Below are positions 1 to 45,721 of a DNA stretch of 45,721 nucleotides, piece after piece. The stretch is taken from NCBI GenBank assembly GCA_017623115.1, contig JAGAPT010000016.1:1-45721 (forward strand), written 5' to 3'. This stretch comes from Alistipes sp. GTDB taxonomy: Bacteria; Bacteroidota; Bacteroidia; Bacteroidales; Rikenellaceae. The position numbers and the translations under genes are program-made. How positions within the stretch are numbered: position 1 is the stretch's first letter; each line of letters starts with the position of its first letter. The notes under the pieces are model-generated. The model had not been told where the DNA came from and did no database searches. It saw nothing but the letters and a program-made list of their open reading frames with translations.

Positions 1-1419
1 CGAGAGCTGCGACGTACCGAAGAAGGTGTTGATCACCGACGACAGGGTCTTCGCATTGATCAGGTCAACGGGCGTGAAGACCTCGTTGTCGCGGACGTTC
101 ATGCGCTCACGAATCGTGCGGGCCATACGTACGAAACCGATCGAGAACTGATTCGAGAGCTGCTCGCCCACCGTGCGGACACGACGATTCGACAAGTGGT
201 CGATATCATCCACCTCGGCCTTCGAGTTGATGAGCTGAATCAGGTACTTGATGATGGCGATGATATCCTCGCGCGTCAGCGTGCGAATCGCGGGGTCAAT
301 CTCCATGTTGAGCTTCTTATTGATGCGGTAGCGACCCACATCACCCAGGTCGTAACGCTTATCCGAGAAGAACAACTTCTCGATAACATCACGAGCCGTC
401 GACTCATCGGGCGGCTCCGAAGCGCGCAACTGTCTGTAGATGTAGAAGACAGCCTCCTTCTCGGAGTTGCACGGGTCCTTCTGAAGCGTGTTGTAGATAA
501 TCGAGAAGTCGATGCCCGAGGGATTCTCCTTGTGCAGCAGAATCGTCTTCGTGCCGCTCTCGATAATCTGCTCGATGTGCTCCTCCTCGAGAACCGTCTC
601 GCGGTCTACGATGACGTTGTTACGCTCAATCGAAACAACCTCACCCGTATCCTCATCTACGAAATCCTCGACCCACGAGGTCAGCACACGGGCTGCCAAC
701 TTACGACCTACGGCCTTCTTCAGATTCGTCTTCGTTACCTTCACCTCATCAGCCAGGTCGAAAATCTCCAGAATCTGCTGATCTGCCTCGAAACCGATAG
801 CGCGCAACAACGTCGTTACGGGCAACTTCTTCTTACGGTCGATGTAGGCATACATCACGTTGTTGATATCCGTTGCGAACTCAATCCACGAGCCCTTGAA
901 CGGAATGATACGCGCCGAATAGAGCTTTGTACCGTTCGTGTGCATGCTCTGGCCAAAGAAGACACCCGGCGAGCGGTGCAACTGCGATACAATGACGCGC
1001 TCGGCACCATTGATGACGAACGTACCACGCTCGGTCATGTAAGGAATCGTGCCGAAATAGACATCCTGTACGACTACGCCGAAATCCTCATGCTCGTCGT
1101 CCGTACAGTAGAGCTTCAGCTTTGCCTTCAAAGGCACGCTGTAGGTCAAACCACGCTCCAAGCACTCCTCGATGGTGTAGCGGGGCGGGTCGATGTAATA
1201 GTCGATAAACTCGAGAACGAAATTGTTTCGAGTATCCGTGATGGGGAAATTCTCCTGGAACACCTTGTAGAGGCCCTCGTTCTTACGATTCTCGGCCGTC
1301 GTGTCCATCTGGAAGAAATCACGGAATGATTTCAACTGCACCTCCAGCAAGTCGGGATAGGGAACCCGATTCTTCACCGTGGCGAAGCTGATTCTTTGTT
1401 GTGTTTTGGTGTTGGACAT
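1..1419 (-). CDS. rpoB: RNA polymerase beta subunit RpoB, N-terminal 473 residues (cut by window edge)
   Basis: This is the catalytic-core beta subunit of DNA-dependent RNA polymerase. The frame runs without a stop from the ATG complementary to 1417-1419 to the left edge, giving 473 residues. The N-terminus [18 protein letters not shown], the protrusion/lobe motifs ([21 protein letters not shown]) and the late segment [13 protein letters not shown] are characteristic of bacterial RpoB. The last visible residues, FFGTSQLS, are the opening of rifampicin-resistance cluster I, so most of the fork and the C-terminal two thirds lie outside. It follows rplL after an unusually long gap of about 520 bases. 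Because the frame is open at the edge, it has no complete reading frame in this window; the plus-strand frame over it is a shadow. Confidence 0.98.
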
Positions 1420-1764
1420 CGGTAAAAAACCTTTAATTTTTTGCTTTGACACCCATGATGACACATCCTCATAGACGAGCTTCCATACACAGCCCCACTC
1501 TACGGATGTTCTTCATCCTGCGTGTCCTCTATTTCTGCCACCCCGGGAGGATGGCCGTACGCGCGGATTGGAGAGCCCGATGCCGGGATTCACTCTACAA
1601 TCGGAGAATGCTCGTACGTTCGTTGTTTTCATTTGGTTGGCCCGGCAACCATTGAAAGGCGCGTCAGTTTGTTTTTTCAACCTCCCAAGGGCGTCAAAAA
1701 ACACGCAATCGATTGATTTTCAAATCATCAAACCAACCTCACCACCCCTTTCAATCGGCCTGGC

Positions 1765-1813
1765 CGAAGAAAAAGAAGCCCCAGTGCAAGCATTCACTCG
1801 CACCTCGGGGCTT
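1765..1813 (-). terminator. Hairpin plus T-rich run between rplL and rpoB (attenuator-like)
   Basis: On the minus strand AAGCCCC and GTGC arms (1800-1813) pair with GCAC and GGGGCTT arms (1776-1787), and the run CTTCTTTTTCTTC follows. The structure sits about 130 bases after the rplL stop and 350 bases before rpoB. It would act as a partial terminator, since rpoB must be transcribed. Confidence 0.55.
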
Positions 1814-1921
1814 GACATGTCAAAGGCGGGCACAGCTCCTAAATCGGCACTCCCGCACTTTAGACCAGAAAAGGCATAGAGCCAACACGCAATGTGTCAA
1901 GCTCTATACCTGTTGTCTGAG

Positions 1922-1937
1922 GGCTGTTTCCACAGCC
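1922..1937 (-). other. Small hairpin just after rplL stop
   Basis: A perfect 6-bp stem (GGCTGT / ACAGCC) with a four-base loop lies 7 bases past the rplL stop codon. It has no T-run, so it is more likely an RNA-processing or stability element than a terminator. Confidence 0.35.
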
Positions 1938-1943
1938 GGCGAA

Positions 1944-2321
1944 CTATTTCAGCTCTACCTCAGCACCTGCCTCCTCGAGAGCGCTCTTCAGGGCCTCAGC
2001 CTCCTCCTTCGAAACACCCTCCTTTACAGCCTTCGGAGCAGCGTCAACGAGAGCCTTGGCGTCGCCCAGCGACAAACCAGCAGCCTCCTTAACGGCCTTG
2101 ATTACCTGCAGCTTGGCCTGGCCTGCGCTCTTCAGAACAACGTCGAACGACGTCTTCTCAGCAGCAGCAGCCTCACCTGCGCCTGCAGCGGGAGCTGCAA
2201 CAGCAACAGCGGCAGCAGCCGGCTCAATGCCATACTCCTCCTTGAGGATCTGTGCAAGTTCGTTTACCTCGGTAACCTTCAGGTTCACCAATTCTTCAGC
2301 AAGTTTCTTGATATCTGCCAT
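1944..2321 (-). CDS. rplL: 50S ribosomal protein L7/L12
   Basis: L7/L12 forms the flexible stalk of the large ribosomal subunit and recruits translation GTPases such as EF-Tu and EF-G. The 125-residue protein has the usual layout: an N-terminal dimerisation helix pair (residues 1-33), an alanine-rich hinge (about 34-55) and the compact C-terminal domain with the factor-binding segment [19 protein letters not shown]. The length is normal for the family. It follows rplJ by 39 bases, the expected order. The ATG at the right end gives the canonical [14 protein letters not shown] start. Highly expressed and probably cotranscribed with rplJ. Confidence 0.98.
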
Positions 2322-2360
2322 AGTAGTAGATTATTAAAATTTTGTTTGTTTCTTTTGTGA

Positions 2361-2885
2361 TTAATTGTTTCTCTCCTCGAGCGTCTTTACGAGGCCCGCG
2401 ATCTTCTGACCTGCAGCACCCTGCAGTGCAGAAATAACATTCTTGGCCGGCGACTGGAGCAGGGCGATGATATCGGCAACCAACTCCTCCTTCGACTTAA
2501 TGTTACACAGAGCGTCGAGCTGATTATCACCTACGTAAACGCAACCCTCAGCAAAAGCTGCCTTCAATACCGGCTTATCCGACTTCTTGCGGAACTCCTT
2601 GATAAGCACGGCCGGAGCCTTGGCTACGTTGGTGAACATAATCGAGGTCGGACCCTCCAAAGTGCTTACCAAATCAGCATCAGCCTTCTCCACCTTCTCC
2701 AACGCCTTGGCGAAGAGCGTATTCTTTACGACTACGAGCTTCACCTCGTTCTCGAAGCACTTGCGACGCAACGAAGCTGTCTGCTCAGCGTTCAAAGCCT
2801 CGATGTTGGTGATGTAGAAGTGAGGATATGCTTCGAGCTGCTCGGCGAGGCTGTTAATAACAACCAGTTTTTCTTCCTTTGTCAT
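2361..2885 (-). CDS. rplJ: 50S ribosomal protein L10
   Basis: L10 anchors the L7/L12 dimers to 23S rRNA at the base of the stalk. The 174-residue protein shows the L10 N-terminal globular domain (MTKEEKLVVINSLAEQL, then a central KNTLFAKALE segment) and a C-terminal helix (KTLEERNN end) that binds L12. It lies 19 bases after rplA and 39 bases before rplL. In many bacteria L10-L12 binds its own leader mRNA for feedback; I cannot point to that site here. Confidence 0.97.
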   Translation of the reverse strand: MTKEEKLVVINSLAEQLEAYPHFYITNIEALNAEQTASLRRKCFENEVKLVVVKNTLFAKALEKVEKADADLVSTLEGPTSIMFTNVAKAPAVLIKEFRKKSDKPVLKAAFAEGCVYVGDNQLDALCNIKSKEELVADIIALLQSPAKNVISALQGAAGQKIAGLVKTLEERNN

Positions 2886-2904
2886 CTCTAACTGTCCTCC
2901 TTAA

Positions 2905-3603
2905 TTATTTGGTTTCTACTGATTTGGGCTCAATCTGCAAACCGGGACTCATCGTGGTCGAGAGATAAATGCTCTTCACATAAGTACCTTTAGCGGCAGA
3001 CGGCTTGAGTTTGATAATCGTATTCAGCACCTCTTTCGCATTCTCTACGATTTGCTCTGCCGAGAACGAAATCTTACCTACCGACGTGTGAACGATACCG
3101 AACTTGTCGACCTTGAAGTCGATCTTACCGGCCTTCACATCCTGTACAGCCTTTGCAACGTCCATCGTTACCGTACCCGTCTTGGGGTTCGGCATCAGGC
3201 CGCGGGGACCCAGAATACGACCCAGCGCACCTACCTTACCCATTACGTTCGGCGTGCAGATGATAACGTCTACATCGGTCCAGCCAGCCTTAATCTTGTC
3301 TACATACTCGTCAAGGCCTACGAAATCGGCGCCTGCGGCCTGTGCCTCGGCCTCCTTCTCAGGAGTACAGAGCACCAACACGCGAACCACCTTACCCGTA
3401 CCGTGGGGCAGCGTTACCACACCACGAACCATCTGGTTAGCCTTGCGCGGGTCTACACCCAGACGCACGTCGACATCTACCGAAGCATCAAATTTCGTGA
3501 ACGTGATTTCCTTCAGAAGAGCGGCAGCCTCCGAGAGTTTGTAGGCCTTACCGGCCTCCACCTTGGCGATGGCATTCTTTTGGTTTTTCGTCAACTTACT
3601 CAT
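2905..3603 (-). CDS. rplA: 50S ribosomal protein L1
   Basis: L1 forms the mobile L1 stalk of the large subunit and helps release deacylated tRNA from the E site; in other bacteria it also represses its own operon. The 232-residue length is typical. Diagnostic stretches are [26 protein letters not shown] near residues 47-72, the [18 protein letters not shown] signature in the middle, and [17 protein letters not shown] near the C-terminus. It starts 8 bases after rplK and is almost certainly cotranslated with it. Confidence 0.98.
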
Positions 3604-3611
3604 CTTCTTCT

Positions 3612-4052
3612 TTAGTTGTTAGGAAATTCACCCACGACTTTGATACCCATACTGCGGGCAGTACCGGCAACCATGCGCATTGCAGCCTCAATCGTAAAGC
3701 AGTTCATATCAGGCATCTTGTCCTGTGCAATCTCACGAACCTGATCCCACGTTACCTGACCTACCTTGTCGCGGTTAGGCTGTGCGGAACCCGTCTGAAC
3801 ATTGGCTGCTTGCTTGAGCTGAATAGCTACAGGCGGCTGTTTTACAACAAAGTCGAACGACTTATCGCTGTAAACGGTGATGATGACCGGAAGAACCTTA
3901 CCTGCCTTGTCCTGCGTACGTGCATTGAACTGCTTGCAGAAGTCCATGATGTTGACTCCCTTAGAACCCAATGCCGGACCTACCGGAGGCGAAGGATTGG
4001 CGGCACCACCTTTGATCTGCAATTTAATAAATGCAGCAACCTCTTTTGCCAT
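3612..4052 (-). CDS. rplK: 50S ribosomal protein L11
   Basis: L11 binds the GTPase-associated centre of 23S rRNA and, in other bacteria, is needed for RelA activation and is the thiostrepton-resistance locus. The 146-residue protein has the N-terminal domain ([34 protein letters not shown], with the proline pair at the drug-binding face) and the C-terminal rRNA-binding domain ending [13 protein letters not shown]. It lies 16 bases after nusG and 8 before rplA. Confidence 0.98.
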
Positions 4053-4068
4053 AGTTTTCCTTTGTTAA

Positions 4069-4629
4069 TTATTCTTTTTCTACTTGTGTGAAACTCAACT
4101 CCATCGGAGTCTTGCGCCCGAATATCTTCACCGATACCGTGAGTTTCTTGCGCTCGTTATCGACAGCCTCGATGGTACCCTGGAAGCTTGAGAAAGGGCC
4201 ATCGGTGACCTTCACGGTCTCGCCGACGAAGAACGGTATTTCGTTTTCTTCCTCCATGGCGTTGATTTCGTCGACGCGACCCAGAATACGCGCTACCTCT
4301 TGTGGACGAAGGGGCGCAGCCACCATCTTGCGGCTATCTTCTTTCGTTTCGCCTAAGAAACCCAACACATTGGGAATATTACGAATAATCATAGGAATTT
4401 GGCCTACCAAAGCCGCCTCCACCAGGACATAACCCGGATAGGAAACCTTCTCTTTGGAGACCTTCTTGCCGTTACGGATCGTATAATACTTCTCCGTAGG
4501 TATCAACACTTGCGAGATGTAGTCTTCGAGTTTGCCGAGGCGAATCTCCTTATCGAGATACTCCTTGACCTTTCCCTCCTTGCCGCCCACGGCGCGCACT
4601 ACATACCACTGCTTCTGAATCTCACTCAT
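4069..4629 (-). CDS. nusG: Transcription termination/antitermination factor NusG
   Basis: NusG binds the RNA polymerase clamp through its N-terminal NGN domain and contacts Rho, NusE or the ribosome through its C-terminal KOW domain. In this 186-residue protein the NGN domain spans about residues 5-110 (QWYVVRAVGGKEGKVKEYL, then YPGYVLVEA) and the KOW domain about 130-186 (VGETVKVTDGPFSSFQGTIEAVD). Length and the secE-nusG-rplK order are standard. The 15-base spacing after secE supports one transcript. Confidence 0.97.
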   Translation of the reverse strand: MSEIQKQWYVVRAVGGKEGKVKEYLDKEIRLGKLEDYISQVLIPTEKYYTIRNGKKVSKEKVSYPGYVLVEAALVGQIPMIIRNIPNVLGFLGETKEDSRKMVAAPLRPQEVARILGRVDEINAMEEENEIPFFVGETVKVTDGPFSSFQGTIEAVDNERKKLTVSVKIFGRKTPMELSFTQVEKE

Positions 4630-4644
4630 CGCTAAATGGTGCTA

Positions 4645-4842
4645 TTAACGACCCAGATGGCCAAGCGTCTCGTAGATGAACTCCATCACGTTCTCGAACG
4701 TGAGGTCCATAGCCAAAACGACAACGGCGAAGATAGCCGAAGCCACCATCACCACAATCGTCGAGCTCTGAAGCTGCGGGAACGAAGGCCACGTCACCTT
4801 ATTTACGAGCTCGTTATAGGACTCTTTGATGTAATTGAACAT
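4645..4842 (-). CDS. secE: Preprotein translocase subunit SecE
   Basis: SecE clamps SecY in the inner-membrane protein translocon. The 65-residue protein is the short single-span form common outside the gamma-proteobacteria: an amphipathic helix (YIKESYNELVNKVTWPSFPQLQSST, with the conserved VTWPS core) is followed by one hydrophobic span (about residues 28-50). It sits between tRNA-Trp and nusG, the classical context, which makes the identification secure despite the small size. Confidence 0.95.
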   Translation of the reverse strand: MFNYIKESYNELVNKVTWPSFPQLQSSTIVVMVASAIFAVVVLAMDLTFENVMEFIYETLGHLGR

Positions 4843-4864
4843 AACTTTCTTCTTCTAAACAAGC

Positions 4865-4935
4865 AGGAGCAGAGAGATTCGAACTCCCATCAACGGTTTT
4901 GGAGACCGCTATTCTACCCTTGAACTATGCTCCTA
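4865..4935 (-). tRNA. tRNA-Trp (anticodon CCA)
   Basis: The minus strand folds as a cloverleaf: acceptor arms AGGAGCA / TGCTCCT, anticodon loop CTCCAAA reading CCA, and a TTCGAATC T-loop, with discriminator G. It lies between tuf and secE, its usual place in this superoperon. The 3' CCA is not encoded. Confidence 0.96.
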
Positions 4936-4970
4936 AAAATGAGAAGCGGTGCGGATTACACCGCTTCTCG
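4936..4970 (-). terminator. Intrinsic terminator after tuf
   Basis: On the minus strand an 11-bp perfect stem (GAGAAGCGGTG / CACCGCTTCTC) with a 7-base loop is followed by ATTTTT, which abuts the 5' end of tRNA-Trp. It lies 16 bases past the tuf stop. It should cut tuf transcription from the secE-rpl part, at least partially. Confidence 0.75.
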
Positions 4971-4986
4971 TTGGTCGTCGAGTGTA

Positions 4987-6174
4987 TTACTCAACAATCT
5001 CCAGAATCTGACCGGCACCTACCGTACGACCACCCTCGCGGATAGCGAAACGGAGACCTGCGTTCAATGCTACGGGGTAGATCAGCTTCACGGTAATCGT
5101 GATGTGGTCACCCGGCATCACCATGTCAACACCTGCGGGCAACGAAACCTCACCGGTTACGTCCATCGTACGCAGATAGAACTGGGGACGATACTTGTTG
5201 TGGAACGGCGTGTGACGGCCACCCTCCTCCTTCTTCAGGATGTAGACCTCAGCCTTGAACTCCGTGTGAGGCTTAATCGAACCCGGCTTGGCAACTACCA
5301 TACCGCGCTTAACCTCCTTCTTGTCGATACCGCGGAGCAACAGACCTACGTTATCACCGGCCTCACCCTCATCGAGGAGCTTGCGGAACATCTCAACACC
5401 CGTACAGGTCGAGTTCAGCGACTTCTCGCCAAGACCGATAATCTCAACGGGATCACCAACGTGGATGATACCGGTCTCGATACGACCCGTTACAACGGTA
5501 CCACGACCCGTGATCGAGAACACGTCCTCGACAGGCATCAGGAACGGCTTCTCGTTCTCACGTGCCGGAATGGGTACATACTCATCTACAGCATTCATGA
5601 GCTCCATGATCTTCTCCTCCCAAGTGGGCTCACCATTCAGACCACCAAGAGCCGAACCGCGGATGATAGGAGCGTTGTCGCCGTCGAAGTCATACTTCGA
5701 AAGCAGGTCGCGAACCTCCATCTCAACGAGGTCGAGCATCTCGGGATCGTCAACCATGTCGCACTTGTTCAGGAAGACAACGATGCGGGGAACGTTCACC
5801 TGCTTAGCCAGCAGTACGTGCTCGTTCGTCTGGGGCATCGGACCGTCCGTTGCAGCAACTACGAGGATGGCACCGTCCATCTGGGCAGCACCCGTTACCA
5901 TGTTCTTCACATAGTCGGCGTGACCCGGGCAGTCTACGTGAGCGTAGTGGCGGTTAGCCGTCTGATACTCAACGTGCGAGGTGTTGATCGTGATACCACG
6001 CTCTTTCTCCTCGGGAGCGTTGTCAATCGAGTCGAACGAGCGGAGCTCCGACAGACCATTCTTAGCCAGAACGGTGGTGATAGCGGCCGTCAAGGTCGTC
6101 TTACCGTGGTCTACGTGACCGATAGTACCGATGTTTACGTGCGGTTTGGAACGGTCAAATTTTTCTTTTGCCAT
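4987..6174 (-). CDS. tuf: Elongation factor Tu
   Basis: EF-Tu delivers aminoacyl-tRNA to the ribosomal A site as a GTP complex. The 395-residue protein carries all GTPase motifs: GHVDHGKT at residues 19-26 (P-loop), RGITI at 59-63 (switch I), DCPGH at 81-85 (switch II) and NKCD at 136-139 (base specificity). The C-terminal domains II and III are complete, ending [10 protein letters not shown]. It is flanked by tRNA-Gly and tRNA-Trp, the conserved arrangement. The plus-strand frame of similar length is antisense shadow. Confidence 0.99.
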
Positions 6175-6259
6175 AGTTGTGTTAAGTTTTAAAGTATAAT
6201 AATGTTTCTCACTTTATTCCGTTTTATGGGTTCGGCTGTTTGCCACACCCGAACCCTTG

Positions 6260-6332
6260 AGCGGAAGACGAGGCTCAAACTCGCGACCCTTAGCTTGGAA
6301 GGCTAATGCTCTATCAACTGAGCTACTTCCGC
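6260..6332 (-). tRNA. tRNA-Gly (anticodon TCC)
   Basis: The minus strand gives a cloverleaf with acceptor GCGGAAG, D-arm AGCTCAGTTGATAGAGC, anticodon loop CTTCCAA (TCC) and T-arm GAGTTTGAGCCTC. It lies upstream of tuf in the tRNA cluster. Confidence 0.96.
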
Positions 6333-6418
6333 AAAAACATACCGCATCAGAGCAGGTTTTCTCGCATCGACAACACAAAGGCAGCCCAATCAGGCCCCCT
6401 TCATCCTACAGAGAATAG

Positions 6419-6543
6419 CTTTTAATCCCTCTCCACCCAGCAAAGAGCGATCTTCTCAACCCCTCTCTACCCAGCAAAGAGCAACTTTTCAGCCCCTCTC
6501 TACCATTCAAGGAGTGACCTTTCAGCCCCTCCTCGCTTTGTCG
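6419..6543. repeat. 33-bp tandem repeat in the tRNA-Gly/tRNA-Tyr spacer
   Basis: Three successive units of about 33 bp begin at 6419, 6452 and 6485, and a fourth partial one begins near 6519. The shared core reads CCCCTCTCTACCCAGCAAAGAGC with drift in unit 3. The spacer is otherwise noncoding. Translated on the minus strand it would give an 11-residue repeat (REGLKSCSLLG type), but that frame runs through tRNA-Tyr, so it is not a credible gene. Confidence 0.8.
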
Positions 6544-6577
6544 CCCGAGTTTGCAACTCCAATCGGCACGCTTATAG

Positions 6578-6660
6578 TGGGAAGTGATGGATTCGAACCA
6601 CCGAAGGTAAAAACCAGCAGATTTACAGTCTGCCCCATTTGGCCACTCTGGTAACTTCCC
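6578..6660 (-). tRNA. tRNA-Tyr (anticodon GTA)
   Basis: The minus strand shows acceptor arms GGGAAGT / ACTTCCC, anticodon loop CTGTAAA (GTA), a long variable arm (class II, 83 bases), and T-loop TTCGAATC, with discriminator A. Both the long variable arm and the anticodon agree with bacterial tRNA-Tyr. Confidence 0.96.
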
Positions 6661-6737
6661 AAATCGCTCGCGACACGCCACATCGTCTATTCAACTCCGC
6701 GCAAGCATCGCTTTTATTCGCGCCCTCTCGACGTTTG

Positions 6738-6810
6738 AGCCGATGGAGGGACTCGAACCCACGGCCGCCTGATTACAAATCAAGTGCTCTGCCAACTGAG
6801 CTACATCGGC
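6738..6810 (-). tRNA. tRNA-Thr (anticodon TGT)
   Basis: The minus strand shows acceptor GCCGATG, D-arm AGCTCAGTTGGCAGAGC, anticodon loop TTTGTAA (TGT) and T-loop TTCGAGTC, with discriminator T. It is the first gene of the tRNA-tuf-ribosomal protein superoperon, 21 bases downstream of the nearer promoter element. Confidence 0.96.
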
Positions 6811-6831
6811 ATCTTTCAACCGTTCGGAATG

Positions 6832-6862
6832 CAAAGGTAGGCATAAAAAATTTACCGACAAA
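6832..6862 (-). promoter_or_regulatory. Proximal promoter of the tRNA-tuf operon
   Basis: On the minus strand TTTG (6859-6862) is followed after exactly 19 bases by TACCTTTG (6832-6839), a perfect match to the Bacteroidetes housekeeping promoter form. The predicted start lies a few bases before tRNA-Thr. Confidence 0.8.
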
Positions 6863-6946
6863 ATTTTTGGGCAAATTTTTCGAAAAAACCTCAACTCAAA
6901 GAGCGGTGATTCCCATCCGCAAAAAAAATCGGGCGGAAATCGGGTG

Positions 6947-6977
6947 CAAAGATACTTAACTTTTGCGAATAAACAAA
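6947..6977 (-). promoter_or_regulatory. Distal promoter of the tRNA-tuf operon
   Basis: On the minus strand TTTG (6974-6977), 19 bases, then TATCTTTG (6947-6954). It lies 115 bp upstream of the proximal promoter with the same geometry, so the operon appears to have tandem promoters. Confidence 0.75.
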
Positions 6978-7007
6978 TTTCGCTCATGCTTTTTTTCATC
7001 CTACCAC

Positions 7008-7040
7008 AAAAAAAAAGCGAAGCCCAAATTAGGACTTCGC
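7008..7040 (-). terminator. Intrinsic terminator of the susC-susD operon
   Basis: On the minus strand GCGAAG and CC arms pair across a small internal mismatch with GG and CTTCGC arms (7017-7040), followed by nine T. It is about 45 bases past the susD stop. Confidence 0.85.
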
Positions 7041-7084
7041 TTTCGCGTGATAACAACCGTTTCCGGTTGCGACTATACCTTATA

Positions 7085-8854
7085 TTAATAGCCGGGGTTC
7101 TGATCTGCCTCCGTCATCGCCGCATTAGCATCAATAGCGGCCTGCGGAATGGGCCACAGCAGTTGCTGGCCAATAGCCGAAGCAGCCGTACCCTTCAGGT
7201 AGACATTGTAGAGGTTGTTGTACTCCACCAACTTCTGCGTACGGCGCAAATCCATACGGCGGTGGCCGTTACCGAAGCTCTCACGAGCCGACTCCTCCAG
7301 AATCTTGTCGATTGTCACCGTCGTCTCGGGAGCAATACCGGCACGTACACGCGTCTCGTTCAGGCGAGCCAGTGCATTCGTGGGGTTCTCAGCCTTGAGA
7401 TAAGCCTCGGCAGCCACGTGGAACATCTCGGGCAGCGTGATGAGGTGCACATCGCGGAACGACTTGCTGTAATACTGCGGATTGGTGGCGTCGTCGAATT
7501 TGCGGCAGGGCTGTACCGACCACGTCTTGGCCAGCGCATCCGTCAAATCATACTTGTGCGTACCCTCCATATCGGGGTTATACTCTGCTTTATAGGTTCC
7601 CCACGGCTCCATCACCCATGTATTCTCCTTCTGGGGAATGATGAAGGTGTTCTTGCGGTTCTCGGGGTCTTGTGCACGCCAAGCCTTGATGTCGTCCAAC
7701 GTCTCCCAGTGTGCGGGATAGTAAACACCGACAATCTTACCCATGGCCGAGTTGCCATTGGCATACCAACCGAAGTAGTCACCAATCGCAGCACCCGACG
7801 CATCGTTCTTGAAGAGCGTCGTCGACACCTTCGAGAAGTCCTCCTTCACGAGCAGCTCACGCAGGAAGGTAGCCTCGTAACGCTTATCGGCCTTCTCAAA
7901 GAGGTAGAGCATACGGAGCGTCGGAACGAAAGCCGAGCGGCCCTGCTTCATACCCTCCTCGGCACCACCATAGTAGTTCGAGAAGTAGGCCTGATAGTTG
8001 TTGTTGCAGTTATCCTTGTCATGCACATCGCTCGAGAACTCCAGGTCGAAGATAAACTCAGCGTTATCGTCACCCGTGCAGTCAGCAGCCCACAGCGAAG
8101 CGAAATCAGCCGTCAGCTTACGACCGGCAATCACCTGGTCGGCATACTTGGCAGCCTCACCGAAGTAGCTTTTCTCATTCAGATCCCATGCAGCCGAAAG
8201 ATAGGTCTTGGCCAACAGCGCCTTGGCAGCCTCAATCGAAGCCTCGCCACCACCGGCCGTAGCAGTCGATGCCTTCAGGTTGTTGTTGGTAATAATCTCC
8301 GTCAGCGTCGAAATCAGGTAGTCATAAATATCCTTGGCCGTAGCACGCGGGTAACCCGACACTGCACTTGCTGCGAAATCCTTCACCAGGGGCACACCAC
8401 CGAAGTTGTTCACCATCAGGTAGTAGAAGTAGCAACCAATGAAGCGGGCCTCATCGATAGCCTTTGCCTTTACCGCCTCCGAAACCGATGCACCGGGAGC
8501 ATAGAACTCCACCGCACGGCAGGCGCGAATGGCATCGAAGCAGTTCAGATAGAAATCCTTTACCAACTCATGCTCGGGGGTCATGTTAGCCCACTTGTGC
8601 AGAGGCTGGTCGGCAGCATTACGTGCATCGGTATACATATCGGTACCCGAGCAGAAGTAGTTATCCTCGTTGCCGTTGTCATAAATCAGCAACAATTTGC
8701 CATAGGCATCATTGACGAGCGACTGGAAACCGGAGGCAGTTGAGAAAAACTCCGAATCGGTTACGCTACTCTTATTCTCGGCCGTCAGGAAATCGTCGCA
8801 TGCCGTCAGCGAGCAGACACCGACTAACGCGGCCAGATATATTAATTTTTTCAT
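7085..8854 (-). CDS. SusD/RagB-family outer-membrane lipoprotein
   Basis: SusD-like lipoproteins sit on the cell surface as a lid on a SusC-type transporter and capture glycans or peptides. The 589-residue protein starts with a lipoprotein signal peptide (MKKLIYLAALVGVCSLTAC; lipidated Cys 19), then DDFLTAENKSSVTDSEFF, typical of the family, followed by TPR-like helices and a C-terminal segment RESFGNGHRRMDLRR usual for SusD. I chose the ATG at 8852-8854; an in-frame GTG two codons earlier is less likely. It directly follows the SusC partner (38-base gap). The substrate cannot be told from the sequence, and no regulator or sulfatase lies beside it. Confidence 0.95.
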   Translation of the reverse strand: MKKLIYLAALVGVCSLTACDDFLTAENKSSVTDSEFFSTASGFQSLVNDAYGKLLLIYDNGNEDNYFCSGTDMYTDARNAADQPLHKWANMTPEHELVKDFYLNCFDAIRACRAVEFYAPGASVSEAVKAKAIDEARFIGCYFYYLMVNNFGGVPLVKDFAASAVSGYPRATAKDIYDYLISTLTEIITNNNLKASTATAGGGEASIEAAKALLAKTYLSAAWDLNEKSYFGEAAKYADQVIAGRKLTADFASLWAADCTGDDNAEFIFDLEFSSDVHDKDNCNNNYQAYFSNYYGGAEEGMKQGRSAFVPTLRMLYLFEKADKRYEATFLRELLVKEDFSKVSTTLFKNDASGAAIGDYFGWYANGNSAMGKIVGVYYPAHWETLDDIKAWRAQDPENRKNTFIIPQKENTWVMEPWGTYKAEYNPDMEGTHKYDLTDALAKTWSVQPCRKFDDATNPQYYSKSFRDVHLITLPEMFHVAAEAYLKAENPTNALARLNETRVRAGIAPETTVTIDKILEESARESFGNGHRRMDLRRTQKLVEYNNLYNVYLKGTAASAIGQQLLWPIPQAAIDANAAMTEADQNPGY

Positions 8855-8892
8855 ATTCACTTCTGTTTTTTGTGCGTTTTATCTCCGAAGAG

Positions 8893-11800
8893 TTAGAACT
8901 TGATGTTGGCACCAAACTGATAGGTAACCGAAGCCGGGCCACCGTCTACGAGCGATGCATTTGCCCACTCAGGATCGAAGCCTTCGTAGTCGGTCCAGCA
9001 GAACGGATTCAGGACATTCACATAGAGGCGCAGGTGCTTCAGGTGAATCTTCTTCATCCAAGCCTTCGGGAAGGTGTAACCCAGCGTGATGTTCTTCACC
9101 TTCACGAACGACGTGTCGTGATACTGATAACCCTCCTGTTTAGCATTACCCTTCGACGAGAACCAACCACCGGCAGCCTTATCCGTGTTGTTCGGGAAGG
9201 GGTACTTACCCGGTCTCGACTCGGTCAACTGCACGATATCACCGGCCTCATTCATGGCATAAGCACCGGCCGGAACATAGAAGTCGAAGGCCATCTTCTG
9301 GCGACCACGGTCGTTGTAGTCCATGTACTGCTCGTGGAAGTACGAACGACTCCACTGACCCTGCTTCGTGTAGATGGTGAACGAGAAGTCGAAGCCCTTG
9401 TAAGCCATCGTCGACGAGAGGCTACCCATCCACGTCGGATCGGTGCAACCAAAGATCTGCTTATCGTTGTCGTCGATCTTACCGTCGTTGTTCCAGTCAT
9501 GAACACCCATTTCGCCCTCATGCCAGCCATACTTATCGTAGACCTCCTTGAGCGTGTAGTGGATGTCGCCATCCTTCGTGTGCATCGTCACACCGTCGTT
9601 CGAGATAACGGCCGTGTGCGTATAGTCACGCAGCACGTTCAGACGCTCACCCAGGAACCAGTTCTTCGTGTAGTCGTCACCATTGGGCAACTCCTTAATC
9701 TTCGACCAGTTGCGCGAGAAGTTCACATTCACATCCCACGAGAAATCCTTCGTGCGGATCACACCGAAGTTCAGACCCAACTCGATACCTGCATTGCGAA
9801 TCGAACCGATGTTGGTCGTAATGCTCGACTCACCCGACTCAACAGGTACCGTCGAATCCATAATCTGACCATCCGACAGACGGCTATAGACGTCAGCCGT
9901 TACACCTACGCGGCCATTGAACGCCGAGAAGTCGACACCGAAGTCAAACTCCTTGACCTCCTCCCAAACCAGACCGGTATCCACCAGACCGTTCGGATAG
10001 TAGCCCATCACTTCGCTACCGCCAATCACCGTATACGAAGGACCGGCAGCCGTCGACGAGGTTACATAGTCACCTACGTTGTTGTTACCCGTCACACCAT
10101 ACGATGCACGCAGTTTCAAGTTATCGAGCCAATCGACATTCTTCAGGAAGTCCTCCTCCGACATACGCCAAGCCACAGCTGCCGAGGGGAAGTAACCCCA
10201 ACGGTTATCCTTTGCAAAGCGCGACGAACCATCGGCACGGAAGGTTACGGTAGCCATGTACTTACCCTTGTACGAGTAGTTGACACGGGCTGCCAACGAC
10301 ACGAGCGACGACTCGGTGTAAGCCGACTTCATCGTCTTGTTGGCCGAAGCGGTCTCCATGGCATGGAACGTCAACTTATCGTTCGAGATACCCTGACCCG
10401 ACATCGTGTAGGTCTCGGTGTTGGTAGCATACATCGAGAAGAGACCCATCGCATTCAACGAGTGGTCACCCCACGTCTTGCTATAGTCGATTTGGTTATC
10501 CCACGTCCAGTCGAGGCGGTTCGTATTGATTACCTCGGCCGAGTTGGTCTTCTTAGCCACATAGTAAGCCGAGCCCTGCGGGAACTCATTCGTCACACCC
10601 GTACCGAAGAAGATACCCTGACGGCTGTTGTAGTAGTTGGGCGAGAAGGTGGTCGTGAATTTCAGACCATCATAGAGGTTGAAACGCATGTAGAAGTTAC
10701 CAAATACCTGGTACTTACGCGTCTCGTTGACATACGCATTCGGCAAAATGAAGTCGATAAGCGGGTTGGGTGTCGAGGTGAACGAGATACCGCTCACACC
10801 CGGCTTACCCGGAGCTGCATAAAGCTTACCCTCATCATCCCACGGCGAGAGCACGGGAGCAAACCAGAAGGCGTTGTTGTAAGGCGAATAGGTGTTCGAG
10901 CCATCGGTCGTAAAGTCGTTCTGCACCGTATAGGCGAAGTTGGCCGACATACCGAGTTCAACAACCTTCGAGAGTTTCGAGTCGAACGCACCCTTCAGGT
11001 TCAAACGCTCATAGTCGTTGGCCTTGAAGACGTTCTCCTCACCCTGATAACCGACACCAAAACGATAGGCCGTCGACTCCGAAGCACCCTCCATCGAGAG
11101 GAAGTGGTTCTGCTGCGTAGCGGTGCGCAATACCTGATCGGCCCAATCGTAGGTCGTGTTGTTCATGTAACGCTGATAGATAAGCGACTGCTTGTAATCC
11201 GTACCGCTTGCTACGGGGAACACCGACGTATCCTTATTCAGCGTATAGGTCGGATGACCCTGGCTGTCGACGCTTACCAACTCGTTGTAGCGAGCCATAC
11301 GATAGTCCATAAACTGGCGCGTATCCATGAACTCCGGCATGCGGGCCACCTTACGAACACCATAGTAACCATCGTACGAGATTTGCATCTGGCGAACCTT
11401 ACCGGCGCCCTTCGAGCCCTTCGTGGTAATCATAATCACACCACCCGAAGCACGCGAACCATAGATAGCCGTCGACGAAGCATCCTTCAGCACGTCTACA
11501 CGCTCGATATCCTCGGGATTGAGGAAATCCATCGAGCTTGCCACGATACCATCGATTACGTAGAGCGGTTCGTTCGATTTGGTAATCGACGACTGACCAC
11601 GAATCTGCATCGAGAAGCTACCACCGGCACGCGAGTTGGACTGCGTGATGTTGACACCCGGCACCGAGCCCTGCAGGGCCTCCTCCAGGCGAACCGTACC
11701 GCGGGCGGCGATATCCTCGGCTGCTACCGAGCCCACCGAACCGGTCAGGTCGCTCTTCTTCATCACACCATAACCAACCACCACGACATCTTCCAGTGCC

Positions 11801-12105
11801 GTGGCATCCTCCTCCATGACAACTTCAATGAAGGTGCGGCCGTTAACGGGAATTTGCTGGGTCTTCATACCGACATACGATACGACCAGCACATTTGTCT
11901 TTGCATCGGGAAGGTTCAGCGTAAACGAACCGTCAACACCCGTGCTTGCTCCGAGAGAGGTTCCTTCGACAACTACAGCAGCACCAATAATCGGCTGATT
12001 GTTAGCGTCTTTTACCCCCCCCCTTAACGTCTGAGCCTCAGCAGCAAACGCCAGGCTCCATCCCAACACAACGGTCAGGACGAACTTAAGAGTTAAGTTC
12101 TTCAT
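8893..12105 (-). CDS. SusC/RagA-family TonB-linked outer-membrane transporter
   Basis: This is a TonB-dependent beta-barrel that imports the ligand captured by the SusD partner. The 1070-residue protein has a signal peptide (MKNLTLKFVLTVVLGW, cut after AEA), a carboxypeptidase-regulatory-like domain (about 25-105), a plug domain with the family motifs GYGVMKKSDLTGSV, IRGQSS and VLKDASSTAIYGSRASGGV, and a long barrel ending in the typical aromatic strand (FGANIKF). The start is the ATG at 12103-12105; a longer in-frame extension runs through the promoter region and has no signal peptide. Odd: a run of nine G (minus strand) at 12015-12023 in codons for RGG close to the mature N-terminus, a potential slippage site. 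Confidence 0.95.
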   Translation of the reverse strand: MKNLTLKFVLTVVLGWSLAFAAEAQTLRGGVKDANNQPIIGAAVVVEGTSLGASTGVDGSFTLNLPDAKTNVLVVSYVGMKTQQIPVNGRTFIEVVMEEDATALEDVVVVGYGVMKKSDLTGSVGSVAAEDIAARGTVRLEEALQGSVPGVNITQSNSRAGGSFSMQIRGQSSITKSNEPLYVIDGIVASSMDFLNPEDIERVDVLKDASSTAIYGSRASGGVIMITTKGSKGAGKVRQMQISYDGYYGVRKVARMPEFMDTRQFMDYRMARYNELVSVDSQGHPTYTLNKDTSVFPVASGTDYKQSLIYQRYMNNTTYDWADQVLRTATQQNHFLSMEGASESTAYRFGVGYQGEENVFKANDYERLNLKGAFDSKLSKVVELGMSANFAYTVQNDFTTDGSNTYSPYNNAFWFAPVLSPWDDEGKLYAAPGKPGVSGISFTSTPNPLIDFILPNAYVNETRKYQVFGNFYMRFNLYDGLKFTTTFSPNYYNSRQGIFFGTGVTNEFPQGSAYYVAKKTNSAEVINTNRLDWTWDNQIDYSKTWGDHSLNAMGLFSMYATNTETYTMSGQGISNDKLTFHAMETASANKTMKSAYTESSLVSLAARVNYSYKGKYMATVTFRADGSSRFAKDNRWGYFPSAAVAWRMSEEDFLKNVDWLDNLKLRASYGVTGNNNVGDYVTSSTAAGPSYTVIGGSEVMGYYPNGLVDTGLVWEEVKEFDFGVDFSAFNGRVGVTADVYSRLSDGQIMDSTVPVESGESSITTNIGSIRNAGIELGLNFGVIRTKDFSWDVNVNFSRNWSKIKELPNGDDYTKNWFLGERLNVLRDYTHTAVISNDGVTMHTKDGDIHYTLKEVYDKYGWHEGEMGVHDWNNDGKIDDNDKQIFGCTDPTWMGSLSSTMAYKGFDFSFTIYTKQGQWSRSYFHEQYMDYNDRGRQKMAFDFYVPAGAYAMNEAGDIVQLTESRPGKYPFPNNTDKAAGGWFSSKGNAKQEGYQYHDTSFVKVKNITLGYTFPKAWMKKIHLKHLRLYVNVLNPFCWTDYEGFDPEWANASLVDGGPASVTYQFGANIKF

Positions 12106-12143
12106 AACAGAAATTAAGTTAATAAGTAGGTTGTTTGCACGTC

Positions 12144-12184
12144 CCTGAATCGGCAAAAATTCAGGAAATCGTATAACAAAGTTA
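12144..12184 (-). promoter_or_regulatory. Putative susC promoter element and leader hairpin
   Basis: On the minus strand TAACTTTG (12177-12184) fits the -7 element, about 72 bases before the susC ATG, but there is no clear TTTG at the expected distance. Just downstream a 7-bp inverted repeat (CCTGAAT / ATTCAGG, 12144-12150 and 12159-12165) lies in the leader, as an operator or RNA hairpin. Confidence 0.45.
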
Positions 12185-12254
12185 ATTATATTTTCAAAAT
12201 ACGCTACACCATTGGTCGTTTTTTTTCTATTTTTTTTACTCACCGCCCAGGTAT

Positions 12255-12290
12255 TAAAAAAAGTCCATCGGCCAAAGACCGATGGACTTT
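12255..12290 (-). terminator. Intrinsic terminator of the coiled-coil lipoprotein gene
   Basis: A perfect 12-bp stem (AAAGTCCATCGG / CCGATGGACTTT, 12260-12271 and 12279-12290) is followed on the minus strand by a T run. It lies 16 bases past the stop of the upstream minus-strand gene. Confidence 0.85.
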
Positions 12291-12306
12291 CATGTGTTAG
12301 GCTTGA

Positions 12307-13176
12307 CTACTTATAACTTACGACCAGCACCTTCGAGGATTCCCAGAAACGAACCGGATCGGTGATGACGAGTTTCAGGACGGTTTTATCGGCACCCTTA
12401 ATCAGTTCATACGATCCTTCGGGGTGAGAGGTAACGACGGTAACCCGCTTTTGGCGAATCGGCACCTCGAACAGGTCGCGCGAATCGGCCTGCAAGAAGA
12501 AGTCAAGGTTGTTCCCCTTGGCCATCTTAAGCGTGCGGCCAATGAAACCCTCTTTATCGATGACCTGCGCCTCACGCAGTTTCTTCTCCTGCCCTACAAT
12601 ATAATATATGGTATGCAATCGACCATCGAGCGATGTCTTATCGGCCGTCAATGCATCCACATCGGCACGATGCGCCTGCTGCTCGGCCGTCAACTGCTCG
12701 TTGAGCTGCTGCACCTCAACACTCTTGGCAGCCACCTCGGCACGCAGTTCTGAAATCTCGGTATCCTTATCGGCCAAGCGGTCATTCATATCCGCAATCC
12801 AACGCTCCAACTCCTTGATGCGCAGGTTGGCCTTGCGCAGACGACCGGCCGAGCGTTGCAGGTCGGCAATCTTCTGTCGATTCTCCTCCATGAGTTGTTC
12901 GATGGCGGCCAAATCGCTGTTAATCTGGTCGACGGGACGAGCAAAGCCCTCCTCCTCGGCCTTCGTAATGATATTTTCACGCACCTTGATTTGCGCCAGA
13001 TTCTCCGATATGGCATTGATATCGGCAAAGACAGCCCGAATCAGCGAGTCTTTGGCGGCCACGACCAATTCGAGTGAATCGCGTTGCGAGGCAGTCTGAT
13101 CAGCCACCTGCTTACTTACGCACGAGGTCAAGAGCACCACTGCTCCGACCAAAAGTATCCATTGTTTCATATTCAT
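12307..13176 (-). CDS. Putative coiled-coil lipoprotein
   Basis: I do not recognise a named family with certainty. The 289-residue protein has a lipoprotein signal (MNMKQWILLVGAVVLLTSC) and then a long heptad-rich coiled coil from roughly residue 25 to 190 (for example KELERWIADMNDRLADKDTE and QLNEQLTAEQQ). A compact C-terminal domain of about 90 residues follows (YYIVGQEKKLREAQVIDKEGFIGRTLK, ending KVLVVSYK). It is probably anchored in the inner leaflet of the outer membrane and faces the periplasm. The start was set at the ATG that gives the signal peptide; a longer in-frame stretch upstream has no start context. It stands alone between susC and a divergent glycoside hydrolase. Confidence 0.8.
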   Translation of the reverse strand: MNMKQWILLVGAVVLLTSCVSKQVADQTASQRDSLELVVAAKDSLIRAVFADINAISENLAQIKVRENIITKAEEEGFARPVDQINSDLAAIEQLMEENRQKIADLQRSAGRLRKANLRIKELERWIADMNDRLADKDTEISELRAEVAAKSVEVQQLNEQLTAEQQAHRADVDALTADKTSLDGRLHTIYYIVGQEKKLREAQVIDKEGFIGRTLKMAKGNNLDFFLQADSRDLFEVPIRQKRVTVVTSHPEGSYELIKGADKTVLKLVITDPVRFWESSKVLVVSYK

Positions 13177-13339
13177 TGAGTTTGATGAATATGCGAAGAT
13201 ACAAAGAACTTGCGGAAAATAGCACAAATTCTCAAAAAAATAAGGCCAAAACAGCTCGATTACACATCGAGCCATCCTATTTTGTACGATATTCGGAATA
13301 TCGCGAATGATTCTGCCATCCCATTTCTTCCATCCTCCG

Positions 13340-13347
13340 TATCTTTG
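13340..13347 (+). promoter_or_regulatory. -7 promoter element of the agarase-like gene
   Basis: TATCTTTG matches the Bacteroidetes -7 consensus and lies 33 bases before the ATG at 13381. No clear TTTG is seen at the -33 position. Confidence 0.5.
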
Positions 13348-13380
13348 TCTAAAAGCAAACCAATAGAACCCAATAGCGAC

Positions 13381-14823
13381 ATGAAGATTACCAACCGGAT
13401 CCGGCCCTGTCAAGCAATCATCCTGACCCTTTTGAGCTTTTTCCTGCTCGACACCGCACTATATGCGCAAGCAGACCAACAACCGACGTGCATCTATGTG
13501 GAGGCCAAGGAGCGCAACAAAGAGCATCCGAATCTGCCAAAATGGAAGAGGTATCCTGCACGTACCATTGCTTGTCTGGCCGACTCTCCGCAGCAGGCCG
13601 ACCGCATCACCCGACGTGGCAGTTGGCAGGAGGTACGTTTTCCGGCCACCGGCTACTTTCACACCGCCAAGCACAACAACCGGTGGGTGCTCGTAGACCC
13701 CGAGGGGTATCTCCATCTCGAAGCAGCCGTCGTGGGTATCCGCCCGGGAAAGGGAGAGACCAACCGAGCCCATTTTGCCACCAAATTTCATGACACGACG
13801 GACTGGATGAACCAAACCATCGAACAACTCGTCTCTTATGGCTTCAATGGCGCCGGAACGTGGTCAGACGAAGCAACCATTCGAGCCTACAATCAATCCT
13901 CGCAAGGAGCCCTCTTCTCCTGCAGCCCGATGTTGAATCTCATGTCCGGATATGGGCGAAAACTGAAAATCACCCGACAGTTAGCCGGCAACACAGGCTA
14001 CCCCAACCAATGTATCCCCGTCTTCAATCCGGGCTTCGAGGCCTACTGCGAGCAGGTCATTCCCGCGTTGGTCGCCACGCATAAAACCGACGCCAATGTG
14101 CTTGGATTCTTCTCCGACAACGAGCTGCCTATCAGCAAGAAGAATCTCGAAGGCTACCTCACCCTTCCCGAAGACGATTACGGTCGCAAAGAGGCCGAAC
14201 GATGGTTAGAGCAGCAAGGCATCACAGCGGCACAAATCACCGATGCGCATCGATGCGCGTTTGCCGGCTATGTCAGCGAGCGTTACTACGCAACCGTTCG
14301 CCGCATCTTGAAGAAGCATGCCCCCAACCACCTCTACCTCGGCAGTCGGTTGCACGGTGGGGCGAAATTCATCCGCGAAGTGGTGGAGGCTGCCGGTCGC
14401 CACTGCGATGTCATCTCGTTCAACTATTACGGATTCTGGACCATTCGGAAACAGGACATCGCACACTGGGAGGAGTGGGGCAAAAAGCCCTTCATCATCA
14501 CCGAGTTCTACACCAAGGGCGAAGACTCAGGCTTGGCCAACACCTCGGGAGCCGGATGGAATGTGCGCACCCAAGAGGCTCGCGGCATCCACTACGAAAC
14601 CTTCATCCTCAACTTATTGGAATCGCAGCATTGCGTAGGCTGGAGTTGGTTCCGCTATCAGGACAACGACCCCACGGCCAAAGGCGTTGACCCCTCAAAC
14701 ATTGACGCCAACAAGGGATGCTTCGACAATCAATACGAGCCCTACCTCGATTTAGTGAAGCACATGCGCGACATCAACACCATCAAATATGCATTGATGC
14801 AACAAGCCCTGCAGCAACCATAA
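13381..14823 (+). CDS. Agarase-like glycoside hydrolase (clan GH-A type)
   Basis: This is a secreted or periplasmic enzyme that probably cleaves a glycosidic bond by the retaining double-displacement mechanism. The 480-residue protein has a signal peptide (about residues 1-30, ending ALYAQ), then NRWVLVDPEGYLHL, a motif seen in agarase-like proteins. A TIM barrel follows with FFSDNE (acid/base candidate Glu 248 preceded by Asn 247) and IITEFYTKG (nucleophile candidate Glu 375), as well as WSWFRYQDND near the end. The closest families I can name are GH50-like and related agarases; the substrate is unknown. The start at 13381 lies after a -7 element and yields the signal peptide; the longer in-frame upstream stretch overlaps the promoter. 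Confidence 0.75.
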   Translation: MKITNRIRPCQAIILTLLSFFLLDTALYAQADQQPTCIYVEAKERNKEHPNLPKWKRYPARTIACLADSPQQADRITRRGSWQEVRFPATGYFHTAKHNNRWVLVDPEGYLHLEAAVVGIRPGKGETNRAHFATKFHDTTDWMNQTIEQLVSYGFNGAGTWSDEATIRAYNQSSQGALFSCSPMLNLMSGYGRKLKITRQLAGNTGYPNQCIPVFNPGFEAYCEQVIPALVATHKTDANVLGFFSDNELPISKKNLEGYLTLPEDDYGRKEAERWLEQQGITAAQITDAHRCAFAGYVSERYYATVRRILKKHAPNHLYLGSRLHGGAKFIREVVEAAGRHCDVISFNYYGFWTIRKQDIAHWEEWGKKPFIITEFYTKGEDSGLANTSGAGWNVRTQEARGIHYETFILNLLESQHCVGWSWFRYQDNDPTAKGVDPSNIDANKGCFDNQYEPYLDLVKHMRDINTIKYALMQQALQQP

Positions 14824-14853
14824 GCATCCAAACGCTTGCCCCATCCCGCCTCT

Positions 14854-14892
14854 CACCCCGACGGCTGCTCCATGCACCAACGGGGTGTTTTT
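14854..14892 (+). terminator. Terminator of the agarase-like gene
   Basis: CACCCCG (14854-14860) pairs with CGGGGTG (14881-14887) across a 20-base loop and is followed by five T. It is 30 bases past the stop codon. Confidence 0.65.
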
Positions 14893-14980
14893 CGTGCCAA
14901 ACGCGTGGTTAGGATACCTCGGGGTGCGTTGCGGCTGTCAAAATGGCAGATTTTCCGGAAAAATCACTGCCAAAAATCGG

Positions 14981-15007
14981 TTGGCACACGGATTGTTGTT
15001 ATCTTTG
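14981..15007 (+). promoter_or_regulatory. groESL promoter
   Basis: TATCTTTG at 15000-15007 is a perfect -7 element; a TTGG at 14981-14984 precedes it with a 15-base gap, shorter than usual. The leader to groES is about 60 bases. I see no CIRCE inverted repeat, so HrcA control is not indicated here. Confidence 0.6.
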
Positions 15008-15071
15008 CGTGCCGCAAGGCTAAAGATGTGAAAACAGAAAAACAAGTATAAATCTAAAACAAACAAAAACT

Positions 15072-15341
15072 ATGCATGTAAAACCGTTATCGGATCGGGT
15101 CCTGATTCTTCCCAATCCGGCAGAAGAGAAGACCGCAGGTGGTCTGTTTATTCCCGACACAGCCAAGGAGAAGCCGCTGGCAGGTAAAGTCGTAGCCGTA
15201 GGCCCCGGCACGAAAGAGATCACGATGGAGGTCAAGGAGGGCGACACGGTGCTCTATGGCAAATATGCCGGTCAGGAGATTCAGGTCGATGGCACCGAGT
15301 ACCTCATCATGCGCCAGGCCGACATTCTGGCGATCATCTAA
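15072..15341 (+). CDS. groS: Co-chaperonin GroES
   Basis: GroES forms the heptameric lid of the GroEL folding chamber in the cytoplasm. The 89-residue protein starts [12 protein letters not shown], has the mobile loop [22 protein letters not shown] around residues 20-40 and the beta-barrel motif [13 protein letters not shown]. It is 29 bases upstream of groEL in the universal order. Length is slightly below the 95-100 of many bacteria, usual for Bacteroidales. Confidence 0.98.
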
Positions 15342-15355
15342 TGTTGAATCTGTAA

Positions 15356-17002
<1,647 letters not shown>

Positions 17003-17025
17003 TCCGCACACCACAACACCAAGCA

Positions 17026-17063
17026 GGGGCTGTCCAACACGTTGTGTTGTGACAGCCCCTTTC
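17026..17063 (+). terminator. groESL terminator
   Basis: GGGGCTGTC (17026-17034) pairs with GACAGCCCC (17051-17059), followed by TTTC. It is 24 bases past the groEL stop and faces the next, convergent gene. Confidence 0.8.
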
Positions 17064-17075
17064 ATATCATCGGAC

Positions 17076-17113
17076 AAAAACACCCCCGAACAGGAATCGC
17101 ATGCCCGGGGGTG
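17076..17113 (-). terminator. Terminator of the META-domain lipoprotein gene
   Basis: On the minus strand CACCCCCG (17106-17113) pairs with CGGGGGTG (17081-17088), followed by TTTTTG. It lies 25 bases past the stop. Confidence 0.75.
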
Positions 17114-17137
17114 ATGGTCTCTTTTGCAGGAATGTGA

Positions 17138-17578
17138 TTACTTCTCCGAGGTCGGTCGAACCTGGAACACCGCCAGGAGCGTCTCCTTTTCGAAGAGGAG
17201 CAACATCTTCCCATCCAGGTCGTAATTGGTCGTCTTGGCCAACACCTCAATAAACTTCGCTTCGGTCTCGGCATCGGGGCAAAGCATACGGGTCGAGGCG
17301 GGAGCATCGATGTGCAACGCCTGCTTGTCGCCCAGCGTATAAGTGGCCGTAATGCGGTTGCAGGCACCCATGGCGGCAACCTGCTGCTCTTGGTCAAGCA
17401 GTTGCAGGGTATACTGCTCCTCAACGGGCTGCATCGTAGCTCCTCCCATCTGGATCAGTTGCCACTCGGTACCCACCAGGGGTTGTTGCTGTTTGCGTTG
17501 GCGCGAACGGCAGTTACAACATCCGGCCACGATGGCCGCCAGGAGCATGAATGAAAGTAGGCGAAAAATTGTTTTCAT
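17138..17578 (-). CDS. META-domain (HslJ-like) lipoprotein
   Basis: The 146-residue protein has a lipoprotein signal peptide (MKTIFRLLSFMLLAAIVAGC, lipidated Cys about 20). The META fold follows: LVGTEWQLIQMGG near residue 34, then GACNRITATYTLGD and the C-terminal LLLFEKETLLAVFQ. The GxCN motif and the late Met-Leu-Cys segment (STRMLCPDAETEAKFIEVL) are typical of the family, which includes the E. coli heat-shock protein HslJ. Function is poorly known; envelope stress roles are suggested for relatives. It is divergent from a ridA-like gene and shares a short promoter region with it. Confidence 0.85.
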   Translation of the reverse strand: MKTIFRLLSFMLLAAIVAGCCNCRSRQRKQQQPLVGTEWQLIQMGGATMQPVEEQYTLQLLDQEQQVAAMGACNRITATYTLGDKQALHIDAPASTRMLCPDAETEAKFIEVLAKTTNYDLDGKMLLLFEKETLLAVFQVRPTSEK

Positions 17579-17599
17579 TTTTTATCGGTTTTATAGACG

Positions 17600-17628
17600 C
17601 AAAGATATGGAATATATTTGTATCTTTG
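17600..17628. promoter_or_regulatory. Overlapping divergent promoters (META lipoprotein / ridA)
   Basis: TATCTTTG occurs on the minus strand at 17600-17607, pointing to the META gene, and on the plus strand at 17621-17628, pointing to ridA. Only 13 bases separate the two -7 elements, so each promoter's -33 region overlaps the other's -7 region and the two probably exclude each other. Confidence 0.55.
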
Positions 17629-17669
17629 AACGTAAAAACGAATTTCAGACCATTTAACGTATCAAACTC

Positions 17670-18044
17670 ATGAAAAAAGTAATTGCTTCGCCCCTGGCTC
17701 CGAAGGCTGTGGGCCCCTATTCGCAGGCCATCGAGGCCCATGGAACACTCTATATCTCGGGACAATTGCCCGTGGATGGTGCTACCGGCACCATGCCCGA
17801 AACAATCGAAGAGCAGACCCACCAGTCGCTCAAGAATCTGGGCCACATCCTGCGTGAGGCGGGCTACGACTACTCGGATGTAGTGAAGACCACCGTATTG
17901 CTCGATTCGATTGCCGACTTCGCAGCCATGAATGCCATCTACGCCACCTACTTCACGACCGATATGCCGGCACGCATGTGCTATGAGGTAGCCAAGTTGC
18001 CGATGGGTGCGAAGGTCGAAATCGATGCTGTTGCCGTTAAATAA
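17670..18044 (+). CDS. RidA-family reactive imine/enamine deaminase
   Basis: RidA proteins are trimeric enzymes that hydrolyse reactive 2-aminoacrylate-type intermediates from PLP enzymes. The 124-residue length is typical. The N-terminal APKAVGPYSQA and YISGQLPVD, the MPARMCYEVAKLP segment with the conserved Arg 102, and the C-terminal Glu 117 (VEIDAVAV) match the active-site pattern of the true RidA subfamily. It is followed after 16 bases by an esterase gene, probably in the same transcript; I see no functional reason for that pairing. Confidence 0.93.
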   Translation: MKKVIASPLAPKAVGPYSQAIEAHGTLYISGQLPVDGATGTMPETIEEQTHQSLKNLGHILREAGYDYSDVVKTTVLLDSIADFAAMNAIYATYFTTDMPARMCYEVAKLPMGAKVEIDAVAVK

Positions 18045-18060
18045 GCATTTCTCCCGAAGT

Positions 18061-19359
18061 ATGCGCAGATACCTATTGCTGCTATTTGCCCTCATGGCGA
18101 CCCATGTCGTGTCAGCCCAGATGGCCAAACCGCAACGCTCCTATGTTGATTATACGCTCCTCACATCCGAGGCCGATGGCACATATGCCTTGGGCGAGGT
18201 GGCTGAGTTACGCCTGCTTGCCACGGCCGGAGGCAATGGTTTGGATGGAGTGCAGGTGCGTTTCGATATTGGCAACGATGGCATGACAGCCGACCTGCAT
18301 GGAACGACCTTCTTCCGTCGGGGCGAAGCCCGTGTCACGATTCCTGCCATGACGGAGCCCGGCTTTCGCCACTGCTCGGTGCAATTTGAGGTGGCGGGCA
18401 AGACGTATAAAAAAACGGCTGTCGTGGGATTCGGCATCGACAAAATCGAGCCGACCATTGCCCAGCCGATTGATTTCGACCTCTTCTGGCGCAAGACCCT
18501 GAAGGAGGCACGTGCCTGCTCGTTGCCGGTGGAAGTAACGCCGATACCCGAGCAATCCACTGATGAGATTGAGGTGCGCATGGTGCGCATCCCCGTCTTT
18601 GGTGCCGAGTCGTGCATCTACGGCTATCTCTCGGTGCCTCGGGACGGCAAGCCGCATCCGGTGCTGTTTGTGCCTCCCGGAGCCGGTGTAAAACGCATCC
18701 ATCCCGACAAGCAGTACGCCAAGCAGGGCTTCGTGACGCTCGTCGTCGAGGTGCACGGAGAGCCCATCAATGCGTCGGACGAGGAGATTAAGGCGGCGCA
18801 GAAACGCATTGGCAACTATGTCCTGACAGGCACAGACCACGCCTCGGAGTACTACTATCGCCGCATCTATGCCGGTTGCGTGCGTGCCATCGACTACCTG
18901 ATGACCCTACCCGAATGGGATGGGAAGCACGTCGGTGTGACGGGTGGCAGCCAGGGTGGAGCATTGAGCATCGTGACGGCAGCCCTGCATGAAGAGGTGG
19001 ATTTCGTGTCGGCCTTCTATCCCGCATTGTGCGATGTGAGCGGCTTTCTGCATGGTCGTGCCGGAGGCTGGCCACGCCTCTTTACGGCAGAGAAACCTTT
19101 GGAGCACCTCAATGCAAAGCGTGTGATGCGCACACTGAGTTACTACGATGTGGTGAACTTTGCCCGTCGCGTGCGTGTGCCGGGCTTCTACTCCTATGGG
19201 TTCAACGACCGCACCTGCCCCCCGACCTCGATGGCTGCTGCGCTCAATTGTATCAAGGCACCCAAGCAGCTTATTACCACACCGGCTTCGGCCCATTGGC
19301 GTTATCCGGAGGTCAACAATCAGGCTACCGAGTGGATGAAAGAGCAGTGCAACCAATAG
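18061..19359 (+). CDS. Acetyl xylan esterase-like (CE7-type) alpha/beta hydrolase, secreted
   Basis: This probably removes acetyl groups from xylo-oligosaccharides or related substrates. The 432-residue protein begins with a signal peptide (MRRYLLLLFALMATHVVSAQ), then an N-terminal beta-rich domain of about 100 residues not found in minimal CE7 enzymes, then the hydrolase domain. The catalytic triad candidates are Ser 297 in GGSQGG, Asp 383 in FNDRTCPP and His 412 in SAHWRYPE, matching the CE7 signatures. It starts 16 bases after ridA; the longer in-frame start lies inside ridA and has no signal peptide. A strong terminator follows. Confidence 0.87.
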   Translation: MRRYLLLLFALMATHVVSAQMAKPQRSYVDYTLLTSEADGTYALGEVAELRLLATAGGNGLDGVQVRFDIGNDGMTADLHGTTFFRRGEARVTIPAMTEPGFRHCSVQFEVAGKTYKKTAVVGFGIDKIEPTIAQPIDFDLFWRKTLKEARACSLPVEVTPIPEQSTDEIEVRMVRIPVFGAESCIYGYLSVPRDGKPHPVLFVPPGAGVKRIHPDKQYAKQGFVTLVVEVHGEPINASDEEIKAAQKRIGNYVLTGTDHASEYYYRRIYAGCVRAIDYLMTLPEWDGKHVGVTGGSQGGALSIVTAALHEEVDFVSAFYPALCDVSGFLHGRAGGWPRLFTAEKPLEHLNAKRVMRTLSYYDVVNFARRVRVPGFYSYGFNDRTCPPTSMAAALNCIKAPKQLITTPASAHWRYPEVNNQATEWMKEQCNQ

Positions 19360-19380
19360 CCGATGGCTATGCGCGAGCAC

Positions 19381-19430
19381 ACCAAGAGGGGGATGCAACA
19401 TAGTGTTGCATCCCCCTCTCTTGGTTTTCC
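19381..19430. terminator. Bidirectional terminator between the esterase gene and dapD
   Basis: A long stem (about 20 bp with a two-base bulge; arms 19381-19400 and 19404-19425) with a three-base loop lies between convergent genes. On the plus strand it is followed by TTTTCC, so it serves mainly the esterase transcript; the minus-strand tail is less T-rich. Confidence 0.8.
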
Positions 19431-19446
19431 TGCTCAAACCGCAGCA

Positions 19447-20274
19447 TTAGCTGATATTAAACGCTCGTAACGTATCGTTAAGCGATGTTTTTTTATCGGT
19501 CGACTCTTTGCGCTGCCCGATAATCAAGGCGCAGGTAACGCTGTATTCACCGGCGGGGAACTGCTTGCGATAACTACCGGGGACAACCACCGAGCGAGCC
19601 GGTACATAGCCCTTATAGGTAACAGGCTCGGGGCCTGTAACATCGATGATGTGGGTCGAGCCGGTGATGACCGTATTCGAGCCGAGCACCGCCTCGCGGC
19701 AGACATGTGCCCCCTCGACCACAATCGAGCGCGAGCCGATGAAGCAGTTATCTTCGATGATGACCGGCGCAGCCTGCACGGGCTCCAAGACCCCGCCAAT
19801 GCCGACACCACCCGAGAGGTGAACATGCTTACCGATTTGTGCGCACGAGCCGACCGTAGCCCACGTATCGACCATCGTACCCGTATCGACATAGGCACCG
19901 ATATTGACATAGGAGGGCATCAGGATGGCTCCCGGAGCGATATAGGCACCATAACGTGCCACGGCCGACGGCACAACACGCACACCCAGCTGGTCGTAGT
20001 CGTGTTTGAGTTCCATCTTGTCGAACCACTCGATTTCGCCCCCCTGCATCTTGCGCATCGGCTGAATCGGGAAGTAGAGGATGACGGCCTTCTTGACCCA
20101 CTCGTTCACCTGCCAGAGACTCTTCTCGAGGTCGACAGGCTCGGCCGTGCGCAGTTCACCGGCATCGACCAGGCGAACCACTTCACGAATGGCTTCGGCC
20201 GTTACGGGCTCTTTAATCAGTTCGCGATTCTCCCATGCGGCTTCGATTATTTGGCGTAATTGTTCCATTGTCAT
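19447..20274 (-). CDS. dapD: Tetrahydrodipicolinate N-succinyltransferase DapD
   Basis: DapD transfers succinyl from succinyl-CoA to tetrahydrodipicolinate in the lysine/meso-diaminopimelate pathway. The 275-residue protein has the N-terminal helical domain and then a left-handed beta-helix of hexapeptide repeats (IAPGAILMPSYVNIGAYVD, GSCAQIGKHVHLSGGVGIGG, IIEDNCFIGSRSIVVEG) typical of the enzyme. I set the start at the ATG giving MTMEQLRQIIEAAWENR; a longer in-frame start overlaps the promoter. It is divergent from an aspartate kinase gene, the first enzyme of the same pathway. This indicates the succinylase branch. Confidence 0.95.
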   Translation of the reverse strand: MTMEQLRQIIEAAWENRELIKEPVTAEAIREVVRLVDAGELRTAEPVDLEKSLWQVNEWVKKAVILYFPIQPMRKMQGGEIEWFDKMELKHDYDQLGVRVVPSAVARYGAYIAPGAILMPSYVNIGAYVDTGTMVDTWATVGSCAQIGKHVHLSGGVGIGGVLEPVQAAPVIIEDNCFIGSRSIVVEGAHVCREAVLGSNTVITGSTHIIDVTGPEPVTYKGYVPARSVVVPGSYRKQFPAGEYSVTCALIIGQRKESTDKKTSLNDTLRAFNIS

Positions 20275-20295
20275 GCGTTTTTTATTTCCAACTAC

Positions 20296-20324
20296 CAAAG
20301 GTAACCATTTTTTTCGTAACTTTG
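20296..20324. promoter_or_regulatory. Divergent promoters of dapD and aspartate kinase
   Basis: TACCTTTG on the minus strand (20296-20303) points to dapD and TAACTTTG on the plus strand (20317-20324) points to the kinase gene. The -7 elements are 13 bases apart in a 70-base spacer. Neither has a clear TTTG partner. Confidence 0.55.
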
Positions 20325-20344
20325 TCGGCATAAAAGCAAAAAGG

Positions 20345-21601
20345 ATGAAAGTTTACAAATTTGGTGGTGCGTCGGTAAAGAATGCCGACGGAGTGCGCAA
20401 CCTGCGCACGATTATCGACGAGGAGCAGGATTTGTTCATCATCGTTTCGGCCATGGGCAAGACAACCAACGCCTTGGAGCGTGTTTTTACCGCCCTGCAA
20501 CGAGCCGATAAAGCTGCTGCACAAGCCGAAATCGACCAGATTCGTCAAAACCACGCTACGATTATCGAGGATTTGTGGCACGGCCCGAAACACCTCGAGC
20601 GTGTCGAGGCCCTCTTTGCCGACCTCGAACAATTTGCCGCTGAAGGCGTTTATCATCCCGAGGAGGCCGAGGCGTGGTACGACCGTATCGTTGCCTATGG
20701 CGAGTTGATTTCGACCACCATCATCTCCGAATACCTGAATAAAGCGGGGCTGCGCAACTGCTGGATTGACATGCGTCAGGCCCTGCGCACCGAGCAACGG
20801 CACAAGGATGCCGAGGTCGATATCGAGGCCTCGACACCCTTGCTGAAAGAGGCTGTGGCGCACGCCGACACCTCGATTTTTGTCGGTCAGGGCTTCATTG
20901 GCGGGGCTCCCGACGGCACGACAACCACCCTCGGACGTGAGGGCTCGGACTACTCGGCGGCCGTCGTGGCGCATATCCTCGATGCCGAGTCGATGGCGGT
21001 GTGGAAAGATGTCGACGGTGTACTGAATGCCGACCCGAAGATTTTCCCCGATGCTGTGCAGATTGTCGAACTGAACTACCTCGACACCATCGAATTGGCC
21101 TATAGCGGTGCACAAATCATCCACCCGCGCACCATCAAACCGCTGCAAAATAAGAACATTCCGCTCTATGTACGCCCCTTTGGCGATAAGCGCAAGCCGG
21201 GTACGGTGATTCGTGGTATGTCGGCCAAGGTCGATGTACCTATCCTCATCCTGAAGAAGGAGCAGGTGTTGCTGACGATTCGTTCTCGCGACTTCTCGTT
21301 TGTCCTGGAGGAGAAGTTCGCCACCATCTTCTCGCTGCTCGAGAAGTTCCGCATCAAGGCCAACCTGGTTCACAACTCGGCAGTCAACCTGAGCCTCTGT
21401 GTCGATAAGAATTGGCACATCGACGAAGCTATTTCAGCGTTGCGCAAGGCCGGTTTCGATGTGATGAAGGCCGAAGATATGGAGTTGCTGACCATCCGTG
21501 GCTATACAGATGAGTTGTGGAAGAAGTACGCCCGCACGCCGCAGGTCTTCATCAAGCAGTCGACCCAGTCGACCGTGCGTATCGTGCGCAAACGAAGTTA
21601 A
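20345..21601 (+). CDS. lysC: Aspartate kinase (monofunctional)
   Basis: This phosphorylates aspartate, the first step towards lysine, threonine, methionine and diaminopimelate. The 418-residue protein starts MKVYKFGGASVKNADGVRNL with the KFGG nucleotide motif at residues 5-8, has GREGSDYSAAVVA in the middle of the kinase domain (the aspartate/ATP site) and tandem ACT-like regulatory segments from about residue 290 (ILILKKEQVLLTIRSRDFSF; LVHNSAVNLSLCVD). No homoserine dehydrogenase domain is fused. The ATG at 20345 follows the -7 element; the longer frame upstream overlaps dapD and is not real. The divergent pairing with dapD suggests coordinated lysine/DAP control. The exact paralog class is inferred. 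Confidence 0.92.
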   Translation: MKVYKFGGASVKNADGVRNLRTIIDEEQDLFIIVSAMGKTTNALERVFTALQRADKAAAQAEIDQIRQNHATIIEDLWHGPKHLERVEALFADLEQFAAEGVYHPEEAEAWYDRIVAYGELISTTIISEYLNKAGLRNCWIDMRQALRTEQRHKDAEVDIEASTPLLKEAVAHADTSIFVGQGFIGGAPDGTTTTLGREGSDYSAAVVAHILDAESMAVWKDVDGVLNADPKIFPDAVQIVELNYLDTIELAYSGAQIIHPRTIKPLQNKNIPLYVRPFGDKRKPGTVIRGMSAKVDVPILILKKEQVLLTIRSRDFSFVLEEKFATIFSLLEKFRIKANLVHNSAVNLSLCVDKNWHIDEAISALRKAGFDVMKAEDMELLTIRGYTDELWKKYARTPQVFIKQSTQSTVRIVRKRS

Positions 21602-21619
21602 GAGGTCTATCAAGAGGCT

Positions 21620-22342
21620 ATGCGCTACCATTTCGACCTGCTGGGCTCAACCAACGACGAGGCTCGTGACACGAAATATGGTCATGGCGACATCGTGTGG
21701 GCCGAGCAGCAAAGTGCCGGTCGAGGGCAGCGTGGCCATACCTGGCTCAGCCCCGAGGGTGAGAACCTCACCTTCACGCTCGTTACCGAACCACGATTTT
21801 TGCCAGCCCGCGATCAGTTTCTGCTCTCCGAGGCCGCTGCCTTGGCGTTATGCGACACCTTCGCTACTTTTGGCATCGATACACGCATCAAATGGACCAA
21901 CGACATCTATCATGGCGATCAAAAGTTGGTCGGCATCCTCATCGAACACTTCTATGCGGGACTTACCCTGCGTCGTACACTGATTGGCATCGGCATCAAC
22001 ATCAACCAAACACAATTTGACCCCTCGCTGCCAAATCCCACTTCGATGCGCCTCATCTCGGGCAGGCTCTTTGCACGGGAGGAGGTGTTGAGCCGTTTCG
22101 AGGAGTGCTTTGCAGTGCGTTTCGCACAACTTGAGGCGAAAGATGCCAAACGCCTCGAGGCCGATTACCACGAGCGACTCTACCAATTGGGGCGCGAGCA
22201 GCGGTTCCGCCTTCCCGATGGAGCTGAGTTTATGGCTCACATCGAGGGTGTTGCATCGGACGGAGCACTGATGCTGCGCCATGCTGACGGCCATGTGTGC
22301 GACTATCGCTTCAAAGAGGTCGAATTTGTGGTAAAAAAATAG
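21620..22342 (+). CDS. birA: Biotin--[acetyl-CoA-carboxylase] ligase (no HTH domain)
   Basis: This attaches biotin to the carboxyl carrier protein through biotinyl-AMP. The 240-residue protein has the class II biotin ligase core: STNDEA near the N-terminus, the biotin-binding GRGQRG at residues 34-39, and KWTNDIY at 91-97. The C-terminal SH3-like domain is present (MAHIEGVASDGALMLRHADG). It lacks the N-terminal winged helix of E. coli BirA, so it is an enzyme only, not a repressor. It begins 18 bases after the aspartate kinase gene and is probably cotranscribed. Confidence 0.92.
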   Translation: MRYHFDLLGSTNDEARDTKYGHGDIVWAEQQSAGRGQRGHTWLSPEGENLTFTLVTEPRFLPARDQFLLSEAAALALCDTFATFGIDTRIKWTNDIYHGDQKLVGILIEHFYAGLTLRRTLIGIGININQTQFDPSLPNPTSMRLISGRLFAREEVLSRFEECFAVRFAQLEAKDAKRLEADYHERLYQLGREQRFRLPDGAEFMAHIEGVASDGALMLRHADGHVCDYRFKEVEFVVKK

Positions 22343-22350
22343 CAAATGCG

Positions 22351-22381
22351 CTTGCTGTTAGAGAAATAACAATTATCTTTG
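22351..22381 (+). promoter_or_regulatory. gcvH promoter
   Basis: CTTG (22351-22354), 19 bases, then TATCTTTG (22374-22381) fits the Bacteroidetes consensus well. It lies just after the biotin ligase stop and 36 bases before the gcvH ATG. Confidence 0.7.
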
Positions 22382-22417
22382 CGTCAGAAATTATCAACTT
22401 ATCAAACAGAAACAATT

Positions 22418-22798
22418 ATGAGCAACGTACCGGCAAATCTGAAGTATTCGAATGACCACGAGTGGTGCCTCTTGGAGGGTGACGTGGCAACCATCGGTAT
22501 TACCGATTTTGCACAAAGCCAATTGGGCGACATCGTCTTTGTCGATGTTCCGACCGTAGGCGAGACGCTTGAGGCAGGCGAAGTCTTCGGCTCGATTGAG
22601 GCCGTGAAGACGGTCAGCGACGCATTCCTGCCGATGGGCGGTGAGATTTTGGAGTTCAACGAGGCCGTTGATGCCGATCCGGCATTGGTCAACCAGGATG
22701 CCTATGGCGAGGGTTGGCTCGTGAAGGTGCAGATCTCGAATCCGGCCGATTACGATGCACTGCTCACTGCCGAGCAGTATGCCGAGCTCATCGGATAA
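22418..22798 (+). CDS. gcvH: Glycine cleavage system H protein
   Basis: GcvH is the lipoylated carrier that shuttles the aminomethyl group between the P, T and L proteins of glycine cleavage. The 126-residue protein has the lipoyl-domain signature GSIEAVKTVSD with the lipoylated lysine at residue 64, and ends in the typical NQDAYGEGWLVKV helix region. The start ATG at 22418 follows the promoter; an earlier in-frame start lies inside the promoter. The gcvP and gcvT genes are not adjacent, so the operon is with mdh (42-base gap). Confidence 0.95.
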   Translation: MSNVPANLKYSNDHEWCLLEGDVATIGITDFAQSQLGDIVFVDVPTVGETLEAGEVFGSIEAVKTVSDAFLPMGGEILEFNEAVDADPALVNQDAYGEGWLVKVQISNPADYDALLTAEQYAELIG

Positions 22799-22840
22799 GA
22801 TATACCTTGCAGTTGAATTAAAAAAAAGAGATAGAAAAGT

Positions 22841-23797
22841 ATGGCAACTAAAGTTACTGTGGTTGGTGCCGGCGCAGTCGGTGCAACCTGTGCCAATGTA
22901 TTGGCAGCTCGCGGCATTGCCAGCGAGGTTGTATTGGTGGATATCAAAGAGGGTCTCTCGGAGGGTAAGATGCTGGATATGTTCCAGGCTGCCGCTACGT
23001 GTGGCTACAAAACCAAACTCACGGGCGTAACGGCTACCGATGCCGAGGGCTACAAGCCGACGGCCAATTCGGATGTCGTCGTCATCACCTCGGGTATTCC
23101 CCGCAAGCCGGGCATGACACGTGAGGAGTTGATCGGTATCAACGCCAACATCGTAAAGAGCGTCGTAAACAACGCTTCGAAGTGGTCGCCCAAGGCAATC
23201 TTCGTCATCATCTCGAACCCGATGGATACGATGACCTACCTGACGTTGAAGGCTTCGGGGCTGAAAAAGAACCGTGTGATCGGTATGGGTGGTGCGCTCG
23301 ACTCGTCGCGCTTCCGTTGCTACCTCTCGAAGGCTTCGGGTGTCGGCATTCAGGACATCGACGGCATGGTTATCGGTGGTCACGGTGATACGACGATGAT
23401 TCCGCTCTTGTCGAAGGCCTCGATTAAGGGTGTTCCCGCTACGCAGTTCCTCTCGAAGAAGAAGTTGGAGGAGGTATCGGCTGCCACGATGGTGGGTGGT
23501 GCTACGCTCACAAAAATGCTCGGCACGTCGGCTTGGTATGCCCCGGGTGCTGCCGGAGCATCGGTTGTTGATGCTATCATCAACGACACGAAGGCCGTAA
23601 TCCCCTGCTCGGTATACCTAGAGGGTGAGTATGGCCAGAACGACATCTGCATCGGTGTTCCCGTTGTCCTGGGCAAGAAGGGCATCGAGAAGATCGTGAA
23701 GGTCGAGCTGACGAAGGAGGAGCAAGCAGCATTCGAGGCCTCGGCTGATGCTGTGCGCAAGGTGAATGGTGCTCTCTACGAGATTGGTGCCTTGTAA
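22841..23797 (+). CDS. mdh: Malate dehydrogenase (LDH-like type)
   Basis: This oxidises malate to oxaloacetate with NAD+, and in anaerobic Bacteroidales likely runs in reverse in the route to fumarate and succinate. The 318-residue protein has the Rossmann motif GAGAVG at 9-14, Asp 34 for NAD(H) preference, substrate-specificity residues Arg 88 and Arg 94 in IPRKPGMTR, and the catalytic His 181 in GGHGDTT. The Arg rather than Gln at the specificity loop supports malate over lactate. It may share the gcvH transcript. A bidirectional terminator follows. Confidence 0.95.
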   Translation: MATKVTVVGAGAVGATCANVLAARGIASEVVLVDIKEGLSEGKMLDMFQAAATCGYKTKLTGVTATDAEGYKPTANSDVVVITSGIPRKPGMTREELIGINANIVKSVVNNASKWSPKAIFVIISNPMDTMTYLTLKASGLKKNRVIGMGGALDSSRFRCYLSKASGVGIQDIDGMVIGGHGDTTMIPLLSKASIKGVPATQFLSKKKLEEVSAATMVGGATLTKMLGTSAWYAPGAAGASVVDAIINDTKAVIPCSVYLEGEYGQNDICIGVPVVLGKKGIEKIVKVELTKEEQAAFEASADAVRKVNGALYEIGAL

Positions 23798-23824
23798 TTC
23801 CAGGAAGTCTTCCCAACACAAAGA

Positions 23825-23856
23825 AACCGCTCTTTACAAGGAGCGGTTTTTTGTTT
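23825..23856. terminator. Bidirectional terminator between mdh and recN
   Basis: AAACCGCTC (23825-23833) pairs with GAGCGGTTT (23842-23850) and is followed by TTTTTTG on the plus strand; the reverse strand also ends in a short T run. It separates convergent mdh and recN. Confidence 0.85.
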
Positions 23857-23871
23857 CTGTATGGGGACTGA

Positions 23872-25515
23872 TTAGTTGCGTCCAAGCAGAATCTCGGCCT
23901 GTGCAATGGCGGCATCAGTCACCTCCGCTCCGGACAACATCTTGGCAATCTCGGTCGTGCGTTCCGCCTCGCTCAAACGACGAATCTGCGTCTTGCTATC
24001 CGACTTATACACCACAAAATGGCTCGCACCCTTTGAGGCTACCTGCGGCAGGTGCGTGATATCCACCACCTGCATACGCGATGAGAGTTGGGCGATAATC
24101 TCACCCATGGCATCGGCAATACGTCCCGAAACGCCCGTATCAATCTCATCGAAGAGGATGGTCGGCAGCTGCATTCGCTCGGCCAGCATCGCCTTCAAGG
24201 CCAGCATCACACGCGAAAGCTCACCACCGGAAGCAATACGTTCGATGGGTTGCGGCCGCACATTGCGATTTGCCGAGAAGAGGAACTGCACCTCATCGCC
24301 ACCCATCGGCCCCACCTCATGAGGCAAGAGTTGAATCGTAAAGGTTGTCTCGGCCATCCCCAGGCGGGTCAGCGTCGTTAGAATCGCCTCAGCAAAGGCG
24401 GGGGCTGCCGCCTCTCGCGCCCGATGCAGTTGCGCAGCCAGCGTGGCCACCTCCTGCTCAGCTTGCTGCAAGGCCGCTTCGGCCGCCGCCAACTGCTCGT
24501 CGCTGTGGGTAATGGCATTCAACTGCTCCCGGCAACGATCTCGCAAGGCGATTAACGCCTCCTCGTCAGCCACACGATGTTTCTGCTGCAGAGCAAGCAA
24601 ACTATCGAGGCGAGCAGTCAATTTTTGTAACCGTTCGGGGTCGGCATCAATGCGCTCGCTGTCGGCAGTCAGGCTGCGATTCATATCCTTCAACTCCTCC
24701 AAGACGGAGCGCAGGCGCACGGCATACTCTGCTGCCGGAGCATAGTGCTCACGGATATGCAACAACCCCTGCTCGCCCTCTTTGAGTCGGCTCAAGACAC
24801 CCGTCTCCTCCTCATCAAAGGCATTGCGCAGTTGCGTAAAGACCTCCCCGATGCGGTCGGCATTCTCCAAGACAGCCAGGTCAGCCTCCAACTCGGCCTG
24901 CTCTCCCAAACGCAATTTGGCAGCCTCCAACTCTTCGCATTGGAAGCGCAGCCACTCCTCATCACGTCGTCCCGCTGCAGCAGCCTCCCGCAGACTCGCC
25001 AACACACGACGCTGCTCCAGCATGCAACGATAGGCCTCGCCATAGGTGGCACGCAGGGTGGCATTACCGGCTACCGTATCGAGTGCCTCGGTGCGGAACT
25101 CGGCAGACGAGAGAATCAGATTCTGGTGCTGGGAGTGAATATCGACCAAACGCCTGCCCAACTCACGCATCACACTGAGTTGTACGGGCATATCGTTGAT
25201 GAAGGCACGGCTCTTACCGGCCGGCGTAATGAGGCGTGTAAGGGTTGTTTCGAGGCTGTAGTCGAGGTCATTGGCCTCGAAGAAGGGCTCCAAATCCAAC
25301 CCCGCAAGGTCGAAGGTGCCCTCAACCCGACAATTGCGTGTCATCTCTTTGATGGCCGAGCCCTCGTTCTTGGCTCCCAGCAGGAGCGACAAGGCACCGA
25401 GCAGAATCGACTTACCGGCACCCGTCTCACCCGTAATGATATTCAGGTGCGGATCCAGCTCCAATTCCAGCGCATCGATGAGCGCGTAATTCTCAACCGT
25501 AAGACGACGTAACAT
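23872..25515 (-). CDS. recN: DNA repair protein RecN
   Basis: RecN is an SMC-like ATPase that acts in recombinational repair of double-strand breaks. The 547-residue protein has Walker A GETGAGKS at residues 29-36, long coiled-coil arms in the middle (about 150-370), and the ABC signature/Walker B part near the C-terminus (IASGGELSRVMLALK then TILFDEIDTGVSG). Length and layout match the family. It is the last gene of the bamD-rpoZ-coaBC-recN operon, 3 bases after coaBC. Confidence 0.97.
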   Translation of the reverse strand: MLRRLTVENYALIDALELELDPHLNIITGETGAGKSILLGALSLLLGAKNEGSAIKEMTRNCRVEGTFDLAGLDLEPFFEANDLDYSLETTLTRLITPAGKSRAFINDMPVQLSVMRELGRRLVDIHSQHQNLILSSAEFRTEALDTVAGNATLRATYGEAYRCMLEQRRVLASLREAAAAGRRDEEWLRFQCEELEAAKLRLGEQAELEADLAVLENADRIGEVFTQLRNAFDEEETGVLSRLKEGEQGLLHIREHYAPAAEYAVRLRSVLEELKDMNRSLTADSERIDADPERLQKLTARLDSLLALQQKHRVADEEALIALRDRCREQLNAITHSDEQLAAAEAALQQAEQEVATLAAQLHRAREAAAPAFAEAILTTLTRLGMAETTFTIQLLPHEVGPMGGDEVQFLFSANRNVRPQPIERIASGGELSRVMLALKAMLAERMQLPTILFDEIDTGVSGRIADAMGEIIAQLSSRMQVVDITHLPQVASKGASHFVVYKSDSKTQIRRLSEAERTTEIAKMLSGAEVTDAAIAQAEILLGRN

Positions 25516-25518
25516 GAT

Positions 25519-26742
25519 CTATTTTGCGAGTAAAGATGCTATCTTTTCAACGATGCGCCGTGCCACCTCCTGCTTCGACATCAACGGCAGAGCCTCCTGC
25601 CCCTTGCAGTCGACGAAGGTAACCTTATTCGTATCGCCACGGAATCCGGCTCCGGCATCCCGCAGGGAGTTCAGCACCACGAAATCGAAATTTTTCTTCA
25701 CGAGTTTCTGCTCAGCATGCGCCTGCTCGTTATCCGTCTCAAGGGCAAATCCGACCAGCAGACGCTCCCCCTTCGCTGCCCCCAATTCGGCAGCAATATC
25801 CTTCGTGCGTTTCAAGCGCAGGGTCATTCCCTCCTCCTCGTCGGTTTTCTTGATTTTCGAAGTCGCCACCTCCATCGGGGTATAGTCGGCCACGGCGGCG
25901 CACATCACGGCACCATCGGCCTCTGCAAAGGCTTGCTTCGCAGCCTGATACATCTCCTCGGCCGTGAGCACATCGACCCGCTCGACACCCACGGGTGTAG
26001 CCAATGCCGTGCGTCCACTGACGAGCGTTACACGCGCTCCGGCACGTGCCAATTCATCAGCGATGGCATACCCCATCTTGCCCGATGAGTGGTTCGTGAT
26101 ATAGCGCACCGGATCAATCGGCTCGATGGTTGCCCCTGCCGTCACAACAAAATGACGACCGGTCAGCGGCTTTTTTTTTTCGGTAAAATGAGTTTTGAGG
26201 GCCTCGACAATCTCTTCGGGCTCGGCCATACGCCCCTTGCCCTCCAGACCACTGGCCAACTCACCCGACCCGGGCTCGACAATCGACACGCCGTGTGCCG
26301 CCAACTCGGCAAGGTTGCGCTGTGTCGTATAGTGGGCGTACATGTCGAGGTCCATTGCCGGAGCCACCATCACCGGACAACGTGCCGAGAGGTAGGTAGT
26401 CAGCAACAGATTATCGGCCACCCCCTGTGCCATTTTGGCCAACGTGTTGGCCGTAGCGGGGGCTATCAGATAGCAGTCGGCCCACTCGCCAAGCGAGACG
26501 TGGGAGTTCCACGCTCCGTTTTCGGGATCGAAGAACTCGACCAGAATCGGGCGACGCGAGAGGGTTGCCATCGTCAAGGGGGTAATAAACTGTTTGGCCA
26601 AGGCGGTCATTACGACCTGCACCTCGGCTCCTTCGCGCTTCAATAAACGACAGAGCATGGCCGCCTTATAGGCCGCTATGCTCCCCGTAATACCCAGCAG
26701 TATGTGCCGTCCGGCGAGCGGACTGCTTTTCTCCGATGCCAT
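25519..26742 (-). CDS. coaBC: Bifunctional phosphopantothenoylcysteine decarboxylase/ligase CoaBC
   Basis: CoaBC makes 4'-phosphopantetheine for coenzyme A: the N-terminal flavoprotein CoaC decarboxylates and the C-terminal CoaB ligates cysteine. In this 407-residue protein CoaC spans about 1-180 (GITGSIAAYKA, catalytic His 81 in NSHVSLGEW, PATAN at 95-99) and CoaB about 195-407 (GRHFVVTAGATIEPIDPVRYITNHSSGKMG). Odd: the linker is encoded with ten consecutive A (minus strand, 26171-26180), a possible polymerase-slippage site. The gene lies 26 bases after rpoZ. Confidence 0.96.
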   Translation of the reverse strand: MASEKSSPLAGRHILLGITGSIAAYKAAMLCRLLKREGAEVQVVMTALAKQFITPLTMATLSRRPILVEFFDPENGAWNSHVSLGEWADCYLIAPATANTLAKMAQGVADNLLLTTYLSARCPVMVAPAMDLDMYAHYTTQRNLAELAAHGVSIVEPGSGELASGLEGKGRMAEPEEIVEALKTHFTEKKKPLTGRHFVVTAGATIEPIDPVRYITNHSSGKMGYAIADELARAGARVTLVSGRTALATPVGVERVDVLTAEEMYQAAKQAFAEADGAVMCAAVADYTPMEVATSKIKKTDEEEGMTLRLKRTKDIAAELGAAKGERLLVGFALETDNEQAHAEQKLVKKNFDFVVLNSLRDAGAGFRGDTNKVTFVDCKGQEALPLMSKQEVARRIVEKIASLLAK

Positions 26743-26768
26743 GGGCTTCTCGTTTTTGTGTGTTGCGA

Positions 26769-27089
26769 CTACTTCGTCGTCTTACCCTCGCGGTAGTAGA
26801 GCTCGTCATCGAGGAACTCCTCCGTCGCGATGATAGCCGGCTTCGGCAGACGCTCGTAGTAGCGCGAAATCTCAATCTGCTCACGATTCTCGAAGGTCTC
26901 CTCCATCGTATCGGTCGGCGACGAGAAGTCAGCCAACTTGCGGTTGAGCTCGGTCTTGAGTTCGGTCGAAATCTGGTTGGCGCGACGAGCGATGATGTTG
27001 ATCGACTCGTAGATGTTGCCCGTGTCGGCATCCAAATCGACCAATTTACGCGTTACCGTGTTGTTCGGGATGTTCTTTTTAATCTCCAT
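26769..27089 (-). CDS. rpoZ: RNA polymerase omega subunit, Bacteroidetes type
   Basis: Omega helps assemble RNA polymerase by folding the beta' subunit. The 106-residue protein resembles the Bacteroidetes omega/Rpb6 family: VTRKLVDLDADTGNIYESINIIARRANQISTELKTELNRKL spans the conserved helices (about 12-50), followed by a longer acidic C-terminus (ISRYYERLPKPAIIATEEFLDDEL) that is usual in this phylum. The bamD-rpoZ-coaBC order supports it. The ppGpp-binding N-terminus seen in proteobacteria is not evident. Confidence 0.88.
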   Translation of the reverse strand: MEIKKNIPNNTVTRKLVDLDADTGNIYESINIIARRANQISTELKTELNRKLADFSSPTDTMEETFENREQIEISRYYERLPKPAIIATEEFLDDELYYREGKTTK

Positions 27090-27128
27090 AGCTCAAATAT
27101 CTCTGTTTTTTTGTTTCGCTTACATTTC

Positions 27129-27965
27129 CTACTGCGCCTGCTCCCCTGCCGGCTCCTCCTCCGCCTTATTGCGATCGAGGTAGTCGCGTGCCTGAGCCGC
27201 CATCTTCTCCACCGCCTTCATGTGTTTCGACTCGGGGAACTCCTCACGGAACGAGAGGTAGGAGTCGAGCATAGCCAAATAGCGGTCGGTCTGTTTATCG
27301 GCAATCGAGTTCGAAGCCAGACGATAGCTCGAATCGACAATCAGGAACATAATCTCCTCGCGACGCTTCGACTCGGGATAGGTACGCAAGGCATTACGCA
27401 GGGCGACAATAGCCGACTTATAACGACCGATTTTATAATAGGTGTAGGCGTTCAGGTAGCTCTTCTCATGCAGACGCTCGGTCAATTCGACATTCATCTC
27501 ACGGAACGACTCGACATTTTCACTCTCGGGGTAGCGCGAAATAAATTCGTTGATGGCGATGATAGCCTTGCTCGTTGTCGTCTGGTCACGCGACGGGCCG
27601 GGCGACATTTGATAGAAGCAGAGGGCATACATACCTTCGGCATCCTCGATGAAGGCACTGCGACCAAAGCGACGACGGAACTCATCGAGCAACACCGATG
27701 CCGTATCAAAATCATGATTCTTGAATTTGCATCGAGCGTTATAGAAGGTGATGGTATCCTCGCGTGAAGTACCGACATAGTAGTGGTGAACACCCTCGAA
27801 GAGGGTTGATGCACGCGACCATTTTCCACGCTCGTAGTACTCCAATGCCTTGGCGTAAATCTGATCGGGCTGTCCGCTTTTGAGCAGAGCATTGATGCCG
27901 GCACAATGGCACAACACGACCATCAGAGCCAACCCCGTGAGAATGTGTAAAATTGTTCGCTTCAT
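27129..27965 (-). CDS. bamD: Outer membrane assembly lipoprotein BamD
   Basis: BamD is an essential lipoprotein of the BAM complex that inserts beta-barrel proteins into the outer membrane. The 278-residue protein has a lipoprotein signal (MKRTILHILTGLALMVVLCHC, lipidated Cys about 21) and then TPR repeats (IYAKALEYYERGKWSRASTLFEGV near 38-61; INEFISRYPESENV; AIVALRNALRTYPES; DSYLSFREEFPESKHM). The acidic, glutamate-rich tail is short. It heads the rpoZ-coaBC-recN operon, a conserved Bacteroidetes arrangement, and has a clear promoter. Confidence 0.93.
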   Translation of the reverse strand: MKRTILHILTGLALMVVLCHCAGINALLKSGQPDQIYAKALEYYERGKWSRASTLFEGVHHYYVGTSREDTITFYNARCKFKNHDFDTASVLLDEFRRRFGRSAFIEDAEGMYALCFYQMSPGPSRDQTTTSKAIIAINEFISRYPESENVESFREMNVELTERLHEKSYLNAYTYYKIGRYKSAIVALRNALRTYPESKRREEIMFLIVDSSYRLASNSIADKQTDRYLAMLDSYLSFREEFPESKHMKAVEKMAAQARDYLDRNKAEEEPAGEQAQ

Positions 27966-27998
27966 CTGTTTTGAAATCGTTTACGGCGCATTATCGCG

Positions 27999-28029
27999 CA
28001 AAGTTACGCAAAAAGAAACGATTTGCAAA
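27999..28029 (-). promoter_or_regulatory. bamD operon promoter
   Basis: On the minus strand TTTG (28026-28029), 19 bases, then TAACTTTG (27999-28006), a near-perfect Bacteroidetes promoter 33 bases before the bamD ATG. Confidence 0.75.
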
Positions 28030-28077
28030 ATAAATTTCGTATTCACCTCATCGAGTTTTTTCACCGATAAACACATA

Positions 28078-28108
28078 CGAGCCACATGGATAAACTCCAT
28101 GCGGCTCG
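28078..28108 (-). terminator. Hairpin terminator of the sigma/Spy-like operon
   Basis: On the minus strand a 13-bp stem (one G-U pair; arms 28096-28108 and 28078-28090) with a five-base loop lies 21 bases past the stop of the Spy-like gene. The following run is only moderately T-rich, so termination may be incomplete. Confidence 0.65.
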
Positions 28109-28129
28109 CGATTGGTTGTGCACAAGGGA

Positions 28130-28669
28130 TTATTTGCGCGGCCGGGGAGGCATCTGCCCACCTGCCGGACGGCCACCCTCGGAGCCACGCTTCTGATGTT
28201 GACGCTGCATCTGCTCGCCCTGCTTCTTCTCCAGGTCGTAGAGTTTCTGAATCTGCTTCGGATTGAGGAACGTGCGGAACTCCTTATAATATTTCTCGCG
28301 CACATCGATAATCGCACGGCTCATGGCAAAGCGGGTGCGAATATTTTCATCGATTTGCTCATCGGTCAGCGGCTCCTTGTCTACACCCATCTGCGCATTC
28401 CCCTTCTTGGGGTGGTGCATCCGGTATTTGCCACGCAGTTCGCGCATCTCGGTATTATACTGCTTGTAAACCTCGATAAAACGAGCCGTATCATTGTCGT
28501 CGAGCGTCAACGCCACAGCCAACTGCTTGCAACGATTCTCCATCATCGCCTCCTTACGCACCTCACGCTGCTCGGGGGTCATCTGTTTCTTTTGCTCCTG
28601 GGCAACACCTTGTGCCACCATCAGTACGGTTGCCACGGCAACCATCCACCATTTTTTCATCGTGTTCAT
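28130..28669 (-). CDS. Spy/CpxP-like periplasmic protein
   Basis: The protein (179 residues) has a signal peptide (MNTMKKWWMVAVATVLMVAQGVAQ), then charged helices (MTPEQREVRKEAMMENRCKQLAVALTLDDNDTARFIEVYKQYNTEMREL and LNPKQIQKLYDLEKKQGEQMQRQ). The LTxxQ-like NPKQIQKLYDLE and the methionine/glutamine-rich character resemble Spy/CpxP periplasmic chaperone-like proteins. It ends in a glycine/proline/arginine tail (GRPAGGQMPPRPRK). It follows a sigma factor and a one-span membrane protein, so it is a likely envelope-stress output or sensor of that operon. I set the start at the ATG giving the signal peptide. Confidence 0.65.
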   Translation of the reverse strand: MNTMKKWWMVAVATVLMVAQGVAQEQKKQMTPEQREVRKEAMMENRCKQLAVALTLDDNDTARFIEVYKQYNTEMRELRGKYRMHHPKKGNAQMGVDKEPLTDEQIDENIRTRFAMSRAIIDVREKYYKEFRTFLNPKQIQKLYDLEKKQGEQMQRQHQKRGSEGGRPAGGQMPPRPRK

Positions 28670-28696
28670 TTTTTTTACGTAATACATATAGGTTCT

Positions 28697-29035
28697 TTAT
28701 TCGTAGGAGACAAAAAGGTCGGCCTCGTAGAATTCGACCCAACCGGCCAGCTCCTCATTCGACATCGTCTCGTTGTAGGCATAGAGCTGCTCGGTGGCCA
28801 TCGGCTTCGTCTCACGCATCGGCAGCCAAAGCATCACACCCACCAATACAGCCGCCGCCACGGCTCCTCCCAACCAAATCGGCAGACGCATCAATCCTCC
28901 TCGCGGCTGCTCGACACGACGCATCAATTCCGCCTCGTTCTGCGCAAAAAAATCCTCGGGCAGGCGGTAGGGCATCCGTTTGCCCACCTCGTTCCAACGC
29001 ATTGTCTGTTCGCTCATATCCCTCTCCTCCTTCAT
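28697..29035 (-). CDS. Single-span membrane protein, probable anti-sigma factor
   Basis: This 112-residue protein (MKEERDMSEQTMRWNEVGKRMPY start) has an N-terminal cytoplasmic segment with PYRLPEDFFAQNEAELMRRV, one hydrophobic span (about 63-80, LGGAVAAAVLVGVMLWL) and a short periplasmic part. Its ATG overlaps the stop of the ECF sigma gene (ATGA), the usual coupling of a sigma factor with its anti-sigma factor. I recognise no zinc-binding HxxxCxxC motif, so the anti-sigma role is inferred from context only. Confidence 0.6.
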   Translation of the reverse strand: MKEERDMSEQTMRWNEVGKRMPYRLPEDFFAQNEAELMRRVEQPRGGLMRLPIWLGGAVAAAVLVGVMLWLPMRETKPMATEQLYAYNETMSNEELAGWVEFYEADLFVSYE

Positions 29036-29523
29036 GAATTTGTTTCTAAATAGGTGCGTATGCGGTTGCATGCCTGATGATAACTCACCCGCAGCGACGC
29101 GGCACTCGACCCCACCACCTCGGCTATCTCATCGTAGCTCATCTCGTCGTAGTAACGCAGCGTGAAGACCGTGCGTTGCTGTTCGCTCAAGGTGAGCAGA
29201 GCCTGCTGAAACTTCACCCCGGCACCATCCTCGTAGTCGACATACGAGGCACTTTCGAGCCTCCCGAGCAACACCTCCGAAAGCTCCTCGGTCGATAGTG
29301 GCCGCTCTCGATTGCGATTCAGATGGAGGTAACAGCCGTTGGTCGCTATCTTGTAGAGCCACGCCTTGAGCGCCCGCTCGTCGCGCAACGAGGCCACCGA
29401 ACGCCACGCCTGCAGCAACGTATCCTGCAGGATGTCGCGCGCATCTTCGTGGTTCACCACCAGGCGGCGGATGTGCCAATAGAGCGGCTCCTGATATTGT
29501 TTCACCAAGGCATTAAAATCCAT
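29032..29523 (-). CDS. ECF-type RNA polymerase sigma factor
   Basis: The 163-residue protein has the sigma region 2 (YQEPLYWHIRRLVVNHEDARDILQDTLLQAW, residues 10-40) and region 4 (LSEQQRTVFTLRYYDEMSYDEIAEVVGSSAASLRVSYHQACNRIR, about 112-156) typical of group IV sigma factors, and lacks regions 1 and 3. It starts the sigma/membrane protein/Spy-like operon. This layout suggests release of the sigma factor upon envelope stress; the target promoters are unknown. A near-consensus promoter upstream is not visible. Confidence 0.93.
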   Translation of the reverse strand: MDFNALVKQYQEPLYWHIRRLVVNHEDARDILQDTLLQAWRSVASLRDERALKAWLYKIATNGCYLHLNRNRERPLSTEELSEVLLGRLESASYVDYEDGAGVKFQQALLTLSEQQRTVFTLRYYDEMSYDEIAEVVGSSAASLRVSYHQACNRIRTYLETNS

Positions 29524-29619
29524 CGTTGCTCGGTTTCGTGTCGTTTTTGGGTGTTTCTGTTTGGTAAGATACTTATTTTTGCCGAATGTTAACAGCCCTT
29601 CGGTAATTTTTGCTGAAAA

Positions 29620-29651
29620 TTTGGAGATAAGGAAAATTCACACTACCTTTG
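29620..29651 (+). promoter_or_regulatory. greA promoter
   Basis: TTTG (29620-29623), 20 bases, then TACCTTTG (29644-29651), an almost perfect Bacteroidetes promoter. It places the transcript start near 29658, about 95 bases before the greA ATG. Confidence 0.8.
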
Positions 29652-29675
29652 TCTTGTAGTTAAGCACAAATAGGG

Positions 29676-29708
29676 TTCTGACCTTTCGAGGTCAGGATTC
29701 TTGTTTTT
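29676..29708 (+). terminator. UUCG-loop terminator in the greA leader
   Basis: CTGACCT (29678-29684) and AGGTCAG (29689-29695) form a 7-bp stem closed by a TTCG loop, extended by A-T/G-T pairs, and are followed by TTCTTGTTTTTTT. It lies between the greA promoter and the greA ATG (45 bases upstream of it). It should release a short leader RNA of about 50 bases and let only part of the transcription into greA. Confidence 0.8.
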
Positions 29709-29752
29709 TTGTTGCTTGAAGAAAACCGAAAAATAATTAAAACCAAAAAGAT

Positions 29753-30229
29753 ATGGCTAAAGAGATTATCTATTTGACCGCCGAGGGTTACAAGAAACTC
29801 AAGGATGAGTTGGACCACCTGCGCTCGGTGGAGCGTCCGGCTGCCGCGGCTGCCATTGCCGAGGCTCGCGACAAGGGCGACCTGTCGGAGAATGCCGAGT
29901 ATGATGCTGCCCGTGAGGCACAGGGACTGCTCGAGATGCGCATCGCAAAGTTGGAGGAGACACTGACCAACTCGCGCATCATCGACGAGACGAAGATTGA
30001 CAAGTCGAAGGTGCAGATTCTGAGCAAGGTGACGCTCCTGAACAAGAACACCAACAAGCAGATGACCTACACGATTGTTGCCGAGCACGAAGCCAACCTG
30101 CGTGAGGGCAAATTGGCCATCGGTACGCCGATTGCCAAGGCGTTGCTGGGTCACAAAAAGGGTGACGAGGTAGAGGTAACCGTACCGGCCGGCATCTTGC
30201 GTTTTGAGATTCTCGATATTTCGATCTAA
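29753..30229 (+). CDS. greA: Transcript cleavage factor GreA
   Basis: GreA enters the RNA polymerase secondary channel and stimulates cleavage of backtracked RNA. The 158-residue protein has the N-terminal coiled coil (TAEGYKKLKDELDHLRS onwards) with the acidic tip DLSENAEYDAAREAQ at about residues 43-57 that carries the catalytic acidic pair, and the C-terminal FKBP-like domain (IGTPIAKALLGHKKGDEVEVTVP). Length is standard. It is monocistronic, with a promoter, a leader terminator and its own terminator. Confidence 0.97.
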   Translation: MAKEIIYLTAEGYKKLKDELDHLRSVERPAAAAAIAEARDKGDLSENAEYDAAREAQGLLEMRIAKLEETLTNSRIIDETKIDKSKVQILSKVTLLNKNTNKQMTYTIVAEHEANLREGKLAIGTPIAKALLGHKKGDEVEVTVPAGILRFEILDISI

Positions 30230-30261
30230 CAGCGCACACCTACCACAAAACGATTAAGCGA

Positions 30262-30307
30262 GCGAGGTTGCAGGGGCTTTTTCCTTGTAACCTCGCCCTT
30301 TTTTTCA
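30262..30307 (+). terminator. greA terminator
   Basis: GCGAGGTT (30262-30269) pairs with AACCTCGC (30289-30296), followed by CCTTTTTTT. It is 32 bases past the greA stop. Confidence 0.85.
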
Positions 30308-30319
30308 TCCATTTTAGGT

Positions 30320-30351
30320 ATTGCCCGCTTGCCTTGATACACCTACTTTTG
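30320..30351 (+). promoter_or_regulatory. TonB-dependent receptor promoter
   Basis: ATTG (TTG 30321-30323), 20 bases, then TACTTTTG (30344-30351). It lies 41 bases before the receptor ATG. Confidence 0.7.
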
Positions 30352-30392
30352 CAGCGGTAAAAAATCGCAAAAAAAATCAAACTCAAACAACA

Positions 30393-32696
30393 ATGAAGTA
30401 TTTATATGGTGTAGTATTGACCTTATTGGTAGCATCTGCCGTTTCGGCACAAAATAACCGTCCGACCGATGCTCACCTCTTTGGTCATGTCGTGGAGAGT
30501 CGCACAAAGAATCATGTCCCCTATGCTACCATCGTCTTGGCCGGCACGACCATCGGTACAACCACCGATGCAACGGGACACTTTTTGATCAAGAACCTCC
30601 CCTTTGGTGACTATACGGTCGAAGTACGAGCCCTGGGCTATGCCACCCAACGTCAAGAGGTCTGCCTGCATAACCCGGGAACCGTCGAGGTCAATTTCGA
30701 GGTCGAGGAGGAGGCCGTATCGGTCGACCAGGTGGTCGTCTCGGCCAACCGCTCCGAGACATTGAAACGAGAAGCCCCATCGTTGGTCAGCGTACTCAAC
30801 TCGGAACTCTTCGAACGGGTATCCACCAGTTCGCTGGGTGGCGGTCTGTCGTATCAGCCCGGCGTGCGTGTCGAGAACACCTGCCAGAACTGCGGATTCC
30901 CGCAGGTGCGCATCAACGGCCTCGATGGTCGCTACTCGCAGATTCTGATCGACTCACACCCCCTCTTCTCGGCACTGACCGGTGTCTATGGCTTGGAGCA
31001 GATTCCAGCCAACATGATTGAGCGTGTCGAGGTGCTGCGTGGTGGTGGCTCGGCCCTCTATGGTTCATCGGCCATCGGTGGCACGATCAACGTCATCACC
31101 AAGGAGCCGACACGCAGCATGGCCGAGATGTCGCATACGATCACCTCACTCGGTTGCAGCTCCGCCTTCGACAACACCACGACACTCAACGCCTCACTGG
31201 TTTCGGACAGCGGCAAGGCGGCCATCGCCGTCTTCGGGCAGAGCCGCACAGCGGATGGCTACGACATCAGCGGTGATGGGTTCACCGAACTGCTCGACAT
31301 GAACTCCGAGGCTCTCGGCATGCGTGCCTACTTCCGCACAGGAGCCTACTCGCGCATCACGGCGCAATATCACCGCATCAAGGATTATCGTCGTGGCGGC
31401 GACCAACTCGAGGTACCTCCCCACGAGTCGATGACCTGCGAACAGGCCGATCACACCATCGATGGCGGAAGCCTCACCTTCGACTGGTCATCCCCCGACC
31501 GTGCAAATCGCGTCAACGCCTATGCCTCCTTCCAGAACACGGCACGCAGCAGCTACTATGGAGCCTTCCAAGACCCCGATGCCTATGGTCGCACACACGA
31601 CCTCACGGCAGCAGCCGGCGTGCAGTATGTACATGCTTTTCAACGCCTGCTCTTCATGCCGTCGGAGTTGACCCTCGGAGCTGAATACAGCCACAACGAC
31701 CTCCACGACCGCTCGATTGGCTATGGCATTGACACCCGCCAGAAGGCCAACATCTATGGAGGCTACTTCCAGAACGAGTGGAAAAACAAGAGGTGGTCGT
31801 TCCTCCTCGGAGGCCGCCTCGACAAGCACAACCTGGTCGATGACCTCATCTTCTCGCCCCGTGTCAACCTGCGCTACAACCCCACCGAGTCGCTCAGCCT
31901 GCGTCTGAGTTATGCGGGTGGCTACCGTGCTCCTCAGGCCTATGACGAAGACCTGCACATCGCCATCGTGGGTGGCGAGCGCACCCGCATCCGCCTGGCC
32001 GACGATTTGAAGGAGGAGCGTTCGACCTCGTGGAGTGCTTCGGCTGAGTGGTATCACACCTTTGGTGGCGTCGCCACCAATTTCACGGTCGAAGGATTCT
32101 ACACGACCCTCGATGATGTCTTTGCCCTGCGTGAGATCGGCCACGACGCCACCGATGGCGCAACCATCCAGGAGCGTTACAATGGGTCGGGAGCCACGGT
32201 CGGAGGCGTCAACCTCGAGGGACGTGCCGTCTTCTCGGCATGGTGTGAGTTGCAGGCCGGCTTCACGTGGCAGGAGAGCCGCTATCAGGAGCCCGAATAT
32301 TGGAGCGAGAACGAGACCGTACCCCCCTCGAAGCGGATGTTCCGCACCCCGAACAGCTATGGCTACTTCACACTGCTCATGAAGCCGTGGAAACCCTTCG
32401 AGATCGACTTTACGGGTAACTATACGGGGCGCATGCTCGTGCAACACTACTTCCCCGAGGGGGCTACACAGCTTGATACGGCAGTCGAGACCCCGCGCTT
32501 CTTCGACCTGAATCTGCGCATGGCCTACACGCTGAATCTGTACAAGGATGTGCAGATGGAGGTCTTCGGCGGTGTGAAAAACCTCTTCGACTCGTTCCAG
32601 GATGATTTCGATGCCGGAGCCGAGCGTGATTCGGGTTACGTCTATGGCCCCATGCTGCCGCGCAGCTGGTTCTTGGGGGTAAAGATTCGCTTCTAA
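30393..32696 (+). CDS. TonB-dependent outer-membrane receptor
   Basis: This is a 767-residue TonB-dependent importer. It has a signal peptide (MKYLYGVVLTLLVASAVSAQ), a carboxypeptidase-regulatory-like domain (about 25-110), a plug domain with VRINGLDGRYSQILIDSHPL and VEVLRGGGSALYGSSAIGGTINVITKEP, and a barrel ending LGVKIRF. Unlike susC it has no SusD partner. The plug carries a Cys pair (NTCQNCGFPQVRINGLDG, CQNC). Receptors with this plug resemble the siderophore, vitamin B12 or metal type; the ligand cannot be assigned. The start was set at the ATG giving the signal peptide; a longer frame starts in the greA terminator. Confidence 0.93.
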   Translation: MKYLYGVVLTLLVASAVSAQNNRPTDAHLFGHVVESRTKNHVPYATIVLAGTTIGTTTDATGHFLIKNLPFGDYTVEVRALGYATQRQEVCLHNPGTVEVNFEVEEEAVSVDQVVVSANRSETLKREAPSLVSVLNSELFERVSTSSLGGGLSYQPGVRVENTCQNCGFPQVRINGLDGRYSQILIDSHPLFSALTGVYGLEQIPANMIERVEVLRGGGSALYGSSAIGGTINVITKEPTRSMAEMSHTITSLGCSSAFDNTTTLNASLVSDSGKAAIAVFGQSRTADGYDISGDGFTELLDMNSEALGMRAYFRTGAYSRITAQYHRIKDYRRGGDQLEVPPHESMTCEQADHTIDGGSLTFDWSSPDRANRVNAYASFQNTARSSYYGAFQDPDAYGRTHDLTAAAGVQYVHAFQRLLFMPSELTLGAEYSHNDLHDRSIGYGIDTRQKANIYGGYFQNEWKNKRWSFLLGGRLDKHNLVDDLIFSPRVNLRYNPTESLSLRLSYAGGYRAPQAYDEDLHIAIVGGERTRIRLADDLKEERSTSWSASAEWYHTFGGVATNFTVEGFYTTLDDVFALREIGHDATDGATIQERYNGSGATVGGVNLEGRAVFSAWCELQAGFTWQESRYQEPEYWSENETVPPSKRMFRTPNSYGYFTLLMKPWKPFEIDFTGNYTGRMLVQHYFPEGATQLDTAVETPRFFDLNLRMAYTLNLYKDVQMEVFGGVKNLFDSFQDDFDAGAERDSGYVYGPMLPRSWFLGVKIRF

Positions 32697-32716
32697 ATGA
32701 ATTTTTTGCCGATTTA

Positions 32717-32748
32717 TTTGGAGCGAAACGAAAAAACCCTTATATTTG
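32717..32748 (+). promoter_or_regulatory. tRNA-His promoter
   Basis: TTTG (32717-32720), 20 bases, then TATATTTG (32741-32748): an excellent Bacteroidetes promoter, 32 bases upstream of tRNA-His. Confidence 0.8.
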
Positions 32749-32779
32749 CACTCCGATTTACCACAGGTAGGTCGTAGAT

Positions 32780-32834
<55 letters not shown>

Positions 32835-32854
<20 letters not shown>

Positions 32855-32996
32855 CTTGAGCAGAAAACGCTTGGAGGTTTCCAAGCGTTTTTTTTGTGTC
32901 AAGCCGTCTGTGAGCACGCTCACACGTTTGCCTAAAAAAAACGACTGCCTCCGGCAGGTTTTCTGCCTGCGTAGCAGAGGGCGTTTAGGGCAGGGT
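32835..32996 (+). repeat. 162-bp direct repeat, copy 1 (contains tRNA-His 3' end)
   Basis: This segment (162 bp) aligns without gaps to copy 2 at 33051-33212, with about eight mismatches, all in the second half; the first 82 bases are identical. It starts at TTCGAGCCCC inside the T-arm of tRNA-His and includes the tRNA terminator and a GC-rich tail. Confidence 0.9.
32865..32896 (+). terminator. tRNA-His terminator
   Basis: AAACGCTTGGA pairs with TCCAAGCGTTT (32865-32875 and 32880-32890), followed by T run. An identical copy lies at 33081-33111 in the second repeat. Confidence 0.85.
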
Positions 32997-33050
32997 TGCC
33001 GAAATAATGGTGTTGGATTTTTTAGCGGTATTTCGACGAGTGCTTCGCAC

Positions 33051-33212
33051 TTCGAGCCCCTTCTTCCACCCTTGAGCAGAAAACGCTTGGAGGTTTCCAA
33101 GCGTTTTTTTTGTGTCAAGCCGTCTGTGAGCAAGCTCACACGCTTGCCGCAAAAAAACGACTGCCTCCGGCAGGTTTTCTGCCCGCGTAGCAGAGGGCAG
33201 TTGGGGCAGGGT
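33051..33212 (+). repeat. 162-bp direct repeat, copy 2 (partial tRNA-His 3' end)
   Basis: The copy begins TTCGAGCCCCTTCTTCCACC, identical to the last 20 bases of tRNA-His, and carries a second copy of the tRNA terminator at 33081-33111. It lies 216 bp from copy 1, with 54 bases between them. A duplicated tRNA 3' end is the usual footprint of integrase-mediated insertion (attL/attR) or of a tandem duplication beside it. Confidence 0.85.
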
Positions 33213-33223
33213 AACATACGAGT

Positions 33224-33256
33224 ACAAAAAAGGGAAAGATTTTCCTCTTTCCCTTT
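33224..33256 (-). terminator. Minus-strand hairpin with T run
   Basis: AAAGGGAAAGA (33229-33239) and TCTTTCCCTTT (33246-33256) form a perfect 11-bp stem; on the minus strand a TTTTTT run follows. It could be a second terminator for the defence cluster. Confidence 0.6.
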
Positions 33257-33363
33257 CCGTACCCCCCCCCAGGGGCTCGACTGCGCTACTTGCGTAGGCA
33301 GTCGTGTGCTCGAAAGTTTACACCCTCCCATCCTCCCTGAAAGGGAGGCGCATTCAGGGTTCT

Positions 33364-33432
33364 CGCCCGAGGGTATAAAACAAAAAATCCGATGGAAAAC
33401 CATCGGACCTTTTGTTGTACCCCCTCAGGGCG
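33364..33432 (-). terminator. Long imperfect palindrome with nested terminator
   Basis: The core TCCGATGG AAAA CCATCGGA (33388-33407) is followed on the minus strand by TTTTTTG. The palindrome extends outward with ACAAAA/TTTTGT and CGCCC...GGGCG arms to 69 bases. It lies after the last gene of the minus-strand cluster and probably terminates it; the outer symmetry is more than a terminator needs. Confidence 0.65.
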
Positions 33433-33553
33433 TGGCATATACCCGCACAGAGTGGCGTAGAACGAATAATCTGCGGACATGGTTTGCTATAGGTTTCGAT
33501 TTTTTGTCTAAATCGTGTCTAACTTCGCAAACCTATCTTATATATCCAATTTT

Positions 33554-33907
33554 CTACAATAACAGTGTACCAAAAACTCTCTGGACATCAGCAAAAGTCT
33601 TACACTTAACCACTGTCGCATCGAGTTTAATATCCTTTTCTTTGTGTTGAGTACGCTGCACAACATCAAAGATAACCTGGATGTCCTCTGGGATGTTAAT
33701 AGTCTCAATCTTGATTGAAGACTGATTCTTCATTATAACATTATAGTATTCGTCAACAAAACTTCTTGTTGCGAATTTAACACCTGCGAAATCCACAACT
33801 ACAGATTCGCTCCCAGTATTATGTATATATAGGAGCAGATCAGCAACAGCAAACCTGGACATCAGATCGGGTTTAAGCAATGTGGCTATGTCAATGGTCT
33901 TATACAT
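33554..33907 (-). CDS. STAS-like (DUF4325) protein
   Basis: The 117-residue protein has the pattern SVVVDFAGVKFATRSFVDEYYNVIM (about residues 35-59) typical of STAS-like DUF4325 proteins, which have a STAS fold and often act next to an ATPase of the histidine-kinase type. It starts 21 bases after an AlbA_2-GHKL protein gene, so the two look like partners in a switch. I chose the ATG at 33905-33907; a TTG six codons upstream is possible. Last gene of the five-gene cluster. AT-rich, unlike the core genes. Confidence 0.78.
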   Translation of the reverse strand: MYKTIDIATLLKPDLMSRFAVADLLLYIHNTGSESVVVDFAGVKFATRSFVDEYYNVIMKNQSSIKIETINIPEDIQVIFDVVQRTQHKEKDIKLDATVVKCKTFADVQRVFGTLLL

Positions 33908-33928
33908 CTTTATTATTCTTCGCAACTA

Positions 33929-35386
33929 CTACTCTATTATTTCCCAAAAGCCACCTTTATCAGCACCTACTCGACGGATATACTTATTTCGCATTTTTTT
34001 AATATTGTTACCGATCGCAGTAACGCTAATGCCAATAGACTCAGCCAATTCTGATTGAGAAATATATGGATTACCAGCGATTAAACGCAATATGGTAATT
34101 CTGTTTTCAGTTAACTTATCTCCGTTTTCGATAGCCTTTTCTACCAACTTTTCTATCAACTTATCCGTATTTTCTACCAACTTTTCTGCTCCTCCATCTC
34201 CATTTTCTACCAACTTTTCTGTTACCCTTGGGACAGAAACTTTCAAAATAAAGTCTTCAGTATGAAATGACAGAGGTGCTGCACCATTAACTTCCAGCTC
34301 ACGATACATACGATCAACGCCCTCGCCATACTCTTTGACATAATGATAGGTCTTTAAGAATGCGGCGATCTTTGGATTACGCGAGAAATGGGTGCTGCGA
34401 ATATTAGATGGTCTTACCATTCCAGGCAGCTTACCAGGACTCTCAAATACGATACGATCATCAAACATTTTAATTTGGATCTCAGTACCTTTTATGTTGT
34501 AGGCTCTGTGACAACATGCATTTACAACCATCTCCTGGATAACAAATTTGGGGTAATCTCTGCGTGTTATAAACTTACCTGATTGTTCCAAGAAAGTGTG
34601 TTCGGCAACTTGTGTTTCCAGGTACTCAACAGTCTTTTCTACCTGCTCCAGGATTGTGCCTTCAAATACAACATCCTTAATTACATTCATTTCCGCACCA
34701 ACTTTCTCTTCAACTCCATTAAAGCGTATGAAGCGTGTACGAGCACGAGGTAGATAGTTCTGAGGATTCTTTCCGAATAACAGCATGCAAGCGACACTAA
34801 TAACCTCGTCCCCATTCTTATCGATAGTCACGAAATGGTTATTCTCTCTCAAATACTCCATCGGTGATTTGTTATATCCCAGCAAATTTACATATTTAGC
34901 CACAGCATTCATATCCAAATCATGAACTGTCGCCCCATAAACAGCCGTATCTTCAAATGAACGCTCACCCTTGTCGTACATCAATTGTACTCGTTCATCA
35001 AATGTCAGCTTGCGACTCTTGTCGCCAACTCGCATGAAAGCTTCATCTGCTTGGTTGGTATGAAGACTCGAACTGGCAGGAATATGCATCAGTAGAATAC
35101 GATTTTCATTACCATCCTTATCTGTGCAAGGCATGTAACTACATGTTACCGAAATAGAAGGGTTGCAAAAGTCAAACGGAACGCGTAATAATTCGTTCAG
35201 TTTTTGGGTGTCTTGATCTACACCTTCTATTGTTCGCGTCTTATCGGATACGCCAATAGCAATTACACCTCCGTCTGCATTGGCAAATGCAACAACTGCG
35301 ATTGCTAATGCCTTAGGGTCAATTTGAATGCTCTTGCAATCAAAAGTCTGATCTTCTTTGCGGCTTTGTATATCTTGTATGGTCAT
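33929..35386 (-). CDS. AlbA_2 / GHKL ATPase-like / winged-helix protein
   Basis: The 485-residue protein has an AlbA_2 (divergent AAA_4, Schlafen-related) domain at about residues 8-125 (FANADGGVIAIGVSDKTRTIEGV). A GHKL ATPase-like domain of the RecG-associated type follows at about 270-365, with N-box-like EMVVNACCHR (285-294), DDRIVFESPGKLP (309-321) and EYGEGVDRM (352-360). A linker at 389-427 repeats the motif EKLVEN, and a C-terminal winged helix spans 429-485 (SQSELAESIGISVTAIGNNIKKM). Proteins of this layout are frequent in defence islands and mobile elements and may act as DNA-binding regulators. It probably pairs with the downstream STAS-like protein. Confidence 0.85.
   Translation of the reverse strand: MTIQDIQSRKEDQTFDCKSIQIDPKALAIAVVAFANADGGVIAIGVSDKTRTIEGVDQDTQKLNELLRVPFDFCNPSISVTCSYMPCTDKDGNENRILLMHIPASSSLHTNQADEAFMRVGDKSRKLTFDERVQLMYDKGERSFEDTAVYGATVHDLDMNAVAKYVNLLGYNKSPMEYLRENNHFVTIDKNGDEVISVACMLLFGKNPQNYLPRARTRFIRFNGVEEKVGAEMNVIKDVVFEGTILEQVEKTVEYLETQVAEHTFLEQSGKFITRRDYPKFVIQEMVVNACCHRAYNIKGTEIQIKMFDDRIVFESPGKLPGMVRPSNIRSTHFSRNPKIAAFLKTYHYVKEYGEGVDRMYRELEVNGAAPLSFHTEDFILKVSVPRVTEKLVENGDGGAEKLVENTDKLIEKLVEKAIENGDKLTENRITILRLIAGNPYISQSELAESIGISVTAIGNNIKKMRNKYIRRVGADKGGFWEIIE
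34138..34220 (-). repeat. Three direct copies of TTTTCTACCAACTTTTCT in the linker
   Basis: The 18-base unit or close variants occur three times in the coding strand complement of the AlbA_2 protein gene and encode the repeated EKLVEN linker (residues 389-427). A fourth degenerate copy reads CTATCAACTTATCC. Repeat-number change would alter the linker length without shifting frame only if it occurs in multiples of three. Confidence 0.65.
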
Positions 35387-35502
35387 GGTCTACTTTTTAT
35401 CAATAGTTAGTCATTGCTTTCCTCAGTGCAAAATTACATTTATTTTAACATAACACTATGTAAATTCTAACTTTTTCTTTATTTTCTCGTTGCCATCCAT
35501 TT
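35387..35502 (-). promoter_or_regulatory. Internal spacer with possible promoter before the AlbA_2 gene
   Basis: The 116-base gap is the only large one in the cluster. On the minus strand it has TAATTTTG at 35429-35436, a fair -7 element, so the AlbA_2 and STAS-like genes may have their own promoter. No good -33 element is visible. Confidence 0.5.
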
Positions 35503-36306
35503 TTACTGTAATAATCGGTCTAATTCCTTATTTATTAAGCCAATAAATACCATTCCAAAACTTAACAATGGCTCAAACTCGTCTTCATCTTCATTGGAGA
35601 GAATATTGCTAACACACAAGCCATGAATATATTGAGATAAATGAGAAGATATACAATCGATAATATCCTCCCTTTTATCAATTAGTTCGTATAATTCTTT
35701 CCAAGTATATTGATTATTTTTAGCTTTTCTATGACTCCCCAAAATTTTGTACTTCCAATTAGAACTCTCAATACACGTGCGTCTATGAAATTCTGGATAC
35801 GATGTAGCATATTTGTGATTAGCCAAAATCTCATTACAATGGTTTATAACGCTTTTATCAGATTGTCGTGTATCTGTATATCTATCATTAAGTGCTTGGA
35901 ATGCTTCATGAGAGATAGTTCCATTATACACTAAATCATGTTCCATCGCATCAACGCGTGACGATAGTCCATCTTTGACATACAGATAATGCCTATATAT
36001 TCTTTCATCTTCATCTTCTGATGCATATATTAACCTATACACAGCCAGAGAATCAGCAAGCATTCGTACAATAGCATTGGCAACCACATAATCTTGTAGC
36101 CTAACACATACGAAAACTAATGTATCGAGCATCTTTACACTCTTCCTTAAGATTGCTAAACCAAAGCCATTAATATCATCGACATTCAACGAAGAAGATG
36201 TTGGCACAATTGTATCAATCTTATCACTCGCGATTTGCATTAGTAATAAAAGAGTATCTTGGGCAGATATTCCCAATTCTGCTTGCGTTTTATTAACAAT
36301 CTTCAT
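35503..36306 (-). CDS. Uncharacterised helical protein
   Basis: I do not recognise this family with certainty. The 267-residue protein is predicted to be largely alpha-helical and soluble (no signal peptide or obvious span). Helical stretches include VCVRLQDYVVANAIVRMLADSLAVYRLIYASEDEDERIYRHYLYV near 87-131. It might belong to the DUF5677-like group of mobile-element proteins; this is a weak guess. It lies 2 bases after the methylase gene and so is cotranslated with the restriction-like genes, which makes a functional link likely. Confidence 0.6.
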   Translation of the reverse strand: MKIVNKTQAELGISAQDTLLLLMQIASDKIDTIVPTSSSLNVDDINGFGLAILRKSVKMLDTLVFVCVRLQDYVVANAIVRMLADSLAVYRLIYASEDEDERIYRHYLYVKDGLSSRVDAMEHDLVYNGTISHEAFQALNDRYTDTRQSDKSVINHCNEILANHKYATSYPEFHRRTCIESSNWKYKILGSHRKAKNNQYTWKELYELIDKREDIIDCISSHLSQYIHGLCVSNILSNEDEDEFEPLLSFGMVFIGLINKELDRLLQ

Positions 36307-36308
36307 TG

Positions 36309-39300
36309 CTATTCAATTTTCTCGTATTCTTCGCGTGTAATTGGTGTTTCTGGATCTACAATAAGAACCTCATCGTAGGTAAGATTATAAAGTTTATATA
36401 CAAGATAATCTATTTTATTCTCTAACGATTTTGTATCAGCATGTATGTCAATCTTCTTTGCCTCAAGAATCTTATTCACAAGTTCGATATATGGGACTTG
36501 ATTATCCGCTATGACTAATGGCAAATTATCGACTTCATATCCATTGACATTACTATTGGTACTTAAAAGTTTAAAAATATAATTCAACAATGAACTATTC
36601 AACAAAGCTAATGCATATCTTGGGTTTATATCTGGTAAAAAACGACAATAATTGACAGAGTTCGCACAATATGTATTTCTGCCTATAGTCATTTTAAGAC
36701 GTATTCGTTCGTTTACGCCAGTTATACCTTGCATTATAATTCTTTCTTCAGCAAACAACTCTGGTGATACATTCTTAATACTGGTTAAGATATCTCTATT
36801 TACAAAGAAAGTCTCTCCTTGACTCATCTCTTTCCTTACTATAAATCGATCTATATTTGCTCCACGCAACATTTTGGCATCGCCACTATTAGATGTAAAT
36901 GCTGGCTTACAAAATGTCATATCCAATTCGCCTGCATAACATTTCCCGAATTGTACTAATGGCATAGATTTAGAATATACTTTAACTAAAATTTTTGAGT
37001 CATCAATCTCAGTTAAAGGTATGGTCATGTTAACTTTATCTACACTTTCAATATCTTTGATTGTGAATACGCTAAACGGCTTATGAGTTTCAACAAATCT
37101 CTCCCTATTTATTCTGATCCCAAAAGGAGTGTTGTTGCGTTCTTTTGATAACTGAAGAATGCATACAGATATCTTCGCATTCTCAAATACGCGCTTTTTG
37201 GGGTTATCCCTCTCAGGGAAAGCTTCAATTTTGTAGATTGTATAGTTTTCAAAAATAAATCTACGCAATCTTGCGGCACTTAAATCGCAAGTGTATGCTA
37301 ATGGAAAAATTTCACTAAATACTCCCTTTGTACATAGATAATCAATACTTCTAATGATAAACAATCTGAATATATTTAGCATTCCACCCTGAGCGGGCTT
37401 ATATATTGGAGATGTCTTATAGAAGTCCAATATCTCTGGCTCAACAATTATGGATTCACCTTTATTTTGTTTCTTATTAAATATTCCATAAGGAGGATTT
37501 CCTATTACAATATCAAAACCATCCTTAACACCGAACATCCAATCAGTATCAAAGAATGATGCCGCAGAGTTTTGGTCGAACATATTCCATGACGCAATTT
37601 GATTAACTGCACCTGATGTTAGGAAGCCATCGCTTGCTAATTTTTCAGCCAATCGAGTGCGTAACTCTGCAAGTCGATTCTTCCAGTAAGCCTTCTTCGA
37701 GTATTTGTCCGCACTAAAAATCTTATGGTTTGCCTCTTTAAGTTTATTCTCCAACTCAATTATATCAGGAGTACGCCCCAAGTTGTTGCCTGTCTTTGCA
37801 AGTGGAATAAGTGAGTTGGCTGCCACAAACTTAGCCTCAAGGTTAGGCAATGGTCTAATACCAAAGTTATTCACTGGATCGTTTGTCGTCTTTTGATCAA
37901 CAACCAACGAAATGAAGAATCGTAGTTTGCTTATCTGAATTGCAATTGGTTGGATATCTACACCATATATACAATTTTCAATCAAATAGAGTTTGCGGGC
38001 ATAGTCTGGACGATTGATACTCTTGTCGAAGTTACGCTCAATGTCTGCAACCATCTCTCTTCGTTCCTCATCAGTGGCTGTGCGATATGCTTCAGATGTC
38101 TCACTAATAGCCCTATTTAGCATCATCTCCTTCCACTGCTCATTGGTAGGGTCAAGTTGCGAGAGGATATGTACCATCTGCTGCAACATGCCAACAGGGA
38201 AGGCTCCAGAACCACACGCAGGATCAAGCACCTTGCAATGATAGATAGACTCCATCACTTGTATCTTCTGCTCATTGGTTAGTTGGATGTCATCATCCAC
38301 ATAACTAATGAGTTTGCGGTACTCGGGCTCCAACTCATCGCCTACGGTACGCTTCAAGTGTGCAACAAGGCTTTCATCAACCATATACTGCACAATCTCA
38401 CGAGGGGTATAGAATGAACCTGTCTGCTTGCGGGCAGTTGTCTGTGTTTCGGGATTATATGACGCCAAAAGGTTCTCAAACACTTTACCCAGCAACTCGG
38501 GATCGAGCGATACATCTTGGTCGAATGGCGTATTCTCTTCAATAGTAAAGTTGTAACGCTTCAGGATATTAATGATACCATTAACCATTACACGACTCTT
38601 CTTCTTGTCGTTATACCACAGCGACAAGTCCACAGTATGGTCTTCAATAAAGAATAGATAATCTGGAACAAATAGAGCTTTTTTAACCTTTTCTCTATCC
38701 GAAAAACCATCAACATAATAGTCCTCATTCTCGCGGTCTAAACAATCGAATAATCCACCATTAAGGAACGGAACGGTCGCGTTTGCAATCTTCAGAAAAC
38801 GCTCGGCATCCTTAAAGTGCTTCTCATAACGCATTAGCTTATGATTACCATGATCTGTATAATCAGCGTTGCTAAAACGCCTCTCAGAAATGGTGTCTTT
38901 ACCCTCTGGGGTAATAGGACTATTCAGCATCGCAAAAAAGAGATTCTGGAGGATAGCTTTGTAATATACGCTCTCACCATCCATATACATCAAATCGGTT
39001 ATCCGATCTGGTGTAAACCCTTTTATAAGTTTATCAATCTCTTCTTTGTCAAAGAACTCTTCGGGGATTAAGTTCTTTTGTTTCAGAAACCACACAAATA
39101 TCAGTCGAGTAACAAGGCGGATAGCGGCTTCGGAATTATATCTACTATCATCACTCGTATCACCTAATTTATTCGGGAATCGAACGACCTTAACAGCCCA
39201 AGCGTACCAGTCTGAAAGCTCTTGATAGAAAGCTTTTGTGAGAACCTCAACAGAGAAACGACTTTTAAGATCTTGTTCATCAGCAACTCTTTGTCGCTTA

Positions 39301-39740
39301 TTCAGATACTCATTTGGTGTATAGCAACCTACTCCCTCTCCCAAGTAATAAGAGTAACGACGAGGATTGGAATATGTACGAGTAACGCTTGGAGAGTTTT
39401 CACTCAACCCCAATGTAATCTCAATTAGAGAGAAGCGATAGTTTGCATTGTTATCTTCTGGAACAAAGATGACTAAAGCTCGACTCTCACCTTCATCAGC
39501 CAACAAACGGAAAGCCTCTTTAGACAGACCAACACGAGCGTCATGTTTTGATTTGTGCTTAATTTCAAGCACAGCCAAATCAAGCTGTTCGCTTGAGCCA
39601 AGTTTCACTGCGCTGGTGGCATATTTTGTCTGAGTAGCGAACTCCAACTCGGTTGTTTCCTGTACAAAATCCTCAGGTAAGAACTTTGTTCTTAGAAATG
39701 TTACAAATTCGCTTCTATTGTAGGCTTTATTAAACTCCAT
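36309..39740 (-). CDS. Eco57I-type class I DNA methylase, possibly fused to a nuclease domain
   Basis: The 1143-residue protein is an N6-adenine methyltransferase of the Eco57I/type IIG sort. It has motif I DPACGSGAF at about residues 506-514, the catalytic motif IV NPPY at 748-751, and a long C-terminal region (about 800-1143) that should be the target-recognition domain. The N-terminus has LDLAVLEIKHK with Asp 54, Glu 59 and Lys 61, a spacing like that of PD-(D/E)xK nucleases, so it may be a single-chain restriction-modification enzyme. It starts 12 bases after the PLD-helicase gene. AT-rich, like its neighbours. Confidence 0.88.
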   Translation of the reverse strand: MEFNKAYNRSEFVTFLRTKFLPEDFVQETTELEFATQTKYATSAVKLGSSEQLDLAVLEIKHKSKHDARVGLSKEAFRLLADEGESRALVIFVPEDNNANYRFSLIEITLGLSENSPSVTRTYSNPRRYSYYLGEGVGCYTPNEYLNKRQRVADEQDLKSRFSVEVLTKAFYQELSDWYAWAVKVVRFPNKLGDTSDDSRYNSEAAIRLVTRLIFVWFLKQKNLIPEEFFDKEEIDKLIKGFTPDRITDLMYMDGESVYYKAILQNLFFAMLNSPITPEGKDTISERRFSNADYTDHGNHKLMRYEKHFKDAERFLKIANATVPFLNGGLFDCLDRENEDYYVDGFSDREKVKKALFVPDYLFFIEDHTVDLSLWYNDKKKSRVMVNGIINILKRYNFTIEENTPFDQDVSLDPELLGKVFENLLASYNPETQTTARKQTGSFYTPREIVQYMVDESLVAHLKRTVGDELEPEYRKLISYVDDDIQLTNEQKIQVMESIYHCKVLDPACGSGAFPVGMLQQMVHILSQLDPTNEQWKEMMLNRAISETSEAYRTATDEERREMVADIERNFDKSINRPDYARKLYLIENCIYGVDIQPIAIQISKLRFFISLVVDQKTTNDPVNNFGIRPLPNLEAKFVAANSLIPLAKTGNNLGRTPDIIELENKLKEANHKIFSADKYSKKAYWKNRLAELRTRLAEKLASDGFLTSGAVNQIASWNMFDQNSAASFFDTDWMFGVKDGFDIVIGNPPYGIFNKKQNKGESIIVEPEILDFYKTSPIYKPAQGGMLNIFRLFIIRSIDYLCTKGVFSEIFPLAYTCDLSAARLRRFIFENYTIYKIEAFPERDNPKKRVFENAKISVCILQLSKERNNTPFGIRINRERFVETHKPFSVFTIKDIESVDKVNMTIPLTEIDDSKILVKVYSKSMPLVQFGKCYAGELDMTFCKPAFTSNSGDAKMLRGANIDRFIVRKEMSQGETFFVNRDILTSIKNVSPELFAEERIIMQGITGVNERIRLKMTIGRNTYCANSVNYCRFLPDINPRYALALLNSSLLNYIFKLLSTNSNVNGYEVDNLPLVIADNQVPYIELVNKILEAKKIDIHADTKSLENKIDYLVYKLYNLTYDEVLIVDPETPITREEYEKIE

Positions 39741-39752
39741 ATCCTAATCTTT

Positions 39753-42700
39753 TTATGCTTGCGTAATCTCTTCTGCCAATATAAGGGTTTCCTCGCCATC
39801 CTCAACCTGGCTGCTTATACGAATAATTCTGTTCAAATATTCTTGCTCAATCTCTTTGGGCAACAGTGAGTATTCGTCTGGTTTAAGTTGATTTATAAAA
39901 CGGATTTCGTAACCAGATAAACCATCGTTTTGTGCGACTGCTAATAGGTCTTTCAAATAGTCTATGTTGGTAATTGCCTTCGTCTTAATCATCGCCTTTA
40001 TTTTCGTAATAGCCTTGAGTAGTTCTTGGGGATTACGACTTTTAGACTCAGACTTAAACAAATTCTGTTTGACATTTTGATAGACCTTATCAAATTCTTT
40101 GGTCAGATCACAAGCAGCTTCTCCTGGTAACGCTTCAAACAGAGCAAACGCTTGTTCTGCTGTCAGCTGTTCAACAATGTCTCCAATGCCTATCTTAAAG
40201 ATGTAATCATTGCCCTTTTTGCCAAACATTAGTACACCAGAATGAGACTTTTCAATCTTACGACCTGTACGAGCTCTATGAGGTATTGCAAGAGCCTCTT
40301 CATAAGCCTTTGTGCCTTTGAGTTCATCCAATAGTTTGCGATAGGGACTATCCCAAGAGGACTCTTCGCTAACCTCCAGCTCTCTACGATAACGCTCTTT
40401 GAAAAATGCTCGCACCTCTTCATCCTTAGTAAGAGCCTTTGTATCCTCTCCCATAATGGCATGAATCATAGCCATTTTCAAGGTTGATATCTCTTTTGTG
40501 CGCGTCTCGCTCTCACCTACATCTGTCGGGAAGTAGTTGTAGATATACAACTCCTCAAACATCTTTTTGTTGATGCGGTTTATACGACCAATACGCTGGA
40601 TGACACGAGTCGGGTTGTACGGAATATCATAATTGAAGATTGCTCCTGCGCGATGGAGATTGTAACCCTCAGAGATGGCATCTGTCGCAACTAATATTTG
40701 ATAATCGTCTTTCTGTAAACTCTTTTTGAGTCCAGCATCAAAGTTCGCTCTAATCCTATCTTTGTTTGCCTGTGATGCATCTTTGGATGTATACTTAAAC
40801 ACAGGAAATCCAGCCTCTGCTAAACATTGTCCCACATAATCTGCAGTGTCTGCAAATTCACTAAATACGATAATTTTTCGTTTGGGGTCTTCTTTAAGAC
40901 TTTTTGCGATAATAGCCTTAAAGGACTCCAATTTAGGATCAACAGATATAATGCCCTCTGAGCCAAACCACTTATATCGTATTGTTTTTAATAACTCAAT
41001 ATCCCTCTTGACATCTTCCACAAATCGAGGGTCAATGTATTTCATGTCAATATCGAAAAAGCCTCGCTTATTATATTGTTCCAATGCGTCTTCGATTTCG
41101 GTCATACCATCTTCAGTATCAGTATAAAAATCTTCAACCAAAGGCAGATTACCCTTTTTGTAGATAGGTACTTTATTACACTTATGTACCCAAGCAAGAA
41201 TATTTTCACTTGATTTAATCATAAAGTCAAGTGAAGACTTAAATGCTGCTACCGAGCTCTCAAATCGGCATACAAGCAAGTGTCTCATAAACTTCGAGAC
41301 ATTGGCTTGTCGTCCTACCAAGAGGTTAAATTCTACACCCGTTTTCTTCTCCAACTCGTCTGCTAACTCTCCTTTAAGTTCCGCAGGGACATATAGCACT
41401 GGAGAATATCGTGCTGCCTTAAAACGATAAATACCATCGGGTCGTTCGGTTGAGCCGTCAATTAAATCCAATGTCTCGAGGTATAGCTCACGAACAGAAC
41501 TTAAATCATACTCCAACTCAATAGGGTCGTTTGGAACAATGAGTTGAATGCCTTGCCTATCCAAGTCCTCTTTATACTGCGGGATTTGAGTTAAGTCCAC
41601 TCTTGAACGACGCACTACCAATGGACTTATAATTGAACGAATAGATTTTGCTATGCGCTCCGCCTCCAATTTAACCTCTGCATCTCCAATATTGCCCTTG
41701 CGCTGATTTTCTCGCAACTTTTTGTATGCATCAATAAGGTCTCGAAAGGCAATGCCCAGATTTTCCACAGTCCTTAATGTCGATTTGGATGGAATCTGGA
41801 ACAATTTAAGCATCGAATAAATATCGTCTGGACGATTATTAAACGGAGTAGCAGTTAACAAAAGCACCTTATTACCACTACATAGATTATGCAGGTTTGC
41901 GTAGTCCTGTGTATACTCATTTCTATATCGATGAGCCTCGTCAATTACTATAAGGAATTGTTCGCCATCTCGTTTTATCTCTTGGAAGTGATTTAAGGCT
42001 TGCTCTATTCTACCTCCACTATACACAGATGCGTTAAAACCAAATTCGTCTTTATAAGTTTCCCACTGATTTGACAAGTGAGGAGGACAGATTACGATTG
42101 TCCTCAGCTTTAAGTTTCTTGCAACTGTTGATGCAATCACACTCTTGCCTAAACCTACTACATCAGCGACAATTGCTCCATTGTGGTTTTCAATAGCATT
42201 AAGAGCAAGCTGTACCGCATCTGTTTGATACTTTAAATTGGAGTATCTACCATCCGTAATGTCGTATGGTGTTAAGACATTCTCTTTGGTCGGAATTGCA
42301 AAATATTCATTTAGCACACGAATGTACATGAGATATGGTGCATACAACTTCTCATACCAAATTTTCTTTATTACTTTGTCGTTGAATTCCTCAACGGTAT
42401 TTTCGTCAATAAGAACAACGGATGTGTCCCACAACGCATCAAATATTTTTCTTGCATCGACAAAGGTCTGCTTGTCGTTAAAACGAGCATTTATCTCAAT
42501 GCGTCCCGCCAAACCAGCATATGACAAATTGCTTGATCCAGTGATTACACTACCTGGGAGTTCACCACTTTCATTCACCAAATCAGAATACTCGAAAATA
42601 TATAGCTTGGCGTGGCACGGATCTTCAGTTTTACGAATTTCAAGAGTTCCATTCTTTATTTTCTCGTAAAATAACTTAAATGAGGCTAACTTCTCCTCAC

Positions 42701-43016
42701 TATCAAGAAAATCACTTTCATTGAATAATTTTACAAATTGAGCAAAATAGTCTTCTCGAATTTGACCTCTTGATTGTTGAGATGAGGTCAATGCATTTAT
42801 CTCTCGGATATGTTTGGTGATTTGGGTGTCGACATCCAAGCCTACAAGAATACGAATATTCTTATCTGCAAGACCCTCTGACAATAGATTGTAACCAGAG
42901 TAATAGAAATACCCAACAAGCATATCTACAGCCTGTGTTTTTGGTAATATTCCATTGATGATCTCCGCAAGGAGTTTCTCTTGGTTAGTAATAAATGTAT
43001 TTTGACTCATACCCAT
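39753..43016 (-). CDS. PLD-nuclease / SNF2-family helicase
   Basis: The 1087-residue protein has an N-terminal phospholipase D-like domain with HAK at residues 135-137 (HxK motif) and ITGSSNLS about 158-165. A superfamily-2 SNF2 helicase core follows, with GLGKS at 288-292, DEAH at 359-362 (VIDEAHRYRNEYTQ), LLLTATPFNN about 386-394 and a C-terminal helicase motif VI QRIGRINRINKKM. PLD-helicase fusions are seen in anti-phage and restriction systems, where helicase translocation is coupled to DNA cleavage. It is the first gene of the five-gene cluster, with the methylase 12 bases downstream. A second ATG lies two codons into the frame. Confidence 0.87.
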   Translation of the reverse strand: MGMSQNTFITNQEKLLAEIINGILPKTQAVDMLVGYFYYSGYNLLSEGLADKNIRILVGLDVDTQITKHIREINALTSSQQSRGQIREDYFAQFVKLFNESDFLDSEEKLASFKLFYEKIKNGTLEIRKTEDPCHAKLYIFEYSDLVNESGELPGSVITGSSNLSYAGLAGRIEINARFNDKQTFVDARKIFDALWDTSVVLIDENTVEEFNDKVIKKIWYEKLYAPYLMYIRVLNEYFAIPTKENVLTPYDITDGRYSNLKYQTDAVQLALNAIENHNGAIVADVVGLGKSVIASTVARNLKLRTIVICPPHLSNQWETYKDEFGFNASVYSGGRIEQALNHFQEIKRDGEQFLIVIDEAHRYRNEYTQDYANLHNLCSGNKVLLLTATPFNNRPDDIYSMLKLFQIPSKSTLRTVENLGIAFRDLIDAYKKLRENQRKGNIGDAEVKLEAERIAKSIRSIISPLVVRRSRVDLTQIPQYKEDLDRQGIQLIVPNDPIELEYDLSSVRELYLETLDLIDGSTERPDGIYRFKAARYSPVLYVPAELKGELADELEKKTGVEFNLLVGRQANVSKFMRHLLVCRFESSVAAFKSSLDFMIKSSENILAWVHKCNKVPIYKKGNLPLVEDFYTDTEDGMTEIEDALEQYNKRGFFDIDMKYIDPRFVEDVKRDIELLKTIRYKWFGSEGIISVDPKLESFKAIIAKSLKEDPKRKIIVFSEFADTADYVGQCLAEAGFPVFKYTSKDASQANKDRIRANFDAGLKKSLQKDDYQILVATDAISEGYNLHRAGAIFNYDIPYNPTRVIQRIGRINRINKKMFEELYIYNYFPTDVGESETRTKEISTLKMAMIHAIMGEDTKALTKDEEVRAFFKERYRRELEVSEESSWDSPYRKLLDELKGTKAYEEALAIPHRARTGRKIEKSHSGVLMFGKKGNDYIFKIGIGDIVEQLTAEQAFALFEALPGEAACDLTKEFDKVYQNVKQNLFKSESKSRNPQELLKAITKIKAMIKTKAITNIDYLKDLLAVAQNDGLSGYEIRFINQLKPDEYSLLPKEIEQEYLNRIIRISSQVEDGEETLILAEEITQA

Positions 43017-43329
43017 AGTAGTTACATATTTCTAATCCCGTTGCAAATCTCCACATATATTTTGACAACTTATGACAATCGCCAAAATTTTTCGATTACG
43101 GATATAAACCTTGCAACATACAAAAATAAGCAAAATTTAGCAGACGGAGTCGGTTTTTGGGAAAAAGTTATTACCTTTACACTGAAAATGTTTCACTTAC
43201 TAATAGTTACTGCCGCAGCAACTTATAGAAAACACAATAAAAATAGCAATCATACAGCCCGTCTTGCGCAACGCAGGATGGGCTTTTTTGTTTCAAATAT
43301 TCACATTTACTCACTTAAATCAAACAGCT
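43017..43329. promoter_or_regulatory. Divergent intergenic region of the defence cluster and the RteC-like gene
   Basis: About 310 bases, AT-rich on the left and with a hairpin on the right. I find no clean TAnnTTTG promoter on the minus strand for the helicase gene. For the plus strand TACCTTTA (43172-43179) is a near match but is poorly spaced from a TTTG at 43156-43159. It ends in the terminator-like hairpin at 43256-43296. Confidence 0.45.
43256..43296 (+). terminator. Terminator-like hairpin in the RteC-like leader
   Basis: AGCCCGTC and GCG arms pair with CGC and GATGGGCT arms around a CAA loop, followed by a TTTTTTG run. It ends about 40 bases before the RteC-like ATG and does not follow a plus-strand gene, so it is more likely a leader attenuator or the end of a small RNA. 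Confidence 0.55.
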
Positions 43330-43915
43330 ATGAGAGCAATTTTTGAGAGCCGCTTTATGCAAGTGGCACTATCTGGCGGCAGTCAGATGACCGATGTGGA
43401 ACTCAACTCTGAGTTCGAGCGTTTCCAGCACGAGGTGCGCAACCTTTTGATGAGCGACAATGGTTACCTTGCCATTGACTTTACCCTCCGAGACCTGTTG
43501 GCGCAGTTAGAGGGCGCGATGTGCGGCAAAAAAAAATGAGCACCTCCGCACACTTCTCAAGCGGGCAAAAGCCAACCTCCGCACCTGCATTGCCCAGAAT
43601 GAAAAACGCCTAACCTTCCCAGAACTCTTTACACCACTCTCTCCTCCAACTCGCTCACCGTATCGGTGGAACGATAAATTCACAAAGCGAGACCTCATAG
43701 AACTCGCAACAGCTCTTGAAGCCACACAAGCGGTAGTAGACTCTAATGGTAAACCCGCATCATTTACTCAACTTATAGAGCATTTCTCGTTCACATTCAA
43801 TCTATCGATTAGCTCCAAAACCGCCTATAATGAACGAGAATACATACGCAATGTAAGGCGCAAATCATCGGAATTTATACACCGACTCGAACAAGCACTT
43901 TCTAAAAAAGTGTAA
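43330..43915 (+). pseudogene. RteC-domain protein gene, frame broken at an A9 tract (broken, recoded or phase-variable)
   Basis: RteC-type proteins regulate excision and transfer of Bacteroides conjugative elements. The ATG at 43330 gives 69 residues ending CGKKK and a stop at 43537-43539. One base out of frame a further 128 codons (43529-43915) continue without a start codon and resemble the RteC C-terminal domain: TKRDLIELATALEATQAVVDSNGKPASFTQLIEHFSFTFNLS... and YIRNVRRKSSEFIHRLEQAL. The join lies at nine A (43528-43536); the downstream frame is reached by skipping one base. The whole would be about 195 residues, shorter than full-length RteC. A terminator follows. Confidence 0.7.
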
Positions 43916-43954
43916 ATTTCTCAACGCTGACATACAGCATTTTACAAACTATTT

Positions 43955-43989
43955 TGCAGGGACTCCAATAGGGACTCCCTGCATTTTTG
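43955..43989 (+). terminator. Terminator after the RteC-like gene
   Basis: TGCAGGGA (43955-43962) pairs with TCCCTGCA (43976-43983) and TTTTTG follows. It lies 40 bases past the end of the RteC-like frame. Confidence 0.75.
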
Positions 43990-44044
43990 ATTTCTGCACT
44001 TCGGAACTTTGCACCCGAAAGCTAACGATAAAAACCGAAGAGTT

Positions 44045-44395
44045 ATGAGGATTGAAGATTACGAAAAGTTCATACGCCAGGAACTTATGAGGTATCGTTC
44101 CGAGGTGGAGAAGATCGCTTCGCAGCGAATGGTCTCTTTTGAGGAGGAGTACATCGCAAAGAACAAAGCCGCCAAGATGATAGGTGTAACACCTCGTACC
44201 ATTGACCGCTGGTCTATTGAGGGTTATATCAAGCGAGTTCGCGTGGGAGGTCGCATCTATTTTCAGCGCGAGGAGGTGCTGCGTGTAACTCAGCTGTACA
44301 ATTTCGGCATTGGGGCATTGGCTACGGCACATCTGCATCAGCCATTTAACAAATCACTATTGGAAAACAAAGAAGTTACAGAGTCGTATCGATGA
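44045..44395 (+). CDS. Excisionase-type helix-turn-helix protein
   Basis: The 116-residue protein has a MerR-like winged HTH of the excisionase type: YIAKNKAAKMIGVTPRTIDRWSIEGYIKRVRVGGRIYFQREEV (about residues 38-80), with a preceding helical N-terminus (MRIEDYEKFIRQELMRYRSEVEKIASQ). Such proteins act as DNA-bending excision factors or transcriptional regulators on conjugative and mobilisable elements. Its stop overlaps the ATG of the next gene (ATGA), showing translational coupling. The true start is the ATG at 44045; a TTG twelve codons upstream is possible. Confidence 0.82.
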   Translation: MRIEDYEKFIRQELMRYRSEVEKIASQRMVSFEEEYIAKNKAAKMIGVTPRTIDRWSIEGYIKRVRVGGRIYFQREEVLRVTQLYNFGIGALATAHLHQPFNKSLLENKEVTESYR

Positions 44396-45276
44396 ACTAC
44401 CTGACGGAAATACGGCTCTTCTATGATTGGCTGGAGACACACCATCTCTCGCCATCATCCATCGCGCTCTGGCACGGATTGATGTATATCGCCAATCGTG
44501 CTGGGTGGGAGGAGTCGCTGTGTATTCCAATCAGCCGTATAGAGAATCGCACCCAGCTATCGCGCACCTCAATCTATCGAGAACGGCAACGCCTCCAGGA
44601 GGCGGGTCTGCTCCGCTACATAGAGCGCGAGGGAAGGCTCTCTTCCGTCTATCATCTTCAATCATTCGAGACACGCTTTGTGTGCCAATCTGGTACACAA
44701 GCCGACACACAACCAACAAATGCCGAAAATTTTGTGTCCCAGGATATGTCCCAAATTGGAACACAAAGTGGGACACAAGTTGGGACTATATATAAACTAA
44801 ACGAAACTAAACAGAGAGATAATATTTTTACATCATTAGAAGAGCCACAGGGCGTCATAGCATCAAAGGGAAAAAGAGAAAAAAGTTCCGCGCAAAAAGA
44901 GAAAAAGCGAAAGCCGAACTTCAACGCCACAAGTTGGCTCGAATCACTCGAAGAGCCCTGGAAGGAGATTATGATGCTATGGTTTGACTACAAAGTATCA
45001 AGACGCGAGGAGTACAAAACAGAACTCGGAGCTCGAAAATGTCTATCACTCATTCGCAGGCTCTCGTCTAATAACGCTGACACAGCGCAGAAAATCATCG
45101 ACCAAAGTATGGCTAACAATTGGGCGGGAATCTTCGCCCTCCGCGATGGTCTGGCACGAGGACATCCGCCAGATGGTCGCCAGTACGGACAGCGCATTGG
45201 TCAGATCATCCAAAGTGATGACGACCAGAAGCGACAACGATATATCGACAAACTAAGGAATGCAGGTAAAAAATAG
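44392..45276 (+). CDS. Replication initiator-like protein with N-terminal winged helix
   Basis: The 294-residue protein has an N-terminal winged-helix domain (residues about 15-90, LSRTSIYRERQRLQEAGLLRYIERE in the recognition region), a Gln/Thr-rich repeat region (about 97-135; SGTQ, ADTQ, IGTQ, SGTQ, VGT) and a basic linker (KGKREKSSAQKEKKRKP). A C-terminal helical domain follows with LARGHPPDGRQYGQRIGQII. This layout resembles replisome-organiser proteins of phages and plasmids. It is translationally coupled to the HTH gene and followed 6 bases on by a DnaC-like gene. The repeat region coincides with iteron-like DNA repeats and an AT-rich stretch. Confidence 0.72.
   Translation: MNYLTEIRLFYDWLETHHLSPSSIALWHGLMYIANRAGWEESLCIPISRIENRTQLSRTSIYRERQRLQEAGLLRYIEREGRLSSVYHLQSFETRFVCQSGTQADTQPTNAENFVSQDMSQIGTQSGTQVGTIYKLNETKQRDNIFTSLEEPQGVIASKGKREKSSAQKEKKRKPNFNATSWLESLEEPWKEIMMLWFDYKVSRREEYKTELGARKCLSLIRRLSSNNADTAQKIIDQSMANNWAGIFALRDGLARGHPPDGRQYGQRIGQIIQSDDDQKRQRYIDKLRNAGKK
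44677..44840 (+). other. Candidate origin of replication inside the initiator gene (iterons plus AT-rich stretch)
   Basis: Copies of about TGGnACACAA occur at 44691-44700, 44702-44712, 44756-44768 and 44769-44779. Reverse-oriented copies lie near 44677-44687, 44731-44740 and 44745-44753. An AT-rich run (TATATATAAACTAAACGAAAC, then ATAATATTTTTACATCATTA) follows at about 44786-44840. This is the layout of an iteron origin with an unwinding element. It lies in the Gln/Thr repeat of the initiator, like the lambda O origin. Confidence 0.6.
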
Positions 45277-45282
45277 AAAACT

Positions 45283-45721
45283 ATGAGAACAATATCCGAG
45301 GTCATCGCGCAACTGCGAGAAGACAAAGTATTACTAGACACACAGATTAATAACTATTCTTGGGGCGACAAGACAAGATGTAAAGAACTATTTATGCATC
45401 TGTTTAAGCGACTAAATCCTACCATAGAACGCTACGAGTATTTGCCAGAATATGACGAGATCATTGATTGGATGACAAACACCCATGGTAAAGGTTTAAT
45501 GCTTATGGGGGATTGTGGACGAGGCAAGAGTATCATTCTTACACGCGTTATCCCCGTCTTGTTAGGTATGCAGGTAAAGAGAAGAATATACCCCGTGCAT
45601 GCATCGGAGTTTGCTTGGGTATACGAGTTCGCAAAGTCAACAATAGGATTTCAACCTAACGATACAAACCTCATCTATCTAACAAAGGCAGAGTTCCCAA
45701 TTATTGACGAACTCGGTGTAG
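45283..45721 (+). CDS. DnaC-like ATPase, N-terminal part (cut by window edge)
   Basis: The frame runs from the ATG at 45283 to the window edge without a stop (146 residues). It has Walker A GDCGRGKS at residues 76-83 and a Walker B-like FPIIDELG at the very end, as in AAA+ helicase loaders of the DnaC/IstB type. It lies 6 bases after the initiator-like gene, so it is likely the helicase loader of the same replication module. IstB-type transposition ATPases are an alternative, but no transposase is seen. Confidence 0.75.
   Translation, partial: MRTISEVIAQLREDKVLLDTQINNYSWGDKTRCKELFMHLFKRLNPTIERYEYLPEYDEIIDWMTNTHGKGLMLMGDCGRGKSIILTRVIPVLLGMQVKRRIYPVHASEFAWVYEFAKSTIGFQPNDTNLIYLTKAEFPIIDELGV

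Follow-up and report, generated by a model that had tools for sequence, protein, structure and literature searches.

A helicase and a methylase, encoded by two of the five genes of a compact locus in the gut bacterium Alistipes sp., probably constitute a two-component, ATP-dependent restriction-modification (R-M) system similar to Types I and III, with the three genes behind them being cargo of an accessory slot. The case is made from sequence – domain content, conserved motifs, conservation of the gene pair across genomes, hypervariability of the target-recognition domain (TRD), and the failure of the third and fifth genes to recur in the examined loci. In the proposed mechanism, the methylase would recognise a short sequence through its own TRD and methylate adenines there, which would protect the host. 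Restriction would fall to the helicase: drawn to sites that lack methylation, it would move along the DNA with its SNF2 motor and cut with its N-terminal PLD (HKD-type) nuclease. We infer that cutting by the pair depends on methylation.

The five-gene locus and its setting

The window, the whole stretch of 45,721 nucleotides that was analysed, carries all five ORFs on the minus strand, with gaps of 12, 2, 116 and 21 bases between them. The first gene (39753–43016) encodes a PLD(HKD)-SNF2 helicase of 1087 aa, a predicted restriction translocase-nuclease, and the second (36309–39740) an Eco57I-type N6-adenine methylase of 1143 aa with its own TRD. The third gene (35503–36306) encodes a protein of 267 aa in which no known domain is recognised and which is probably variable cargo. 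The fourth (33929–35386) encodes a 485-aa SLFN_AlbA_2-GHKL ATPase-wHTH protein, predicted to be an auxiliary (Schlafen-type) effector or regulator, and the fifth (33554–33907) a STAS-like DUF4325 protein of 117 aa, which starts 21 bases after the GHKL gene. This gap is given by the ATG at 33907; the TTG listed at 33925 is unlikely to be the true start.

GC content is 0.34–0.40 per gene for the five genes, compared to 0.54 for positions 1–32700 of the window. A tRNA-His gene (32781–32855, plus strand) marks the edge of the island. Its 3' end is duplicated 216 bases downstream, within a 162-nt direct repeat: the first copy (32835–32996) begins in the tRNA 3' end, and the second (33051–33212, plus strand, spacing 216) is 95% identical to it. 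The 18-nt tRNA-His 3' end is found at these two places only in the assembly. The contig stops at 45721, short of the far end of the island. An earlier note on this DNA had described the ORF positions, the single strand and the gaps, as well as the AT-richness and the insertion footprint at tRNA-His, and all of these are borne out.

The 116-base gap before the AlbA_2 gene contains a possible Bacteroidota -7 promoter element, TAATTTTGC (35428–35436, minus strand), a consensus match only to TAnnTTTG, which we take to be the -7 pattern of this phylum. The pattern occurs 13 times in the window versus 5.5 expected in shuffles, and a sigma-70 scan of 33000–44100 found no excess of sites (30 versus 32.8).

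The helicase

The helicase has Pfam matches to PLDc_2, SNF2-rel_dom and Helicase_C. In an alignment of 67 near-full-length sequences (window included), both residues of the PLD-motif HxK (H135 and K137; 42606–42614, minus strand) are identical in all 67, as are the GSSN at aa 160–163 (G160-SSN163), G290, K291, the DEAH at 359–362, Q807, R808, R811 and R814. S292 is a serine in 66 of the sequences and a threonine in one. The full PLD motif is presumably HxKxxxxD, and its D falls at position 142, where only 25 of the 67 have E or D; this poorly kept acidic position counts against the main reading. The partner of the methylase thus has both a nuclease domain and an SF2 motor (PLDc_2 and SNF2), with the motifs kept except for acidic residue 142. 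Two relatives of the helicase were found in phage records, with identity below 60% and coverage below 80%, and none in viral contigs.

The methylase and its target-recognition domain

The methylase matches the Pfam families Eco57I (4.8e-23) and N6_Mtase (1.1e-10), with TaqI_C slightly under cut-off. Its profile matches in the PDB are adenine methyltransferases, BseCI, BrxX, TaqI and BpuSI, best over profile positions ~735–1118. The SAM-binding and catalytic motifs, DPACGSGAF and NPPY, are invariant in the 40 near-full-length sequences compared (window included).

The predicted TRD is hypervariable. This region (~aa 751–1100, about 340 residues; 36441–37490, minus strand) has 15–21% identity to homologues per 50-aa bin, versus 35–92% elsewhere in the methylase, and a median pairwise identity of 0.20 versus 0.66. 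Identity in the TRD has no real correlation with identity in the helicase (Spearman 0.09), while the helicase and the methylase core diverge together (Spearman 0.87; 741 pairs from 39 sequences). Variation decoupled from the helicase in this way is like that of R-M enzymes that switch specificity. Two loci (L058 and L054) are 0.63–0.64 identical to a third (L075) in the TRD, 0.48–0.51 across the remaining methylase, and 0.47–0.48 in the helicase – the pattern expected of TRD exchange. Another two loci (L073 and L074) are the same in both the helicase and the methylase proteins.

The methylase could instead be an R-M enzyme in itself, of Type IIG, with the helicase accessory or unrelated. The best PADLOC matches of the methylase, among those listed, are type IIG enzymes, which also counts against the main reading, and the PDB profile matches include a restriction enzyme, BpuSI. 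Pin17FIII, a probable relative discussed below, is annotated as Type IIG in the consulted portion of its description (PMC5608340). However, Pfam finds no nuclease domain in aa 1–400 of the methylase, and the only PD-(D/E)xK-like spot noticed, E59-x-K61, keeps its E in 40 of 40 sequences but its K in only 10 (R in 16). The helicase, for its part, keeps HxK/GSSN and the motor motifs and stays paired with the methylase. A Type IIG enzyme is considered unlikely, and the two-component system is preferred.

Conservation of the pair across genomes

The pair is common in Bacteroidales, one scan of which gave 71 helicase loci. In 60 of 62 loci the methylase lies downstream of the helicase and shares its strand; this count takes in the window and plasmid records but not loci with less than 1.5 kb beyond the helicase. 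The two genes are directly adjacent in 44 of the 60, with one ORF between them in 14 and two in 2. Only helicase matches below 1e-100 were kept in this cluster of loci, so a short fragment (L089) and six distant loci (L015–L020) were left out; L089 and five of the six have a methylase next in line, and the remaining one (L016) ends too early. Two of the loci (L049 and L014) are probably the same contig, being of equal length and with an identical match to the window. ORFs in the relatives come from a simple longest-ORF script, which may have miscalled small neighbours, and gene clusters were defined by BLAST single-linkage.

The neighbourhood also speaks for the R-M reading: genes around the pair include RhuM, DUF1016, TIR, AbiEii, HNH and AlbA_2. 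These come from a Pfam survey of 149 of 156 candidate neighbouring proteins (ORFs of at least 90 aa, at most two genes upstream; the other seven were short or very long), of which the top 25 of 102 families were considered. In the single annotated close relative that was found, the two genes go by no more than 'SNF2-related protein' and 'N-6 DNA methylase'. A search of the open-licence PMC literature found neither a description of the two-gene helicase-methylase family as such nor a report of methylation, cleavage or phage protection for exactly this family.

Comparison with known systems

Type I and Type III R-M systems likewise combine an ATP-dependent helicase-nuclease with an adenine methylase that is sequence-specific and whose target recognition varies. 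The window differs from these in that its five genes include no HsdS-type gene, the nuclease is of the PLD/HKD type rather than HSDR_N, and the best match of the methylase is Eco57I rather than HsdM.

The nearest characterised relative of the pair is probably Pin17FIII of Prevotella intermedia, judging by gene order and size, not sequence. As given in the consulted portion of PMC5608340, the only experimental paper found on a likely relative, this 3354-bp gene has a SNF2/RAD54 helicase upstream, as the methylase of the window does, and its expression in E. coli gives m6A at GGYGAB. The locus in P. intermedia 17F is 7.6 kb long and lies between mobile-element genes, with a further 918-bp R-M gene alongside (marked 'c' in the table). 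Rikenella microfusus has similar genes, and that portion makes no mention of a STAS-like, AlbA_2 or 267-aa gene (PMC5608340). A plasmid search with the methylase gave no Prevotella intermedia record.

Other systems share parts of the architecture. According to the consulted portion of PMC12839542, Type-2 BR systems contain an HKD-endoDNase fused to a Swi2/Snf2 helicase together with an N6-MTase, as in the window pair, and these two are proposed to act in an R-M-like way. BREX and BR systems also have Schlafen-GHKL-wHTH accessories like the AlbA_2 gene of the window, linked to their loci in at least 1017 taxa (PMC12839542). DISARM (DrmD helicase, DrmMI methylase) has in common with the pair a SNF2 helicase and an adenine methylase. 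The PADLOC profile 'HKD+Snf2' C3a139 matches aa 8–837 of the helicase (3.5e-38), and PbeA has the same N-terminal HKD and SNF2 architecture. PbeABCD, however, has at its base a CxC ABC ATPase and a relative of DndE, as stated in the consulted portion of PMC10853773, and neither is among the matches listed for the five genes. The earlier note took DISARM and Hma to be only partial analogues, and this was correct: profiles of DISARM, BREX and Hma match the pair only in part. DrmD scores 145 bits for the helicase against an NCBIfam cut-off of 610, and 92 against one of 950. The PglX scores are 52 against 500 (BREX-1), 32 against 400 (BREX-2), and 20 against 900 (BREX-6). Neither DrmB nor DrmC is among the matches listed for the five genes (in PADLOC, the best 25 for the two large proteins). 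The DUF499 AAA+ ATPase of Type-2 BR was not found in the window's own genome (99% complete, 60 contigs), the control, Thermotoga maritima, being positive; standalone DUF3780 had no match in the genome, and no control genome was positive either.

That the pair is what is left of a Type-2 BR system related to BREX, or of DISARM, with the other genes lost or scattered, is most improbable: it would account for the two shared Type-2 BR components and for the distant DrmD and PglX matches, but these and the PbeA match are partial, the former far under their cut-offs, DUF499 was not found in the genome, and such partners are not among the 25 commonest neighbour families.

The slot behind the methylase

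The earlier note had proposed a candidate defence cluster of five genes. If this were a single system, the 267-aa, AlbA_2 and STAS-like proteins would be required components that act once the target has been recognised. The shared strand, tight gaps and similar base composition speak for such a system, as do the AlbA_2-type genes in 11 other loci of the helicase cluster (and in L015, beside a distant helicase). The latter are at shifting positions and only 22–26% identical to the window's (L015: 30%). Against a five-gene system, 34 of 45 loci have a gene after the methylase, and these genes fall into 26 clusters; the other 11 loci have none (loci with fewer than 600 bases after the methylase were left out). 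Such free variation in other genomes is an outcome that the earlier note itself had named as refuting its proposal. No other locus examined carries the five genes together, relatives of the 267-aa and STAS-like proteins were found in no other helicase locus examined, and the 116-base gap holds a possible promoter. Because the set recurs in no other examined locus, the single five-gene unit was rejected and is considered very unlikely. What remains of the earlier note's reading is the helicase-methylase pair as a self/non-self module: it looks R-M-like and is in a mobile island.

In the two-component reading, the third to fifth genes look like interchangeable cargo, not core components, and the 267-aa gene is predicted to be one of many unrelated genes that occupy the slot. 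Its protein had no Pfam family above cut-off and no NCBIfam, PADLOC or PHROG match, and a two-sequence profile matched no solved structure. Besides the window there is one relative in 295 genomes of the order, distant (28%) and with no helicase among the surrounding ORFs; there are none in 395 genomes of the phylum, in plasmids or in viral contigs. An HEPN RNase was considered, as the window copy has R-x5-H, and is not claimed because this motif is missing in the only relative.

The AlbA_2 and STAS-like genes

The AlbA_2 protein has SLFN_AlbA_2 (2.7e-19), HATPase_c_4 (9e-19) and HTH_24 (7.1e-09) in one chain – the Schlafen/AlbA_2 domain, minimal histidine-kinase ATPase and wHTH that together define a Schlafen-GHKL-wHTH auxiliary effector. 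It is most likely a back-up effector or regulator of the Schlafen type, such as are attached to many R-M-like systems; the functions given here for the three cargo genes are all inferred. Of the closest relatives with visible context, one (59% identity) is part of a Type I R-M operon and one (69%) belongs to an element with an integrase. Relatives were found in 3 other genomes among 295 of the order at 1e-60 and in 12 phage records at 1e-40; there were none besides the window in 180 genomes of the genus at 1e-80, and none in plasmids at 1e-60.

The STAS-like protein matches DUF4325 at 1.3e-05 (25.2 bits, barely above the cut-off of 23). Relatives are found in 2 other genomes among 250 of the family, and none in plasmids or viral contigs. 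One relative, 79% identical, lies beside a GHKL-like gene and an integrase (genome G125). Elsewhere in the order, sampled DUF4325 genes are fused or closely coupled to a GHKL N-box protein in 20 of 28 loci. In the window the GHKL partner is a Schlafen-type protein, a pairing seen once; in 13 viral loci that carry a relative of the AlbA_2 gene, DUF4325 never comes after that relative. The third gene of another locus (L045, 395 aa) had a weak DUF4325 profile match (E 0.00099) that was unsupported by Pfam and was not used.

The tight coupling of the AlbA_2 and STAS-like genes counts against the main reading, as the two may not be just passengers. Because DUF4325 and GHKL proteins are so often coupled, and a Schlafen-type GHKL protein takes that place here, a speculative reading is that the two genes form a new module. 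A predicted Schlafen-type nuclease, its GHKL ATPase held or released by the STAS-like partner, would fire when the adjoining restriction system fails; the odds are against this reading as a whole. Such a module can be likened to anti-sigma/anti-anti-sigma partner switching.

Implications

The coupling of GHKL and DUF4325 gives a domain of unknown function a testable role, and the pairing in the window could control a possible RNA-cutting enzyme. The free exchange of genes behind the methylase makes this slot worth searching for unknown effectors. If the PLD domain of the helicase is the nuclease, the Type IIG label misplaces the cutting subunit, and many Bacteroidales loci would gain a predicted ATP-dependent restriction system, one that would hinder genetic tools as well.

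Conservation and variation of the helicase-methylase pair

The five genes lie on the minus strand of the window (33554–43016), and their positions, gaps and AT-rich composition all agree with the earlier note. The pair of interest is the PLD-SNF2 helicase (39753–43016) and the Eco57I-type methylase behind it (36309–39740). Bacterial genome contigs were scanned with an alignment of three helicases, and 71 loci encoding helicase relatives of 48–71% identity were found. Sixty-seven are labelled Bacteroidota; the other four (L048, L059, L074 and L079) are all from metagenome bins. Among the 62 loci whose sequence runs on for 1.5 kb or more past the helicase – scan loci, the window and plasmid loci – 60 have an Eco57I-type methylase downstream on the same strand, directly adjacent in 44. 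The two exceptions are L084, a helicase fragment, and L013, a Thermaceae plasmid; the helicase relatives of L013 and a second Thermaceae plasmid, L012, are 33% identical, and in both the methylase is upstream rather than downstream. A Parabacteroides plasmid carries the pair (helicase 64%, methylase 52% identical) with a different next gene.

Co-divergence was compared in 39 loci in which both proteins are near full length. Identity in the methylase core tracks that of the helicase (Spearman 0.87), while methylase residues 756–1095, at a median identity of 0.20, hardly follow the helicase at all (0.09; the pairs are not independent). In 50-aa bins, the window methylase is 15–21% identical to its homologues between residues 751 and 1100, the target-recognition domain (TRD), and 35–92% identical in all other bins. 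The TRD block aligns with adenine-methyltransferase structures, BseCI and BrxX among these. Two distant pairs of methylases, L058–L075 and L054–L075, are more alike within this block (58–90% and 46–83% per 60-column window) than outside it (22–64% per window, except for one conserved window at 80–82%); overall identity is 0.63–0.64 in the TRD and 0.48–0.51 in the rest. Exchange of the TRD among these three methylases is likely. As read from the alignments, this variation is the pattern of sequence-specific restriction-modification (R-M) enzymes, and is not expected of a housekeeping methylase.

Helicase residues H135 and K137, the GSSN sequence, Walker A, DEAH and the motif VI residues are kept in all 67 aligned proteins, one S-to-T change excepted. 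A Pfam search found no nuclease domain in the methylase N-terminus, and the lysine of the sole PD-(D/E)xK-like spot noticed by eye in the methylase is not conserved. Together these results place the predicted cutting activity in the helicase. Two observations count against this placement: only 25 of the 67 helicases have E or D where the PLD motif should carry an acidic residue, and the closest PADLOC profiles to the methylase, among the matches listed, are type IIG enzymes.

The pair falls below the curated cut-offs for both DISARM and BREX, and a search of the window's genome for DUF499 found none. The nearest experimental precedent found, a probable relative by gene order and size, is Pin17FIII of Prevotella intermedia 17F (PMC5608340), whose gene lies behind a SNF2/RAD54 helicase gene and whose product gives m6A at GGYGAB in E. 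coli.

Genes behind the methylase

At 45 loci the sequence extends 600 bases or more past the methylase; in 34 of them a further gene follows, these genes falling into 26 clusters, and in 11 none does. Frequent families among 149 proteins around the pair include AlbA_2 with HATPase_c_4 (11), TIR_2 (9), RhuM (7), AbiEii (6) and DUF1016_N (5). In profile and phmmer searches, the 267-aa and STAS-like proteins were found beside no other helicase. The variety of next genes and the isolation of these two proteins speak against the earlier proposal that the five genes form one system.

At L022, L053 and L081 the gene after the methylase encodes 176–235 aa, all in one cluster. Since 3 of the 149 neighbours contain a TaqI_C specificity domain, these genes may be extra specificity modules, which brings to mind the second R-M gene of the Pin17FIII locus. 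A 209–234-aa protein (cluster c2) recurs near the methylase at 16 loci, including L024, L027, L028 and L037; members scanned singly (L027, L011) had no Pfam match.

The AlbA_2-GHKL-wHTH protein (33929–35386, minus strand) shares 22–26% identity with its cluster members at 11 other helicase loci, and 30% with the one of L015. Closer relatives are found in a Type I operon with HsdR, immediately before HsdM and HsdS (59%), within an element bearing integrase and Mob (69%), and at a contig end (88% over 381 residues). An auxiliary effector with this architecture has been described for BREX and BR systems (PMC12839542). These contexts and this architecture suggest that the window gene is a promiscuous accessory. 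Two further hits of the AlbA_2 protein are to the PADLOC profile pAgo (2.8e-33, aa 26–368) and, over its whole length, to a PHROG annotated DNA helicase (6.3e-123), names that probably reflect fused or mis-named relatives.

The STAS-like gene

DUF4325 matches were found in 26 of 247 sampled genomes of the order, the window's included, and 28 of the 29 loci besides the window had an ORF. Twenty of these 28 genes are fused to a GHKL protein, overlap one (by 43 bases at most) or lie at most 22 bases behind one, with partners called by the N-box pattern. When DxGx(G/T) is also required after the N-box, 16 of 26 proteins pass, and HATPase_c at E ≤0.05 likewise matches 16. The window gene follows this coupling rule with a GHKL partner of a different kind, an unusual coupling, which makes it plausible that the AlbA_2 and STAS-like proteins, seen together once, would be a regulatory pair. 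The pairing is absent from 13 viral loci.

The best relative of the STAS-like protein (79%, L098) is behind a GHKL-like gene (HATPase_c 7.7e-04, under the Pfam cut-off) and an integrase, adjoining a tRNA-Gly. That genome, G125, has two copies of the STAS-like gene's 3' end with its downstream hairpin, some 6.9 kb from each other (L098:6664–6820 and 13559–13720), perhaps left behind by a second insertion or by recombination.

Island edge, flanking genes and significance

The window is one contig of a 2.19-Mb assembly. The tRNA-His insertion footprint noted earlier was borne out: the island edge is marked by a tRNA-His whose 3' end is repeated as part of a 162-nt direct repeat. On the far side of the five genes, an ORF with no Pfam match (43264–43539) directly precedes the C-terminal piece of an RteC-like protein (43541–43915, plus strand; PF09357, 3.1e-06). 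RteC is a regulator of Bacteroidales conjugative elements. The genes from there to the contig end (44009–45721), with HTH_17, HTH_36 and DnaI-like matches, appear to belong to a mobile element.

The helicase and methylase quite probably constitute a two-gene R-M system, predicted from these comparisons, that is a little-described variant with exchangeable cargo. The pair is common in Bacteroidales, and the AlbA_2-STAS coupling deserves a bench test.
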